64,000 bases of DNA from Mucispirillum schaedleri ASF457 (GTDB lineage: Bacteria; Chrysiogenota; Deferribacteres; Deferribacterales; Mucispirillaceae): contig NZ_CP097562.1 in assembly GCF_000487995.2 (NCBI RefSeq), forward strand, positions 310,001-374,000. The letters are read 5' to 3'. Numbering within the stretch: position 1 is the first letter of the stretch; every line of letters starts with the position of its first letter. Under the pieces are notes generated by a model that saw only the letters and a list, made by a program, of their open reading frames with translations, did no database searches and was not told the DNA's origin. A program made the translations under genes and the position numbers. Shown one piece after another: positions 1 through 64,000 of the stretch.

Positions 1-395
1 TGTGAAATATCAATATCACCTAAATATTGTCTTTTAAGAGTTATAAGTTTCCTTAATTCATTTTTATTTTTGGGAGTAATTATTACACCTTTACTTTTTA
101 GAGAGTTTGTTTTTCTGTTAAACATACTGTTAATAATAGTATCAAGTTTTTGACCTTTTGCATATCTTGATACTATTCTGTATATATAATCTCTGTCTGA
201 ATTTTTTGCAGTTCTACCTGCATACAAAGCTGTATCATCAGCATATTCTATTTCTAAATCTTGTAAAGCACTTTCAGCCTGACATATAACATTGCTATCT
301 ACTTCAGCACCATCTCTAATAGCCTGAATTACTAAATCAACATCATGGTCCATTACAGCCTGCACCAGCTTCGCCTGTAAATCACTCTTACTCAT
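1..395 (-). CDS. Partial protein with a BspA/DUF285-like segment at the edge (C-terminus off window)
   Basis: I read an open frame from an ATG at 395 leftward to the window edge, about 131 codons with no stop. A GAGAGG ribosome-binding site overlaps the stop codon of tpsA, so translation is probably coupled to it. There is no signal peptide. Residues 1-90 are helical and charged and I do not recognise them; residues 13-34 are faintly ankyrin-like. The last visible residues (ELRKLITLKRQYLGDIDIS) resemble the lead-in of BspA-like/DUF285 leucine-rich surface repeats, in which a LGDIDxS motif is followed by an ITDM-type motif. The repeat region itself, if present, lies outside the window. The DUF285 assignment is from recall of the motif. 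Confidence 0.55.
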   Translation of the reverse strand, partial: MSKSDLQAKLVQAVMDHDVDLVIQAIRDGAEVDSNVICQAESALQDLEIEYADDTALYAGRTAKNSDRDYIYRIVSRYAKGQKLDTIINSMFNRKTNSLKSKGVIITPKNKNELRKLITLKRQYLGDIDIS

Positions 396-405
396 ATCAT
401 ACCTC

Positions 406-3400
406 TCATTTTAATTCAATAGATTTATTTTTCTTAGTAATATTATTAACTTTTGGTGTTTTATTATCTTCAATAGTTACAAGTTCGCTTGTATCCTGCA
501 GTCTGCCACCTTTAATCAAATCATCACCAGTTACTTTATCAATATTTGTATTTTCTATTGGCTGTAAATTCCTAGTGTAAACATTCTTTACCATATCATA
601 TATTTTATAATCAACAAGTTTACCATTTAAATAAGACAGCCCATTACCATAAGTTTCAAATTTATATGATTTTAAATTATCAAACCAGTCATCTGAATTT
701 ATATTTATTAAAATATCATTTGCTGGTTTATTTACAGCTGTTGAAATAAAGTGACCATAATCAGCTAATACTAAAAGATTAGATGCAGATGATATTGTAG
801 AGCCTGACAAATAAACTTTATCAGCTATAATTTTACCATAACCTGATATATCTCCCTTTGCATTAATTGAAATATTATTACCATGAATAACACTACTATC
901 AATGCTGTCAAAAGTAAAGCTGTCAGCAGCAATATTTACATTAGAAGCATATACTTTATTCTGCTGTATAACATCATAATCAGACATGATATTAATAGAG
1001 CCGCCACTAACAGCATAATCATCTTTATTAATATCAGCAAGCTGTGTATCTTTTACAAATGTTATATAAAGCTCACTGCCATTAATATCTGCCCTTTCTG
1101 CATCTATAATAAAAGAGTTACTGCCTGATTTTTGGTTTACATATACATCTTTTGCTAATAATTTTAAATTTTTGCTATCCCCATTGATGTGGTTTGCAGA
1201 TAAATATATTTTATCAACAGCAGTTAAAGTATTGTTTGTAACAGGAAAATAAAGATTGCCATTATTACTTGAAAGTTTTATTTCGCTGAACTGAGTGTTG
1301 CTTGTATTTAATGTAATATTATAATTATTAGATATTTCTAATTTATATGGATTAGTATTATTATTTGTAATATTTAAAGTTAATGCTGTTGCTCCATTTC
1401 CCGCAATAGATATAACATTTGCATTTTGTGTAGTAATATTAACAGGGTTCTTAGACTCCAGCCCAAATATATATAAATCACCTATATTAAAATCTGGTGG
1501 TAAAGTAACTCCCGGAATAGATGAACCACCAGAAGTTCCAACTAAATTTACATTGATATTACCATTTAATGCTTTTAATGCTTTTATACTTATTGGACCA
1601 GCTTTGTGCGTATAATTAATACTACCTGATGCACTTTCTAAAGAAATACCACCTAATAAGTATGATGTAACATTAATATCATTTAAAGCATTAGCAGAAA
1701 AATACATGGCAGAAATATCTGAAATTGATGTTATTGCTCCATTTCTTGATATTAATTCAACACCACTTTGTAGTAAATCTTTTGACATACTGCCTAAATC
1801 AACATTAATATTTCCATTAGTTTCAAATATATATTTATCAGCTTTTTTATTACCTAAAAATGAAGAATCAAGTGTAAGCAGATTACTATTATTTTCTATA
1901 AAATGTATAGTATTTACATCAATTTTAAGCCCTGCATACTGTTTTAGAGCATCTAATCTGTCAACTGCTTTTACAGTGCCATAAGTGCTTTTAATTGTTA
2001 AATCCTGCCCTATTGCATTTTTAGGTATATAACTTAAATTAATAATACCAGTATCCTGTGTATAAGTAGATGTTTGATTACCAAAATATTTATCTAAAAC
2101 TGTTTCATTTCTATTTAAATTAGTAATATCTAAACTATTGTTTATGCTTTCTGCTGATAATTTTTTTGTATCTACAGAAATATTAACTGCACCATCTGCT
2201 TTTAATACAACTTCCTGTCCTGTTACAGCAGCTTTATCGCTTGTAACAGATGTATCCATTGATATACCACTGCCTGTTTTTGTCACTTCTACACTTACAT
2301 TGTGACCTTTAATATTAGTAATAAGCCCTATATTATCACCAACTAAATTAACATCACCATTTGATGATATATATGATGATTTACCAGTAATATCTAATTT
2401 TGTTAATAATATTTTATTCAAAGCATTTGCAGTAATTTCACCTGCAATAATACTGTTATTGCCTGTAATTCCACCACCTGCATTTAATGTAAGAGAAGCA
2501 AGATTATTAATATCACCTAATAAATTAATATTATTAGCTGCATCAAGAGTTAACCCATTTGTTCCAGTTAATGTTACACCAGCATTTAATGTAATATCTC
2601 CACTGCCGTTACCTTGTAATGTCTGTAGTGTCATATTAGATGTATTAAGCATATTATTAAGCCATGCAATATCAATATAAGTATTGCCATTACTTGATAC
2701 TTGATTATTTTCATCATCAGATAAATTAGAATAGTTACCAATAAACATATTTGATGGGTCTAATAAAAACTGACCATATACACCATAAAGTGATTTTGTA
2801 TTAAAATCACTAAAAGCATAAAGAGAATCATAACCGCTTAATTCTATAAAACCACCACTTCCATATACAGATGTTGCTTCAATTAATGCACCACTATATG
2901 ATTCTGCCCTTTTATGGGATATAAGTTTTATACTGCCGCCATTTCCATATCCAAAGCTGTTTGCCTGTATAATACTTGAATTATTTATTTTTAGTAAATC
3001 TGAACTAAGCATATTAATTATACCACCATTTAAGCCGTTTGCATCAATAGTGCCATTATTAATAATATTTGCTGCATTTATATCAACAGAACCACCTTTA
3101 TCTGCCTGAGATGAAACATTTATTTCTCCAGCATTAACTATCTGACCATTTTCTGCACCTAATATTACTTTACCACCTTCATAAGAGATAGAAGAAGCAT
3201 CAATAATTCCTGTATTATTAACAGCATGGCGTATAACATCAGAAGCATTTTTTGCAGTCATAACAATAGTTCCACCTTCTGACTGAATATGACCTGCATT
3301 AGAGATATAAGCATCAGTTATACCTTTTTCAACAGCTACACCGATTAAATCATTTCCGCTCATATCCATTCTAAATGTTTCACCTGATGATAAATATATC

Positions 3401-3942
3401 TTGCCAAATTTTGCAGAAATAAGCCCATTATTTTCTACTTTTTTACCCATAAGCACAGCATATCCGCCATCTTGCACTTTTATACTGCCGTTATTAATCA
3501 CATTACCTTGAGCACCATAAAAATTATGTTTACCAGCAAGAAAATCTTTATCATTAATACTTGCTGCACCTGCTAAAAAACTGTTAGTATTAATTTGTGC
3601 ACCATTTCCTACTAATACTCCAGCCTGATTTAAAATAAATACATTACCATTTGCTGAAATATTGCCAAAAATATTAGTAGGCAGACCACTTGTAACTCTG
3701 TTCAAAATAATACTTGATGATGAATTCTGATTAAAAAGAACACTTTCACCTTTATTAACATCAAAAGAATTCCAGTTTATAATTGCTTTATCTGTATTTT
3801 GATTAATAACAGTATTAGAGCCGCTTTGAGAAATATTTACATCACCATACACCACATTTGCACCATTTGGAGCAGCATAAACAGGAATATTAAATAAAAA
3901 AACTAAAATAAAAGCTGTGTAATATTTAATTTTAGAAATCAT
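406..3942 (-). CDS. Two-partner secretion exoprotein, filamentous-haemagglutinin-like (TpsA)
   Basis: This is a large secreted beta-helix protein exported across the outer membrane by its TpsB partner. It has 1178 residues, with a Sec signal peptide at about 1-23 ending in VYA. A haemagglutination-activity (TPS) domain follows at about residues 24-270, with the typical NG-rich pattern (INWNSFDV, FNQNSSSSIILNRVTSG, GNVFILNQAGVLVGNGAQI). The rest is Asn/Ser/Gly-rich repeats that fit a right-handed beta-helix. There is no VENN motif, no C-terminal toxin-like domain and no autotransporter barrel, so an adhesin or surface filament is more likely than a contact-dependent inhibitor. The start overlaps the end of tpsB by 11 bases. 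It is short for an FHA (often above 2000 residues). The ligand is unknown. Confidence 0.88.
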   Translation of the reverse strand: MISKIKYYTAFILVFLFNIPVYAAPNGANVVYGDVNISQSGSNTVINQNTDKAIINWNSFDVNKGESVLFNQNSSSSIILNRVTSGLPTNIFGNISANGNVFILNQAGVLVGNGAQINTNSFLAGAASINDKDFLAGKHNFYGAQGNVINNGSIKVQDGGYAVLMGKKVENNGLISAKFGKIYLSSGETFRMDMSGNDLIGVAVEKGITDAYISNAGHIQSEGGTIVMTAKNASDVIRHAVNNTGIIDASSISYEGGKVILGAENGQIVNAGEINVSSQADKGGSVDINAANIINNGTIDANGLNGGIINMLSSDLLKINNSSIIQANSFGYGNGGSIKLISHKRAESYSGALIEATSVYGSGGFIELSGYDSLYAFSDFNTKSLYGVYGQFLLDPSNMFIGNYSNLSDDENNQVSSNGNTYIDIAWLNNMLNTSNMTLQTLQGNGSGDITLNAGVTLTGTNGLTLDAANNINLLGDINNLASLTLNAGGGITGNNSIIAGEITANALNKILLTKLDITGKSSYISSNGDVNLVGDNIGLITNIKGHNVSVEVTKTGSGISMDTSVTSDKAAVTGQEVVLKADGAVNISVDTKKLSAESINNSLDITNLNRNETVLDKYFGNQTSTYTQDTGIINLSYIPKNAIGQDLTIKSTYGTVKAVDRLDALKQYAGLKIDVNTIHFIENNSNLLTLDSSFLGNKKADKYIFETNGNINVDLGSMSKDLLQSGVELISRNGAITSISDISAMYFSANALNDINVTSYLLGGISLESASGSINYTHKAGPISIKALKALNGNINVNLVGTSGGSSIPGVTLPPDFNIGDLYIFGLESKNPVNITTQNANVISIAGNGATALTLNITNNNTNPYKLEISNNYNITLNTSNTQFSEIKLSSNNGNLYFPVTNNTLTAVDKIYLSANHINGDSKNLKLLAKDVYVNQKSGSNSFIIDAERADINGSELYITFVKDTQLADINKDDYAVSGGSINIMSDYDVIQQNKVYASNVNIAADSFTFDSIDSSVIHGNNISINAKGDISGYGKIIADKVYLSGSTISSASNLLVLADYGHFISTAVNKPANDILININSDDWFDNLKSYKFETYGNGLSYLNGKLVDYKIYDMVKNVYTRNLQPIENTNIDKVTGDDLIKGGRLQDTSELVTIEDNKTPKVNNITKKNKSIELK

Positions 3943-5611
3943 AGCTTATTCTCCCGTATACAACGCCCCAGCCTGCTTCACGATTTTGTGATGACATTAA
4001 TGGGTAACCATAATCAATTTTGATTGCAAGCCCTTTCCATGGATAAAAACGAAGCCCTGCACCTGCAGAATCAAGAGACGCACTGCCATACCCATGATAA
4101 TCTGCATTATAATTAAATACCTGACCTCTGTCATAAAATACTAATGCTTTGATATGTGGAATACCTAAATCAAATTCAGCTTCTAAACTAACTCTGTATC
4201 CATTATCCCCTGCTTCTATACCACTTTCAAATCCACGGACACTATAAATTCCACCTATGTAAAACCTTTCACCTGAAAAAGTGGTGCCTGATGTCCACTG
4301 ACCTGAAAAGAATAATCTCATTCTAAAAAACCAAGTAATAAACTGATGATACTCATAATCTAAATATAGTTTTTCATAGTAACCGCTTGCATTAGGGTTA
4401 GAAGAATTGCTGCTGTAATGAGAAACTCCATAAAGACCGCTTAAACCTTGAGAAAAAGCAAGAGAATAATACATATTAGCACCAGTCCATGGATAAGCTT
4501 CACCATAAAGACTAAGAGATGCATTAGTTAAAATATCCTGAGAATTTTTTTCACCAAGTATTTTATCTGCAGATTCTTTTACACATATGCCAGCACCTAA
4601 ATTTAAAGTGCCTTTATTTCTTAAAATAATTGGATATTCTGTATATATAGAATAATCGTTAGAATAACCTTCTAATTCAAGAGCTTTTGCAAAATCTTTT
4701 GTGCCTATATAGTTACTTCTTGAATATGCAAAGCCAAGCTTAAACCCTTCACTGCCAATAGGAAGCCTGTAATCTATCCTGCCGTAAAAAAGCTGCCATG
4801 GGTTAAAATTATCTAAACCAAGAGATAAATTTAATGCAAGCCTGTCTCCGCTTGTAATAATATTACCTATCATAGCAGCACCATTAAGGCGGTATTCATT
4901 AGTTATTTTATTACCATAGTTATCAACGCTAAAACTTGCTCTGTATGGATTTGTATCTTGTGCATAAATAATAATATCTGATGTGCCTTTTCTTTTACCC
5001 GGTCTTAAAGTAGCATTAACTTTTAAATCCATAAAATTGTTTAATAATAAAAGGCGTCTTTCTAAAGTTTTTGCATCAAGAACAATACCAGATTGTAATG
5101 GTTTTAAATATTTTAAAATAAACTCTTTTTTATAATCTGATAAACCTTCTACATATACTTCACCAATTTCCCCCTCTACAACAGCAATATTTATTGTGCT
5201 GTTGCTAACTACCTGAGGTGGAATATAAGCATAACTTATTATATATCCTTTCTGTCTGTAGAATTTTGTTACTTCATCAGCAGCTTCATTTATCTGAGCT
5301 AATGTTAAATTTCTTTCAACATAATCAATAAGGACCATTTGAATATCTTTTTTATCAATAACTCTGTTGCCTGTTACTTCAAATCTTGAAACATATACTG
5401 TTTCTGCTGATGTTTCTTTTGGAAGATTATCCAGCAGTTCTTTTTCAGTAATAATATTAGCATTTTTATCTCTTGGAAAAGGTGTATTACGAAAATCTTT
5501 CTCAAAGTTGTCATCAATTACACCACTTAAACTTATCTGAGATTGACCATAACTTAATACAGAAAAACAAAGAATAAAAGCAATCACTGGTAAAAATAGC
5601 CGTTTTATCAT
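3932..5611 (-). CDS. Two-partner secretion outer-membrane transporter (TpsB, ShlB/FhaC family)
   Basis: This outer-membrane pore recognises the TPS domain of the exoprotein and secretes it. I place the start at 5611 (559 aa) and not at the ATG at 5656, because a GGAG ribosome-binding site sits just upstream and the protein then begins with a clean signal peptide (about 1-22, ending SYG). POTRA-type domains cover about residues 55-200 (VSRFEVTGNRVI, FYRQKGYIISYAYIPPQ, VVEGEIGEVYVEG). A 16-strand-type barrel follows, with the conserved loop-6 VRGF motif in the last quarter and a C-terminal aromatic residue (YDF). It is directly followed by tpsA with an 11-base overlap, the usual tpsB-tpsA order. 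Confidence 0.92.
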   Translation of the reverse strand: MIKRLFLPVIAFILCFSVLSYGQSQISLSGVIDDNFEKDFRNTPFPRDKNANIITEKELLDNLPKETSAETVYVSRFEVTGNRVIDKKDIQMVLIDYVERNLTLAQINEAADEVTKFYRQKGYIISYAYIPPQVVSNSTINIAVVEGEIGEVYVEGLSDYKKEFILKYLKPLQSGIVLDAKTLERRLLLLNNFMDLKVNATLRPGKRKGTSDIIIYAQDTNPYRASFSVDNYGNKITNEYRLNGAAMIGNIITSGDRLALNLSLGLDNFNPWQLFYGRIDYRLPIGSEGFKLGFAYSRSNYIGTKDFAKALELEGYSNDYSIYTEYPIILRNKGTLNLGAGICVKESADKILGEKNSQDILTNASLSLYGEAYPWTGANMYYSLAFSQGLSGLYGVSHYSSNSSNPNASGYYEKLYLDYEYHQFITWFFRMRLFFSGQWTSGTTFSGERFYIGGIYSVRGFESGIEAGDNGYRVSLEAEFDLGIPHIKALVFYDRGQVFNYNADYHGYGSASLDSAGAGLRFYPWKGLAIKIDYGYPLMSSQNREAGWGVVYGRISYDF

Positions 5612-5886
5612 TAAATTCGCTCCAAAATGGATAGTATATTTAAAAAATGATAACAAATTATGTGCCTAAAAATCATAAATAACTATTTTATAATAATTAA
5701 TTTTTATTATTTTTTCAATACAAATATAACAATATATAAAAAAATTAAAGATACATTAGATATATCGGCAGATAATAAAATATATTAAGGAGGAAAACAA
5801 TAGATATATTATATCCACATTTGTGGCTTTAAAAATTTTTAATAAATACAAATATGGAGAAAAATTTCTCCATATTTAAACAATGA
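5612..5886. other. Intergenic stretch with orphan ribosome-binding-site-like motif
   Basis: No gene is visible. The stretch is very AT-rich. On the plus strand TAAGGAGG lies at 5786-5793 but no ATG, GTG or TTG follows at usual spacing. A short palindrome CCACATTTGTGG lies at 5815-5826. The upstream control region of tpsB must lie in the right-hand part of the gene-side sequence, but I see no convincing -35/-10 pair. Confidence 0.4.
5850..5877 (-). terminator. Hairpin after the activase gene
   Basis: A perfect 13-bp inverted repeat (AAATATGGAGAAA, loop AA) begins 10 bases past the activase stop codon. The U-tract is short and broken, so termination strength is uncertain. Confidence 0.6.
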
Positions 5887-8800
5887 TTATATTTCTTTTC
5901 TAGTAATTGCTAAATTTTTCTGAGCAACACTCATTAAAAGTTTAATACGGTTTAACTGGTTTACTTCACTTGCACCCGGGTCATAATCTACTGCTGCAAT
6001 ATTGACATTATCATAGGCAACCCTTAATGCTTTCATAACACCTTTACCAGTAACATGATTTGGAAGACATGCAAATGGCTGAACACAAAGAATATTGCCA
6101 ACACCACCTTCTATTAATTCTACCATTTCAGCAGTTAAAAGCCAGCCTTCACCTGATTGATTACCAAGCGAAACTATTTTTTCAGCTAAATGAGCAAGTT
6201 CAAAAATATCAGGCATAGCATCAAAATGTTTACTTTTCCTTAATGCTTTACGCATAATATTTCTTTTTCTTTCAATCATCCATATAATATATCTTGCAGC
6301 ATATTTACGGATTTTAGAACCTGCCATATATTTGCTTCTATATATATCATCATAAGCACTGTAGAGAACAAAGTCCATAAAATCAGGCACAACTGCCTCT
6401 CCACCCTCTCTTTCTATAACTTCTACAGCTTTATTATTTGCATCAGGGTGAAATTTGATTAATATTTCACCAACAATACCAACACGGGGTTTTCGTGTTT
6501 CATTCATTGGTATATTATCAAATTCTTCCACAATATCATAAACATCTTTTTTAAACTGACGCCAGTTATAGTTATAAACATTTCTTGCACAAATATCTGC
6601 CCATTTGTGATATACTGCTTCAGTTTCACCTTTTACTTTTTCATAAGGACGGCACCTGTATAACATTCTCATAAGCAAATCACCATACAATATACCCATA
6701 ACCATACGCCTTATCATTGGCATAGTAACTTTAAATCCTTCATGAGTTTCCATACCATGCAGGTTAAAAGAAAGCACTGGTATATGACTTAAACCAGCTC
6801 TGTTTAATGCATTTTTCAACCAGCCTATATAATTTGTAGCACGGCAGCCACCTGCTGTTTGTGAAATAAGCACTGCAACTCTTTCTGTATCGCATTCTGG
6901 TGACATTACATAGTTTAATAACTGACCAACTGCAACAATAGCAGGGAAACATGCATCATTATTAATATGTTTTAAACCGCACTCTATATCGTTTCTATCT
7001 GTTGTTTCTAATACTTTTACTTTATAACCTTCTGCAGCTAATGCTTCTTTCATTAAATGTATATGAATAGGGGAAAGCTGTGGAATAATAATAGTATGGG
7101 TATCTTTCATTTCTTTTGTAAATTCTGCACCTTTTTTAGCTGGTGTAAAACTTCTGCTTATACCTCGTTTTTTCCTGTCCTGAATTGCTGCTATAAGAGA
7201 GCGTATACGGATACGGACTGCACCTAAGTTACTGCCTTCATCAATTTTAATAACTGTATAAAGCTTATCATGTCTATTTAAAATATCATAAACCTGCTCA
7301 GTAGTAACCGCATCAAGACCGCAGCCAAAAGAATTAAGCTGAATTAATTCAATATTATCATGTTCTGATACAAAACTTGCAGCTTTATATAATCTTGAAT
7401 GATATGTCCACTGGTCAACAGCATTCATTGGTCTTTCAACGGTTGCAAGATGAGCAATAGAATCTTCAGTTAATACTGCAAGACCGTTAGATGTAATAAG
7501 TTCAGGTATACCATGATTTATTTCAGGGTCAATGTGATATGGTCTGCCAGATAAAACAACACCTTGAATACCATGTTTTTCAATATATTCTAATGTTTCT
7601 TCACCTTTCATGCGGATATCATTTTTAAAGTTTTTCATTTCTGCATCTGCTTTTCTTGCAGCAATACGCACTTCCTGTTCTGGAATATTAAAAGGCTGAA
7701 ACATCTGCACAAGAGAATTTTCTAAATATTTATAATCATTTAATGGCAAAAACGGACCCATAAATTCAACTTTTTCATCTACCAAAGCATCAACATTTAA
7801 TCTTATAACTTCAGGATAGCTGCAAACAACAGGACAATTATAGTTATTATCTGCACCTTCTTCATGAACTTCTTTTTGAATACACGGATAGAATATTCGT
7901 TTAATACCTTTGCTGATTAAATTCATTATATGACCATGCACTATTTTTGCAGGATAGCATACAGTTTGAGAAGGAATAGTTTCAAGACCAGTATTAAATA
8001 ATTCTTTTGATGATTTATCAGATATTTCTACTCTAAAACCAAGATTTGTAAATAATGTAAACCAAAATGGATAATTTTCATAAATATTTAATACTCTTGG
8101 AATACCAACAACACCACGAGATGCATTTTCCTTATTTAGTGGAATGTAGTATTCAAAAAGACGCATATTTTTATATGCATAAAGGTTAGGAAGTTTATTT
8201 GCTTCTTCTACTTCCTGCACACCTTTTTCACATCTATTACCAGTAATATAATGTTTTTTACTGCCACCAAACTTATTAACTGTTAATAAGCAGTGATTAG
8301 AACAGCGTTTACATCTAACATTAATTGATTCCATTTTAAAGCTGGCTATTGCATCAGATTTAATAATAGCAGAATGTTTGCCATTTTCGCTTCTTTCTTT
8401 TGCAATTAATGCTGAACCAAAAGCACCCATGTGACCAGAAATGGCAAATCTTGTTACTTTGCTGCCAACAGAAAGCTCAAATGCTCTTAATACTGCGTCG
8501 TTAAAAAAAGCCCCACCTTGCACAACAACATGTTCACCTAAATCTTCCACACTGCTCATTTTTATAACTTTATATAAAGCATTACGAACAACAGAATATG
8601 AAAGACCAGCAGAAATATCACTTACAGAAGCCCCTTCTTTTTGTGCCTGTTTAACTTTTGAGTTCATAAATACTGTGCATCTTGAACCTAAATCAACAGG
8701 ATGTTCTGCTTTAAGTGCTGTTGATGCAAAATCCTGAACAGTAGACTGCACTGATTTTGCAAAGTTTTCAATAAACGAGCCACAGCCTGAAGAACATGCC

Positions 8801-10137
8801 TCATTTAATATAATTTTATCAATTGCCCCATTACGAACATACATGCATTTCATATCCTGTCCACCAATATCTAATATAAAAGATACATTTGGAACAAAAT
8901 ATCTTGCTGCAGTAAAGTGAGTTACTGTTTCAACTTCCCCTTCATCTACACCAAGAGCAGCTTTAATTAAACCTTCGCCATATCCTGTAATACATGAATT
9001 AGCAATGTAAGCATTTTTTGGCATTGCAGCATATATTTTTTCCAGCACAAGTAAAACAGATTTAACTGGGTTGCCAAGGTTTGATGAGTAAGATTCAAAT
9101 AATAAATTATCATCTTTATCTATTAATATTGCTTTTGTAGTAGTAGAACCAACATCTAAGCCAAGATAAAGCTCTCCCTCTGCAAGAGAAAACTCTTTTT
9201 TATTTAATATACCTTCTTTAGAATGACGCTCTTTAAACTCTTCATAATCTTTTTCTGATTCAAAAAGACGCGGCAGCTGCTCTATTTCACTTTCTACTTT
9301 AGTAGTTTGCAGCTGTTCAACTTTATTAATAATAGATTTAAAAGAAACTTCTTTACTTTTTTTAGAAACAAGTGCTGCACCCATAGCAACAAAAAGCTGT
9401 GGATGTTCTGGGAAAATAACTTCATTAGGCGTTAAAGATAATGTTTCTATAAACCTGTTGCGAAGTTCTGACAAGAAAAATAATGGACCGCCTAAAAATG
9501 CAACATTACCAGAAATTGTTCTTCCACATGCAAGCCCTCCTATAGTCTGGTCAACAACAGCCTGAAAAATAGAAACTGCAATATCTTCTTTTGCTGCACC
9601 CTCATTTAATAATGGCAGCACATCTGTTTTTGCAAATACACCACATCTTGCAGCAATAGGATAGATAGTCTTATAATTTTTTGCCATTTCATTAAGACCT
9701 GCTGCATCAGTTTGAAGCACAACAGCCATTTGGTCAATAAATGCACCAGTTCCACCTGCACATGTTTCATTCATTCTCTGGTCTATACCATTATCAAAAA
9801 AAGTAAGCTTTGCATCTTCGCCACCAAGCTCAATAGCTACATTGGTTTCTGGAATTTTAGTTTTAATACATTCAGTAGATGCGATAACTTCCTGTATAAA
9901 ATCAACTTCAAGCCACTGTGAGACAGATATACCGCCAGAACCTGTTACATTAATTGTAATAAATGCATCTGGAAATTCATTATAAGCTTCTTTTATTAAA
10001 ACAGTTAATGTGTTACGCATATCAGATAAATGTCTTCTATACTGATGATAAAGCATATTATCATATTCATCAGTAATTACAATTTTGATTGTAGTAGAAC
10101 CAATATCAAGCCCCATATGATAAACTTTTTTACTCAT
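5887..10137 (-). CDS. 2-hydroxyacyl-CoA dehydratase activase, double ASKHA type with DUF2229 and HgdB-like regions
   Basis: Activases of this family are ATP-dependent [4Fe-4S] proteins that inject an electron into 2-hydroxyacyl-CoA dehydratases or related CoA enzymes (BcrA/BadF/HgdC superfamily). I prefer the ATG at 10137 (1416 aa) because TGAGGAA precedes it; the upstream ATG at 10149 lies inside that site. The first ASKHA domain starts at LDIGSTTIKIVITD and contains NETCAGGTGAF. A second starts near residue 325 (LGLDVGSTTTKAILID) and contains NEACSSGCGSF, whose cysteines suit the cluster-bridging site. A DUF2229-type and HgdB-like Cys-containing region fills the C-terminal half. No separate dehydratase subunits or CoA-transferase lie beside it. 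The family is clear; the substrate is unknown. Large proteins of this architecture occur in many anaerobes. Confidence 0.9.
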   Translation of the reverse strand: MSKKVYHMGLDIGSTTIKIVITDEYDNMLYHQYRRHLSDMRNTLTVLIKEAYNEFPDAFITINVTGSGGISVSQWLEVDFIQEVIASTECIKTKIPETNVAIELGGEDAKLTFFDNGIDQRMNETCAGGTGAFIDQMAVVLQTDAAGLNEMAKNYKTIYPIAARCGVFAKTDVLPLLNEGAAKEDIAVSIFQAVVDQTIGGLACGRTISGNVAFLGGPLFFLSELRNRFIETLSLTPNEVIFPEHPQLFVAMGAALVSKKSKEVSFKSIINKVEQLQTTKVESEIEQLPRLFESEKDYEEFKERHSKEGILNKKEFSLAEGELYLGLDVGSTTTKAILIDKDDNLLFESYSSNLGNPVKSVLLVLEKIYAAMPKNAYIANSCITGYGEGLIKAALGVDEGEVETVTHFTAARYFVPNVSFILDIGGQDMKCMYVRNGAIDKIILNEACSSGCGSFIENFAKSVQSTVQDFASTALKAEHPVDLGSRCTVFMNSKVKQAQKEGASVSDISAGLSYSVVRNALYKVIKMSSVEDLGEHVVVQGGAFFNDAVLRAFELSVGSKVTRFAISGHMGAFGSALIAKERSENGKHSAIIKSDAIASFKMESINVRCKRCSNHCLLTVNKFGGSKKHYITGNRCEKGVQEVEEANKLPNLYAYKNMRLFEYYIPLNKENASRGVVGIPRVLNIYENYPFWFTLFTNLGFRVEISDKSSKELFNTGLETIPSQTVCYPAKIVHGHIMNLISKGIKRIFYPCIQKEVHEEGADNNYNCPVVCSYPEVIRLNVDALVDEKVEFMGPFLPLNDYKYLENSLVQMFQPFNIPEQEVRIAARKADAEMKNFKNDIRMKGEETLEYIEKHGIQGVVLSGRPYHIDPEINHGIPELITSNGLAVLTEDSIAHLATVERPMNAVDQWTYHSRLYKAASFVSEHDNIELIQLNSFGCGLDAVTTEQVYDILNRHDKLYTVIKIDEGSNLGAVRIRIRSLIAAIQDRKKRGISRSFTPAKKGAEFTKEMKDTHTIIIPQLSPIHIHLMKEALAAEGYKVKVLETTDRNDIECGLKHINNDACFPAIVAVGQLLNYVMSPECDTERVAVLISQTAGGCRATNYIGWLKNALNRAGLSHIPVLSFNLHGMETHEGFKVTMPMIRRMVMGILYGDLLMRMLYRCRPYEKVKGETEAVYHKWADICARNVYNYNWRQFKKDVYDIVEEFDNIPMNETRKPRVGIVGEILIKFHPDANNKAVEVIEREGGEAVVPDFMDFVLYSAYDDIYRSKYMAGSKIRKYAARYIIWMIERKRNIMRKALRKSKHFDAMPDIFELAHLAEKIVSLGNQSGEGWLLTAEMVELIEGGVGNILCVQPFACLPNHVTGKGVMKALRVAYDNVNIAAVDYDPGASEVNQLNRIKLLMSVAQKNLAITRKEI

Positions 10138-10190
10138 ATTATTCCTCATAAAAAATAAAACAATAAAAAAATACTAAAAATGTATTATTT

Positions 10191-10219
10191 AAAATATATG
10201 ATTTCTAATGTATTGTCAA
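10191..10219 (-). promoter_or_regulatory. Putative sigma-70 promoter for the activase gene
   Basis: On the minus strand TTGACA (10214-10219) is followed after 17 bp by TATTTT (10191-10196), about 55 bases before the chosen start. The -35 is perfect and the -10 is fair. Confidence 0.5.
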
Positions 10220-10318
10220 ACAAAAATAATGGACATATTTTCATATTCTGTATATATCAAAATATCTTGTAAAAAAATGAAATATTTTACGGCTTATGAC
10301 TGATTTTTATTAAAATTT

Positions 10319-11578
10319 TTAAATATCATACTTATTTTTTCTATATGATTTTAAATCTACTATACTTGCTGGTGTATGTTCAACTGACCATTTATATATC
10401 ACAACTTCTACTGAATATTTTTTGTCCGGATTGCCACCATAAAGCCTATTATTATATGCAATCATAATTAATTTAGATTTATCTTTTAATAAATCTATGC
10501 ACTCATAAGGCTCTGCTGGCAAATCCTGAATATTTCTGCATGATATATCAGTTACAAATATATTCTTATCAGTTATTACTAACAGTTTATTATCAGGCAG
10601 ACTTTCAAAACTTAATGCCTTATATATAATTGGTAATGGGTTATATGATGTTAAATTTTCATCAATTTCTTCATCTTTTAATGATGCATATTTCAGATTA
10701 GCTTCTTTATCAAAAATCATTAATCCACCAATATCTGAAAAAGAGCTTGCTATTGTTGCCCATACTCTGCCTGCTGCAATACTCATGCTGAAAAAACCAT
10801 ACCGTTGAAAATGAGTGTATACCTGCTCTGTTTTTTTATTATATATGGCTAATGCTCCCTTTTCTTCTTCACTGCAGTCTGTGGCAACAGCAATAACAGA
10901 CCCATCATCTGATATACTAATTTCAAGCCAGTCTATTAAATCATCAGTAAATTCAAAGCTGCATATTAATTCTAAATCTGTATTATATATTTCCCAGAAT
11001 TTACCTTTTATATTAACAGCATAACCATTGCTGATTATCCATTTGCTGCCTTCTAATACCGCTATCTCACTTAAATGATAAAGATTTTTATACACTTCTT
11101 CATCATCAATAATAATAGAGCTGTCATTATTTGCTTCATTTATTGTATATAAATGAAGCCTGTTATGACGAATAATTAGAAATCTGATTTTATTATTCTT
11201 ATTAAAAATATGAAGAAAATCCATATCATGCATATAAGATTCTTTTGCCATAGAGCTAAGCCATTCAAAACCTTTATCATTAGAGCAGTAAAAAGTAATA
11301 CTTTCTTCATACTGGGCATACTCTGATATAAAAACAAGATAAAGTCTGCCATCTATATAAATATAGTCAAGCAGCATATCTTCATCAGCTTCAAACTCCC
11401 ATTTTTTTATTACTTTACCATCTAAATTTATATGGTAGAATATAAAAACATTAAATGTATTTTCAAGAATAATAAATGAATTACTGTCTATAAATTTAAT
11501 TCTTTTTAAAACGGATGAACATGTGTCAGAAAAAGCTGAAAGATTATCCAGCTTAAATGATGTTAATTTCTCAAACAA
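10319..11578 (-). CDS. Uncharacterised protein, possible beta-propeller
   Basis: I do not recognise this 419-residue protein. It has no signal peptide or membrane segment, so it is probably cytoplasmic. It is made of short repeated hydrophobic strands with turns such as DGRLYLVFI, EGSKWIISNGYAV, DDGSVIAVATD and PDNKLLVITDKNIFV. That spacing resembles blades of a WD40- or PQQ-like propeller, though no classical WD or GxxxW repeat is present. It stands alone between the activase and two other unknown genes on the same strand. The AT-rich codon use matches its neighbours. The function is unknown. Confidence 0.6.
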   Translation of the reverse strand: MFEKLTSFKLDNLSAFSDTCSSVLKRIKFIDSNSFIILENTFNVFIFYHINLDGKVIKKWEFEADEDMLLDYIYIDGRLYLVFISEYAQYEESITFYCSNDKGFEWLSSMAKESYMHDMDFLHIFNKNNKIRFLIIRHNRLHLYTINEANNDSSIIIDDEEVYKNLYHLSEIAVLEGSKWIISNGYAVNIKGKFWEIYNTDLELICSFEFTDDLIDWLEISISDDGSVIAVATDCSEEEKGALAIYNKKTEQVYTHFQRYGFFSMSIAAGRVWATIASSFSDIGGLMIFDKEANLKYASLKDEEIDENLTSYNPLPIIYKALSFESLPDNKLLVITDKNIFVTDISCRNIQDLPAEPYECIDLLKDKSKLIMIAYNNRLYGGNPDKKYSVEVVIYKWSVEHTPASIVDLKSYRKNKYDI

Positions 11579-11659
11579 AACTTCACTCTCTATAAAATAT
11601 TTTGGGAAAAATTACTAACATATTTTATATATTAAGTCAAGTATGATAAAAAACTATAC

Positions 11660-11875
11660 TTAGCCTACTACATTAATAAGATGACCAATGCCTTTTGATA
11701 CTTCTATATTTGCTCCAGCCATGCTGGCTTGTTTTGTAGCTGCATCTGTATTAGTAAGCTCTGTAATACCATGCTGATGAGACATACCTTTTGATTTATT
11801 TGCAGCTGCAATAGAATACTCCATACCTAACATATGCGATTTTTCAAAAGAAGGCAAGCCTGAAACATAAGCCAT
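11660..11875 (-). CDS. Small uncharacterised protein (71 aa)
   Basis: A good ribosome-binding site (CAGGAG, 7-8 bases before the ATG) supports expression. The protein has no cysteine and no membrane span and is rich in Ala, Ser, Gly and His. Its C-terminal half (TNTDAATKQASMAGANIEV) looks amphipathic and helical, loosely like small structural or motility-associated peptides, but I cannot place it in a family. It follows the 211-residue membrane protein gene on the same strand, with an AT-only hairpin between them. Confidence 0.5.
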   Translation of the reverse strand: MAYVSGLPSFEKSHMLGMEYSIAAANKSKGMSHQHGITELTNTDAATKQASMAGANIEVSKGIGHLINVVG

Positions 11876-11917
11876 AATTATACTCCTGCTGGGTTATCCC
11901 CATAGATATAATTTATG

Positions 11918-11957
11918 AAATAATTATTTATTTGTCAATACAAATAAATAATTATTT
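11918..11957 (-). terminator. Perfect 18-bp AT-rich inverted repeat at a gene end
   Basis: Arms 11918-11935 and 11940-11957 are perfectly complementary with a 4-base loop (CAAT on the plus strand). The repeat overlaps the stop codon region of the 211-residue gene. Apart from one G-C pair at the loop it is A/T only. It could act as a terminator or RNA-stabilising stem between that gene and the following 71-residue gene. Confidence 0.5.
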
Positions 11958-12587
11958 GCCTGTATTATCCATTAATTCTTCTACTGCCGACCTGCCATAA
12001 GAGTTGTTAATAAAATATAACACTACATCTTTTGGTGATATATATGATGCAGGCGGTGTTGCACCACAATATTCAATATTTAAGTAATCATAGAACTCTT
12101 TTTCTGAAATATTGCCAGTTTTTATCATAAGAGATGTCTGCACAATATTTGTATATATTTCCATATTAACAGCCTGCAACACTGCTTCTGCCTGAGAAAT
12201 ATTTTTCTGACCATAAAAATTTTCTAAAAAAGCAATAAAATTCATACTAAAATCATCTATAGCTTTTTTAGCTGGAGTAGATACTGCATATTCCTGCATT
12301 TGTGTATCAGTAATATTATCACTTGTCATTTCATTATTAATCTGAATAAAGAGAGCACCTAGTTTTTTCACATCATTACATGCTACTTTAATATTCCCTT
12401 TTTTAATATTCTCAAAAGTTTCATACCCTATGTTGTTATCAGTGATTTCCATTTTATTATTACTTAGAGTAAATTCTTTATCAGAGCGAAAATTACTTGT
12501 TACTATAATAACCATCACTATGACACCTAAAAAAAGCATAAATCCAACTGATTTGTATAAAATACTTGATTTTTTATTTTTCTTCAT
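11952..12587 (-). CDS. Uncharacterised membrane-anchored protein (211 aa)
   Basis: There is one N-terminal transmembrane helix at about residues 12-30 (VGFMLFLGVIVMVIIVTS) after a Lys-rich start, so the rest probably faces the periplasm. The soluble part is mostly helical, with no Cys pair, and its motifs do not match a family I know. It ends with SYGRSAVEELMDNTGK. The gene lies upstream of the 71-residue gene on the same strand. The two may share a transcript, although an inverted repeat separates them. Confidence 0.5.
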   Translation of the reverse strand: MKKNKKSSILYKSVGFMLFLGVIVMVIIVTSNFRSDKEFTLSNNKMEITDNNIGYETFENIKKGNIKVACNDVKKLGALFIQINNEMTSDNITDTQMQEYAVSTPAKKAIDDFSMNFIAFLENFYGQKNISQAEAVLQAVNMEIYTNIVQTSLMIKTGNISEKEFYDYLNIEYCGATPPASYISPKDVVLYFINNSYGRSAVEELMDNTGK

Positions 12588-12794
12588 AAAAAGCCTCTAT
12601 AACTTATTTAAAATATTTATAAAATATACTATTTTATGTTATGCTTTATTTCAATACTAACTTATGCTTCTTAACAATTTTTACTAACAATAAACCTAGA
12701 TATTTTTAAAATATAATATTATATTAATTGTTGATTATAAAATACTGAATTAAATTTTATTAAAATAAACAAATAGAAATATATATTAATGAGA
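12588..12794. other. Intergenic AT-rich stretch
   Basis: I see no gene. The stretch lies between the csoR terminator and the upstream side of the 211-residue membrane protein gene, and must hold that gene's promoter. No strong -35/-10 pair was found. Confidence 0.35.
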
Positions 12795-12829
12795 CTTTTG
12801 AAAAAAGGAAAATATCCTTTTTCCAAAAG
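12795..12829 (-). terminator. Terminator of the copA-csoR operon
   Basis: A 15-bp stem with one mismatch (12795-12809 with 12815-12829) and a 5-base loop lies just after the csoR stop. On the transcribed strand the second arm is followed by only a short U-containing tract. Confidence 0.7.
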
Positions 12830-12834
12830 TATAT

Positions 12835-13098
12835 TTATTTCATTAGAGTATTAAACAGAGAAACAAGTTCATCTATTTTTTTATCTACATCACCATTTTT
12901 TGCGGTATCACGAACACATGATAATAGATGAGCTTTTAAAACTACATTATTAGTTTTACGCATAAGAGCTTCTACTGCAAATATTTGGTTTGATATATCC
13001 ATACAATATCTGTCATCTTCCACCATTCGCATAATACCTTCTATGTGACCTTTTGCTGTTTTTAAAAGTAGTAAAACTTCTGTTTTATCTGCTTTCAT
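12835..13098 (-). CDS. csoR: CsoR-family copper-sensing transcriptional repressor
   Basis: This 87-residue all-helical DUF156 protein is expected to bind DNA when apo and release it on binding Cu(I). The copper ligands are visible as Cys32, His57 and Cys61, with the same 25 and 4 residue spacing as the Cys-His-Cys set of characterised CsoR proteins. That favours copper over nickel or formaldehyde sensing (RcnR/FrmR). Its ATG overlaps the copA stop (TAATG), so the two are translationally coupled. The likely target is the inverted repeat upstream of copA at 15603-15622, giving autoregulation of the whole operon. Confidence 0.9.
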   Translation of the reverse strand: MKADKTEVLLLLKTAKGHIEGIMRMVEDDRYCMDISNQIFAVEALMRKTNNVVLKAHLLSCVRDTAKNGDVDKKIDELVSLFNTLMK

Positions 13099-13313
13099 TA
13101 AACTTTCTCCACTGAAACTGCTTCAAAACCAGCTTCATTTACAACATTCATTAAATCACTGTCTGCAACTTCTTTTGATAAGGTTACAGACGCATTTTTT
13201 GCTTCTAAATTAACTTCAGCAGAAACTACCCCATCTACAGTATTTAATGCTTTTTCAACCGCCATTTTACAATGATTGCAGTTCATACCGTTTACATTAA
13301 CAATAACTTTCAT
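13098..13313 (-). CDS. copZ: Possible internally initiated copper chaperone (CopZ) inside copA
   Basis: Within copA, codon 758 is an ATG at 13313 preceded by AAAGGAG at ideal spacing. From there the frame encodes exactly one complete 71-residue heavy-metal domain starting MKVIVNVNGMNCNHC, as a free CopZ would. The upstream ATPase part ends naturally at ALRLKFF before a ten-residue linker. The sequence therefore looks like copA and copZ joined by loss of the copA stop, with the copZ start signal kept. Whether free CopZ is made is inference; the site itself is plainly visible. Confidence 0.5.
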   Translation of the reverse strand: MKVIVNVNGMNCNHCKMAVEKALNTVDGVVSAEVNLEAKNASVTLSKEVADSDLMNVVNEAGFEAVSVEKV

Positions 13314-15584
13314 AATTTTATCTCCTTTACTATATTCTTCTGCTTTAAAAAATTTTAATCTTAAAGCATTAGTTACAACAAATATTGAGCTGAAACTCAT
13401 AGCAGCAGCAGCTATCATTGGGTTTAATGTAATACAAAATGACTTATAAAAAATACCTGCAGCTACTGGAATACCTATAATATTATAAAAAAAAGCCCAA
13501 AACAAGTTTGTTTTAATATTCTTAATAGTTGCATGGCTTAATTTTACAGCAGTTAAAGCATCCAGCAGATTATTTTTTATTAAAATAATATCTGCTGATT
13601 CTAATGCTACATCAGTTCCTGCTCCTATTGCTATTCCTAAATCAGAACGCATTAATGCAGGTGCATCATTAATACCATCTCCTACCATAGCAGTTTTAAT
13701 GCCTTTCTTTTGAATTTCTTTTATTATATTTTCTTTATCTTGTGGTAACAGCTCCGCATATACATTATTAATTCCTGCCTGATTAGCAATATGCTCTGCA
13801 GTTTCTTTATTATCCCCTGTAAGCATATATACATCTATACCCTGTTCTCTAAAACCTTTTACTGCTTCTATACTTGACTCCTTAATAGTATCAGCCACAT
13901 ATATAATACCTATTACTTCATTATTGTCTGCGATATAAACAGGTGCAACAGCTTTATCTGGCAAAAGCATATTAGAAATTTTAGTAATATCTATATTATT
14001 ATCTAATATAAATTTTCTATTACCAGCATAATAAGTAATATTATTTATAGTGCAGGATATACCAAGACCTGAATAAGAAGTAAAATTTTCAACATTTAGT
14101 AATTTACATTGTAATTCTTCTGCTTTTTCAACAATAGCTTTTGAAACAGGATGCTCAGATTTTACTTCCATAGAATAAGCAAGCTGTAATAAATCATTTT
14201 GACTGTATTTAAATGACTGAATGTTTACAACTTTCATTTTTCCTTCTGTGATAGTTCCTGTTTTATCAAGAGCAACAGCTTTTATATTATGTGCCATTTC
14301 AAGACTTTCTGCAGATTTTATCAATATACCATGTTCTGCACCTTTACCTGTGCCAACCATTATAGCAACAGGAGTTGCAAGCCCTAAGGCACATGGGCAG
14401 GATATTACCAAAACAGATATTGCAATAGATAAAGCAAATTCATAACTTTCACCCATATAAAGCCAGAATATTCCAGAAATTAAAGCTATAACAATAACGA
14501 TTGGCACAAATATGCCGCTTATTTTATCAGCAAGTTTTGAAATAGGTGCTTTTGAGTTTGCAGCATCTTCTACTAAAGATATTATTTGGGATAATGTAGT
14601 ATCTTTGCCAACTTTTAATGCTTTAAATCTTATATGACCAGTTTTATTAATAGTGGCACTTATTACTTTATCTCCCTGTTTTTTCTCAACAGGTATACTT
14701 TCACCAGTAATAGCTGATTCATCAATAGAAGCAGCACCTGAAATTATTATGCCATCACAGGCTATAATACCACCAGGTTTTACTACTATAATATTTCCAG
14801 CCTGTATATCGTCATAGGCAACAGTCACTTCTTTACCATCTTTTTCTACTATGGCAGTTTTTGGTGTTAAACTGATTAATTTTTCAACAGCATCCCGAGT
14901 TCTTCTTTTTGATTTTGTTTCAAGATATTTTCCAAGAGTAATTAAAGTTAAAATAGTAACAGCTGATTCAAAATATAAGTCATGACTGTATTTCATAACT
15001 ATTGATGTTTCCTGATAAGTATATCCATGCACTATTTTATATATTGCAAATATACCATATATTACAGCAGCAGATGAGCCAAGAGCAACAAGACTGTCCA
15101 TATTAGGAGCTTTATTAAACAATGCCTTAAACCCATTAATAAAATATTTTCTATTAACTATTAAAACAGGTATTGTAAGTAAAAAAAGAGTAAAAGCATA
15201 ATTAAAACTTCCTTCATAATGCTTAAAAAAAGAAAACTGCGGAAGTCCTGCCATACTGCCCATAGATAAATACATTACAGGAATAAAAAATATAAATGAG
15301 ATAACAAGCCTTTTTCTCATATTTTCAAGCTCTGTGTCATAAGGAAGTTTTTGAGTCTGTTTTGAAGTCACCTTATTATTTTCTATTTCTGCACCATACC
15401 CTGCTTCAGTAACCGCTGAAATAATATCACTGCTTGATACTGCATCATCATATTCTACCACCATACTATTTGAAAGCAGATTAACATTAACATTTTTAAC
15501 TCCATTAACCTTAGCAACAGCTTTTGTAACATGAGCAGAACATGCAGAACATGTCATACCTGTAATATTATACTTCTCTTTCAT
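13098..15584 (-). CDS. copA: Copper-exporting P1B-type ATPase with C-terminal CopZ-like domain
   Basis: This ATPase pumps Cu(I) out of the cytoplasm. It has 828 residues: an N-terminal heavy-metal domain (GMTCSAC at 9-15), eight predicted membrane helices, the TGES actuator loop (293-296), the CPC metal site (396-398), the DKTGT phosphorylation site (440-444), SEHP (486-489) and GDGIND (635-640). After the usual C-terminal membrane pair comes a short linker and a second heavy-metal domain (GMNCNHC at 766-772). A C-terminal domain is uncommon in CopA, where such domains are normally N-terminal. The linker carries an in-frame ribosome-binding site and ATG (see the internal copZ entry). AGGAGT precedes the main start. 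The operator and csoR support copper control. Confidence 0.95.
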   Translation of the reverse strand: MKEKYNITGMTCSACSAHVTKAVAKVNGVKNVNVNLLSNSMVVEYDDAVSSSDIISAVTEAGYGAEIENNKVTSKQTQKLPYDTELENMRKRLVISFIFFIPVMYLSMGSMAGLPQFSFFKHYEGSFNYAFTLFLLTIPVLIVNRKYFINGFKALFNKAPNMDSLVALGSSAAVIYGIFAIYKIVHGYTYQETSIVMKYSHDLYFESAVTILTLITLGKYLETKSKRRTRDAVEKLISLTPKTAIVEKDGKEVTVAYDDIQAGNIIVVKPGGIIACDGIIISGAASIDESAITGESIPVEKKQGDKVISATINKTGHIRFKALKVGKDTTLSQIISLVEDAANSKAPISKLADKISGIFVPIVIVIALISGIFWLYMGESYEFALSIAISVLVISCPCALGLATPVAIMVGTGKGAEHGILIKSAESLEMAHNIKAVALDKTGTITEGKMKVVNIQSFKYSQNDLLQLAYSMEVKSEHPVSKAIVEKAEELQCKLLNVENFTSYSGLGISCTINNITYYAGNRKFILDNNIDITKISNMLLPDKAVAPVYIADNNEVIGIIYVADTIKESSIEAVKGFREQGIDVYMLTGDNKETAEHIANQAGINNVYAELLPQDKENIIKEIQKKGIKTAMVGDGINDAPALMRSDLGIAIGAGTDVALESADIILIKNNLLDALTAVKLSHATIKNIKTNLFWAFFYNIIGIPVAAGIFYKSFCITLNPMIAAAAMSFSSIFVVTNALRLKFFKAEEYSKGDKIMKVIVNVNGMNCNHCKMAVEKALNTVDGVVSAEVNLEAKNASVTLSKEVADSDLMNVVNEAGFEAVSVEKV

Positions 15585-15602
15585 ATAAACTCCTGTATTC
15601 CC

Positions 15603-15622
15603 TACCCCTGTGGTATGGGGTA
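15603..15622 (-). promoter_or_regulatory. CsoR-type operator upstream of copA
   Basis: The inverted repeat TACCCC-N8-GGGGTA is typical of CsoR operators: G/C tracts flanked by TA in an otherwise AT-only region. It lies right where transcription from the promoter at 15629-15657 would begin, so bound CsoR would block initiation. Confidence 0.8.
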
Positions 15623-15628
15623 TTATTA

Positions 15629-15657
15629 TTAATAATACATATAAATAAAGAAGTCAA
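15629..15657 (-). promoter_or_regulatory. Promoter of copA-csoR
   Basis: On the minus strand TTGACT (15652-15657), a 17-bp spacer and TATTAA (15629-15634) form a good sigma-70 promoter. The predicted start site falls at the edge of the CsoR operator. Confidence 0.7.
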
Positions 15658-15660
15658 CAT

Positions 15661-16022
15661 ATAAAAACATCTACTTTAATATTGAAAATCATAAAAAATG
15701 AAATAAATCAAAAAAAATTAGCAAAATATAATACCATTTTTTATAATTTTCTAAATTTTTTATATAAAATAATATATTTTTATCTAAAAATTTATCAATA
15801 TTATTATTTTATATTATTTATTATATATCAATATTTTATATTATATTATATATACTTATACAGCTAGATTTTTTTATATTTATCACAAAATAATATAATT
15901 TATAAAAATATGCTTGACAATAACAGTAATGAAGTATATTAATACTTGTCAAAATTTATAGATTTTAAACATATTAACTGGCTTAAGCCTGATTTTTATA
16001 TGAAATATTTAAAAGGTGAAAA
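15661..16022. other. AT-rich divergent intergenic region between copA and potA
   Basis: No gene is supported. An open frame of 61 codons at 15682-15867 is almost pure A/T with low-complexity Ile/Tyr/Phe/Lys content and no ribosome-binding site. The right part holds the pot promoter. A short inverted repeat (AGTAT-N4-ATACT, 15933-15946) overlaps the -10, and TTGACAA/TTGTCAA arms lie at 15914-15920 and 15946-15952. Either could be an operator. Confidence 0.5.
15914..15942 (+). promoter_or_regulatory. Promoter of potABCD
   Basis: TTGACA (15914-15919), a 17-bp spacer and TATTAA (15937-15942) lie about 80 bases before the potA start. The -10 sits inside a small palindrome. Confidence 0.65.
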
Positions 16023-17126
16023 ATGAAACAGCAGGAAACACTTGTAGAGTTAAAAAGTATTTGCAAAAGCTTTGATGGCAAATCTATATTAAATAATTTA
16101 GACTTAAAAATATATAATGGTGAATTTTTAACAATACTTGGTCCTTCTGGATGTGGAAAAACAACTACTCTCAGGCTTATTGCAGGCTTTGAACAGGCTG
16201 ACAGCGGTGATATTTTACTGCAGGGAAAACGCATTAATGATATTCCTGCAAATAATAGAGAAGTTCATACTGTTTTTCAAAACTATGCACTTTTTCCACA
16301 TATGACAGTTTTTGACAATATTGCTTTTGGGCTTAAAATGCATAAAGTTCCTAAAAATGAAATAACAGAAAAAGTTATGGATGTTCTGCGCATTGTAAAA
16401 CTTGAAGAATTTATTGATAGAAAACCGCATCAGCTTTCAGGTGGTCAGCAGCAGCGTGTTGCTCTTGCAAGAGCATTAGTTAATCAACCATTAGTTTTGC
16501 TGCTTGATGAACCTTTAAGTGCATTAGATGCTTCCCTGCGTCTTAATATGCAGAAAGAATTAAAACAGCTGCAGCGTAAATTAGGCATTACTTTTGTTTT
16601 AGTTACTCATGATAGAGAAGAAGCATTATCTATGTCTGATAGAGTAATTGTTATGAATCAGGGTATCATTGAGCAGTGCGGCACACCTAAAAACTTATAT
16701 GAAGAGCCAAACTCTATATTTGTTGCAAACTTTATAGGTGATGTTAATGTGTTAAATGGAGAAGTGCTTGGGTTTGAAAATAATCTTGTTAAAGCAAAGG
16801 TTGAAGGTAGAATATGCAGCATTAAAACAAAAAAAGAATTAAATATTGGTGAAAAATTTACACTTCTTCTTAGAGCTGAAGATATGAGAATAGAAAAACT
16901 CAGCGAATACCCTGATACTGAAGGATTAATGGTTGGTAATATTGAAACAAAAGTATATAAAGGTGCCACTCTTGATACAACTATAAAATTAAATAATGGC
17001 ACAATAATTAAAGCCAGTGAATTTTTTGACGAAGAATATGAAGATTTTGACTACAATATGAATGAACAGGTATCTGTTGGCTGGGTTTCTGGCTGGGAGG
17101 TTGTATTAAAAGATGAAAGAGCGTAA
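16023..17126 (+). CDS. potA: Spermidine/putrescine ABC transporter ATP-binding protein
   Basis: This cytoplasmic ATPase subunit powers polyamine import. It has 367 residues, with Walker A GPSGCGKTTT (40-49), the Q-loop in VFQNYALFPH, the signature LSGGQQQR (138-145), Walker B VLLLDEP, and the H-loop THDREEA. The C-terminal third is a TOBE-type regulatory domain. It is the first gene of a four-gene operon and overlaps potB by 14 bases. The gene set (ATPase, two permeases, binding lipoprotein) and order match potABCD. Spermidine versus putrescine preference cannot be told from sequence. Confidence 0.93.
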   Translation: MKQQETLVELKSICKSFDGKSILNNLDLKIYNGEFLTILGPSGCGKTTTLRLIAGFEQADSGDILLQGKRINDIPANNREVHTVFQNYALFPHMTVFDNIAFGLKMHKVPKNEITEKVMDVLRIVKLEEFIDRKPHQLSGGQQQRVALARALVNQPLVLLLDEPLSALDASLRLNMQKELKQLQRKLGITFVLVTHDREEALSMSDRVIVMNQGIIEQCGTPKNLYEEPNSIFVANFIGDVNVLNGEVLGFENNLVKAKVEGRICSIKTKKELNIGEKFTLLLRAEDMRIEKLSEYPDTEGLMVGNIETKVYKGATLDTTIKLNNGTIIKASEFFDEEYEDFDYNMNEQVSVGWVSGWEVVLKDERA

Positions 17127-17970
17127 CCTGTTTCACACTGTAACTATTGCAGTAATAGTTTTATGGCTTTTGCTTTTTGCATTAATACCAAATATTATAA
17201 TGTTTATTGTCAGCTTTTTAGAATATGACAGTCAGTCTTTTGTAAAAGCTGTTTTCACTTTGGAAAACTATAAACGCTTTTTCTCTGGTGCATATTTTAA
17301 TATATTCTTAAACTCTTTTAAAATTGCAGCAATTGCTACTTTTTTATGTTTGATTATAGGATACCCTTTTGCATATATTTTAGCACGCTCAAAATCAAAG
17401 TATAAAGGTCTGCTGGCACTCCTTGTTGTTATCCCTTACTGGACAAGTGCATTAATCAGAACTTATGCAATATCGTATATGCTGGCAGCAAATGGGCTTA
17501 TTAATACTATACTTATTAAAATCGGTATTATAGATACCCCGCTTTCACTGCTCTATACAGAAGGTGCTGTTATTTTTGGCTTTGTATATACTCTTTTACC
17601 ATTTATGATACTGCCGCTTTATGCTACAATTGATAAATTTGATTTTAGATATGTTGAAGCAGCTCAAGATTTAGGTGCAGGTAAACTACGCACTTTTTAT
17701 CATATCATACTTCCACTTACATCACCAGGAATTATTGCAGGCACAGTTTTAGTGTTTCTGCCTGCCCTTGGATTATTCTATATACCAAGCCTTTTAGGCG
17801 GTGGCAAAAACATAATGGTAAGCAATATTATTCAAGAACAGTTTACATCAAATGTGCTGCAAAACTGGCCACTTGGCTCTGCTGCAAGTGTATTAATAAC
17901 TGTTATTATGGGTATTATGATATGGGCATACTATAAAAGCTCAAAATCATTTAGGACAAAGGTGTTGTAA
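17113..17970 (+). CDS. potB: Spermidine/putrescine ABC transporter permease PotB
   Basis: This inner-membrane permease has 285 residues and about six transmembrane helices. The binding-protein-dependent transport motif that docks on PotA is visible as EAAQDLGAGKLRTFYHIILPLTSPGI, near residues 185-210 (EAA-x3-G-x9-I-x-LP). The first helix follows a short cytoplasmic start (MKERNLFHTVTIAVIVLWLL). The gene overlaps potA by 14 bases and shares the TAATG junction with potC, so the subunits are translationally coupled. Confidence 0.92.
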   Translation: MKERNLFHTVTIAVIVLWLLLFALIPNIIMFIVSFLEYDSQSFVKAVFTLENYKRFFSGAYFNIFLNSFKIAAIATFLCLIIGYPFAYILARSKSKYKGLLALLVVIPYWTSALIRTYAISYMLAANGLINTILIKIGIIDTPLSLLYTEGAVIFGFVYTLLPFMILPLYATIDKFDFRYVEAAQDLGAGKLRTFYHIILPLTSPGIIAGTVLVFLPALGLFYIPSLLGGGKNIMVSNIIQEQFTSNVLQNWPLGSAASVLITVIMGIMIWAYYKSSKSFRTKVL

Positions 17971-18743
17971 TGAAAAATGTAAAATGGCATTGGCTGTATA
18001 TATTTTCAGTTTATTTATTTTTATATCTGCCATTAATTATTCTAATAATCTTTTCATTTAATGAAGCATCATCCGGCACTATATGGAAAGGTTTTTCTTT
18101 AAAATGGTATGAAAAATTATTTAATTCAAGTGCATTAATAAGCGGTCTTGTAAACTCATTAATTGTAGGTGTATCCGCAGCTACTCTTGTTACAGTTATA
18201 GGCACACTTTCTGCAGTTACTTTATTTAGATTTAAATTTTTTGGCAAAAATTTTATAATGTCATTATTATATATACTTATAATGTCCCCTGAGATTATTA
18301 TGGGTATATCACTGCTTTTACTGTTTAAATTTTTAAGTATGAATTTAGGCTTTCAAACACTGCTTATTACACATATTACTTTATGTCTTCCATTTGTTAT
18401 GGCTGTTCTTTTTACAAGACTTGCTGATTTTGATATGCATATTATTGAAGCCGCAAAAGACTTAGGTGCAAATGAACTACAAACATTTTTTCATATTATT
18501 CTACCGTCAATACTGCCTGCTGTAATAGCTGCATGGATATTAAGCTTTACTATATCTATGGATGACAGTATATGTGCATTTTTTACATCAGGACCACAGT
18601 TTGAAATACTGCCGCAAAAAATATATGCAATGGTTAGAACTGGTGTAAAACCAGAAGTTAATGCTTTAAGTACACTTATTTTTGGAGCATCAATGCTCAT
18701 AATCATAATAGCTCAAATAATGTTAAAAGAGAGGAAAAAATGA
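17970..18743 (+). CDS. potC: Spermidine/putrescine ABC transporter permease PotC
   Basis: This is the second permease of the polyamine importer: 257 residues and about six membrane helices. It carries the EAA loop EAAKDLGANELQTFFHIILP that contacts the ATPase. Residues such as NSLIVGVSAATLVTVIGT are typical of PotC. The start codon overlaps the potB stop by one base, and the end overlaps potD by 4 bases. Confidence 0.92.
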   Translation: MKNVKWHWLYIFSVYLFLYLPLIILIIFSFNEASSGTIWKGFSLKWYEKLFNSSALISGLVNSLIVGVSAATLVTVIGTLSAVTLFRFKFFGKNFIMSLLYILIMSPEIIMGISLLLLFKFLSMNLGFQTLLITHITLCLPFVMAVLFTRLADFDMHIIEAAKDLGANELQTFFHIILPSILPAVIAAWILSFTISMDDSICAFFTSGPQFEILPQKIYAMVRTGVKPEVNALSTLIFGASMLIIIIAQIMLKERKK

Positions 18744-19780
18744 AAAAAATCATTATTCTTATGCTGGTATGTTTAGCTGTTTTTGCCTGCACAAAAAAAT
18801 CTGAAAACGAGATTTATGTTTATAACTGGTCAGAATATATTCCTGATGAAGTTATCAAACAGTTTGAAAAAGAAACTGGAATTAAAGTTCGTTATACCAC
18901 TTATGACAGTAACGAAGCAATGTATGCAAAAATAAAAATAACTGGTGGTGCAGATTATGATGTTGCAGTTCCATCAACTTACTATGTGCAAAAAATGCAG
19001 AAAGAAGGCTTAATACAAGCTATTGATAAAACAAAACTTACTAATTTCAGCAAACTTAACCCACAGCTTATTAACCAGACTTATGACCCAGATAATGCAT
19101 TCAGTATTCCTTTTATGTGGGGGACTACTGCTATTGGTATAAATGCAAAATATATTGATCCTGCAACAATATCTTCATGGGAAGATTTATGGAGAGAAGA
19201 ATTTAAAGGAAAAGTTATGCTGCAAAATGATTTAAGAGAAGTTTTCCATGCAGCACTTCATTCCCTTGGTTATTCTGGAAATACAAAAAATAAAGAAGAA
19301 TTAGAAGCAGCATATAACAAACTTGTAAAACTTATGCCTTCTGTTAAACTTTTTAATTCAGATTCTCCTAGAACTCCATTTTTAAATGAAGAAGTATATA
19401 TTGGTATCATGTGGAGTGGCGAAGCATTTATGGCTGCTCAGGAAAATGAAAATATTAAATATATCTACCCAAAAGATGGTGCTGCTGTATGGGTAGACAG
19501 CCTTGTAATTCCAAGCAAAGCTAAAAATATAGAAAATGCTTATAAATTTATTGATTTTATTATTCGTCCAGATATATCTGCTCAAATTTCTAACTATGTA
19601 GGATATACTACTCCTGTAAAAAAAGAAGAAGTGGCTCAGTATCTTGATGAAACATCAAAAAACAGCAGAACTATCTTTCCTACTGACGAAGATTTAAAAA
19701 ATTCTGAATTTCAGCTTGATGTAGAAGAAGCTCTGCTATTATACAGTAGTTACTGGGAAAAATTAAAAATAGGTGAATAA
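18740..19780 (+). CDS. potD: Spermidine/putrescine-binding lipoprotein PotD
   Basis: This is the substrate-binding component of the importer, 346 residues. Residues 1-16 form a lipoprotein signal with a lipobox (AVFAC) and Cys17 as the lipidated residue, so it is anchored in the periplasm. The mature start EIYVYNWSEYIPDEVI is characteristic of PotD/PotF. Further family motifs are YDVAVPSTYYVQKM, IPFMWGTTAIGIN and VDSLVIPSKAKN. A strong terminator follows directly and closes the operon. Confidence 0.94.
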   Translation: MKKIIILMLVCLAVFACTKKSENEIYVYNWSEYIPDEVIKQFEKETGIKVRYTTYDSNEAMYAKIKITGGADYDVAVPSTYYVQKMQKEGLIQAIDKTKLTNFSKLNPQLINQTYDPDNAFSIPFMWGTTAIGINAKYIDPATISSWEDLWREEFKGKVMLQNDLREVFHAALHSLGYSGNTKNKEELEAAYNKLVKLMPSVKLFNSDSPRTPFLNEEVYIGIMWSGEAFMAAQENENIKYIYPKDGAAVWVDSLVIPSKAKNIENAYKFIDFIIRPDISAQISNYVGYTTPVKKEEVAQYLDETSKNSRTIFPTDEDLKNSEFQLDVEEALLLYSSYWEKLKIGE

Positions 19781-19795
19781 TCAGTAATTATATAA

Positions 19796-19829
19796 AAACA
19801 AACCCATTTTATTTGAAATGGGTTTGTTT
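19796..19829 (+). terminator. Terminator of potABCD
   Basis: A perfect 14-bp stem (AAACAAACCCATTT) with a 6-base loop lies 16 bases after the potD stop. A- and T-rich flanks on the two sides suit termination in both directions. Confidence 0.85.
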
Positions 19830-20350
19830 ATAATACATTCTTTTCTATTTGAATATTAGTTTTTATCATTAAGGATTTTAATAAACTATTCTTCTATTTT
19901 CTTTTTTTATTCTATAATATATTTATCTTTTTTATAAATTGAATATCTGATGATTACTTTTGCATTTTAGACTTATCAAAATTTTGTATAGCAGTTATTA
20001 TGAGCCTGATTTTAAATGTGAAAAATCTAAATTAGCTATAATACAGTAGTTCTTATCTGTTTTTAGATACTTTGCTTATAAATAAAGCTCAGTATAGCCT
20101 AATTTACTTTAAATTATCTACAATATTTATTACGAATAAATATATCATTTAAACTTGATTTGCCTGACTGCTTATATTTATTATATATTTTACATATCAT
20201 TCATTTATGTATTTTAAAGCGTCTTGATAATTCACAGGCACTAATTATACCACTTTCTAAGATTGTTAATAGATATTTTCTATACTTATAACTGTTATTT
20301 CTTTCTAGATAAATTACTTATATTGATTAGTCTAAATTTTTTGGATAAAC
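19830..20350. other. Gene-less stretch with a degenerate dispersed repeat
   Basis: No frame has both length and a ribosome-binding site. The stretch contains the first copy of a dispersed repeat (19970-20043). Read on the minus strand, part of that repeat translates to RLIITAIQNF. The second copy (25881-25955) gives RLKITAAQNFG and then a stop, so this could be decayed coding DNA, perhaps the tail of an old mobile-element gene. Confidence 0.4.
19970..20043. repeat. Dispersed repeat, copy A
   Basis: This segment aligns with 25881-25955 over about 75 bases with a few substitutions and one gap. Shared blocks include GACTTATC, CAAAATTTTG, GCAGTTATT, TGAGCCTGAT and AAAAATCTAAATTA. Confidence 0.65.
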
Positions 20351-20923
20351 CTATCTCTGTATATCTAATATATCCATCCACCAGTCATAAGATTTTACAG
20401 ATAAAGCAGTTTCTGCTATTTTTATACTGTCAATTAATTTAAGCCTTTTTAAAGAATTTTTTATCCAAATTTCAGCCTGTTTATTGCCACTATCTAATTC
20501 TTCCTTAAGAGTAAAAATAAGCTCTAATATATCAGCATCACGGACTATTTCTGCTTCAATACTGCTGCCATTATTAAATTCTAAAATTAAATCAGGAAGT
20601 AAAGAAAGCTCTTTTATATTTTCAGCAATATCTTCTACTGCTTTCATTTCTTTTTTTTCTGTATAATGTTTTTGAAAATAATTTATATCTCCAGTTCTTG
20701 TTTCTGGTATATCATGAAAAAGTGACAGCAAAACTACCCTGCTGCTGTCTGCATTTAGTCTTTCTGCTAAAATATATGAAATAATTGCTGTTCTATATGA
20801 ATGGGATGATATGTTCTGATTTCCAGTTCCTAGAAAATCAAAACCACTGCGTTTAAATCGGTTTAATAAACCAGTTTCAAAAATAAAGGCAACTATTTGA
20901 TTATGCGATGAATGTTTAGACAT
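20351..20923 (-). CDS. HD-domain phosphohydrolase (YfbR/HD_3-like)
   Basis: This 190-residue soluble protein has the metal-binding HD pattern: His41 (ISSHSYRTA), His70-Asp71 (LFHDIPETRTGD) and Asp near 129 (IVRDADILEL). The FHDxxETRTGDI context is typical of the HD_3 family, which includes the 5'-deoxynucleotidase YfbR; the exact substrate here is not determinable. There is no recognisable ribosome-binding site before the ATG at 20923. A 17-bp hairpin lies just 13 bases upstream, so expression may be low or depend on readthrough from the HU gene. Confidence 0.8.
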   Translation of the reverse strand: MSKHSSHNQIVAFIFETGLLNRFKRSGFDFLGTGNQNISSHSYRTAIISYILAERLNADSSRVVLLSLFHDIPETRTGDINYFQKHYTEKKEMKAVEDIAENIKELSLLPDLILEFNNGSSIEAEIVRDADILELIFTLKEELDSGNKQAEIWIKNSLKRLKLIDSIKIAETALSVKSYDWWMDILDIQR

Positions 20924-20935
20924 AAAAAGTAAAAT

Positions 20936-20972
20936 GATATAATAAGCACGATTTAATCATGCTTATTATATC
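20936..20972 (-). terminator. Hairpin between the HU gene and the HD-domain gene
   Basis: A 17-bp stem with one G-T type mismatch (20936-20952 with 20956-20972) and a 3-base loop begins 11 bases after the HU stop. It fits a terminator of the HU gene but lies close to the start of the next gene. Confidence 0.65.
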
Positions 20973-20982
20973 CATTAAATAA

Positions 20983-21252
20983 TTAAAATGATTCTTTAAA
21001 TGATTTGCCAACAAGAAATTTAGGCATTTTTTTAGCAGGAATAACCATTTCTGCACCAGTTTTTGGGTTACGACCTTTTCTTTCTTTTCTTTCGCTTACA
21101 GTGAAAGTGCCAAAACCAACAATAGTTACTCTTTCACCTTTTTTTAATGTTTCAAGAATTGTAGCTTCATAAGCAGATAATACTTTTTCAGCTTCAACTT
21201 TTTTTACACCTGTTTTTTGTGCAATAGAATCAATAAGTTCTTTTTTATTCAT
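20983..21252 (-). CDS. hup: HU-family nucleoid DNA-binding protein
   Basis: This 89-residue histone-like protein bends and compacts DNA as a dimer. Family hallmarks are the N-terminal helices (MNKKELIDSIAQKTG), GFGTFTVSERKERKGRNP, and the beta-arm with the intercalating-proline region NPKTGAEMVIPA. It is closer to HU than to IHF because the arm reads RNPKTG and there is no IHF-specific extension. GGAGG precedes the start. A good promoter lies at 21289-21316, and a hairpin closes the gene. Confidence 0.93.
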   Translation of the reverse strand: MNKKELIDSIAQKTGVKKVEAEKVLSAYEATILETLKKGERVTIVGFGTFTVSERKERKGRNPKTGAEMVIPAKKMPKFLVGKSFKESF

Positions 21253-21288
21253 GTAATACCTCCATAAATATATAGGATAAATTTAGAT

Positions 21289-21316
21289 ATTGTATACAAT
21301 TACTTCTACTTGTCAA
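21289..21316 (-). promoter_or_regulatory. Promoter of the HU gene
   Basis: On the minus strand TTGACA (21311-21316), a 16-bp spacer and TACAAT (21289-21294) form a strong sigma-70 promoter about 40 bases before the start. Confidence 0.7.
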
Positions 21317-21354
21317 GTAAATATATACCATTCATCCCATATTTAATTAATTAT

Positions 21355-22371
21355 TTATTTTATTAATAATTCTGCAATTTGAACAGCATTTGTAGCTGCA
21401 CCTTTTCTTAACTGGTCACCACTTACAAAAAATGATAAACCATTATCATAGGCTATATCTTCTCTAATTCTTCCAACATAGCATAAATCCTGCCCTGATG
21501 CTAAAAGCGGCATTGGATACTGTTTTTCATCAGGATTATCATAAAGTTTAACACCTGAGGCATTAGAAAGTAATTCTCTAGCTTTTTCTGGTGTAAGTTT
21601 TTTCTCAGTTTCTATTAAAACACTTTCTGAATGAGCAGTTAATACTGGCACACGAACACATGTAGCACTTACTTTTATTTCATCAGAATGAAGCATTTTA
21701 CGAGTTTCATTATACATTTTCATTTCTTCTTTTGTATAACCATTTTCAGTAAACACATCAATATGTGGAATAACATTAAAAAGAAGCTGGTGAGCAAAAG
21801 CCTTTACTTCAATAGGCTCTCCTGTTGACCATGCTTTTGTCTGTTCCATTAATTCCATAGTAGCTGCAGCCCCTGCTCCAGAAGCTGATTGGTAAGATGA
21901 TACGACTACTCTTTTAATTTTTGCATAATCATGCAGTGGTTTTAAAGGAACAAGCATAATAATTGTTGTGCAATTTGGGTTAGCAATTATACCATTATTT
22001 TTTAATGCATCTTCAGGATTTACTTCAGGCACAACTAATGGCACATCATTATCCATTCTAAATGCAGAAGAATTATCAACAACTACAGCACCTGCCTTAA
22101 CTGCAGATGGAGCAAATTCTTTTGACCTTGATGCCCCAGCAGAAAATAATGCTATATCAATATTTTTAAAGGAATCATGAGTTAACTCTTCAACAGTATA
22201 CTCTTTTCCATTATACTGCATTTTTTTACCAGCAGACTTGGAAGATGCCAAAAGTTTTAAATTATCAATAGGAAATTTTCTTTCAGATAAAATATCTAAA
22301 AAAGTCTTACCTACTGCACCAGTAGCACCAACAACTGCAACATTATAAGCCATTTTTTTTTGTGGTATCAT
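21355..22371 (-). CDS. asd: Aspartate-semialdehyde dehydrogenase
   Basis: This enzyme reduces aspartyl phosphate to aspartate semialdehyde with NADPH, the branch point to lysine/diaminopimelate, threonine and methionine. It has 338 residues: a nucleotide-binding GATGAVG near the N-terminus, the catalytic cysteine in NPNCTTI, QSASGAGAAA, and the late histidine in VRVPVLTAHSES. AGGAGAA supports the ATG at 22371. A run of nine A residues separates it from a second in-frame ATG at 22353. It is not in the hom-lysC operon at 26-31 kb but serves the same pathway. Confidence 0.95.
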   Translation of the reverse strand: MIPQKKMAYNVAVVGATGAVGKTFLDILSERKFPIDNLKLLASSKSAGKKMQYNGKEYTVEELTHDSFKNIDIALFSAGASRSKEFAPSAVKAGAVVVDNSSAFRMDNDVPLVVPEVNPEDALKNNGIIANPNCTTIIMLVPLKPLHDYAKIKRVVVSSYQSASGAGAAATMELMEQTKAWSTGEPIEVKAFAHQLLFNVIPHIDVFTENGYTKEEMKMYNETRKMLHSDEIKVSATCVRVPVLTAHSESVLIETEKKLTPEKARELLSNASGVKLYDNPDEKQYPMPLLASGQDLCYVGRIREDIAYDNGLSFFVSGDQLRKGAATNAVQIAELLIK

Positions 22372-22398
22372 AATATATTCTCCTAGAATGTAAATAAC

Positions 22399-22426
22399 TT
22401 TATAGCTTTTAAACAGATTTTGTCAA
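22399..22426 (-). promoter_or_regulatory. Promoter of asd
   Basis: On the minus strand TTGACA (22421-22426), a 16-bp spacer and TATAAA (22399-22404) lie about 30 bases before the start codon. Confidence 0.7.
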
Positions 22427-22545
22427 GAATAATAATACAAAAATAACAAAAAATTTTTTTATGTTCTATTCTTACAATTTTAACAATACATTTGTTAAAA
22501 ATAACTTGCTATTTAAGTTGATTTTATATATCATTACGAAATTTA

Positions 22546-22618
22546 GGGCTATTAGCTCAGTGGATAGAGCACCAACCTCCGGAGTTGGGTGTCGCAGGTT
22601 CAATTCCTGCATAGCCCA
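22546..22618 (+). tRNA. tRNA-Arg (anticodon CCG)
   Basis: The sequence folds as a 73-nt tRNA. The acceptor GGGCTAT pairs with ATAGCCC, the D-arm holds AGCTCAGTGGATAGAGC, and the anticodon stem CCAAC/GTTGG carries loop CTCCGGA, which gives CCG. The T-arm is GCAGGTTCAATTCCTGC and the discriminator is A. CCA is not encoded. It lies tail-to-tail with aroE, 5 bases away. Confidence 0.95.
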
Positions 22619-22623
22619 CTAAA

Positions 22624-23424
22624 CTATTTATATACTGCTTTATAAAAATATTCCATATCTGGAATAATATCACACCCTGTCCATATATTAAATGAACCTG
22701 CAGCCTGATAAATAAGCATAGCAAGACCATTTACAAGTTTTATGTTATCTTTACTGTATAAAGATAAAAAAGAAGTCATTTGCGGTCTATATATCATATC
22801 TACTGCTGCTTCTTTAATTTTAAAACCATAGTCAGTATAAGGCTCTCCATTTACTCCCATAGATGTTGTATTAATAACAATATCAAACTCTAATCCCTGC
22901 AAATCATCTGGTCTGCATATGTCTATATCATCTTCATATAGTAATGATAAATCTTCAGCCTTTTCTAAAGTTCTGTTTGCTATTAAAAAATATTCTGGTT
23001 TATTCATTAATAAATATGGTATGACTGCTCTTGAAGCACCGCCTGCACCTAATAACAAAACTTTTTTATTTAAAGTATTAATACCTGAAGTTTCAAGCAT
23101 CATATAAAAACCAAAAATATCAGTATTATGTCCAATGATTCCATTATCAGTAAAATGCAGAGTATTTACAGCACCAATACTTTTTGCTGTAATATCAAGC
23201 TCTGAGCAAAACTGCATTACTTCCTGTTTATAAGGAACAGTTACATTTACACCTTTAAAATGAAATTTTTGAAACATCATAATAGTTTCTTCAAGTTCTT
23301 CTATACTTATATCATAACAGGTATAGCCACCACAGAGACTTGATTTATATAAAAAATAGTTATGTATAAATGGAGAAAATGTATGATTTAGCGGACTTCC
23401 AATTAAACCTAAATTAATATACAC
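22624..23424 (-). CDS. aroE: Shikimate dehydrogenase
   Basis: This enzyme reduces 3-dehydroshikimate to shikimate with NADPH in aromatic amino-acid synthesis. It has 266 residues. The substrate site is SPLNHTFSPFIHN, the catalytic lysine is in NVTVPYKQEV, and the paired aspartate is in GHNTDIFGF. The Rossmann glycine loop is LLGAGGASRAV and NTTSMG follows later. The start lies directly after the DUF502 gene stop on the same strand, so the two are probably co-transcribed. Confidence 0.94.
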   Translation of the reverse strand: MYINLGLIGSPLNHTFSPFIHNYFLYKSSLCGGYTCYDISIEELEETIMMFQKFHFKGVNVTVPYKQEVMQFCSELDITAKSIGAVNTLHFTDNGIIGHNTDIFGFYMMLETSGINTLNKKVLLLGAGGASRAVIPYLLMNKPEYFLIANRTLEKAEDLSLLYEDDIDICRPDDLQGLEFDIVINTTSMGVNGEPYTDYGFKIKEAAVDMIYRPQMTSFLSLYSKDNIKLVNGLAMLIYQAAGSFNIWTGCDIIPDMEYFYKAVYK

Positions 23425-23425
23425 T

Positions 23426-24082
23426 TTATTTATCGTCCTTTACTAAGTCTTTTATATCAGAATTTTTATCTAAATTAATTATTCCAACCGAAAGCACAAA
23501 TTTAATACCTTCTTCCACAGAAATGTCTATTTCCCTTATATCTTTTTTAGGGACTATTGCAACAAAACCAGATGTTGGATTAGGAGCTGTGGGAACAAAA
23601 ATATTAACACTTTCTTCTTTTGTAGAAACTTTCTGCATAAAAGGCAGTGAATCTCTCACTAAAAAAGCAATCATCCACATATCTCGTCTTGGAAATTCCA
23701 CAAGCACAACCTTAGAAAATGATGAGCCTGAAGTATTGCCAAAAGAATCTATAACCTGCTTTGTTGCATTATAAATAGAACGAGCAATAGGAATATGTGT
23801 CATAATATTATCAAGCATCTTAATAAAAAGTTTACCAAGATACATTCTTGTAAATATTCCTATAATAAAGATAATCAAAATTATAAGCATAAAAGTGCCT
23901 ATTTGAAAAATATACTCACTAAAATCATAATTATACTTATAAGCTATCTTTTTAACAATTGGGCTGGCTTTTGAAACTACAATGTTATACAAGAAGTAAA
24001 GCAGATACACTGTTACTACAATAGGCAAAAGAGCCAGTATACCTGCTATAAATATTTGTTTAATTTTTTGAGTTATATTCAT
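23426..24082 (-). CDS. DUF502-family membrane protein
   Basis: This 218-residue protein has two N-terminal membrane helices (about 10-32 and 55-80) and a soluble C-terminal domain. The family is recognised by GIFTRMYLGKLFIKMLDNIMTHIPIARSIYNATKQVID and by VFVPTAPNPTSG-like residues (here NIFVPTAPNPTSGFVAIV). Its biochemical role is not established. The gene sits between the TPR-like membrane protein and aroE with gaps of 14 and 1 bases, in what looks like one operon from the PHP gene to aroE. Confidence 0.88.
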   Translation of the reverse strand: MNITQKIKQIFIAGILALLPIVVTVYLLYFLYNIVVSKASPIVKKIAYKYNYDFSEYIFQIGTFMLIILIIFIIGIFTRMYLGKLFIKMLDNIMTHIPIARSIYNATKQVIDSFGNTSGSSFSKVVLVEFPRRDMWMIAFLVRDSLPFMQKVSTKEESVNIFVPTAPNPTSGFVAIVPKKDIREIDISVEEGIKFVLSVGIINLDKNSDIKDLVKDDK

Positions 24083-24096
24083 AATTAATGAAACTT

Positions 24097-24657
24097 CTAT
24101 TTAATATTCCAGTTTTCAACTAATGTTAAAAGCTGGCTTTCTGGGTATAGCATTTTAAAATTATTAATATTTGTATCTATATTATTATCGTTAGATGATA
24201 ATACATTTCTATAATACCATAATTCTCTCATTTCTCCCTGTAAATAATTTGCAGGAACAACATTCTGACCTAAATCATAAAGCATACCAGCACTCAATTC
24301 AGAAAATCTACCTCCTGCTTTTTTAAGCTCGCTTACAGCTTTTTCACTATTGTCATACATATGATACATTCCTGCACTGCGAACAGCAATATAGTCCTTT
24401 AATGATGGAACAGTTGAAGATAATGCAGCAAAAGCATCCACAGAAGAATTATCAATCATAATCATCTCAGCAGCACTAAGAGAATCAATTTTTTTATTTT
24501 TAGATATACCATAAGCAGTATAACCTAAATACACAGCAATAAATAATACTACTAATGCACTTATTAAAATAACAATCATTTTAATATTATTCTGCATAAA
24601 TGCTTCAAGCTTATCTACACCTGTATTATCAATATTAATTTTATCTTTTTTAGCCAT
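24097..24657 (-). CDS. Single-span membrane protein, TPR-like periplasmic domain (YfgM-like)
   Basis: I choose the ATG at 24657 (186 aa) because GGAGG lies five bases upstream; the longer frame starting at 24681 has no such site. A charged start is followed by one transmembrane helix (MIVILISALVVLFIAVYLGYTAYG) and a helical domain with TPR-like spacing (AAEMIMIDN, YIAVRSAGMYHMYDNSEKAVSELKKAGG). YfgM-type ancillary translocon chaperones have the same layout, but the similarity is in layout only. It overlaps the PHP gene end by 8 bases. Confidence 0.6.
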   Translation of the reverse strand: MAKKDKINIDNTGVDKLEAFMQNNIKMIVILISALVVLFIAVYLGYTAYGISKNKKIDSLSAAEMIMIDNSSVDAFAALSSTVPSLKDYIAVRSAGMYHMYDNSEKAVSELKKAGGRFSELSAGMLYDLGQNVVPANYLQGEMRELWYYRNVLSSNDNNIDTNINNFKMLYPESQLLTLVENWNIK

Positions 24658-25318
24658 TCTTGCCTCCAACAGCTTTCTCAAATATTATTTTATTATTATT
24701 AATTATGTTTTTTATTTCATTATCGCTAATGCCTGCACCAAGCATTATTTTAAAGGCTTTTTCACTTCCAACAAAATCAGACGGGCTGTGAGCATCATTA
24801 TCTATAACAAGATTAGCACCTGCTTTTCCTGCCATATTTGCTACATGAGCATTTGTATATGAATGGCTTTTTCTTGTAGTTATCTCAAGATATACATTAT
24901 TTTCTGCAGCACAGCAGGCATCTTCATAGCTTATAAGACCAGGATGTGCTAATATATCAACATAAGCTTCAATTGCTGCCCTATTAGTGCCTGAAGCAAC
25001 CGGCTCAGATATCGTTTCTCCATGAACTACAACAATATCTGCACCATTATCCCTTGCTATTTTTGTAAGTGGTGCAATATCTTTTGGATTTACATGAGTG
25101 ATTTCTACACCAACAATGACTTTAAAATCATCTGATGATTTGTTAAACCATTCTTTAAATTTTAAGTTAGCTTGTAAAACCTGATAAATATTAGAGCTGT
25201 CTACATGGTCTGTCAATGCAATACCAAGATACCCCTGCACTTGTGCAGTGCGGGCTACTTCCGCAGGAATAAGCATACCATCAGAATGTGTTGAGTGTGT
25301 ATGTAAGTCATAAATCAT
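24650..25318 (-). CDS. PHP-domain metal-dependent phosphoesterase
   Basis: This 222-residue PHP-fold hydrolase has metal-ligand motifs in order: YDLHTHSTHSDG (6-14), ALTDHVD, VGVEITH, VVHGET, ILAHPGL and IDNDAHSP. Relatives are annotated as histidinol-phosphatase-like, but no other histidine gene is near, so the substrate should be left open. It is the first gene of a minus-strand run that continues with the TPR-like protein, DUF502 and aroE. Confidence 0.85.
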   Translation of the reverse strand: MIYDLHTHSTHSDGMLIPAEVARTAQVQGYLGIALTDHVDSSNIYQVLQANLKFKEWFNKSSDDFKVIVGVEITHVNPKDIAPLTKIARDNGADIVVVHGETISEPVASGTNRAAIEAYVDILAHPGLISYEDACCAAENNVYLEITTRKSHSYTNAHVANMAGKAGANLVIDNDAHSPSDFVGSEKAFKIMLGAGISDNEIKNIINNNKIIFEKAVGGKNG

Positions 25319-25437
25319 AATAAAACCTAAAATAAAGTAATTATTTACAAATTATAGTTTTTCAGTTATACTTATTTTTTGGAGAAATGGCAAGTATATT
25401 ATTTAAAAAATAAATAATTTTAAGATGGGTTACTTAT

Positions 25438-25806
25438 ATGCAGGAAAACTTTGAATTAAGAATTAGAGAAATTGCTAAACTGAAAAAAGGCTGGTCATTT
25501 GGTAAAGGTGAACCTTTTAATGCAGAACATGTAGAAGTAGCAGCATTAGTTGCATTAAGGTATTATAAAAAATATGCTTTAACAGTAAGCGGCACACCTT
25601 CTGAAGATGGAACTATTGATTTAATGTTTAATATTAAAGATGTTTTTATTGATTTAATTATTCTGCCATCTATTACAGATATTACTGTTAAATATACTCA
25701 TGGTATAGGAAATAATAAAATAGAAGAAATGTGGGGAACTGTTTCTATAAGTAAACTTGATGATATAATGGATAAATTTATTGAATTATCTGAAAACCAA
25801 AAATAA
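25438..25806 (+). CDS. Uncharacterised small protein (122 aa)
   Basis: This is a soluble protein of mixed alpha/beta type. Features are KKGWSFGKGEPFN near the N-terminus, then VSGTPSEDGTIDLMFNIKDVFIDLIILP, and a C-terminal helix. The layout (a KGW-G start, then a DG-I-L strand pair) reminds me of small families found beside mobile or defence genes, but I cannot name one. It is the only plus-strand gene between two minus-strand operons, and the dispersed repeat copy B follows it. The ribosome-binding site is weak. Confidence 0.5.
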   Translation: MQENFELRIREIAKLKKGWSFGKGEPFNAEHVEVAALVALRYYKKYALTVSGTPSEDGTIDLMFNIKDVFIDLIILPSITDITVKYTHGIGNNKIEEMWGTVSISKLDDIMDKFIELSENQK

Positions 25807-25880
25807 TTTTTAAATTTATTTTATCAAAATAAATATTATATTAAACTATTGTTTAGTTATATTTGCTTATTGTTAGTCTG

Positions 25881-25955
25881 GACTTATCCAAAATTTTGTG
25901 CAGCAGTTATTTTGAGCCTGATATTAAAGTCAAAAATCTAAATTATATATATTAC
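25881..25955. repeat. Dispersed repeat, copy B
   Basis: Partner of the repeat at 19970-20043. Shared blocks are GACTTATC, CAAAATTTTG, GCAGTTATT, TGAGCCTGAT and AAAAATCTAAATTA. It lies between the 122-residue gene and the cimA terminator. Confidence 0.65.
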
Positions 25956-26003
25956 AAGAATAAATAATTTATTGAAATTATCTATTTTTTTGCAACACCA
26001 TAA

Positions 26004-26032
26004 AATAATCTGCTGGATAACAGCAGATTATT
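26004..26032 (-). terminator. Terminator of the hom-lysC-cimA operon
   Basis: A perfect 12-bp stem (AATAATCTGCTG) with a 5-base loop begins 14 bases past the cimA stop, followed by TTAT/TTTTA on the transcribed strand. Confidence 0.8.
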
Positions 26033-26045
26033 ATAAAATTTCTTA

Positions 26046-27635
26046 TTATTTTTTATCTTTTAACAGCTTATAAATAATAGAATCAAGTAGTGCATGATAG
26101 CTTGCATCTATAATATTTTCTGCAACTCCAACAGTGCTCCATGTAGAAAAAGAATCCTGACTTACTACAAGAACTCGGGTAGTCGCCTGTGTCCCATTAT
26201 GGCTTGATAAAATACGAACTTTGTAGTCAACAAGAACCATATCTTTTAACTGTGGATAAAAATATACTAATGCTTTTCTTATAGCCTTATCAAGTGCATT
26301 TACAGGACCATTTCCGCCTGCTGCTGTATGCTCTACTTCGCCATTAACTGCAACCCTTACAGTAGCTTCTGCCATAGGTGCTACAGAAAGAGATTTATTT
26401 TTTTCATCAATCACCCTATAGCTTAATATATCAAAAAATTCTGGCAGAGTATTCATTGCTCTTCTAATTAAAAGCTCAAAAGATGCTTCTGCTCCCTCAT
26501 ACTGGAACCCTCTGTTTTCCAGTTCTTTAAGCTGCAGCAGCACTTTTTGTATAGTATCTGACTGGCTTTCAATATCTAAACCAAACTCTTTTGCTTTGTA
26601 TATCAGGTTACTTTTACCAGACAAATCTGATAAAAGCACTCTTTGAGTATTTCCAACAAGCTCTGGAGCAATATGTTCATAAGTTTTAGAATTTTTTAAA
26701 ATTGCAGAAACATGCACTCCGCCTTTATGAGCAAAAGCAGATTTGCCAACATAAGGTCTGTGAGTATTATGTTTTAAGTTACCTATTTCATCTAAAAAGT
26801 CAGACAAACTTTTTAATTTAGTTAAGTTATCACTTGTTACACAGTCATATCCATATTTAAGCTGCAGATTAGGAATAATAGAGCACAGGTTTGCATTACC
26901 GCACCTTTCACCATAACCATTTATAGTGCCTTGCACATGGCTTGCTCCACCTTTTACTGCCATTATACTATTTGCAACTGCCATTTCACAGTCGTTATGA
27001 GCATGTATTCCAAAAGGATAATCATTAAGTCTATTTTTAACAATGGAAACTATTTCTGCAACTTTATCAGGCATAGCACCGCCATTTGTTTCACAAAGTA
27101 TAACACAGTCTGCACCTGCATCACGGGCTGCAAGCAGTGTTTTTAGTGCATATTCAGGATTAGCATTATAGCCATCAAAAAAATGCTCCGCATCATAATA
27201 AACTCTATCCACTTTACTTTTTAAATAGCGAACAGTATCATAGATAATTTCTATATTCTCATCAAGAGATATTTTTAATGCTTCTCTAACATGCAAATCC
27301 CATGTTTTACCAAAAATAGTAATGTTAGGAACATCCGCATCAAGAAGTGCCTGTATGATTTCATCATTTTCACATGTTTTTTTAGCACGCCTTGTTGAGC
27401 CAAAAGCAGATATTTTATCTATACAAACACTTTTACTTTTCTTTAAAGCATTAAAAAATTCCATATCTCTAGGGTTTGAGCCTGGCCAGCCCCCTTCTAT
27501 ACAGTCTATACCAAACTCTATTAAGCGTTCTGCTATTCTAAGCTTATCAATAACAGTAAAATTTACATCTTCTGACTGAGTGCCATCCCTTAATGTGGTA
27601 TCATACAAAAATATTTTTTTATTAGAGCTGTCCAT
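26046..27635 (-). CDS. cimA: Citramalate synthase
   Basis: This enzyme condenses pyruvate and acetyl-CoA to (R)-citramalate, a threonine-independent start to isoleucine. The protein has 529 residues, with an HMGL-like TIM barrel ([37 protein letters not shown]) and a C-terminal LeuA-type allosteric dimer domain from about residue 400. [25 protein letters not shown] is the form seen in the CimA subgroup rather than in LeuA. No leu genes are adjacent. It overlaps the end of lysC by 14 bases, so the aspartate and isoleucine branches are co-expressed. Confidence 0.88.
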
Positions 27636-28860
27636 TTTGTTTCTCAGTTATAAATGCACTATGGAGAACACGAACTGCAAGCTCTGTAAATTTTTCTTCA
27701 ATAATGCAGGAAACTTTTATTTCACTTGTTGAAATCATTTTTATATTAATCTGATTATCTGACAATACTTTAAACATAGTTGCAGCAACACCGGAATGGC
27801 TTTTCATACCAATACCTACAATAGATACTTTTGAAATATTTTCATCTGATAATATTTCTTGAACACCTGCATCTTTTCCTAATTTTTCACAAGCTGCTTT
27901 TGCTTTTATAAGGTCAGTTTTAGGAACTGTAAAAGAAATATCTGTTTTGCCATCTTCTGTAGCAACATTTTGGATAATCATATCCACATTTATATTTGCT
28001 TCTGCTAAACCTATAAATATTTTAACAGCTACTCCTGGCTCATCTTTCACCCCTAAAAGTGTTATTTTTGCTTGATTTTTATCACTAGTAACGCCTGAAA
28101 CAACAATACGCTCCATATTTTTATCCTCCTTTGATGTAACAAGAGTGCCTGGTTTATCTTCTAAAGAAGAAAGCACCATAATATCTACATTATAATTCAT
28201 TCCAAGTTCAACACTTCTTGACTGTAAAACCTTTGCACCAAGAGATGCAAGTTCAAGCATTTCTTCATGGGAAATAGTATCTAATTTTTTAGCATTTTTA
28301 ACAATTCTTGGGTCAGCAGTATATACACCATCTACATCTGTATATATTTCACATACATCAGCTTTTACTGCAGCTGCTATTGCAACAGCAGTAGTATCTG
28401 AACCGCCTCTGCCTAAAGTTGTAATATCTCCTGTTTCCACATTATAACCTTGAAAACCTGCAACAACCACTATTTTACCTTCACTGATTGCCTGCTTTAT
28501 TCTATCGCCTCTAATATTAAGAATACGAGCTTTTGAATGAGCAATATCTGTTTCCATACCTATTTGTAAACCAGTTAACGATATAGCATCATATCCATCT
28601 ACTAAAAGCGACTGAGTAACAAGTGGAATACATGCAGTTTCACCTGTTGAAACAAGTTGATCATATTCTCTTAATGAGTAATCAGGTGTAATTTCTTTTA
28701 AAAGACCAATAAGTCTGTCAGTTTCACCAGACATTGCAGAAACTGCAACAATAACATCATGGCCTTTGTCTTTTTTCTTTTCTACTATTTTTGCCACATT
28801 GCGTATGCGTTCTATGCTGCCTACACTTGTGCCGCCAAATTTCATAACAACAAGACTCAC
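27622..28860 (-). CDS. lysC: Aspartate kinase
   Basis: This enzyme phosphorylates aspartate, the first step to Lys, Thr and Met. I choose the GTG at 28860 (412 aa), with GGAGG a few bases upstream. A TTG further upstream at 28872 would include the ribosome-binding site itself. The kinase domain shows [32 protein letters not shown] and [12 protein letters not shown]. Two ACT domains follow from about residue 265 ([28 protein letters not shown]), giving feedback control by amino acids. There is no fused homoserine dehydrogenase; that gene is two places upstream. Confidence 0.94.
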
Positions 28861-28882
28861 AAATTCCTCCAATATATTTTAC

Positions 28883-30046
28883 TTAATTTTTTATGAATAA
28901 TTCTGCTATTTTATAGCCATCTTTTAAATCAAACGATGGTAATTTAATATATTCACTATATGCTTTATTTTCATCTGCTTTAATATCTGAGCCAAAAATA
29001 ATAGCTGGTATTTTTTCTGATGAATGTGTTTTTAATTCAATAGGCGTTGCATGGTCTGGTGTAATTAAAAGCCTGTATTCACTATATTTTTTTAAGCCAT
29101 CTAAAATAACAGGTATCATTTGGCTGTCAATAAGCTCTATTGCTTTAACTTTTTCACTTATGCTTCCTAAATGACCTGCTTCATCTGGTGCTTCCACATG
29201 TATAAAAACATAATCATATTTTTTTAAAGCATTGACTGCATATTCTGCCTTGCCTTTAAAATTAGTATCTGTAAAACCAGTAATATCAGGCACTTTAATA
29301 ATATCCATCCCAGCACATACTCCAATACCTCTTATTAAATCTACTGCTGAGATAACTGAACCTTTTACTTTATATTCATCTATAAAAGCAGGAAGAGCTG
29401 GTTTCACACCCTGCCCCCAAAGCCATATATTAGTTGCTTTGCCTGTATCTATACTTCCATTAAATACCTTATCTTTCGCTCTTTTCATTATTTCAATTAA
29501 TTTTTCAGCACCATTTCCTGTTGGAGCATAATCAATACTATTTTTATCGCTTATATCATGTGGTGGAGTAGTAGATAGTTTCATATCGCCTGCATTACGG
29601 ATTACCATTAAATTTCTGTATCCTACACCTTTATAAAACTCTATACCTTCATCTTTAAATTCCTGATTTAAAGCATTTATAATATTTTCCACATATTTCT
29701 CTTCTATATGATAGGCTGTAAAACTTTCCATAATATCATTAATAATAGTTACTGTATTGCAGCGAAAAGCCATATCATTTTCACCAAGTTCTATACCCAT
29801 ACTGCATGCTTCAAGTGGACTTCTTCCAGTATAATAGTTTTTAGGATTATAACCAAATATGCTTAAATTGCATATATCACTTCCCGGTGCCATACCATCA
29901 GGTGTTGTCTGAATATAGCCACAGATACCATGCTCTGCAGTTTTATGTATATTTGGAATATTTGCATATTCTATAATAGTTTTATTATTTAATTCTTTAA
30001 TAGGTCTGTCAGCAAGACCATCACACAGCAATACTATATATTTCAT
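28883..30046 (-). CDS. ApgM-type phosphoglycerate mutase homologue, proposed homoserine kinase
   Basis: This 387-residue member of the alkaline-phosphatase superfamily is related to archaeal cofactor-independent phosphoglycerate mutase. Metal and catalytic motifs are LLCDGLADRP at the start, APGSDICNLSIFGY (likely the serine nucleophile region), HVEAPDEAGH, and LITPDHATP near the end. The subgroup is known as a proposed homoserine kinase because it sits next to hom in genomes lacking thrB. Here it lies between hom (TAATG overlap) and lysC, which favours that role over glycolysis. The function is inference from context. Confidence 0.75.
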   Translation of the reverse strand: MKYIVLLCDGLADRPIKELNNKTIIEYANIPNIHKTAEHGICGYIQTTPDGMAPGSDICNLSIFGYNPKNYYTGRSPLEACSMGIELGENDMAFRCNTVTIINDIMESFTAYHIEEKYVENIINALNQEFKDEGIEFYKGVGYRNLMVIRNAGDMKLSTTPPHDISDKNSIDYAPTGNGAEKLIEIMKRAKDKVFNGSIDTGKATNIWLWGQGVKPALPAFIDEYKVKGSVISAVDLIRGIGVCAGMDIIKVPDITGFTDTNFKGKAEYAVNALKKYDYVFIHVEAPDEAGHLGSISEKVKAIELIDSQMIPVILDGLKKYSEYRLLITPDHATPIELKTHSSEKIPAIIFGSDIKADENKAYSEYIKLPSFDLKDGYKIAELFIKN

Positions 30047-31359
30047 TAATTTCCTTCCACTCTGATTATTACTGTTTTTTCTTTAACAAATGATTTTGCA
30101 TCTATTTCTTTTACTGCATTAATTATACTGCTTCCAATTACTTCATGAGTCATAAATACAAGAGGAACACATCCTTTACAGTCAACATCAGCTTCTCTTT
30201 GCAGAGCAGAAGATACACTTATTCCATTATTTGCAAGTATAAGTCCTACCTGAGCTAATACTCCCGGCATATCTTCTACCATTAATCTCATATAAAAAGC
30301 TGAATAAATATCTTTAATATCAATAATATTTATATTTTTTTCTTTTTCCACATAGCCTAAAACAGGAACTCTAACATTTATGCCTTGAATTGTATTTCTT
30401 GCAATGTTAATAATATCACCAGCTACAGCAGCACCAGTTGCTTCACTGCCTGCCCCTTTTCCATAATGAAGTGTAGGACCTGTTTTATCTGATTTAATAT
30501 ATACAGCATTAAATACACCATTTACCTGTGCCAAAGTATTAGTTGTTGGTATCATTGTGGGATGCACTCTCACTTCTATATTATTATCATGCCTTTTTGC
30601 AATAGCTAAAAGTTTTATAACACAGCCAAATTCTTTTGCAATGGCTATATCTATAGGCTTGATATTTGATATACCTTCTACAAATATTTTATCCATTAGC
30701 ACAACTGTAGAAAAAGCAATAGATGAAAGAATAGATAATTTATGAGCAGAATCTATTCCTTCAATATCAAAAGTAGGGTCCGCTTCTGCATATCCCTGCT
30801 TTTGAGCATCTTTTAATACTTCACCAAATTCTTTGCCTTCTTCTGTCATTCTAGTTAAAATATAGTTAGCTGTGCCATTAATAATACTATATATTTCATT
30901 AATATTATTAACAGCTAAATCTTCTTTCATAACTCTAATAATAGGAATACCGCCACCAACAGATGCTTCAAACCCAATATCTACACCATTTTCATAAGCC
31001 AGTGGAAATATTTCACTACCATAAGCTGCAAGCAGTGCCTTATTTGCAGTAACAACATGTTTTTTGTTTTTTAATGCTGCTTTTACAAAATCTTTTGCAA
31101 AAGTATATCCCCCAACAAGCTCCACTATTATATGTATATCATTATTATTAATAAGCTCCATAGCATCTTTTGTTAAAATATCAATTTTAGATAAATAATT
31201 ATCTTTTATTTTATCAATATTTATATCTGCAATACCTTTAACAATAATATCTATACCTGTTTTACGCTTAACAGTATCAAAATTATCTATTAAAGCGGCA
31301 ACAGTTCCTTTCCCTACAACTCCATAGCCTATTATCCCAACATTTACCACTTTATTCAT
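30046..31359 (-). CDS. hom: Homoserine dehydrogenase
   Basis: This enzyme reduces aspartate semialdehyde to homoserine with NAD(P)H. The protein has 437 residues: a Rossmann domain (GIIGYGVVGKGTVAAL), VVTANKALLA, the catalytic region FEASVGGGIPIIR, NGTANYILTRM and YAEADPTFDIEGIDSAHKL, and a C-terminal ACT domain from about residue 350 (YMRLMVEDMPGVLAQVGLILA) for threonine feedback. It is the first gene of the operon, with AGGAGT before the ATG. A predicted promoter and then an IS insertion lie directly upstream. Confidence 0.95.
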   Translation of the reverse strand: MNKVVNVGIIGYGVVGKGTVAALIDNFDTVKRKTGIDIIVKGIADINIDKIKDNYLSKIDILTKDAMELINNNDIHIIVELVGGYTFAKDFVKAALKNKKHVVTANKALLAAYGSEIFPLAYENGVDIGFEASVGGGIPIIRVMKEDLAVNNINEIYSIINGTANYILTRMTEEGKEFGEVLKDAQKQGYAEADPTFDIEGIDSAHKLSILSSIAFSTVVLMDKIFVEGISNIKPIDIAIAKEFGCVIKLLAIAKRHDNNIEVRVHPTMIPTTNTLAQVNGVFNAVYIKSDKTGPTLHYGKGAGSEATGAAVAGDIINIARNTIQGINVRVPVLGYVEKEKNINIIDIKDIYSAFYMRLMVEDMPGVLAQVGLILANNGISVSSALQREADVDCKGCVPLVFMTHEVIGSSIINAVKEIDAKSFVKEKTVIIRVEGN

Positions 31360-31409
31360 AATAACTCCTGTAATCTCAATACAACATATAATATTTAATT
31401 TAAATTGCT

Positions 31410-31438
31410 ATGTTATATAAATTATTTTGTATAGTCAA
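31410..31438 (-). promoter_or_regulatory. Putative promoter of the hom operon
   Basis: On the minus strand TTGACT (31433-31438), a 17-bp spacer and TAACAT (31410-31415) lie about 50 bases before hom. The 25-bp target duplication of IS copy 1 starts 4 bp upstream of the -35. Confidence 0.5.
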
Positions 31439-31442
31439 TAAG

Positions 31443-31467
31443 TTTGATAAAAAAATCACTAAAAAAT
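31443..31467. repeat. Target-site duplication of IS copy 1, left
   Basis: These 25 bp are identical to 32563-32587 on the other side of the element. The sequence is A-tract-rich and contains AAATCACTAAAAAA. Confidence 0.92.
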
Positions 31468-31518
31468 TCTTAACTAACAGGACAAATGTTACATTTTTAA
31501 TAAAAAATAAATCTTAAA

Positions 31519-32457
31519 TTAATATAAATCAAGCAATAATTTATTTTCAATAACAATCTCATATGGAGATTTAAAGTTTAAGCATGTTTTAGCAGTATTA
31601 TTATATCTATTTTCATGCTGTTTAAGAGCCTTAATTAATTCATCTTTGGAATAGAATTTATTATTTGCATATAAAATTTTTCCATCCTCTCTATGACTTC
31701 TTTCCACCTTTCCATTCTGCCAAGGTGAATAAGGTCTTATTCGTTTAATAGTATATCCTTTCTTTTCAGCTGTCTCTTCAAAATAGCTTTTCTTGTTTGT
31801 AACTTCCTTATCATTTACAAATTCATAGCCATTATCCACTTGAATTGTTTTTAGTGGAAAGCCAAATTTACTTTCCAGTTCGTCTAAAAACTTACCTGTT
31901 TCAAATGTGCTTTTTTCTTCTACTATTTCTAATACTCTCATTCTGCTGTATTCATCTATCGCTGTTATCTGATAATATTTTTTACCATAGCTGGAAAACA
32001 TTATACATTCCTGTGGAACATATTTTATATCTATCTGAACCTTGTCGCCTATATACTGACCTGTTATTGGTTCATATCTTGTATAGCTCTTTTTTGACTT
32101 GTTTAATGACTTTAAGCCTTTCTTCCTTATCTGCATACACATACTGCCAAAACTACGATTATAACCAATTTCTAGAAGTCTGACATATACCTCCGCATTA
32201 CCATACAAACCATGCTCGGCATATGTGTTAAATATTAAATCAAGCTCTTCTTTACTATGCTTATTGGGACTGTTTCTTGGTCTACGACTTTTAAAAGATA
32301 AACTCTGAACTGTTCCATCATATTTCTTTAAATGCCTGTATACAAACATACGGTTCACTTGATATTTGCGGGCTGCTTTCGTTGCTCCTTTTTTTAATGC
32401 ATACTCACATAACCGTTGACGAAATCGCATTTCTTCTGTTATTATCACTTTATTCAT
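31519..32457 (-). CDS. IS transposase (IS481-like, DDE integrase core), copy 1
   Basis: This is a 312-residue cut-and-paste type transposase. The N-terminal helix-turn-helix covers about residues 10-55 (RLCEYALKKGATKAARKYQVNRMFVYRHLKKY). The rve catalytic core carries Asp in VQIDIKYVP, Asp in IQVDNGYEF and Glu in WQNGKVERSHRED. The frame is intact, so the element may be active. The copy at 61822-62760 differs by two residues (Asn to Thr in RRPRNSP, and Asn to Asp in KQHENRY). An AGAGG ribosome-binding site precedes the ATG but lies inside an inverted repeat. Confidence 0.9.
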   Translation of the reverse strand: MNKVIITEEMRFRQRLCEYALKKGATKAARKYQVNRMFVYRHLKKYDGTVQSLSFKSRRPRNSPNKHSKEELDLIFNTYAEHGLYGNAEVYVRLLEIGYNRSFGSMCMQIRKKGLKSLNKSKKSYTRYEPITGQYIGDKVQIDIKYVPQECIMFSSYGKKYYQITAIDEYSRMRVLEIVEEKSTFETGKFLDELESKFGFPLKTIQVDNGYEFVNDKEVTNKKSYFEETAEKKGYTIKRIRPYSPWQNGKVERSHREDGKILYANNKFYSKDELIKALKQHENRYNNTAKTCLNFKSPYEIVIENKLLLDLY

Positions 32458-32461
32458 TGTG

Positions 32462-32519
32462 ATACCTCTTAGTTTAGTTTAGTTTTTTGCTTAATTTTAT
32501 ACTATATACTAAGAGGTAT
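32462..32519 (-). promoter_or_regulatory. Inverted repeat sequestering the transposase ribosome-binding site, copy 1
   Basis: Perfect 12-bp arms ATACCTCTTAGT (32462-32473) and ACTAAGAGGTAT (32508-32519) are 34 bp apart. In RNA the arm nearer the gene contains the AGAGG site, so pairing would block translation of transcripts entering from outside. Confidence 0.6.
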
Positions 32520-32562
32520 TTTGTTGTACTTATTTTTGTAACATATGTCTCATAATCTTACA

Positions 32563-32587
32563 TTTGATAAAAAAATCACTAAAAAAT
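32563..32587. repeat. Target-site duplication of IS copy 1, right
   Basis: Exact 25-bp match to 31443-31467, lying immediately beyond the right end of the element and about 100 bases before the carbonic anhydrase gene. Confidence 0.92.
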
Positions 32588-32685
32588 AGCTTAAACAAAA
32601 AAAATTCAATAAAACTACTTAATAAATATTTGATTATTTGTTATTTCTATTATAAAATAATGTTAATAAAGTCACTGAGAGATAT

Positions 32686-33360
32686 ATGTTTAAAAAATTT
32701 TTAAAGGCATTTATAGAGTTTTGGAATTATCATGCAGAAGACCATACTACAACTCTTGATATTTTAAAGGAAGGAAATGAGCAGTTTACTTCATATATTC
32801 TTCATTCTGCCCCTGTAAGTAATATTGAAAGAGTGCGTCAAATGGCTATCCACGGACAAAATCCACAGGCTGTTATAGTTACCTGCTCTGATGCTAGAAT
32901 TTCACCTGAAAGGATATTTAATGCTGAAATGGGTGACTTTTTTATTATCCGCACAGCAGGTCATGTGGTGGGACCTCTTGAAATGGGCAGTATAGAATAT
33001 GCTGTAACTCACAGCAGTGTTGATATAATTATAGTTATGGGGCATGAAAACTGTGGTGCAGTTAAAAGCTGCATAGAAAACCATGATGGAGCTGAACTTG
33101 GTTATATAAAAGATATTCTTCATGAAGTGCAGCCATCAATAGATAGAGCAGAAAAAGAAACAGATAATAAATTTGATTTATTAGAACGGGCTGAAGATTT
33201 AAATGTTTACCATACTGTAGATAAAATTAAAAGCAGCTCAATATTAAAACCATATATAGAATCAGGCAAAATTATTGTAATTGGTGCAAAATATGGTATT
33301 GCTACAGGAAAAATTACTTTTTTTGATGATACTATTACATGCCCTGTAAGGTATAAATAA
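32686..33360 (+). CDS. Beta-class carbonic anhydrase
   Basis: This zinc enzyme interconverts CO2 and bicarbonate. It has 224 residues. The zinc ligands are Cys67, His120 and Cys123, with the Asp69-Arg71 dyad in TCSDARISPE; the second block reads VMGHENCGAVKS. There is no signal peptide, so it is cytoplasmic. GAGAG precedes the ATG. It is a single plus-strand gene that ends 2 bases from the convergent mutS2 gene. Confidence 0.93.
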   Translation: MFKKFLKAFIEFWNYHAEDHTTTLDILKEGNEQFTSYILHSAPVSNIERVRQMAIHGQNPQAVIVTCSDARISPERIFNAEMGDFFIIRTAGHVVGPLEMGSIEYAVTHSSVDIIIVMGHENCGAVKSCIENHDGAELGYIKDILHEVQPSIDRAEKETDNKFDLLERAEDLNVYHTVDKIKSSSILKPYIESGKIIVIGAKYGIATGKITFFDDTITCPVRYK

Positions 33361-33362
33361 AC

Positions 33363-35639
33363 TTATAACTCAATTATTGTTACAGCATTACCGCCTTCGT
33401 TATTTTCTGCTAAATAATATTTTACCGCTTTTGGATGCATTCTTAAATATTCATGAATTGCTTTTTTTAACTGTCCTGAGCCTCTGCCATGAACAATATA
33501 TGCTTTATCATAACTTGTAAGCAGTAAATCATCTATAAACTTTTCAAGCAAATCAAGAGCTTCTTCAACTCGCCTGCCTACAAGCACAATTTCTCTTTTA
33601 GAGCTGCTTTTGCTTGTATTGTTATTTATTTTAACAGTTTTAGGTTTTACCTGCTCTACTTTATGGCCAACAATATCATTTTTTTTCATTTTCATTTTCA
33701 TGCCATTTAAATCTACTGTTACATTATTGCCTGAAATATCTAAGATTTTTACCTGACTGTTATATTTATCAAGAAATATAATATCATTAACTTTTATATC
33801 TTCAATAGTTACCTGTTTTGATTTAATATCTTCTATTTTAGATGATGTTTTTTTTATAACATTTTCTATTTCATTATTTGTAAGTTTTTCTTTCTGGTTA
33901 GCAAGCCGTTTACTTTTCTGTAAAAGAGAGTATGCTTCTTCTAATAACTCTATTTCTTTAGAATTAAGTTTTTTCTGCAGTTCCTGATTTGCAGCATTAA
34001 ATATATCTTCCTTTTCCTGCAGTTCTTTTTCTTTTGCTGTTAGGATTTTTTTAATATGCTCTGCTTCTGCTCTCATTCTATTTAATTCTTCTACCTGCAC
34101 TTCAATAGAAGATTTATACAGCATTAACTCTTCTTCAGCATCTTTTATAATTTCTCTATTAAATCCAAGTCTTTCTGCAATCATTATTGGGTCAGATTTA
34201 CCCATAACATCTTTTATTAATTTATATCTTGGACTAAGATTATCATAATCAAAATCAACAGAATAAAAATATGAATTATCACTGTTAAGTGCATAATTTT
34301 TTACTTCTGTAAAGTGAGTTGTAAGAATAACGGTTGCACCTTTTTTTCTTAAATATTTTAATATAGCAACAGCAAGGGATGCACCTTCTCTTGGCTCTGT
34401 TCCTGTTCCTAATTCATCAAAAAGCACTAATGTTTTATTATCTGCCTTTTCAACTATATTATTAATATTTACCATGTGAGATGAAAAAGTACTTAAGTCC
34501 ATAATAATAGATTGATTATCTCCAATATCTGCTAAAATACTTTTAAAATCCATAAATTTAAAATATTTACCAAAAACAGGAAGTCCGCAATAAGATATTA
34601 AATGATTTAAACCTATAGATTTTAATGCTGCTGTTTTACCACCAGTATTTGGACCAGTAATTATGACATGATTACCTTGACTATCTATTGTAAAATCAAT
34701 AGGTATTGAACTATCACCTTTTCTTAAATATAAAAGCGGGTGATGAATCTGGGAAAAAACCATACTGTTTCCAAGCTCTCCAAAGGTATGCTGTTTATTA
34801 GAATAGAAAAGACCTATTTCTAATATCATTATTAAATAAGAATAATATTTTACTGTTTTATTTAAATCTACTAATGAAGATTTTACAGAAGTAATCAATG
34901 TATAAATAATCTTTGCTATTTCTTCAGATTCTTCAATAATTAATTCCTGCATAGCATTATTTTCAGAAACACATGATGCAGGTTCTATATATAATGTCTG
35001 ACCGCTTGAAGATTTATCTTGAATAATACCTTGAATATACTGGCTGAAATTCGTTTTACAAGGTATAGTATATCTGCCGTTTCTCAAAACAATTACTTTA
35101 TCCTGTATAAACTTATCAGCATTTGCAGAATTAAAAATATTAGAAAGAAGTTTACGAATATTATTTTTAAACTGATTTAAAGAATACCTTATTTCTTGTA
35201 ATTTTGATGTAGCATCATCTTTTACTGCACCTTTATCATTTATAGACTGGCTTATTAAATCTATTAAATACTGATATGATGAAAAACTTTCACTATATAT
35301 CATCAAATGAGTATATTTTTTCTCATCTAGTGCTTCTTTAATAAGTAAAATTTTTACAAGAAAATTTTTTATGATTACAAAATCCATTGGGTCAAAAGAT
35401 TTTGTTTTATCTGTAAGAGAATAAAACAGGCTGAAAAAATCATTATCATCTTCAATAAATGATGAGCTTTCTCTATATTCTGCAGCCTGCCTTATTTCAT
35501 TTTGTCTTTTATATATACTTTCAATATCATGGAGTATATTAATAACTTTAAAGGATGATTTTGAAAATGATGAAACAAAATTATCAAGTAAAAATTCTTT
35601 AAAAGATTCAAACTCTAATGCTGCTATATCAAATCTCAT
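33363..35639 (-). CDS. mutS2: MutS2 family ATPase/endonuclease
   Basis: This is a 758-residue homologue of MutS without the mismatch-recognition domain. It is linked in other bacteria to suppression of recombination or rescue of collided ribosomes. The Walker A is GPNTGGKTAALKS, Walker B LVLFDELGTGTEPREG, and a coiled coil covers about residues 505-600. A C-terminal Smr domain (LVGRRVEEALDLL ... IVHGRGSGQLKKAIHEYLR) is the nuclease module; it lacks an LDLR-type motif and has LVGRRV. It is last in the queC-yqeY-cvpA-mutS2 run. Confidence 0.92.
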   Translation of the reverse strand: MRFDIAALEFESFKEFLLDNFVSSFSKSSFKVINILHDIESIYKRQNEIRQAAEYRESSSFIEDDNDFFSLFYSLTDKTKSFDPMDFVIIKNFLVKILLIKEALDEKKYTHLMIYSESFSSYQYLIDLISQSINDKGAVKDDATSKLQEIRYSLNQFKNNIRKLLSNIFNSANADKFIQDKVIVLRNGRYTIPCKTNFSQYIQGIIQDKSSSGQTLYIEPASCVSENNAMQELIIEESEEIAKIIYTLITSVKSSLVDLNKTVKYYSYLIMILEIGLFYSNKQHTFGELGNSMVFSQIHHPLLYLRKGDSSIPIDFTIDSQGNHVIITGPNTGGKTAALKSIGLNHLISYCGLPVFGKYFKFMDFKSILADIGDNQSIIMDLSTFSSHMVNINNIVEKADNKTLVLFDELGTGTEPREGASLAVAILKYLRKKGATVILTTHFTEVKNYALNSDNSYFYSVDFDYDNLSPRYKLIKDVMGKSDPIMIAERLGFNREIIKDAEEELMLYKSSIEVQVEELNRMRAEAEHIKKILTAKEKELQEKEDIFNAANQELQKKLNSKEIELLEEAYSLLQKSKRLANQKEKLTNNEIENVIKKTSSKIEDIKSKQVTIEDIKVNDIIFLDKYNSQVKILDISGNNVTVDLNGMKMKMKKNDIVGHKVEQVKPKTVKINNNTSKSSSKREIVLVGRRVEEALDLLEKFIDDLLLTSYDKAYIVHGRGSGQLKKAIHEYLRMHPKAVKYYLAENNEGGNAVTIIEL

Positions 35640-35654
35640 ATCATCCCTTATAAT

Positions 35655-36161
35655 TTATTTAAATGGGTTAAACCTGTCTATATTTGAAACAGCATTTAAT
35701 CTGTCATAACAGTATGGCAGCACTTTCATTGTTGCCTGAGCAGCTTGTGAGCTTTTTATATCCTGCACAAATTTGACTGTATTTGGAAAAACAGAAACTA
35801 TTATCCAAAGTATAACACTTGCTATAAAAGCCCCTTTTAATACTCCAAATGAAAAACCAAATACTTTATTTACCCACCCTAAATGAATTGCATGTAATGT
35901 TCTGTGTATCAGATTGCCTAAAATTATAACAATAATATATACAATTAAAAAACCTAAAATATATGCAGCAATAGATGCACCCTGCTGACCAAACCCTGCA
36001 GCCTGCATTGCTTTAAAAAGCGACTCATAAAGCATATAGGAACAAAGTAAAGCTAAAATTATACCTAATATACTAATGGCTTCTGTAATAAAGCCATTAA
36101 TTGTGCCTTTAAATGCAAAGACAAGTATAAATACTATAATTATAATATCAACAATACCCAT
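35655..36161 (-). CDS. cvpA: CvpA-family membrane protein
   Basis: This 168-residue inner-membrane protein has four predicted helices, and its start MGIVDIIIIVFILVFAFKGTINGF is characteristic of the family (named from colicin V production in E. coli). Its role remains unclear; envelope homeostasis is reported for relatives. It lies 15 bases upstream of mutS2, a pairing common in bacteria, and one base after yqeY. Confidence 0.85.
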   Translation of the reverse strand: MGIVDIIIIVFILVFAFKGTINGFITEAISILGIILALLCSYMLYESLFKAMQAAGFGQQGASIAAYILGFLIVYIIVIILGNLIHRTLHAIHLGWVNKVFGFSFGVLKGAFIASVILWIIVSVFPNTVKFVQDIKSSQAAQATMKVLPYCYDRLNAVSNIDRFNPFK

Positions 36162-36162
36162 A

Positions 36163-36603
36163 CTATAAAATACCTTTTATTAACTCGCTTACTCTTTTAC
36201 CTTCAGCAGATGAGCCAACTTTTGCCATTACATTTTTCATAACAGCACCAAAATTTTTCTTCATATTATCATCAAGAGAAGCGATGACTTCATTAATAAC
36301 TGCTTTAATTGATTCATCATCAAGCTGAGCAGGTAAATATTTTTCTAATACTTTTATTTCTGCAAGCTCTTTATCTGCTAAATCCTGTCTGCTGTTTTTT
36401 ATATATATTTCAGCAGAATCTTTGCGTTTCTTTATACTTGATGCAACTACTTTTATAATACATTCATCATCAAGCTCTTTTATTGCAGCAATTTCAGCAT
36501 TTTTTATATCAGATTTTAACATTCTGACAGCATTTAGTGCAATATTATCTTTTTCTTTCATGTAGTGCTTAATGTCTTCTAAAATTTGTTCTTTTAAAGT
36601 CAT
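36163..36603 (-). CDS. yqeY: GatB/YqeY domain protein
   Basis: This 146-residue helical protein has the YqeY fold, shared with the tail domain of the amidotransferase subunit GatB. Recognisable motifs are NALNAVRMLKSDIKNAEI-like residues (here IALNAVRMLKSDIKNAEIAA), LEKYLPAQLDDE, NFGAVMKNVMAKVGSSAEGKRVSELIK. A role in tRNA-dependent amidation is assumed by homology but not proven for stand-alone members. It sits in the queC-to-mutS2 run. Confidence 0.9.
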   Translation of the reverse strand: MTLKEQILEDIKHYMKEKDNIALNAVRMLKSDIKNAEIAAIKELDDECIIKVVASSIKKRKDSAEIYIKNSRQDLADKELAEIKVLEKYLPAQLDDESIKAVINEVIASLDDNMKKNFGAVMKNVMAKVGSSAEGKRVSELIKGIL

Positions 36604-36622
36604 ATCTATCTCCCTTTATAAT

Positions 36623-37297
36623 TTATTTGTATGGTATAGGGTCTTTAATGCCTGCAAGCTCAAAACCTTTTAACCTTAATTTACAGCTTTCACAAACTCC
36701 GCATGCAGTATATTCATTTTGATAACAGCTCCATGTAAGATGAAGTGGAGCATTAAGCTCTATGCCCTTTTTGACAATATCTTTTTTAGTTAAATGTATA
36801 ACTGGTGTTACTATCTGCACATTACTTTCTGGTGCAAGTGCAACAGATAACAGGTCATTAAATTTTTTATAAAATATTTCTCTGCAGTCTGGGTATCCAC
36901 TTGAATCTTCTTCAACAGCACCAATATATATTTTTTCAGCACCAATCACTTCTGCCCAGCTTACAGCAATAGAAATCATATTAGCATTCCTAAAAGGCAC
37001 ATAGGTAGAAGGTAGACTGCTTAAAATAGATGCTGGGATAGTGTCTTCTTCTACTTTCATAGACATATCTGTTAATGATGAACCGCCTATCCTTTTTAAA
37101 TAGTCAATATCTACTGTCATTTTATTTTTTATATTATAATAAGCTGCTATATCATCAAAAGCTTTATCTTCTCTTTTTTGAGTTCTCTGTCCATAGTTTA
37201 TATGTAAAAGAGCAGCATCATACCCGTCATTTACAGCACATGCAATAGTAACACAGCTGTCAAGCCCGCCACTTGCTAAAACAATAGCTTTATCCAT
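36623..37297 (-). CDS. queC: 7-cyano-7-deazaguanine synthase
   Basis: This enzyme makes preQ0 from 7-carboxy-7-deazaguanine, ATP and ammonia, for queuosine tRNA modification. I choose the ATG at 37297 (224 aa) with GAGG upstream; the longer frame from 37345 only adds a hydrophobic tail of 16 residues. The PP-loop is ASGGLDSC near residue 8. The zinc-binding cysteines are in the C-terminal WSCYQNEYTACGVCESCKLR. Other queuosine genes are not in the window. It is the first gene of the run ending with mutS2. Confidence 0.92.
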   Translation of the reverse strand: MDKAIVLASGGLDSCVTIACAVNDGYDAALLHINYGQRTQKREDKAFDDIAAYYNIKNKMTVDIDYLKRIGGSSLTDMSMKVEEDTIPASILSSLPSTYVPFRNANMISIAVSWAEVIGAEKIYIGAVEEDSSGYPDCREIFYKKFNDLLSVALAPESNVQIVTPVIHLTKKDIVKKGIELNAPLHLTWSCYQNEYTACGVCESCKLRLKGFELAGIKDPIPYK

Positions 37298-37460
37298 TTT
37301 TACCTCATATATTAAATAACAAATAAGAGTTATATAATAAAACAAACAGAAAATAAAGATAAATTTTAAAATTTTATAATTTTATTGATGATTTATAATA
37401 AAAGAATTAAAAACAGTTTCATTAAATTTACCTATATTACAAATATTAAAATTATAAATG

Positions 37461-38228
37461 TTATCTTATTTCATTTAAAAGGTTTAAAAATTCCCTGTGC
37501 AGAAGCCCGTTAGATGCTATTAAGCTGTCGCTGTCCATATCATGATATCTGCCATCAAGTTTTGTAACAATGCCGCCAGCTTCTCTTACAATAATCAATC
37601 CGCCAGCCATATCCCAAGGCTGCAGCCTTGTTTCATAATATAAGTCATATATACCGCGGGCTGTATAACATAAATCAAGAGATGCTGCCCCTGCTCGTCT
37701 TATACCTCTTGAAGTTTTTAAAACTTCTTCCAATACTTTCATTAAATATGGCAGGTTATCTTTTTTATAAGGAAAGCCTGTTGATATTAAAGAATTAATT
37801 AATGATGATGTTTCTGATACTTTTATTGGCAAGCCGTTACAAAAAGAACCTTTACCTGTTTCTGCAGAATAAAGTTCATCAAGCACAGGATTATACACAA
37901 CACCATATTTTGTTTCTGTATCAGTAATTACTCCAACAGATAAAGCCACAAAAGGCACACCATGCACAAAATTTGTTGTGCCATCAATTGGGTCTATAAA
38001 TATAACATTTTCAGATGGATATTTTCCTTCTGCATGTGTTTCTTCTCCAATAATTGTAAAAGATGGAAAGATTTTTTGCAGTTTTTCTTTTAAAAAATTT
38101 TCTGTTCTAATATCATATTCTGTAACTAAATCTACTTCACCTTTATGTTTAATAGTTTTAGCAGAGTGAAATCCACTGCTTACTATACTGCCAGCCTTTA
38201 AAACAACATCAGATATTTGTTTCAGCAT
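37461..38228 (-). CDS. suhB: Inositol monophosphatase family protein
   Basis: This 255-residue Mg-dependent phosphatase has metal motifs GEETHAEG (about 61-68), IDPIDGTTNFVHG (about 82-94) and PWDMAGGLIIVREAGG near residue 205. The most likely substrate is inositol-1-phosphate or a related sugar phosphate. The symbol follows E. coli SuhB and does not imply its antitermination role. AAGGAG precedes the ATG. The gene stands alone, divergent from the ATPase gene to its right. Confidence 0.88.
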   Translation of the reverse strand: MLKQISDVVLKAGSIVSSGFHSAKTIKHKGEVDLVTEYDIRTENFLKEKLQKIFPSFTIIGEETHAEGKYPSENVIFIDPIDGTTNFVHGVPFVALSVGVITDTETKYGVVYNPVLDELYSAETGKGSFCNGLPIKVSETSSLINSLISTGFPYKKDNLPYLMKVLEEVLKTSRGIRRAGAASLDLCYTARGIYDLYYETRLQPWDMAGGLIIVREAGGIVTKLDGRYHDMDSDSLIASNGLLHREFLNLLNEIR

Positions 38229-38274
38229 AATAAACTCCTTGATTATTTTTTAAAAATATATAATATATTTGATT

Positions 38275-39294
38275 ATGATAAACTATAACTATAAAGATAT
38301 CAACACAATTAATTTTAGTGTTTCAATTGATGAGTGTTTCAGTGAACTTCGCCCTCATCCTAAATTTAAAGACTGCACATTTGATAATTATCTTGATGAT
38401 GCTGCATATCCTTCGCAAGCTGCATTAAAAGAATTATTATGCAGTATTTCAAATAAAGAAAAAATTAAAAAACGCTCCTTTTTTTCTAAAAAACAAAAAG
38501 AAAATAAAATAGCAAAAAATATATATATTGATGGCACTTATGGTATAGGTAAAACTCACCTGCTTTCTGCATGCTTTCATAATTTTAAAGGCAGCAAAGC
38601 ATTTATGAGTTTTTTAGAATTAACTTATTTTATGAATTTTTCAGGTCTTGAAAAAACAATAGATTTTTTTAAGCCTGTTGATTTATTGTTAATAGATGAG
38701 TTTGATTTAGATGACCCGGCAACTACCCGTATGGCAGCAAGGTTTATAGACAGTATTAATAATAATACAACTATTATTACCACATCAAACAGACTTCCAA
38801 AAGAGCTTGGCGGCGGTAAATTTGATACAACTCAGTTTGCAAGGGAATTAGGTATTATTTCAGATACTTTTGATACAATTACTGTTGAAGGCAAAAGTTT
38901 CCGTATTAATCTTGCAGCATGGCAGGCAGTATTTTCCAACAAATCATTTAATGAAGTATTAGAAAACTATGAGCCTAAAAGAGACAAAGTATTAGTTGAC
39001 ATTGATGAATTAATAATAAAACTGCAGGATAACCACCCCTTTAAGTTTTTTGTAATTCCTAAAACTTTTGATGCAATTTTTATTAGTAATTTTAAACCAT
39101 TTACAAAATTAAATGATGCATTAAGGTTTACTATATTTATAGACCACTGCTACTATCATGATACAAAACTTTTCTTTAATACTCAGTTAAAAGAAAGTAT
39201 TTTTCCAAAAGAACTTATGGAAACATCATTTGAAAGGCAGTTTTTAAGATGTAATTCAAGGCTTGACGAATTAGGGTTATTTTTTAAAACTTAG
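38275..39294 (+). CDS. zapE: AFG1/ZapE-family ATPase
   Basis: This P-loop ATPase of about 339 residues is related to mitochondrial AFG1 and bacterial cell-division protein ZapE. Walker A is IDGTYGIGKTHLL and Walker B LLLIDEFDLDDP. A sensor-like TTSNRLPKELGGGKFD and FARELGIISDTFDTITVEG are family traits. I start at the ATG at 38275; a TTG at 38269 would add two residues. Neither has a clear ribosome-binding site. The C-terminal region also fits the family. The last 4 bases overlap the convergent yaaA gene. Confidence 0.82.
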   Translation: MINYNYKDINTINFSVSIDECFSELRPHPKFKDCTFDNYLDDAAYPSQAALKELLCSISNKEKIKKRSFFSKKQKENKIAKNIYIDGTYGIGKTHLLSACFHNFKGSKAFMSFLELTYFMNFSGLEKTIDFFKPVDLLLIDEFDLDDPATTRMAARFIDSINNNTTIITTSNRLPKELGGGKFDTTQFARELGIISDTFDTITVEGKSFRINLAAWQAVFSNKSFNEVLENYEPKRDKVLVDIDELIIKLQDNHPFKFFVIPKTFDAIFISNFKPFTKLNDALRFTIFIDHCYYHDTKLFFNTQLKESIFPKELMETSFERQFLRCNSRLDELGLFFKT

Positions 39295-40031
39295 TCTAAT
39301 ATATTTAAAATAAATTCTTCTTTAAAACCTTTTATAGTAGTATCTATAACTTCAAGGCTTTCTGGAAAATGTGATATAATATCTTTACTTTCAAGTATAT
39401 TATTTTCTGCCATTAGTTTTAAAATAATACCCCTGTATGCTTTTGCAAAATGACTTACTACCTTGCCTTGCTTAATAAACTTAAATGTAGTATATTTTTT
39501 CTTTATCTTGTAAAACTTTTCATAAAATCCAGCTCTTAAATCAACTATTTCTTGATTATCTATATATTTATCTAAAGCACTTGAAAAATTATCTCTATAA
39601 AATTGTTCAAAAGTAAAGCTACCTATTTTTGCACCCTGCTTTAATTTATAATAGGGGATTTTATCTCCAGCAGAAACTGGTCCAAAAAGATTTGAAAAAA
39701 TTATAACATTATTCAAAATATAATATTTTGCATTTTGATTTAAAGTATCATAAGCGAGGTAAGAATAACTTACCCCGCTGTATCTTTTAATGGCAGGACA
39801 TGTTGCTGCTTCAAAAATATTTTTCTGATATTCTTGTATTTTTTCAATATCTTTTATACCAAAAATATCTAAAAGAGAATCAATACTGTTACTGTTAATA
39901 TATTCATTATATATTTTAACAGCTTCTATTCTTTTTGCATATTGGTCTTGAAAAATAAAGCTTTCTTTACATATACTGCTGTATCCATCAAGTTGAGTTT
40001 TACTTTCGCTTGGTGAAAATAAAATAATCAT
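39291..40031 (-). CDS. yaaA: YaaA family protein (DUF328, peroxide stress response)
   Basis: This 246-residue member of the YaaA family is linked in E. coli to lowering free iron under peroxide stress and to DNA binding. The diagnostic start is MIILFSPSESKT. Conserved later blocks are YSGVSYSYLAYDTL, FSNLFGPVSAGDKIPYYKLKQGAKIG, and HFAKAYRGIILKLM (the K-x3-RG motif). It is downstream of the CoA-transferase gene by 6 bases on the same strand. Confidence 0.85.
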   Translation of the reverse strand: MIILFSPSESKTQLDGYSSICKESFIFQDQYAKRIEAVKIYNEYINSNSIDSLLDIFGIKDIEKIQEYQKNIFEAATCPAIKRYSGVSYSYLAYDTLNQNAKYYILNNVIIFSNLFGPVSAGDKIPYYKLKQGAKIGSFTFEQFYRDNFSSALDKYIDNQEIVDLRAGFYEKFYKIKKKYTTFKFIKQGKVVSHFAKAYRGIILKLMAENNILESKDIISHFPESLEVIDTTIKGFKEEFILNILD

Positions 40032-40037
40032 ATCATA

Positions 40038-41600
40038 TTATTTCTTTTCCCAAAAACGCATTGTGCCGCTTTCTGCAAGGCTTATATGCATATCATAACA
40101 TTCTTTTAAAAGCTGAGGCTCATGATGATTGCCAGTTGCTTTAATTGCTCTTTCAAGATAATCATTTAAATAATCTTTATAAGCAGGATGAGCACATTTT
40201 TCTATCATAACTTTTGCTCTTTCTTTTGGACAAAGTCCACGCAAGTCTGCAAGCCCCTGTTCTGTAACAATTACATCTAAATCATGCTCTGTATGGTCAA
40301 CATGCGGCACCTTTGGCACAATTGCTGATATACCAAATTCATCTGTTTTACTTGGTCTGCATGATGGAGTGTGCATTATAGAAACATAAGCAGCACGAGC
40401 AAAGTCACCTGAGCCGCCAATACCATTTAACATTCTAGTGCCACCAACAAGAGTTGAATTTGCATGACCATAAAAATCAACTTCAACAGGTGTATTCATA
40501 GAAATAACACCTAAACGACGGATAATTTCTGGATTATTTGAAATCTGCATAGGTCTGAGAAGCACTTTTTCACGATACAAATCATAGTTTTTCCACCAGT
40601 GCTCAAAACCTTCATTTGATAATGAAACAGAAGTAGCATTAATAAATTTACATTTACCAGAATCTAAAAATGGCAAAAATCCATCTTGAAGAACTTCACT
40701 GTATACTGTTAAATTATCAAATGGAGAGTTAGTTAAACCAAGCACAACAGCATTTGCAATAGAGCCAACACCTGACTGCAGTGGAAGAAGATTTTTAGGC
40801 ATACGACCAGCTTTCACTTCTGATTGAAAGAAATCAATAATATGCTGAGCAATAGTTTCAGAAACTTCATCACTGCCCCTTACTGCCCTGCCATTATCTG
40901 GTTTAGTAGATTCAATAATACCAACAATTTTACTTTTATCTGTTGGCACAAAAGGTGTACCAATTCTTTGTCTTACATCTGTAATAGGGATTATTTTTTT
41001 ATAAGGCGGTATATCGCTTACAAAAATATCATGCATTCCTTCAAAAGATGGGTTATGAGTGTTAATTTCTACAATAATTTTATCAGCCATAGTAATAAAT
41101 TCTGGTGCAGCACCAACTGACCCTGCTAATATAATATTACCATTTTCATCTATTGAAGAAGCTTCAATAATTGCAATATCTAAGCCACCGCCACAATCTT
41201 TTGTATAATAGCCATATAAGAAATCCTGCGAAAACATAGACAAATGTTTATCGCCCATTTTTATAGAACCATCATTAATTTTTTTATTTAACACTTTTGC
41301 TGTTTGATATGGCCAGCGCATATTAGTTAATTCTAACTCTGCCCATCTGTCTTCAATTTCTGCACCCATTGATGCACCAACAAAAAGATTAAAATGCCAT
41401 TTACCTTTTAAATTATTTTTTTCTACATAGTCTGCGATAACAAGGGGCATAACTTTAGGATAACCTACTGGCGTAAACCCTGAAAAACCTACATTTAATA
41501 TCCTTTTTTCAGTTTCTTCAAATAAAGGAATAAGTTTTTCTGGTGTAGTTATTTTTGAAAGCAGACTTTTATCTCGTATTCTGTTTTCTAACTCAGACAT
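40038..41600 (-). CDS. Succinyl-CoA:acetate CoA-transferase / acetyl-CoA hydrolase family
   Basis: This 520-residue class I CoA-transferase is expected to move CoA between succinate and acetate, linking acetate activation to the TCA cycle. Motifs are FSGFTPVGYPKVMP near the start, VGASMGAEIEDRWAE, SGVGSIANAVVLGL (oxyanion site), YSEVLQDGFLPFLDSGK (the catalytic glutamate), and GGSGDFARAAYVSI. The GSGDF form fits acetate- rather than 4-hydroxybutyrate-type enzymes, but substrate choice is not certain. AGGAGG-like bases precede the ATG. It is flanked by the radical SAM gene and yaaA on the same strand. Confidence 0.88.
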   Translation of the reverse strand: MSELENRIRDKSLLSKITTPEKLIPLFEETEKRILNVGFSGFTPVGYPKVMPLVIADYVEKNNLKGKWHFNLFVGASMGAEIEDRWAELELTNMRWPYQTAKVLNKKINDGSIKMGDKHLSMFSQDFLYGYYTKDCGGGLDIAIIEASSIDENGNIILAGSVGAAPEFITMADKIIVEINTHNPSFEGMHDIFVSDIPPYKKIIPITDVRQRIGTPFVPTDKSKIVGIIESTKPDNGRAVRGSDEVSETIAQHIIDFFQSEVKAGRMPKNLLPLQSGVGSIANAVVLGLTNSPFDNLTVYSEVLQDGFLPFLDSGKCKFINATSVSLSNEGFEHWWKNYDLYREKVLLRPMQISNNPEIIRRLGVISMNTPVEVDFYGHANSTLVGGTRMLNGIGGSGDFARAAYVSIMHTPSCRPSKTDEFGISAIVPKVPHVDHTEHDLDVIVTEQGLADLRGLCPKERAKVMIEKCAHPAYKDYLNDYLERAIKATGNHHEPQLLKECYDMHISLAESGTMRFWEKK

Positions 41601-41631
41601 ATTTTTGTCCTCCTTTTATGTTTATTATAAA

Positions 41632-42702
41632 TTATCCATTATAATTTGCAGGTATATAATTACAAAATGGCTCTTCTGAAAGATATGAACCTGTAACTGC
41701 ATATGCTCTAGCACGACATCCACCACATACTTTTAAATATTTACAAACACCGCATTTGCCTTCATAGCGTCTAAAATCTCTTAAATCTTCAAAAAGCTGT
41801 GATGTTTCCCATATTTCTTTTAATGGTTTTTCAAATACATTACCTGCTGATTCTGGAAAGTATGAGCATGGCAGCACATTACCTTCAGAATTAACAAAAC
41901 AAATTGTCTGACCAGCGATGCAGCCTTTTCCGCCACCTGTAGAAAATGTAAGTGAGCGGCGTTCTGTATCTTTATTTTCTTCTTTGCTTTTTTCATGCCA
42001 TATTCTATAATACTGTGGTGCACATGTAGGACGGACTAATATTTCATCTTCCTGTCTTTCCATATTATAGTGCCATTCTAATATTTCTTCATAATCTTCT
42101 TTTGAAACAAGCTCTTTAAATATTTCTTCTCCCCTGCCTGTAGGAACAATTAAAAACATATACCATGCATGAGCACCAAGAGATTCTGCTTTCCTAAAAG
42201 TTTCCATAATATATGACTGATTTCTTTTTGTAAAAGAAGAATTTATAATAAATTTAATACCATGTTTATTAAATAATGCAGCAGCTCTTTCTACACATTC
42301 AAATGCTCCTGCAATACCACCTCTAAAATCATCATGCACTTCAGCATTTGGACCATCTAAGCTCATAGATACAATCCTGATACCTGATGATTTAATTTTT
42401 TCGCATACTTCATCTGTAACAAGAACACCATTTGTAGCCATAGCCATTTTAAGTCCAGCATCTGTGCCATATTTTGCTATATCAAAAACATCTGGTCTTG
42501 TAAGTGGTTCTCCACCAGAAATTACTACAACAGGTGAAGCAAAAGAAGATATATCATCTATTAATTTCTTAGCTTTTTCTAAAGTAAATTTACCAACTGG
42601 AGAAAAATTCTCTGATGAAGAACGACAGTGAACACATCTTAAATTACATGCTGATGTAATTTCCCAAGCCATCCATTTTAAATCCCATTTTTTTTCATCC
42701 AT
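41632..42702 (-). CDS. Radical SAM/SPASM protein, AhbD-like (alternative heme pathway) candidate
   Basis: This 356-residue protein has the radical SAM cluster motif CNLRCVHC (Cys19, Cys23, Cys26). A C-terminal SPASM-type set of cysteines ([31 protein letters not shown]) holds extra clusters. The start [22 protein letters not shown] and the order of motifs are like AhbD and NirJ proteins, which modify siroheme-derived tetrapyrroles. AhbD converts Fe-coproporphyrin III to heme. No other heme genes are in the window, so peptide-modifying SPASM enzymes remain an alternative. Confidence 0.68.
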
Positions 42703-42818
42703 ATATTCACCTTAAAATTTTATTCTATAAAAAATAATTTAAATTAATTTATATTATTATATAAAAAAAGTCTATTTGATTATAACAAAAAAATATTTTT
42801 TTTATATTTTTTACACAT

Positions 42819-43601
42819 TTACTCTAAAAATCTTCCGTATCCGCTACCCATTGAGTATACAAAATATGCTTCTTCAATATTAAGCTGATTTAATTCATAA
42901 GATTCTGGAAGTGGGATTTTTCCCATATTTTTAATAACCCGCATAACTTCTCTGTCAAGATTAGAATAACCGCTTGATTCCAGCATTCTAATATTTACTA
43001 TAGACCCATCTTTTAAAATTGAAAAGGATAATTTTACAACACCAGTTTCACCTTTCCGTATAGAATCCGCTGGATATTCCCATAACTGATATACTCGTCT
43101 GCGAAATTTTGCAAAATATGAAGCATATCTTTCTTCAAACACATTATAAGAAGCACTATCTTCACCTTTTGGCTGTTCTTTTTCTGCATTAGCTATCCTG
43201 TCAATAATATCTTTATTATCATAAAGATTTAGTTTATGTTCAGAAGCAGTTTCCCGCTCTAATGCACTGTTTTCTTGTTTATTTTCTGCTTTTGGTGGCA
43301 AAATATCTTTTTTATAAACTTCTCCACTGCCTGAGGCTCTTTCATCTTGAAGGCTGCCACCACTTTTACCACCACTTACATCATGGTCAAGAGTAGTTTC
43401 TATATCATCTGTTTCAGGCTCTGTAGAATAAGGATGATTACCAGTTTCTTCTTTTGGTATTACCTCTATTTCAACAGGCTCACCTTTTGGATGATTTTCT
43501 GCATTTTGTCTTTCATTAGTAAATTTTACAAAATATATTATCAATATATGCAGTAATAATGATAAAAAAATTGTAACTGCCAATAATTTATACGACTTCA
43601 T
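42819..43601 (-). CDS. tonB: TonB-family energy transducer
   Basis: This periplasm-spanning protein passes proton-motive force from ExbBD to outer-membrane receptors. I use the ATG at 43601 (260 aa), preceded by GGTGAT; the one at 43613 has no site. A single N-terminal membrane helix (LLAVTIFLSLLLHILIIYFV) is followed by a long acidic linker with less proline than usual, then a C-terminal TonB domain (YQLWEYPADSIRKGETGVVKLSFSILKDGSIVNIRMLESSGYSNLDREVMRVI). exbB and exbD are not adjacent. The outer-membrane partner is not known. Confidence 0.87.
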   Translation of the reverse strand: MKSYKLLAVTIFLSLLLHILIIYFVKFTNERQNAENHPKGEPVEIEVIPKEETGNHPYSTEPETDDIETTLDHDVSGGKSGGSLQDERASGSGEVYKKDILPPKAENKQENSALERETASEHKLNLYDNKDIIDRIANAEKEQPKGEDSASYNVFEERYASYFAKFRRRVYQLWEYPADSIRKGETGVVKLSFSILKDGSIVNIRMLESSGYSNLDREVMRVIKNMGKIPLPESYELNQLNIEEAYFVYSMGSGYGRFLE

Positions 43602-43680
43602 ATCACCATACATAATCTATATAAAAATTTATTATAGCATTAGTTTTAAAAAAATAAAAATTATTTTTTTTATAAAATTA

Positions 43681-43701
43681 CTTGACATATATAGACTCAA
43701 A
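43681..43701 (+). promoter_or_regulatory. HspR-type (HAIR) inverted repeat over the heat-shock promoter
   Basis: CTTGACA-N7-ACTCAAA matches the HAIR consensus CTTGAGT-N7-ACTCAAG at 5 of 7 and 6 of 7 positions, with exact 7-base spacing. An HspR gene lies in the operon it precedes. The site covers the -35 hexamer. Confidence 0.7.
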
Positions 43702-43712
43702 TCACATATTAT
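43682..43712 (+). promoter_or_regulatory. Promoter of hsp20-dnaJ-hspR-clpB
   Basis: TTGACA (43682-43687) is followed by CATATT at 17 bp (43705-43710) or TATTAT at 19 bp (43707-43712), about 30 bases before the hsp20 start. The choice of -10 is uncertain. Confidence 0.55.
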
Positions 43713-43738
43713 ATTCATACTAAAATAAAAGGTGCTGT

Positions 43739-44170
43739 ATGAGTATAATGAAATGGGACCCTTTGAAAGATTTATTTTATATGGAAAAACATATAGATAA
43801 ACTGATTTCTAAATCTTTTAAAGAACAGTCAAATAACTGGAGCCCTGTTGTTGATATTATTGAAAATGATAATATTATTATTTTATCTGCAGAGCTTGCT
43901 GGTGTTAATGAAGAAGATATGGAAGTAAATATAAGTGAAGGTATACTTTCTATAAGCGGTGTAAAAAAATCACTGGAAGAAGAATATTCAAGTGATGACT
44001 ACTTTTATAAAATAGAAAGTGTAAGTGGAAAATTCTGCAGAAGTTTTGCAATACCAGCAAACATTAATACTTCTGCTGTAAAAGCGTCACTTAAAGATGG
44101 TGTATTAAAAATAATACTCCAGAAAACAAATAAACAAAACAGCAAAACTATAAAAATAAAATCTGAATAA
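43739..44170 (+). CDS. Small heat-shock protein, Hsp20/alpha-crystallin family
   Basis: This 143-residue ATP-independent holdase keeps unfolding proteins soluble. The N-terminus (MSIMKWDPLKDLFYMEKHIDKLISKSF) is typical of bacterial Hsp20. The alpha-crystallin domain covers about residues 35-130, with SPVVDIIENDNIIILSAELAGVNEEDMEV, ISGVKKS, and the late ASLKDGVLKIIL motif. It is first in the hsp20-dnaJ-hspR-clpB operon, AAGGTG precedes the ATG, and it lies 15 bases before dnaJ. Confidence 0.93.
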   Translation: MSIMKWDPLKDLFYMEKHIDKLISKSFKEQSNNWSPVVDIIENDNIIILSAELAGVNEEDMEVNISEGILSISGVKKSLEEEYSSDDYFYKIESVSGKFCRSFAIPANINTSAVKASLKDGVLKIILQKTNKQNSKTIKIKSE

Positions 44171-44185
44171 TATATTGAGGTAAAA

Positions 44186-45292
44186 ATGGCTAAAAATTAT
44201 TATGATATACTAGAAGTAAGTAAAACAGCTACTGCTGATGAAATCAAAAAAAGTTATAGAAAACTTGCTAGAAAATATCATCCAGATGTAAACCCTGGGG
44301 ATAAAGAAGCTGAAAACAAATTTAAGGAACTTTCAGAAGCTTATGCTGTTCTTTCAGACCCTGAAAAAAGAAAAGAATATGATTCTATAGGTCATGAAGC
44401 TTTTACAAGCAGCGGTCATGGATATAATTTCCAAAATATGAATTATGAAGACATGAGAAATTTCAATTTTGGCGGCACTTCCTTTGAAGATTTATTTAGT
44501 GATTTCTTTGGTGGTTTTTCACCAAAATCTTCAAGAAGTAGAAGCAAGGCTAAAGCTGCAAAAGGCTCAGATATTGTTTACTCTATAAAAGTTCCATTTA
44601 CTGATGCTGTTAAAGGAACAACTTACGAATTAAACATTAATAGAGATGCACAATGTCCATCATGCAATGGCACAGGAGGTAAAAAAACAGCATGTTCTGT
44701 ATGTCATGGAACAGGAATGGCTAGTGATGGCTCTTTTTTTGCATCCCCTTGCAGAATATGCTCTGGAACTGGTGAAAAAATAATTGAACCATGTATAAAA
44801 TGCAGGTCAAAAGGATATGTGCATATTAATGAACATATCAAAATAAAAATACCAGCTGGTATTGATAATGATTCTAAAATAAGAGTATCAGGCAAAGGAA
44901 ATGCTGGTGAAAATGGTGCACCAGAAGGAGATTTATATATTAAAACTACCATTATTGATAACCCAGTATATGAAAGAAATGGCAGTGATTTAACTATTAA
45001 TATGGATATAGATATTTTTGAAGCTGCCCTTGGTATAAAATTAACTGTCCCTACCCCTTATGGTGCAGTTAATTTAAATGTTCCTGCAGGTGTAAAAAGC
45101 GGGCAGAAATTAAGATTAAAAGGCAAAGGTATGCCTGTTCTTAGAAAAAATATTAATGGAGATTTATATGTAGTTATTAATATTAAAGCTCCAGAAAAAT
45201 TAAGTGATAATGTAAAAGATTTGCTTATAAAAGCACAAAGTTTAAGCCCAAAACTTGATAGAAGTGATATTTTAGCAAAAGGAACTATATAA
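44186..45292 (+). CDS. dnaJ: DnaJ-family co-chaperone (type I, zinc-finger)
   Basis: This protein stimulates DnaK ATPase and delivers substrates. It has 368 residues: a J domain (1-68) with HPD in [11 protein letters not shown], a G/F-rich region at about 75-115, and a zinc-finger region with [24 protein letters not shown] and CIKCRSKG. Beta-sandwich client-binding domains follow. The fourth zinc motif lacks the usual glycine. The organism's main dnaK is not in the window; being in an hspR-clpB operon, this may be a second, stress-dedicated DnaJ. GAGG precedes the start. Confidence 0.92.
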
Positions 45293-45300
45293 GGTATATT

Positions 45301-45666
45301 ATGGATAATAATTCACCTAAATATATGATAAGCATAGCTTCTGAAATATTAAATCTTCACCCGCAGACATTAAGACAGTATGAGCGTTTAGGTCTTGTAG
45401 TTCCGTGTCGTGTTGATGGTAAAAACAGGCTTTATTCAGAAAATGATATAGAAAAATTACAGCTTATAAAAACTTTAACACAGAAGCAGGGAGTAAATCT
45501 TGCTGGTGTTGAAATAATATTGAATATGCAGGAACAAATCACTTTATTAAATAAAAAAATACTGCAGATTGGAACAAATATTCAATCAAAATATGGTGAG
45601 GATATGTCTATTATGGATAAAAATACAAATAATATCCAGACCATAAAAATAGAAAGAGAAAAGTAG
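45301..45666 (+). CDS. hspR: MerR-family heat-shock repressor HspR
   Basis: This 121-residue repressor belongs to the HspR branch of MerR regulators. The winged helix-turn-helix at about residues 8-75 reads YMISIASEILNLHPQTLRQYERLGLVVPCRVDGKNRLYSENDIEKL, and the remainder is a dimerisation helix. In other bacteria HspR needs DnaK or heat to modulate DNA binding. It sits between dnaJ and clpB, and the inverted repeat at 43681-43701 is its likely site, giving autoregulation. Confidence 0.9.
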   Translation: MDNNSPKYMISIASEILNLHPQTLRQYERLGLVVPCRVDGKNRLYSENDIEKLQLIKTLTQKQGVNLAGVEIILNMQEQITLLNKKILQIGTNIQSKYGEDMSIMDKNTNNIQTIKIEREK

Positions 45667-45681
45667 AGGATATATGTAATT

Positions 45682-48279
45682 ATGATTAACTACAACAAAA
45701 TGACAATCAAAGCACAGGAAGCTTTACAGGACACTGTAAAATTAGCAGAAAGTTTGTCTCACCAAATGCTTCAGGTGGAACATTTAACTTATTCAATACT
45801 TACCCAAAAGGATGGTCTTATTCGCCCTCTTCTACAAAAACTTGGGGTAAATCTTGATATGACTGCAGCAGAAATTAAATCAATACTTGATTCTCTGCCA
45901 AAAGTATCAGGCTCTATGCAGCCAACATTATCCCCAGATGCTCAAAAAGCTATAGATTATGCTTTTGATATGGCTAAAAAAATGGGTGATGAATATGTTT
46001 CAACAGAACATTTACTTTTAGGTGCTGTTGAGCATGCAGGATATTCTTTAAGAAAAATATTTGCAAGTAATAGTATTGACGAAAAAAATATTAATAAAGC
46101 AATTAAAGAAATAAGAGGCAGCAGCAAAATAGTTGACCAAAACCCAGAAGATAAAATGAATACTCTTGAAAAATACACTATTAACTTAACTGAAGCTGCA
46201 AGAAATGGAAAACTTGACCCTGTTATAGGCAGAGATGAGGAAATAAGACGAGTAATACATGTGTTATCAAGAAGAACTAAAAACAACCCAGTGTTAATTG
46301 GTGAACCTGGTGTTGGCAAAACAGCTATTGCTGAAGGACTGGCACAAAGAATTATTAATGGTGATATTCCAGAAAGCCTTAAAAATAAAGTTATTGCTGT
46401 ATTAGATATGGGCGGATTAATTGCTGGCACAAAATACAGAGGTGAATTTGAAGACAGACTTAAAGCCATTTTAAAAGAAATAAAGGAATCAAATGGTGAA
46501 ATTATACTATTTATTGATGAAATTCATACTCTTGTAGGTGCTGGAGCAACTGATGGTGCAATGGACGCTGCAAATATTTTAAAACCATCTCTTGCAAGGG
46601 GTGAACTGCACTGCATAGGTGCTACAACTCTTGATGAATATAAAAAATATATTGAAAAAGATGCAGCACTTGAAAGAAGATTTCAACCTGTTATAGTAAA
46701 AGAGCCATCTGTGGAAGATACTGTTTCTATTCTGCGTGGATTAAAAGAAAAATATGAAATTCACCATGGTGTTAGAATAAAAGACAGTGCATTAGTTGCA
46801 GCTGCTCATTTAGCTAACAAATATATTGCTGACAGGTTTATGCCAGATAAAGCAATAGATTTAATAGATGAAGCAACTGCCCGCTTAAGAATGGAAATAG
46901 ACAGTATGCCAGCAGAACTTGACGAACTTGAAAGGCGTGCAAGACAGCTTGAAATAGAAAGGCAGGCTCTGAAAAAAGAAACTGATGCAGCATCTAAAAC
47001 AAGATGTGATAATATTGAAAAAGAATTAGGTGATTTAAAAGAAAAAATAGGCACTCTTTCTACTCAATGGAATAATGAAAAAAATATTATTAAGCAGTCA
47101 AGAGATATTAAAGAAGAAATTGAAAATACAAGACATCAGGCAGAACTTGCTGAAAGAAGTGGTGATTTAGAAAAAGCAAGCCAGTTAAAATACGGCACTC
47201 TTGTTGAACTTGCTAAAAAGCAGGAAGAAGTTACTGAAAAATTAAAAGACATACAGCATGGAAAAGCTATGCTTAAAGAAGAAGTTGATGAAGAAGACAT
47301 TGCAGAAGTTGTTTCTAGATGGACCAGTGTGCCTGTTACAAAACTTTTAGAAGAAGAAGCAGATAAACTGTTAAATATGGAAAGCTATCTGCATAAAAGA
47401 GTTATAGGGCAGAATGTTGCAATTAAAGCAGTAAGTGAAGCAGTTAGAAGAAGCCGTGCAGGGCTTAATGACCCAAAAAGACCTATGGGTTCATTTATAT
47501 TCCTTGGTCCTACTGGTGTTGGTAAAACTGAGCTTGCAAAAGCACTGGCTGAATTTTTATTTGATACAGAAGAAGCATTAATTCGTATAGATATGAGTGA
47601 ATATATGGAGAAACACTCTGTGGCAAAATTAATTGGTGCACCTCCAGGATATGTTGGTTATGAAGAAGGCGGTCAGTTAACAGAAAAAGTCCGCAGACGC
47701 CCTTATTCAGTAATACTGCTTGATGAAATAGAAAAAGCTCACCCAGATGTATTTAATATATTGCTGCAGCTGTTGGATGACGGAAGATTAACTGATTCTA
47801 AAGGAAGAGTTGTAAATTTTAAAAATACTGTTGTTATTATGACATCAAATGTGGCTTCTCAAAATATTATGGAAGAGTTTTCACAAACTGGCTCTCTGGA
47901 AGAAAAATATGAAAAAATAAATCAGATTGCAATTAATGAGCTTTCTATGTATTTTAAACCTGAATTTTTAAACAGAGTTGATGATATTATAGTATTCCAC
48001 CCATTAACAAAAGAAAATATTGCAGAAATTGCAAGACTTTTAATAAATGGAGTAGCAAAACGGTTAGCTGAACTTCCTATTGGGTTAGAAGTAGATGACA
48101 ATGCCATAGACTTAATTGTCCAAAGTGGCTTTGATGTTACATTTGGTGCAAGACCTATGAAACGAGCAGTTCAAAGAATGATAGAAAACTTAGTAGCTGA
48201 AAGTATCATTAAAGGTGAAACTAAACCAAATACTAATATTCATCTTACAGCAAAAGATGGCAAAATTGTAATCAAGTAA
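45682..48279 (+). CDS. clpB: ATP-dependent disaggregase ClpB
   Basis: This hexameric AAA+ protein resolves aggregates with DnaK. It has 865 residues: an N domain with two Clp_N repeats (1-150), AAA-1 with [13 protein letters not shown] and [13 protein letters not shown], a coiled M-domain (about 400-530), AAA-2 with [17 protein letters not shown] and [15 protein letters not shown], and the D2-small domain ending in [15 protein letters not shown]. The M-domain is the feature that separates ClpB from ClpA/C. It is the last gene of the heat-shock operon, with two hairpins after it. Confidence 0.96.
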
Positions 48280-48290
48280 AAATTAATTAA

Positions 48291-48326
48291 AATACCTTGT
48301 TACTTAAATGTAACAAGGTATTTTTT
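48291..48326 (+). terminator. Terminator of the clpB operon
   Basis: A perfect 13-bp stem (AATACCTTGTTAC) with a 6-base loop is followed by T residues, 11 bases after the clpB stop. Confidence 0.88.
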
Positions 48327-48349
48327 ATAAAGTATATCTATAAATATAA

Positions 48350-48382
48350 AAAAACCTAAGTTTATAATAAACTTAGGTTTTT
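48350..48382 (-). terminator. Terminator of trxA (bidirectional)
   Basis: A perfect 15-bp stem (AAAAACCTAAGTTTA) with a 3-base loop lies between clpB and the convergent trxA. A and T runs on both sides let it serve both strands. Confidence 0.82.
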
Positions 48383-48428
48383 ATATAATTTATATAATAT
48401 ATCCTGTAATAAAGCTAATATAGAAATA

Positions 48429-48746
48429 TTACATATGTTTATTTAATGCATCAATATATACGCCTTTTGGCTGCATACCAATAAACTGCTCAACAACTTT
48501 ACCACCTTTCATAATTATAACAGTTGGAATACTCATAACACCAAACTGTGCAGCTAAATTTTGGTTTTCATCTACATTTACTTTACCAACTTTAACTTTT
48601 CCTTCTAATTCTTTGTGTAATTCATCAATAGTTGGTCCAAGTAATTTGCAAGGTCCACACCAAACTGCCCAAAAGTCTACAAGAACAGGTTTATCACTAT
48701 TTAAAACCTCTTCTTTAAAATTATTTTCATTAAATTCTAGTGCCAT
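48429..48746 (-). CDS. trxA: Thioredoxin
   Basis: This 105-residue disulfide reductase has the active site WCGPC near residue 30 and a conserved cis-proline in MSIPTVIIM. I choose the ATG at 48746, which has AAAGGAGG just upstream. A longer open frame from 48839 would add 31 residues but lacks support and has no signal sequence, so the protein is cytoplasmic. It is the last gene of the minus-strand run that begins with mreB. Confidence 0.94.
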   Translation of the reverse strand: MALEFNENNFKEEVLNSDKPVLVDFWAVWCGPCKLLGPTIDELHKELEGKVKVGKVNVDENQNLAAQFGVMSIPTVIIMKGGKVVEQFIGMQPKGVYIDALNKHM

Positions 48747-48796
48747 AATTAGCCTCCTTTTAATTAATACTAAATTTATCCTTTTTTTTGAAAAAG

Positions 48797-49594
48797 TCAA
48801 TGGAAAAGACAAATTTTTTGATGAGAACATTTTTCGCATATATCATTTTCTGAATACTGACAACCACTTATAATCCCTAACCTAGTCAAAGAAAAATCAT
48901 ATTTTGCAGGATCTTCAGGGTTTAAATCTCTAAAAAAATCAGTTACCTTTATAACTGCTTTTTTCCCTTTTTCATTTTTTTCTATTATACCTAAATTACA
49001 TGCTAAACGGAGTATATGAGTATCTGACGGCATATAAAGGCTTTTTTTGTTAAACTCATTCCAAAATCCAAAATCAACATCATCTTTTCTAACCATCCAG
49101 CGTAAAAACATATATAAACGCTTTGATGCAGATTTCCCAGGCACTGGAAGTAAAAAATTTAATCCTTGAGTTATTTCATCTAAATGTGAACGAAGAAGTA
49201 TTATACCTTTATCAATATTTTCAACAGTTACCGCATCAGCAGCTTTAAAAAGGCCATATATGCTGCCATATTTATCATATACTTTTTTCATAAGTTTTGA
49301 ATATGCTGCAACATCTTCTTTTGTTTGAAATCTGTAATATAGGCTGTTATTTATATCAGTATTCAAGCTGCTAATAGAGCTTCCTGCATTCTCAAAATAT
49401 TTATATAAAAAACCTTGTATCGCTTTCATATTACCATAAGCAAAAGATGCTGAAGTAAATGCTATAAACTCAGTATCCCCTTTTATCTCGTGAGGAAATC
49501 TTATAGGATCAGAATAAATATATTCTTTATTATTATAAAATTTATATAAATATTCCAAAAAATTATATATTTTATCTTTATCTGCAGAAGTCAT
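48797..49594 (-). CDS. TIGR02757/DUF2400 family protein with endonuclease III-like Fe-S motif
   Basis: This 265-residue helical protein belongs to a family of unknown function. Motifs are SDPIRFPHEI, FIAFTSASFAYGN, LPVPGKSASKRLYMFLRWMVRKDDVDFGFW, and a C-terminal cysteine set C-x7-C-x2-C-x5-C (CQYSENDICEKCSHQKIC). That spacing is close to the C-x6-C-x2-C-x5-C cluster loop of endonuclease III, so a DNA- or RNA-linked Fe-S role is plausible. It overlaps the radical SAM gene end by 17 bases. Confidence 0.82.
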   Translation of the reverse strand: MTSADKDKIYNFLEYLYKFYNNKEYIYSDPIRFPHEIKGDTEFIAFTSASFAYGNMKAIQGFLYKYFENAGSSISSLNTDINNSLYYRFQTKEDVAAYSKLMKKVYDKYGSIYGLFKAADAVTVENIDKGIILLRSHLDEITQGLNFLLPVPGKSASKRLYMFLRWMVRKDDVDFGFWNEFNKKSLYMPSDTHILRLACNLGIIEKNEKGKKAVIKVTDFFRDLNPEDPAKYDFSLTRLGIISGCQYSENDICEKCSHQKICLFH

Positions 49595-51977
49595 CTTTTT
49601 TTACCTTTAACCTTGTTATATTAATATTTTGAAGCGGCATATACTGACGCATAAGTTCTATTAAATTAAACCCGCCTGCATTACCTGCTTTTAATATTAT
49701 AATACCTGTTTCAATATTATATTCAATTAAATAATCTTCTATTTTTACAGTTTTCAAACCGCCTTTTTTATCCTTTTTACTATAAAAGAGTTTGTTTTCT
49801 TTTTTTATCTCTTTAAATATATTATTGGTTTCATCAGCTAATTTATAAGTTGAAATAAATTCTGTTCCTGTTTTCATTGAATTTATCTGCCTTATACTTT
49901 TTGCTTTTAAACCCTCTGGAAGATTATTATTAAAAATTTCTATAAACTTATCTATATTTACAGCAGCAGATTCAAAACTCATAACTTCGTTTTCACCTTC
50001 CATACCAACAGGTAAAGGAATCCATGTATTAATTTTAGGGTGAGGATTAAACCCTTGACTATATGATAAATCTACACCACTCACAAGCAGACTGTGAATA
50101 AATATTCTATTTAAATCAAGAGCAGAGAAAAATACACCTTTTCCAAATTTTTCATATATAATTTCATACTGACAGATTATTTTATTTTCTTTTCTTTCAG
50201 GTAAAATATCTGTAATATCTTCTGATTTTTGTGGCTCTAATGTTTTAAAATCACATACACCACATGCAGAACATTTTCCATTTCTACAATCAATAGTTGC
50301 CTGTCCCTGCTCTGCTTTTTCTATTTCTTTTATATAAAACTTATCACTAATACCAGTTAGTATATTAGACCATGGTAAAATATCATTTTCATTATATCCT
50401 TTTTCTGCCATTTCAGATATATCAATGCCTATTTCATTACATAACTCTATCCATTTATTATAATCTACAAAATCATCCCATGCATCAAGATAAAATCCAT
50501 GCTCTACTGTATATTCTAATGCTTTTGAAATATTCTCATCACCTCGTGATAAAAATGCTTCTAAAAGGCTCATTCTAGTATCATGAAATTTAAATTTAAA
50601 TTTTCTTCTGCGAAGTTCATCTTTAAGCATATACATTCTGCGTTCAAGCTCACTTTTTGGCACCTGTCCAAATCTTTGAAATGGAGTATGTGGCTTTGGA
50701 ACAAAATGAGAAACTGATACTGAAATATCAAAAGAACCTTTTTTTACTTCCTGCACTGCTTTTTTAATTTTTGATGCAGTATCTGCTATGCCTATAATAT
50801 CTTCATCTGTTTCATAAGGCAGCCCTATCATAAAATAAAGCTTAACACTTGTATATCCATTTTCTGCAGCAAGTTTTACAGCAGATAAAATATCATCTTC
50901 AGATAAATTTTTATTAATTATATCTCTCATTCTCTGAGTTCCAGCCTCTGGGGCTATTGTAAACCCAGATTTACGAACTTTTGATATTTCTTTAAATAAA
51001 GTCTCTGAAACACTACTTGCTCTTAATGATGGTGTTGATAAAGAAATATTTGATGATGAAAGTTTTTTATTTAGGTTTAATATTAAAGGTTCTATTTGAG
51101 AATAATCACCAGTTGAAAGTGAAAGCAGTGATGCTTCCTGATGACCTGTTTCTTTTATTTGATTTAAAACATCAGTAACTATTTTATCAGTATTTCTTTC
51201 CCTTACAGGTCTGTATATCATACCTGCCTGACAAAATCTGCACCCAGCAGTGCATCCTCTTGTAATCTCTACAGAAACTCTGTCTTGTATTGCAGGTATT
51301 AATGGCACAACAGGTGCATAATTAAAATCACTTGTATGAAAATCTAAAAATATATCACGCATTACTTTCTTATCTTTTTCTATACTTGGAATATATAAAA
51401 AAGAATATTTGTTTAATGCAGTTAATATATCTTTTTTTGATGTATTTTTATCTTTTAATTCTTTTATATACTCTAAAACTTTTCTAAGGTTAACATCTCC
51501 TTCACCAATGTAAAAAACATCAATAAATGGCAGCAGTGGTGCAGGATTATATGTGCAGGAACCACCAGCAATAATAATTGGATAATTTTCATTTCTATCT
51601 GCTGTTTTATATGGAATACCAGTATACTTTAATATAGCTAAAACTGTAGTATAGCTCATCTCATAATGTATAGAAAATCCTAAAACATCAAACTCATCAA
51701 GCGGTTTTGATTTTTCAAGACTTCTAAATATATCTTTTCCAAAATAATCAAGAACATCTTTCCAAGGTGCAAAAAAACGCTGGCAGTATACTTTATCTGA
51801 CTTATTTACTCTTTCATAAAGCAGTTTATAACCTACATGGCTTGAGCCTATTTCATAAATATCTGGAAATATTAAACAAAAGTTTAATAAGTCATTATCA
51901 GATTTAATTATAGAGTTAAGCTCACCCCCAATATATCTAGCAGGTTTTGAAACATTAATAAGCTCTTTTATATTCAT
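49578..51977 (-). CDS. Radical SAM protein fused to DUF2344 (TIGR03960 plus TIGR03936 type)
   Basis: This 799-residue protein has an N-terminal cobalamin-binding-like region (FSIHYEMSYTTVLAILKYTGIPYK, IIAGGSCTYNPAPLLPFIDVFYIGEG). A radical SAM core follows with CTAGCRFCQAG at about residue 236 and AAENGYTSVKLYFMIGLPYETDED. The C-terminal domain from about residue 595 is DUF2344 (FSALDLNRIFIHSLLVSGVDLSYSQGFNPHPKINTWIPLPVGMEGE). In other genomes this pair can be fused or separate, often near RNase G or shape genes. The reaction is unknown. It follows rodA by 10 bases. Confidence 0.85.
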   Translation of the reverse strand: MNIKELINVSKPARYIGGELNSIIKSDNDLLNFCLIFPDIYEIGSSHVGYKLLYERVNKSDKVYCQRFFAPWKDVLDYFGKDIFRSLEKSKPLDEFDVLGFSIHYEMSYTTVLAILKYTGIPYKTADRNENYPIIIAGGSCTYNPAPLLPFIDVFYIGEGDVNLRKVLEYIKELKDKNTSKKDILTALNKYSFLYIPSIEKDKKVMRDIFLDFHTSDFNYAPVVPLIPAIQDRVSVEITRGCTAGCRFCQAGMIYRPVRERNTDKIVTDVLNQIKETGHQEASLLSLSTGDYSQIEPLILNLNKKLSSSNISLSTPSLRASSVSETLFKEISKVRKSGFTIAPEAGTQRMRDIINKNLSEDDILSAVKLAAENGYTSVKLYFMIGLPYETDEDIIGIADTASKIKKAVQEVKKGSFDISVSVSHFVPKPHTPFQRFGQVPKSELERRMYMLKDELRRRKFKFKFHDTRMSLLEAFLSRGDENISKALEYTVEHGFYLDAWDDFVDYNKWIELCNEIGIDISEMAEKGYNENDILPWSNILTGISDKFYIKEIEKAEQGQATIDCRNGKCSACGVCDFKTLEPQKSEDITDILPERKENKIICQYEIIYEKFGKGVFFSALDLNRIFIHSLLVSGVDLSYSQGFNPHPKINTWIPLPVGMEGENEVMSFESAAVNIDKFIEIFNNNLPEGLKAKSIRQINSMKTGTEFISTYKLADETNNIFKEIKKENKLFYSKKDKKGGLKTVKIEDYLIEYNIETGIIILKAGNAGGFNLIELMRQYMPLQNINITRLKVKKDDFCR

Positions 51978-51987
51978 ATCTATCCCT

Positions 51988-53097
51988 TTAATCTGTTAAA
52001 GAATATCTTCTTAAATGTATAGAATTCACTATACCTACCATTGTAAAAAAAGAAAGCAGAGATGTCCCACCATAGCTGACAAAAGGCATAGGAATACCAA
52101 CAATAGGCACCATACCAACAGTCATACCTGCATTAATAATAAACTGGAAAAATATATAACAGCCTACAGCCATAGCAATCAATTTGCCTGAGGCTTCCTT
52201 TGTTTTGACAGCAATACTAAATATCTTAAATATCAAAAATAAAAAAAGTAAAATTACAACAGTTCCACCAATAAGACCATGTTCTTCATTAATAACTGAA
52301 TATATAAAGTCTGTATGACTTTCAGGCAGAAAGCTTAAATGTGCCTGAGTTCCACCAAGAAATCCTTTACCATTAATACCACCACTGCCAACAGCCACTT
52401 TTGACTGCTCTGCATGGTATCCATCCCCCTGCTTATCCTGCACTAATCCAAGGAATACTTTTACTCTTGTCTGCTGATAATCATGTAAATGCTGCCAGCC
52501 AATAGGCACGATAATTGCAACAGCAATTAATGCAATAATAAATACATTACGCTGCACTCCAAGCATAAGTAAAAGCATACCCCATACTGCAACATAAGTT
52601 AATGCAGTCCCTAAATCAGGTTGAGAAAAAACTAAAAGAAATGGAATTATCAGCATCCACGATTTTTGCACTATCTTAAATAAACTAAGCCTTTTGCCAT
52701 CAAAATCCATAAAAAGCCAGGCAAGAGATATAACCCATATTATTTTAAATATTTCCGATGGTTGTATTCTAAAAGACCCTATTCCTATCCACCTTTGTGC
52801 TCCCATTTTAATATGCCCTAATATTAACACTATTAAAAGAAGTATTATTCCTGCACTATAAATTACAGGTGTTAATCTTACAACTTTTCTGTAATTTATA
52901 TAACTCATAACAAAAAAAGAAATAATACCAAGCACAAGCCACATAAACTGTCTTTTATAAAAAGCATCAGTTTCACCAGTATATGGATTATAACCAGCAC
53001 TGTATATTGAAACAATACCTATGCCTGCAAGACATAAAACAGCAGCCAAAAGCAAATAATCTGTTTCAAATAAATATTTTTTAAATTTAGCAAACAT
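51988..53097 (-). CDS. rodA: Rod shape-determining glycan polymerase RodA
   Basis: This SEDS-family peptidoglycan glycosyltransferase works with PBP2 in the elongasome. It has 369 residues and about ten membrane helices. Family motifs are SIYSAGYNPYTGE, FRIQPSEIFKI, FSQPDLGTALTYVAVWG, GKGFLGGTQAHLSFLPESHTDFIYSVINEEHGLIGG, and MPFVSYGGTSLLSFF at the end. It lies 3 bases after the PBP2 gene, in the standard mreBCD-mrdA-rodA order. Confidence 0.95.
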   Translation of the reverse strand: MFAKFKKYLFETDYLLLAAVLCLAGIGIVSIYSAGYNPYTGETDAFYKRQFMWLVLGIISFFVMSYINYRKVVRLTPVIYSAGIILLLIVLILGHIKMGAQRWIGIGSFRIQPSEIFKIIWVISLAWLFMDFDGKRLSLFKIVQKSWMLIIPFLLVFSQPDLGTALTYVAVWGMLLLMLGVQRNVFIIALIAVAIIVPIGWQHLHDYQQTRVKVFLGLVQDKQGDGYHAEQSKVAVGSGGINGKGFLGGTQAHLSFLPESHTDFIYSVINEEHGLIGGTVVILLFLFLIFKIFSIAVKTKEASGKLIAMAVGCYIFFQFIINAGMTVGMVPIVGIPMPFVSYGGTSLLSFFTMVGIVNSIHLRRYSLTD

Positions 53098-53100
53098 ATT

Positions 53101-54948
53101 TTACCTTTTATTTTTATCTGGGCTAACATACCCCATATCAAGCATTTTTTTAATTATTTTACCACCTATTGGTGCTGCACTTGCACCTCCACCGCCACTG
53201 TTTTCTGCTAAAACTACAATAACATATTTAGGCTCTTTTGATGGGAAAACACCTGTAAACCATGCGTGGTCTTTATATTCTTCTGGTATTTCATCTTTTT
53301 CATATCTTTCAGTAATTTTTGCACTTACTACTTGAGCAGTTCCTGTTTTACCACCTATTTTCATTTCTTTTACTCTTGCTCTGCCTGAAGTGCCGCCTTG
53401 TTTATATACTGCATCAATTAAACCTGCCATAATATTATCCTGTATTTCTTTTGATACATATATCTGGTGTTTTAATTCTGATTCTTTTTCAGTATATTCA
53501 CCTGTATTTTGATCTATAATACCTTTTAATATTCTTGGTTTATATACTTTACCACCATTGAATACACCGCTCATCATAACACCAATCTGCAATGGTGTTG
53601 CAGTCATATACCCCTGTCCGATAGATGTATTAACAGTATCACCAGGATACCATATATCTCCTCTTGCTGCCTTTTTCCACTTTCTTGATGGATATATACC
53701 TGTTTTTTCATTAGGTAAATCTATACCAGTATATTCTCCCAAAGATAAAATTTTCGAATAATACTCCATTCTATCAATATCAAGAGAAAGTCCTAAATTA
53801 TAAAAATAAACATCACATGACTGTGCTAATGCTTCCTGCATATTTACTTTGCCATGACCAGTTTTTTTCCAGCATCTATATGAAAAATATGAATTTAAAT
53901 GAAATATTCCTAAGCATTTATAAGCAGTTTCAGGCGTTACTACTTTTTCTTCATAACCAGCTAATGCCATGGCTACTTTATAAACAGAGCCCGGAGCATA
54001 CTGACCTTCAATAGGACGGTTAATCAAAGGACTTCTTTTATCTCTGTGTATTCTTTCCCACTCTGTTTCATTAAGATATGGAGTAAACATATTTAAATCA
54101 TAACTTGGAGCTGAATATAGAGTAAGCATAGAATTATCTGCAATATCTAAAACAACAACAGCACCTTTTTTATTTTCCATAACTTCTGCTGCATACTGCT
54201 GTAACTCTGCATCAATTGTTAATACAATATCATTACCTGCTGCAGCAGGATCTTCTCTTAATATATTAACAATTCTGCCTCTTGCATCTCTTTCAATTTC
54301 CATAGACCCTGAGCTTCCCCGTAGTATTTCTTCATACTGAAGCTCAACTCCCATAGTTCCAATATAGCTTCCCCGTTTATATATTCCCTTGTTCTTTTCT
54401 ATATCATAAGGAGTTGCTTCACTTACATAGCCTAATATATGGCTGTAAGAAAGTCCATCTGCATACTTTCTTACAGAGTGCAGCTCAACACTTAATCCAG
54501 CAAAATCATCAGCATACTCTTCAAAATAAGCAATATCAGATAGATTTAAACCTCTGCTTATCAAAACAGATGGTATATGCTTATCTTTTAAGTCTTTCAT
54601 AACTTTATTCATATCAAAATCAATGACTTCCTTTACTCGTTTAAGCATACCTATTATATCATCACCACGCCTTATATCATCTTTGTTTAACACAAGGTCA
54701 TAAGATGGTGTATTACTTACAAGAAGATTCATTTTAGAATCATATATAAAACCTCTTTCTGCAATTATTTCTTTTGTTTTTATTCTATTTCTATTTGCAT
54801 CAACTGCAAGCTGTTCATATTGTATAATCTGTAAAATAAATAATCTGGCAAATAAAATACAAGAAATAAATACAAAAATTCCAAAAAATAAAATAATTCT
54901 TCTTTTATAATAACCTAAAAGGTCATCTTTTAATGCTGCGAAAAGCAC
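53101..54948 (-). CDS. mrdA: Penicillin-binding protein 2 (elongation transpeptidase)
   Basis: This monofunctional class B transpeptidase cross-links lateral-wall peptidoglycan. It has 615 residues: an N-terminal membrane helix (IILFFGIFVFISCILFARLFIL) and a pedestal domain with RGFIYDSKMNLLVSN. The catalytic domain carries the serine motif (APGSVYK, S-x2-K), SCD as the S-x-N-type motif (SCDVYFYN), and KTGT. The aspartate variant SCD is the usual form in PBP2. Its start overlaps the mreD end by 26 bases, indicating translational coupling. Confidence 0.95.
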   Translation of the reverse strand: MLFAALKDDLLGYYKRRIILFFGIFVFISCILFARLFILQIIQYEQLAVDANRNRIKTKEIIAERGFIYDSKMNLLVSNTPSYDLVLNKDDIRRGDDIIGMLKRVKEVIDFDMNKVMKDLKDKHIPSVLISRGLNLSDIAYFEEYADDFAGLSVELHSVRKYADGLSYSHILGYVSEATPYDIEKNKGIYKRGSYIGTMGVELQYEEILRGSSGSMEIERDARGRIVNILREDPAAAGNDIVLTIDAELQQYAAEVMENKKGAVVVLDIADNSMLTLYSAPSYDLNMFTPYLNETEWERIHRDKRSPLINRPIEGQYAPGSVYKVAMALAGYEEKVVTPETAYKCLGIFHLNSYFSYRCWKKTGHGKVNMQEALAQSCDVYFYNLGLSLDIDRMEYYSKILSLGEYTGIDLPNEKTGIYPSRKWKKAARGDIWYPGDTVNTSIGQGYMTATPLQIGVMMSGVFNGGKVYKPRILKGIIDQNTGEYTEKESELKHQIYVSKEIQDNIMAGLIDAVYKQGGTSGRARVKEMKIGGKTGTAQVVSAKITERYEKDEIPEEYKDHAWFTGVFPSKEPKYVIVVLAENSGGGGASAAPIGGKIIKKMLDMGYVSPDKNKR

Positions 54949-55411
54949 TTCTAAACTCCATTAAATAAAAAATGATAAGATAAAGAATAAAATCAATTAT
55001 GCTGATTTTCAATATATATAACAATGATAAAATAACATTGTAACCTAATATAAGAGACAAAAATATATTATATGATAATATTGCAAATATACTAAATATA
55101 ACTAATGAAAAAGATGTTTTTAAATCAAACTTATATTCTGTAAACATTTTTATTAAAGATAAAAATAAGAAAAATAATACATTTAAACCAATATATGAGC
55201 CTGCTGCATAATCAGAATATAAACCAAAAATAATAGAATAAGGTAAATATGTTTCTTCATTTATTTTAGAAGCAATAAGTACATATAAAATAATAGAGAA
55301 ATTAACATTTGATAAAAAATGAAAAGTTGTGTGGGATAACACATAGTATAAAATCAGTATTAAAATAATAGATACATATCTATTTTGAATTACTTTTAAC
55401 AACGAAAACAT
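54923..55411 (-). CDS. mreD: Rod shape-determining protein MreD
   Basis: This 162-residue inner-membrane protein of the elongasome has five predicted helices. Sequence is poorly conserved in this family; SIIFGLYSDYAAGSYIGLNVLFF is the most typical stretch. Position between mreC and mrdA with overlaps at both ends (32 and 26 bases) makes the identification secure. Confidence 0.88.
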   Translation of the reverse strand: MFSLLKVIQNRYVSIILILILYYVLSHTTFHFLSNVNFSIILYVLIASKINEETYLPYSIIFGLYSDYAAGSYIGLNVLFFLFLSLIKMFTEYKFDLKTSFSLVIFSIFAILSYNIFLSLILGYNVILSLLYILKISIIDFILYLIIFYLMEFRSAFRSIKR

Positions 55412-56177
55412 GTTCTAATTTATAAAAATCTTCGGACTGCTCTATAAATACTTTTTGAAAAAGCCCTGTATTATCACTAACAATATCCGATACTTTACCT
55501 ATCCTTATACCTTTTGGGTATAACATTCCAAGCCCTGATGTAACAAATACATCACCAACACGCACATCATCTAATCTGTCATAGTAATCAACATACAAAC
55601 GACCCTCACCATCACCACGCATAATTCCAGATACACGAGTTCTGCTGTTCATTACACTAACATTTGATGAAATATTTAAAATAACATCTACTTCACTTGT
55701 TGTTGCATAAGTGTTAGATACTCTGCCAACTAAACCTTGAAAACCTATTACAGGAGCATTTTTTTCAACACCATCAATATCCCCTGCATCAATAACTATA
55801 TTTTTAACATAGCCGTCACTTACACCAATAACATTAGCAGGCATTTGTTTAAAATCATAAGTTCTATACAGCCTTAGTAGAGTTTCCAGCCTTTCACTTT
55901 GACTAAGTTTTTCTGATAACAAAGCATTTTCAAGAGTTAGATTATCAATTAACTTCTTATATTCTTTGTTTTCTTGTTGAACATTTACTAAATTAACATA
56001 AGAATTCCAAACATTACCAATACTTGAAAAAACTTTATTAGTAAGAAAGATGGCTGGGTTTACAACATTACCAAGCAAACCACGAAATGGACTTTCAACA
56101 TTAATATTTCTTGCCTGCACTATTATAATAAGCAGTATAATAATGATAGCAAGAAACAGCCTTCTCCACTTAAACAT
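55380..56177 (-). CDS. mreC: Rod shape-determining protein MreC
   Basis: This 265-residue bitopic protein has a membrane helix at about residues 6-22, then a coiled coil (VNLVNVQQENKEYKKLIDNLTLENALLSEKL), and periplasmic beta-barrel domains from about residue 105 (VIGVSDGYVKNIVIDAGDIDGVEKNAPVIG, VGDVFVTSGLGMLYPKGIRIGKV). It links MreB inside to PBP2 outside. The start is 3 bases after mreB. Confidence 0.95.
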   Translation of the reverse strand: MFKWRRLFLAIIIILLIIIVQARNINVESPFRGLLGNVVNPAIFLTNKVFSSIGNVWNSYVNLVNVQQENKEYKKLIDNLTLENALLSEKLSQSERLETLLRLYRTYDFKQMPANVIGVSDGYVKNIVIDAGDIDGVEKNAPVIGFQGLVGRVSNTYATTSEVDVILNISSNVSVMNSRTRVSGIMRGDGEGRLYVDYYDRLDDVRVGDVFVTSGLGMLYPKGIRIGKVSDIVSDNTGLFQKVFIEQSEDFYKLEHVFVVKSNSK

Positions 56178-56180
56178 TTG

Positions 56181-57218
<1,038 letters not shown>

Positions 57219-57298
57219 TCACACAAGTATTATTGAGACTATACACTATATATAAAACACTCTATTTGAATAAATTATTTTGTATATATTGTATAAAA

Positions 57299-57382
57299 TG
57301 CCGAAAGGGGGACTTGAACCCCCACAGGTGTTACCCCACAGGTACCTGAAACCTGCGTGTCTACCAGTTCCACCATTTCGGC
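57299..57382 (-). tRNA. tRNA-Leu (anticodon CAG)
   Basis: The 84-nt class II tRNA has acceptor GCCGAAA pairing with TTTCGGC, U8, A14, a D-arm containing GGTAGAC, anticodon stem CAGGT/ACCTG with loop TTCAGGT (anticodon CAG), a long variable arm, a T-arm with GGTTCAAGTCC, and discriminator A. CCA is not encoded. It lies 8 bases after the mop stop on the same strand. Confidence 0.94.
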
Positions 57383-57390
57383 ATATACGA

Positions 57391-57600
57391 TTATTCTACA
57401 CCAACCATAACTGATGTGGATTTAATAACTGCATAAGCTTCTTTGCCAACTGCTAAATTTAATGATTTAACAGCATCCATAGATACAGTAGCAGATATAA
57501 TATTGCCACTACCAATATCTAATTTAATAATAGCATTAACTGCACCATTTTCAATTTCTAGTATAGTTCCTTTTAATTGGTTTCTTGCACTTAACTTCAT
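57391..57600 (-). CDS. mop: Molybdenum-pterin binding protein (single TOBE/Mop domain)
   Basis: This 69-residue molbindin has the sequence form MKLSARNQLKGTILEIENGAVNA, then VSMDAVKSLNLAVGKEAYAVIKSTSVMVG, typical of single-domain Mop proteins that store molybdate or tungstate oxyanions. No mod transport genes are near. It lies just upstream of tRNA-Leu and may be co-transcribed with it. Confidence 0.88.
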   Translation of the reverse strand: MKLSARNQLKGTILEIENGAVNAIIKLDIGSGNIISATVSMDAVKSLNLAVGKEAYAVIKSTSVMVGVE

Positions 57601-57669
57601 AAAGAAACATTCCTTTTATTTTTACGAAAAAAGTTTACTATAATAAATTTTAAATTGCAATATTTTTTA

Positions 57670-58140
57670 TTATATATGGCTATTTTTTTCTAAATTTAAC
57701 AAAAATGTTTTAATTTCTTTCCCAAAAGCATAGCCAGAAATACTTCCATTGGAATGAATTACTCTGTGGCACGGAATAATTACTGGTAATGGATTTTGTC
57801 CACATGCAGAGCCTGCTGCTCTGTATGCTTTTGGTGAAAACACCTTTTCTGCCAGTTCCTTATAAGATATTATACTGCCATAAGGAATATTTAATAAAGC
57901 CTTCCATACTTTCTGCTGAAATAAAGTGCCTTCATATTTAATATTTATACTAAATATTTTTCTCCTGCCATTCAAATACTCATCTATCTGCATAAAAGCA
58001 TTATTTATTATTTCAGTTTCTTTAAACATATTATTATATTGATGATACTTTCCAAAAGAAATATATCTTATATAAAAATTATCAGAAGTAATATTTAAAT
58101 TACCAATGATAGTTTTATATGTATAATAATATAATTTCAC
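57670..58140 (-). CDS. ogt: Methylated-DNA-protein-cysteine methyltransferase
   Basis: This 156-residue suicide repair enzyme removes O6-alkyl groups from guanine. The acceptor cysteine is in IIPCHRVIHSNG, and GTLFQQKVWKALLNIPYGSIISYKELAEKV and the late GYAFGKEIKTFLL are family traits. An Ada-type regulatory domain is absent. The gene begins 3 bases after the rpoD stop, so repair is likely expressed with the dnaG-rpoD run. Confidence 0.92.
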   Translation of the reverse strand: MKLYYYTYKTIIGNLNITSDNFYIRYISFGKYHQYNNMFKETEIINNAFMQIDEYLNGRRKIFSINIKYEGTLFQQKVWKALLNIPYGSIISYKELAEKVFSPKAYRAAGSACGQNPLPVIIPCHRVIHSNGSISGYAFGKEIKTFLLNLEKNSHI

Positions 58141-58143
58141 ACA

Positions 58144-59964
58144 TTAATCCGTAAAAGTTCTCATAATACGGCTTCTTGTAGGATGCCTTAATTTACGAAG
58201 CGCTTTTGCTTCTATCTGCCTGATACGCTCTCTTGTTACTGTAAACTTTTTGCCAACTTCTTCTAATGTATGGTCAGAATCACAGTCAATACCAAATCTC
58301 AGCCTTAACACACTGGCTTCTCTTGGTGATAAAGTATCAAGTATATTTCTTGTATGTTCTTTTAATTTTAAATAAGTCACTTCATCAGATGGATTTTTAG
58401 CTGATTTATCTTCAATAAAATCTCCAAGGCTTGAATCTTCATCTTCCCCTATAGGTGTTTCAAGAGATACAGGCTCTTTTGCTATTTTCATAACCTTTTT
58501 AATTTTTTCAACTGGTATATCCATTTTTTCAGATATTTCTTCAGGTGTTGGCTCCCTGCCTAAATCCTGCTGCAGGTTGCGTGTTACTTTCATCATTTTA
58601 TTGATAGTTTCTATCATGTGAACAGGTATACGGATAGTGCGTGCCTGATCTGCAATAGCTCTTGTAATTGCCTGCCTAATCCACCATGTAGCATAAGTAG
58701 AAAATTTATAACCTTTTGAATAATCAAATTTTTCAACAGCTTTCATTAGACCAATATTACCTTCCTGAATTAAATCAAGAAACTGCAAACCTCTGTTTGT
58801 ATATTTTTTAGCTATGCTTACAACAAGCCTAAGGTTTGCTTCAATAAGCTTAGATTTTGCACTGTCAGTTACATACTCACCTTCTAAAAGGCTTTCATAT
58901 ATCTGCTCAAATTCTTCTTTTTCTATGCCAATATTATTATAATGAGTATTTATTTTTTCAAGTGTTTGAGTATGTTTATTTATTATAGTATTAATTTCTT
59001 TTTCACGCATTCCATGATTAGATGCAATATCAGTTATTTCCTCTTGAGTAATGCTGAACATATAAAGAGTGTCCACTTTTAAAATTTTGGCTACTTTATT
59101 AAGCTCATACATACTGTCTTGAACAGCATCATAATTGATTTTAATATCCTGAGATATTTCATTAATAGTCATAAAATTAACTTTTATATCAAGAAGTTTA
59201 TCTGTTAATTCTTCAATTGATGCTTCTAACTCTGATTTCTTTTTTTTCTGCTCATCAGCAGACATATTTTTAGCATTTCTTTTATATTCTTCAGATAATG
59301 TAATATCTTCACGGAGTTTACTAACTATTTCATCAATAGTATCAAAAAACTGTGCTTTTAACTGAGCTTCTTTATTGTCTTTGATTTCTTTAACTGCTTC
59401 TTCATCCATTTCTTCAAAATCTTCCTGCAGCTGCTCCATTTCAATATCGTCTTCTTCTATATCTATTATATCTTTAAGACGCATTGTATCATTTTTAACA
59501 CCTTCTGAAAATTCCATAAACTTAGCTGCAGTTGACGGAAAAGAAAGAATTGCTTTAATTACTTTTCTTTGACCTTTTTTAATCTCTTTTGCAACATTAA
59601 CTTCATCTTCTCTATTTAAAAGTGGAATATTTCCCATTTCTTTTAAATAAAGTCTGACTGGGTCATCAGTGCTTAAAATCTCTTCTCCATCTTCCTGATA
59701 TTCACCGTCAATAGATGATAAGCCGTCTTCATCATCTTCATCATCTATTACAACATTTGTAGGAAAAATATTTCCTTTTTTACTTTTGTTATCTATAACA
59801 TCTATTTTAAGCTGTGAGAGCAATGTTATTATTTCATCAAGAAAATCACTTGTTGCTGCATCTTCTGGCAGAGCATCATTAATCTCATCAAAAGTAAGAA
59901 ACCCTTTTTCTTTACCCAGGGTGATTAATTGTTTTACTTCAGGTAGTTTGATTTTCTTTGACAT
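58144..59964 (-). CDS. rpoD: Primary sigma factor RpoD (sigma-70)
   Basis: This 606-residue housekeeping sigma factor has an acidic region 1.1/1.2 ([17 protein letters not shown]). A charged non-conserved region covers about 150-340. Region 2 carries [51 protein letters not shown], region 3 has [10 protein letters not shown], and region 4 has [27 protein letters not shown]. The DNA-contact residues of 2.4 and 4.2 are standard, in line with the TTGACA/TATAAT-type promoters seen here. It follows dnaG by 5 bases. Confidence 0.96.
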
Positions 59965-59969
59965 AAAAT

Positions 59970-61679
59970 TTATTCACCATCCTTATTTTTACCTGCAATC
60001 AGTTTTGTAAGATTATTTAATTCCTGCAAAATACTGACTTGTGCTGTTTTGTCAGTGGTTGTTCGCATTAAATCTATCAACTCATTCTGACGCTTTTTTA
60101 GATAATTAAGTTCAATCTGTCTTTTATTTTTCAATGCTTCATTATAAACATTGTCTTCTGCAATTTCACGCATTGCAAGCTCTACAAATTGACTTCCTAA
60201 TTCATGCATAATGTCTTTAGTATCTGAGATTTTTGGTAAAAATTCAAGTAATTTTTTTAAAATACTTCTGATTTCACCATTATTTATCATTTCCAAATTC
60301 ATATCTGTAAGCAGTTCATCAATAATATCAACTGGCAAATGATATAAACATGCTGCAAAATCTATCTCGCATAAGTATAAATTTTTATTAGCTGATTTAT
60401 TTATTACAACATTTTTTTTATATAGGTTTGCTGCTAATTCTTCTTGAATATTTTCTTTTTTCAAACCAAATATATCTGCTGCTGCTTCAATATAATAATC
60501 TCTTATATGCAAATTTTCTATTTTTAAAAGCATATCTTTTACTGATTTATACCTTGAAAGTTTAATATTAAAATCATTTTTAGCAGAAAGAACAAGTCTT
60601 TTAATCATATTTATAAACAAATCTTCCCTTTTATCATATAATGATTTAAAATTATCTATTCCATAATTCAATATATAACTGTCAGGATCATCAGTCTGTG
60701 GTAAAAAAACAACCTTTGGGAAAAGTCCACTTTCAGCAAATCTTTCAAGACTTCTAAATGCTGCCTTTTCTCCAGCATTATCACCATCAAAAATAATAGT
60801 TATTTCTTCAGCATACCTTTTCAAAAGACCTATCTGCTCGTGGGTTAAAGCTGTTCCCATAGGTGCTACTGAATTTTTAAAACCATTTTTATAAAGACGC
60901 ATTACATCAAAATAGCCTTCTACAATAAGCACATTTCTACTTTGTTTCATAGCATCTTTTGCTTTATCTATATTAAATAAAGTATACCCTTTATGAAATA
61001 CAGAGCTTTCTGCTGAATTTAAATATTTTGGATTAGAGCCATCTAAACTTCTGCCTGCAAAAGCAGCAATTGAGCCTGTTATATTTTTAATAGGCAGCAT
61101 TAATCTGTTAAAAAATCTAGCATAAGTAGCACCATATTTTGACTCTTTAAAGAAACCTGAATTATAAAGAATATCTTTTGGAAACATTTTATAAACTGCT
61201 GAATAATTAACATCAGAGGCAAGAAAACCTATGCCAAACTCATTAAAATCATCATCATTAAAGCTGCGGTCTAAAATATATTTTCTAGCTTCTTCCCCAG
61301 CACTTGTATAAAAAAGTTTCCGTGAAATCTTCTGTATTTCATCATGAAGAGATAAAATATCCTTGGAATGAATATTTTCTTTTCCATCATATTCTACATT
61401 TATGCCGTATTTTTCTGCCAAATATATAGCTGCATCTTGATATGAAAAACCAAGCCTGCGCATTATAAATGTGATGCCATCACCTTTTGCATCACAACCA
61501 AAACATTTAAAAAATCCTTTTTCACTGTCTACTTTAAAAGAAGGAGATTTTTCATTATGGAATGGACAAAGCCCCCATAAATCTCTGCCTTTACTGCGTA
61601 ATTCTACATAAGGCTCTATAATAGAAGCAATATTTATTAACCTAATCTGTTCAAGCATTGATGAGGTAAATCGTGCCAT
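59970..61679 (-). CDS. dnaG: DNA primase
   Basis: This enzyme synthesises RNA primers at the replication fork. It has 569 residues: an N-terminal CHC2 zinc finger ([11 protein letters not shown], then [13 protein letters not shown]), the primase core, and a TOPRIM domain with [21 protein letters not shown] and [16 protein letters not shown]. The helicase-binding C-terminal domain is divergent. It heads the dnaG-rpoD-ogt run. A predicted promoter lies at 61714-61741, and IS copy 2 sits directly upstream of that. Confidence 0.95.
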
Positions 61680-61713
61680 AACTATTTCAGCTCCTTATAG
61701 TAGTAAAAGGTTT

Positions 61714-61741
61714 AATATATATTTTTTTAAAATAAAATCAA
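61714..61741 (-). promoter_or_regulatory. Putative promoter of dnaG
   Basis: On the minus strand TTGATT (61736-61741), a 16-bp spacer and TATATT (61714-61719) lie 35 bases before dnaG. The target duplication of IS copy 2 starts 4 bp further upstream. Confidence 0.5.
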
Positions 61742-61745
61742 TAAA

Positions 61746-61770
61746 GAATTTAAAAAATTTAATATTTTTT
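61746..61770. repeat. Target-site duplication of IS copy 2, left
   Basis: These 25 bp of nearly pure A/T are identical to 62866-62890. Confidence 0.92.
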
Positions 61771-61821
61771 TCTTAACTAACAGGACAAATGTTACACTTT
61801 TAGTAAAAAATAAATCTTAAC

Positions 61822-62760
61822 TTAATATAAATCAAGCAATAATTTATTTTCAATAACAATCTCATATGGAGATTTAAAATTTAAGCATGTTTTAGCAGTA
61901 TTATTATATCTATCTTCATGCTGTTTAAGAGCCTTAATTAATTCATCTTTGGAATAGAATTTATTATTTGCATATAAAATTTTTCCATCCTCTCTATGAC
62001 TTCTTTCCACCTTTCCATTCTGCCAAGGTGAATAAGGTCTTATTCGTTTAATAGTATATCCTTTCTTTTCAGCTGTCTCTTCAAAATAGCTTTTCTTGTT
62101 TGTAACTTCCTTATCATTTACAAACTCATAGCCATTATCCACTTGAATTGTTTTTAGTGGAAAGCCAAATTTACTTTCCAGTTCGTCTAAAAACTTACCT
62201 GTTTCAAATGTGCTTTTTTCTTCTACTATTTCTAATACTCTCATTCTGCTGTATTCATCTATCGCTGTTATCTGATAATATTTTTTACCATAGCTGGAAA
62301 ACATTATACATTCCTGTGGAACATATTTTATATCTATCTGAACCTTGTCGCCTATATACTGACCTGTTATTGGTTCATATCTTGTATAGCTCTTTTTTGA
62401 CTTGTTTAATGACTTTAAGCCTTTCTTCCTTATCTGCATACACATACTGCCAAAACTACGATTATAACCAATTTCTAGAAGTCTGACATATACCTCCGCA
62501 TTACCATACAAACCATGCTCGGCATATGTGTTAAATATTAAATCAAGCTCTTCTTTACTATGCTTATTTGGACTGGTTCTTGGTCTACGACTTTTAAAAG
62601 ATAAACTCTGAACTGTTCCATCATATTTCTTTAAATGCCTGTATACAAACATACGGTTCACTTGATATTTGCGGGCTGCTTTCGTTGCTCCTTTTTTTAA
62701 TGCATACTCACATAACCGTTGACGAAATCGCATTTCTTCTGTTATTATCACTTTATTCAT
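61822..62760 (-). CDS. IS transposase (IS481-like, DDE integrase core), copy 2
   Basis: An intact 312-residue frame, identical to copy 1 except Thr in RRPRTSP and Asp in KQHEDRY. The catalytic Asp, Asp and Glu are kept (VQIDIKYVP, IQVDNGYEF, NGKVERSHRED), so both copies could be functional. The gene reads toward dnaG. Confidence 0.9.
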   Translation of the reverse strand: MNKVIITEEMRFRQRLCEYALKKGATKAARKYQVNRMFVYRHLKKYDGTVQSLSFKSRRPRTSPNKHSKEELDLIFNTYAEHGLYGNAEVYVRLLEIGYNRSFGSMCMQIRKKGLKSLNKSKKSYTRYEPITGQYIGDKVQIDIKYVPQECIMFSSYGKKYYQITAIDEYSRMRVLEIVEEKSTFETGKFLDELESKFGFPLKTIQVDNGYEFVNDKEVTNKKSYFEETAEKKGYTIKRIRPYSPWQNGKVERSHREDGKILYANNKFYSKDELIKALKQHEDRYNNTAKTCLNFKSPYEIVIENKLLLDLY

Positions 62761-62764
62761 TGTG

Positions 62765-62822
62765 ATACCTCTTAGTTTAGTTTAGTTTTTTGCTTAATTT
62801 TATACTATATACTAAGAGGTAT
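62765..62822 (-). promoter_or_regulatory. Inverted repeat sequestering the transposase ribosome-binding site, copy 2
   Basis: Arms ATACCTCTTAGT (62765-62776) and ACTAAGAGGTAT (62811-62822), exactly as in copy 1. AGAGG of the ribosome-binding site is inside the arm nearer the gene. Confidence 0.6.
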
Positions 62823-62865
62823 TTTTTTATACTTATTTTTGTAACATATGTCTCATAATCTTACA

Positions 62866-62890
62866 GAATTTAAAAAATTTAATATTTTTT
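62866..62890. repeat. Target-site duplication of IS copy 2, right
   Basis: Exact 25-bp match to 61746-61770. It abuts the terminator that follows the Cys-rich membrane protein gene. Confidence 0.92.
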
Positions 62891-62896
62891 AAAGAG

Positions 62897-62928
62897 AAAA
62901 ACCTGCCTTTTTAGTTAAAAGCAGGTTT
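62897..62928 (-). terminator. Terminator after the feo genes
   Basis: Stem AAACCTGC (62899-62906) with GCAGGTTT (62921-62928); the loop can pair further through A/T bases. On the minus strand it ends in a run of T. It lies 12 bases after the small Cys-rich gene. Confidence 0.72.
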
Positions 62929-62939
62929 ATAATCAATAA

Positions 62940-63110
62940 TTATTTATTTTTTAATTTATATGCAGAACTGCAGCATGAAGAAGTGCATCCATTTGAGCTG
63001 CCACAAGCACATGAACAGCCTGATTTACCTGTTAATGTTTTATATATTTTTCTGATGCTTATAAAAGCAGCCAGTAAAACTATTGATACTACAATAATAT
63101 TTCCTAACAT
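62940..63110 (-). CDS. FeoB-associated Cys-rich membrane protein (56 aa)
   Basis: I read this small gene directly: ATG at 63110, GGAGAT upstream, TAA at 62940. The protein starts MLGNIIVVSIVLLAAFISIR, a single membrane helix. A short basic stretch follows, then a cluster of seven cysteines at about residues 32-47 (GCSCACGSSNGCTSSCC). Single-helix Cys-rich proteins of this type are regularly found directly after feoB and are thought to assist Fe(II) uptake. It lies 16 bases after the feoB stop. Confidence 0.85.
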   Translation of the reverse strand: MLGNIIVVSIVLLAAFISIRKIYKTLTGKSGCSCACGSSNGCTSSCCSSAYKLKNK

Positions 63111-63126
63111 AAAATATCTCCTTATG

Positions 63127-64000
63127 TTACATAAAAAGTCTGCCTGTCTGATATATTATAAATGTTACAATATATGCTACAGCAGTCATACCAAAGAATT
63201 GGAAAAATGCCCACTTCCATGAGTTACTTTCTCTTTTTACAATGGCAAAAGTTGCCATGCAGGGTGCACTTAAAAGAGCAAATACCATAATAGCAAACCC
63301 TACAAGTGGAGAATAATTTTCACGAAGTTTATCTCGTAATGCTTCAGAATCTTCCCCTGCTTCACCAAGAGAATAAACGATACCCATTTGAGCAACAAAC
63401 ACTTCTTTTGCGGCAAAAGCACCAATTAATGCTGTGCCTATTTTCCAGTCAAACCCAATAGGAGCAAGCACTGGTTCAATAAATTTGCCAATTCTACCTG
63501 CTGCACTGTATTCAAGCTCAGCTTCTGCAACTTTATTATTAATTTCATCTATCTGCATATTTGCTTCTTCAATTTCTACTGCAATTTTTTCTGCCTTTGC
63601 AAGTTCTCTGTCGCTTAATTTTGAATTAATGCTTTCTGCTTCCTGCATATTTTCATCAGTCATAACAACATAACCAATTTTTACAAGTTCAGCAGTTTTT
63701 TCTTCTATAATCTGTTCTAATTCAGACAGCCCTTTTTCATATTCCGCAACTTTATTTTCTGGGAATAATGGAAATACTGTTAATGCCCACATTACAATAG
63801 ACACAAATAATATAATTGTTCCTGCTTTTTTAAGATACAGCCAGCTGCGTTCCCACATCTGCATTAATACACCTTTTAATGTAGGAATACGGTATGGTGG
63901 CAGCTCCATTACAAATGGTGCAGATTCGCCTTTTAATACTGTCATACCTAAAATTTTTGCAATAACTATGGCAATTACAATACCTATTAAATATACAACC
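63127..64000 (-). CDS. feoB: Ferrous iron transport protein B, C-terminal part (start off window)
   Basis: The frame is open to the right edge, giving the last 290 residues of FeoB; the G domain lies outside the window. Visible family motifs are APFVMELPPYRIPTLKGVLMQMWERSW, AGTIILFVSIVMWAL, FIEPVLAPIGFDWKIGTALIGAFAAKEVFVAQMGIVYSLG and SAPCMATFAIVKRESNSWKWAFFQF. Between two gate helices there is a charged, coiled-coil-like insert of about 80 residues (63508-63759), longer than in the FeoB proteins I know. The protein imports Fe2+ across the inner membrane. The Cys-rich accessory gene follows. Confidence 0.92.
   Translation of the reverse strand, partial: VVYLIGIVIAIVIAKILGMTVLKGESAPFVMELPPYRIPTLKGVLMQMWERSWLYLKKAGTIILFVSIVMWALTVFPLFPENKVAEYEKGLSELEQIIEEKTAELVKIGYVVMTDENMQEAESINSKLSDRELAKAEKIAVEIEEANMQIDEINNKVAEAELEYSAAGRIGKFIEPVLAPIGFDWKIGTALIGAFAAKEVFVAQMGIVYSLGEAGEDSEALRDKLRENYSPLVGFAIMVFALLSAPCMATFAIVKRESNSWKWAFFQFFGMTAVAYIVTFIIYQTGRLFM

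Follow-up and report, generated by a model that had tools for sequence, protein, structure and literature searches.

A putative in-frame internal start for a CopZ-like copper chaperone at the end of copA in Mucispirillum and many Firmicutes

In Escherichia coli, programmed ribosomal frameshifting allows copA to encode a free copper chaperone as well as the pump itself (Meydan et al. 2017 and Drees et al. 2017, cited in PMC7558416 and PMC10187127). The copA gene in the window, by which we mean the whole 64,000-nucleotide stretch of Mucispirillum schaedleri ASF457 DNA analyzed here, raises the question of whether a pump and a free chaperone might also be made from one gene through a second start codon in the same frame. 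An earlier note on this DNA had claimed that the copA frame continues beyond the ATPase into an HMA domain and that codon 758, an ATG preceded by AAAGGAG, begins a CopZ-like protein of 71 residues. Both claims held: a single frame contains the Pfam HMA domain twice, codon 758 encodes the first residue of the terminal HMA domain, and the coordinates and HMA score agree with the description (Table 1).

Table 1. Features of the copA-csoR locus (positions are those of the window)
Feature	Position	Strand	Basis or remark
csoR-type copper repressor gene	12835..13098	-	PF02583, 82 bits; start overlaps copA stop (TAATG)
copA-copZ fused gene	13098..15584	-	single open frame, 828 aa: HMA domain at the N terminus, copper P1B ATPase core, CopZ-like HMA domain at the C terminus
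Putative nested in-frame copZ, 71 aa, internal ATG (13313..13311) to stop shared with copA	13098..13313	-	HMA 52.3 bits
Linker from last transmembrane segment to HMA domain, doubling as copZ leader	13314..13352	-	peptide variable in relatives, SD and start kept
Internal Shine-Dalgarno (SD) sequence AAAGGAG, ending 8 nt before internal ATG	13322..13328	-	pairing energy -8.8
SD sequence AGGAG for copA start	15590..15594	-	sequence
Perfect 20-bp dyad TACCCCTGTGGTATGGGGTA, TACCCC-N8-GGGGTA, upstream of copA	15603..15622	.	predicted CsoR operator

The long product is a CopA-type copper P1B-1 ATPase, with Pfam domains PF00403 (twice), PF00122 and PF00702, a CPC motif in the form SCPCALG, a DKTGT motif and a score of 589 bits against NCBIfam TIGR01511 (cut-off, 397 bits). 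The dyad upstream of copA is the sole match to TACCCC-N8-GGGGTA in the window, with 0 matches in 100 shuffles, and is likely to be a CsoR operator. With csoR following copA and this dyad preceding it, the locus resembles an ordinary CsoR-controlled copper export operon, as judged from known CsoR operators. Elsewhere in this genome (G000:C1:269306-271441) lies a gene for another P-type ATPase, 37% identical and carrying a single HMA domain at its N terminus.

Scored alone, the 71-residue piece matched Pfam HMA with an E value of 7.6e-14, and it has the layout of a single-HMA chaperone: about 70 residues, a CxxC motif in the form GMNCNHC, and its own SD sequence and ATG. Its best NCBIfam matches were CopZ families, but the scores fell below the narrow family cut-offs (the best, NF047957, gave 67.6 bits against a cut-off of 85), and we therefore call the product CopZ-like rather than a member of a curated family. 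The C-terminal HMA domain of the window gene scored 75.9 bits against free CopZ proteins and 58.9 bits against the metal domains of CopA. Across 194 fused genes, the C-terminal domain was nearer to free CopZ than to the N-terminal HMA of CopA in 192, despite a free CopZ set 7 times smaller. As far as sequence similarity can tell, these scores establish a CopZ ancestry for the terminal domain.

Immediately before the internal start, the minus strand reads GAATATAGTAAAGGAGATAAAATT-ATG. The pairing energy of this SD sequence with the 16S tail (Table 1) is stronger than that at the copA start (-6.9) or the csoR start (-6.4), and none of the 18 further in-frame ATGs tested within copA comes close to it, the next best reaching -4.3. 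When the peptide KGD was held fixed, however, the window SD sequence was unexceptional (synonymous-shuffle P = 0.28). Since KGD already favors an SD-like sequence, a single case proves little; we rejected a reading of the start signal from the window alone, in which the gene is suggestive only, and the significance comes from a comparative set.

This set comprised 194 distinct copA genes (169 nonredundant) from Mucispirillum and many Firmicutes, each ending in an HMA domain in the same frame; many of the genomes are incomplete assemblies. The publicly available relatives of the window's genome are other Mucispirillum genomes, with 69 to 92% protein identity. In 8/8 Mucispirillum orthologues of the set, copA is fused and has both the ATG and an SD-like sequence; one of them (L010) uses another motif, GAGGT, as its SD, within a different peptide. 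A start signal was counted where ATG or GTG directly preceded the last HMA domain and the SD energy was -5 or lower. Such a signal was present in 185 of the 194 fused genes (~95%) and in 160 of the 169 nonredundant ones, so that the proposed check on whether fused relatives keep the ribosome-binding site (RBS) came out strongly in its favor. To avoid circularity, the start codon was picked blind to the SD sequence in a second test, in which a strong SD was one with an energy of -6 or lower. Eighty-six percent of the blind-picked starts had a strong SD, versus 2 to 9% when the same linkers were scored 3 to 25 codons farther upstream. Among 3,150 other internal in-frame Met codons, 8% reached this value, and in 107 of 138 genes the SD of the terminal start was unmatched by that of any other internal Met codon.

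Furthermore, we made synonymous shuffles of the linkers that preserved both peptide and codon usage. The mean SD energy was -8.9 in the real linkers versus -5.6 in the shuffled ones (z = -19.9), and the predicted RNA structure around the start was weaker than in the shuffles (P = 7.5e-9). G content peaks at 84% at position -12, with low flanks. The 185 signal-bearing genes have 143 different tetrapeptides directly before the start, and two codon phases account for most positions of the SD core, which argues that it is the nucleotides that are constrained and not the peptide. A conserved start codon and SD sequence within a longer frame, as found here, is one of the marks by which nested internal initiation of the Cas11 kind is recognized.

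The C-terminal-HMA architecture of CopA is very common in Firmicutes. It was found in at least 73 of 120 genomes of the Anaerococcus family and over 100 times among the matches listed for one class (391 genomes), and it recurs many times in a further class. C-terminal metal domains were also known already, the CopA of Archaeoglobus, with two metal-binding domains (MBDs), having one (PMC11970713). The earlier note's statement that the metal domains of CopA are normally N-terminal thus needs to be restricted.

Departures from the usual signal were inspected individually. Four signal-bearing genes have lost the Met codon at the start, and 4/4 have GTG at the usual position (SD -9 to -16). A clade related to Anaerococcus (L092, L095, L096, L125, L128, L129 and L132) encodes CopA proteins with two C-terminal HMA domains; in 7/7 inspected, the SD sequence and ATG stand at the last domain, and the first domain mostly lacks even a Met codon. 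In tandem pairs of N-terminal HMA domains, the second domain carries a Met codon in 1/10. Ten genes that had appeared to be exceptions without Met were reduced on inspection, 3 using GTG and 4 belonging to the clade just described, whose start is at the last HMA domain.

Nine of the 194 fusions have no start signal. A strong separate copZ (a product of at most 110 aa with an E value of at most 1e-12) accompanied 4 of these 9 versus 6 of 88 fusions with a signal (Fisher P = 0.006). A clear stand-alone copZ was not found in the seven well-assembled Mucispirillum genomes tested, one of which (G001) gave a marginal 101-aa CopZ match only; split relatives in the same order encode a CopZ of 73 to 83 aa directly after copA. 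Genome content thus lends moderate support to a nested copZ, no more than moderate because many assemblies are incomplete and five fusions without a signal (L213, L221, L226, L235 and L252) have no obvious strong free CopZ either. These five are possible cases of true loss, in organisms that may manage without a free chaperone.

The earlier note had further proposed a gene fusion that kept an internal start, and it had called for a search for relatives in which copA and copZ are split. Such relatives exist. In them, the copZ RBS lies within or beside the end of copA, and copZ often overlaps the copA end, as in GGAGGAAATATTATGA. The split pairs of L224, L262 and L217 overlap or nearly do so in the ATGA manner, with the copZ RBS inside copA, and are apparent intermediates of fusion. 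Loss of the copA stop codon or a small indel would have been enough to bring both genes of an adjacent or overlapping pair into one frame with the RBS retained. Where the C-terminal HMA domain is absent, as in two Firmicutes loci (L263 and L265), copA can instead run directly into an overlap with csoR. When the two states, fused and separate, were mapped on a tree of 132 ATPase cores, 11 changes were required. The Mucispirillum CopA branch falls within a Firmicutes clade with 99% local support, apart from its own order, and Mucispirillum therefore probably received the already-fused gene, within a copper operon, by horizontal transfer. This placement speaks against a simple fusion from a split ancestor of the same order. 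The part of the proposal that stands is the retention of the start, which is seen in relatives as well; the fusion is not particular to the Mucispirillum genome.

Taken together, these results suggest that in-frame internal initiation gives free CopZ in addition to a pump with a tethered chaperone, a reading to which we assign a probability of about 0.88 on the comparative sequence evidence. A single mRNA, probably controlled by CsoR, would be read from two in-frame starts. Initiation at the first ATG would give CopA with the CopZ-like domain tethered after the last transmembrane helix, and initiation at the internal AAAGGAG-ATG would give a free 71-aa CopZ chaperone that could deliver Cu(I) to the ATPase. 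The tethered copy would presumably bring a benefit of its own.

It could instead be supposed that there is no internal initiation, such that the C-terminal HMA is a metal-binding domain of the pump and the SD-like pairing comes from purine-rich linkers. These linkers do pair fairly strongly even when synonymously shuffled (mean, -5.6), and the Archaeoglobus protein (PMC11970713) offers a precedent for a C-terminal MBD in a pump. Chance pairing is contradicted, however, by an SD peak that is restricted to the start position and exceeds the shuffles. A role in the pump alone also fits poorly with a start codon that changes solely to GTG among signal-keeping genes, with upstream C-terminal HMA copies that lack the signal, and with a terminal domain that is CopZ-like rather than MBD-like, and we consider this account very unlikely. 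Slightly less credible still is the idea that the stop codons were lost by accident and only recently, so that the old copZ RBS has yet to decay. Split and fused states do alternate on the tree (the 11 changes above), and split genes that overlap are arranged almost as the fused ones are. Yet fusion extends throughout deep clades with ~45 to 55% identity and linkers that differ greatly in length and peptide. The signal is nevertheless kept in 160/169 nonredundant genes, and the Mucispirillum gene with GAGGT achieves this in a different peptide. The free chaperone might also be released by proteolysis of the linker, for which exposed charged linkers would be plausible sites, but proteolysis would not conserve an SD sequence and an ATG or GTG, and the linker peptides share no motif; of the accounts considered here, we give this one the least credence.

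Internal initiation itself is compatible with two views of the long form. The free CopZ could be the sole selected product and the in-frame read-through that yields the tethered copy neutral, as the better conservation of start signals than of linkers, and the great differences in linker length, would allow. We regard this as rather doubtful, since stop codons should be gained easily in the linkers of AT-rich genes and yet the frame is open across many lineages, which suggests that the long form is useful too. We lean, with some reserve, toward the view that dual-product copA genes are widespread in Clostridia, other Firmicutes and Mucispirillum and that both forms are selected and so have distinct roles, for example, one as a tethered loader and the other as a scavenger that diffuses through the cytosol or a messenger to CsoR.

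As with CopA(Z) in E. coli, a single copA gene would here supply the pump together with a chaperone in free form. The E. coli chaperone is the N-terminal domain, produced by frameshifting and early termination, whereas the one proposed here is the C-terminal domain, translated in frame from a start within the gene. If true, this would be a second, independently evolved route to a pump and a chaperone from one gene. Cas11 is likewise the C-terminal part of a large protein made as a separate small protein by in-frame internal initiation, within cas8 or cas10 (McBride et al. 2020; PMC11899642); the system is unrelated, and here the small domain is a former neighbor gene, copZ, that became fused. 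The CopA of Archaeoglobus fulgidus (PDB 3fry) also has an HMA domain at its C terminus, but that domain is known as a pump domain alongside a separate CopZ and is only weakly similar to ours (E = 9e-4). Separate copA-copZ operons, such as those of the split relatives and of the copper ATPase and tcrZ on Enterococcus plasmids, have the same genes in the same order with the same kind of SD sequence before copZ, but a stop codon between pump and chaperone precludes a tethered product. In the literature searched, which takes in only a minority of subscription papers, we found no report of a copper chaperone translated from within copA, and such a start is apparently undescribed so far.

A nested copZ would make directly testable a long-standing question, namely, how the role of a metal-binding domain attached to the pump differs from that of the same domain set free, and a screen for an SD sequence and start codon before a terminal domain, judged against shuffles, could uncover other nested genes. 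If the free copper chaperone is made, annotation would miss it in many gut and human-associated Firmicutes. A plasmid gene of Roseburia sp. 831b that shares this layout, for example, carries the annotation of one ATPase coding sequence.
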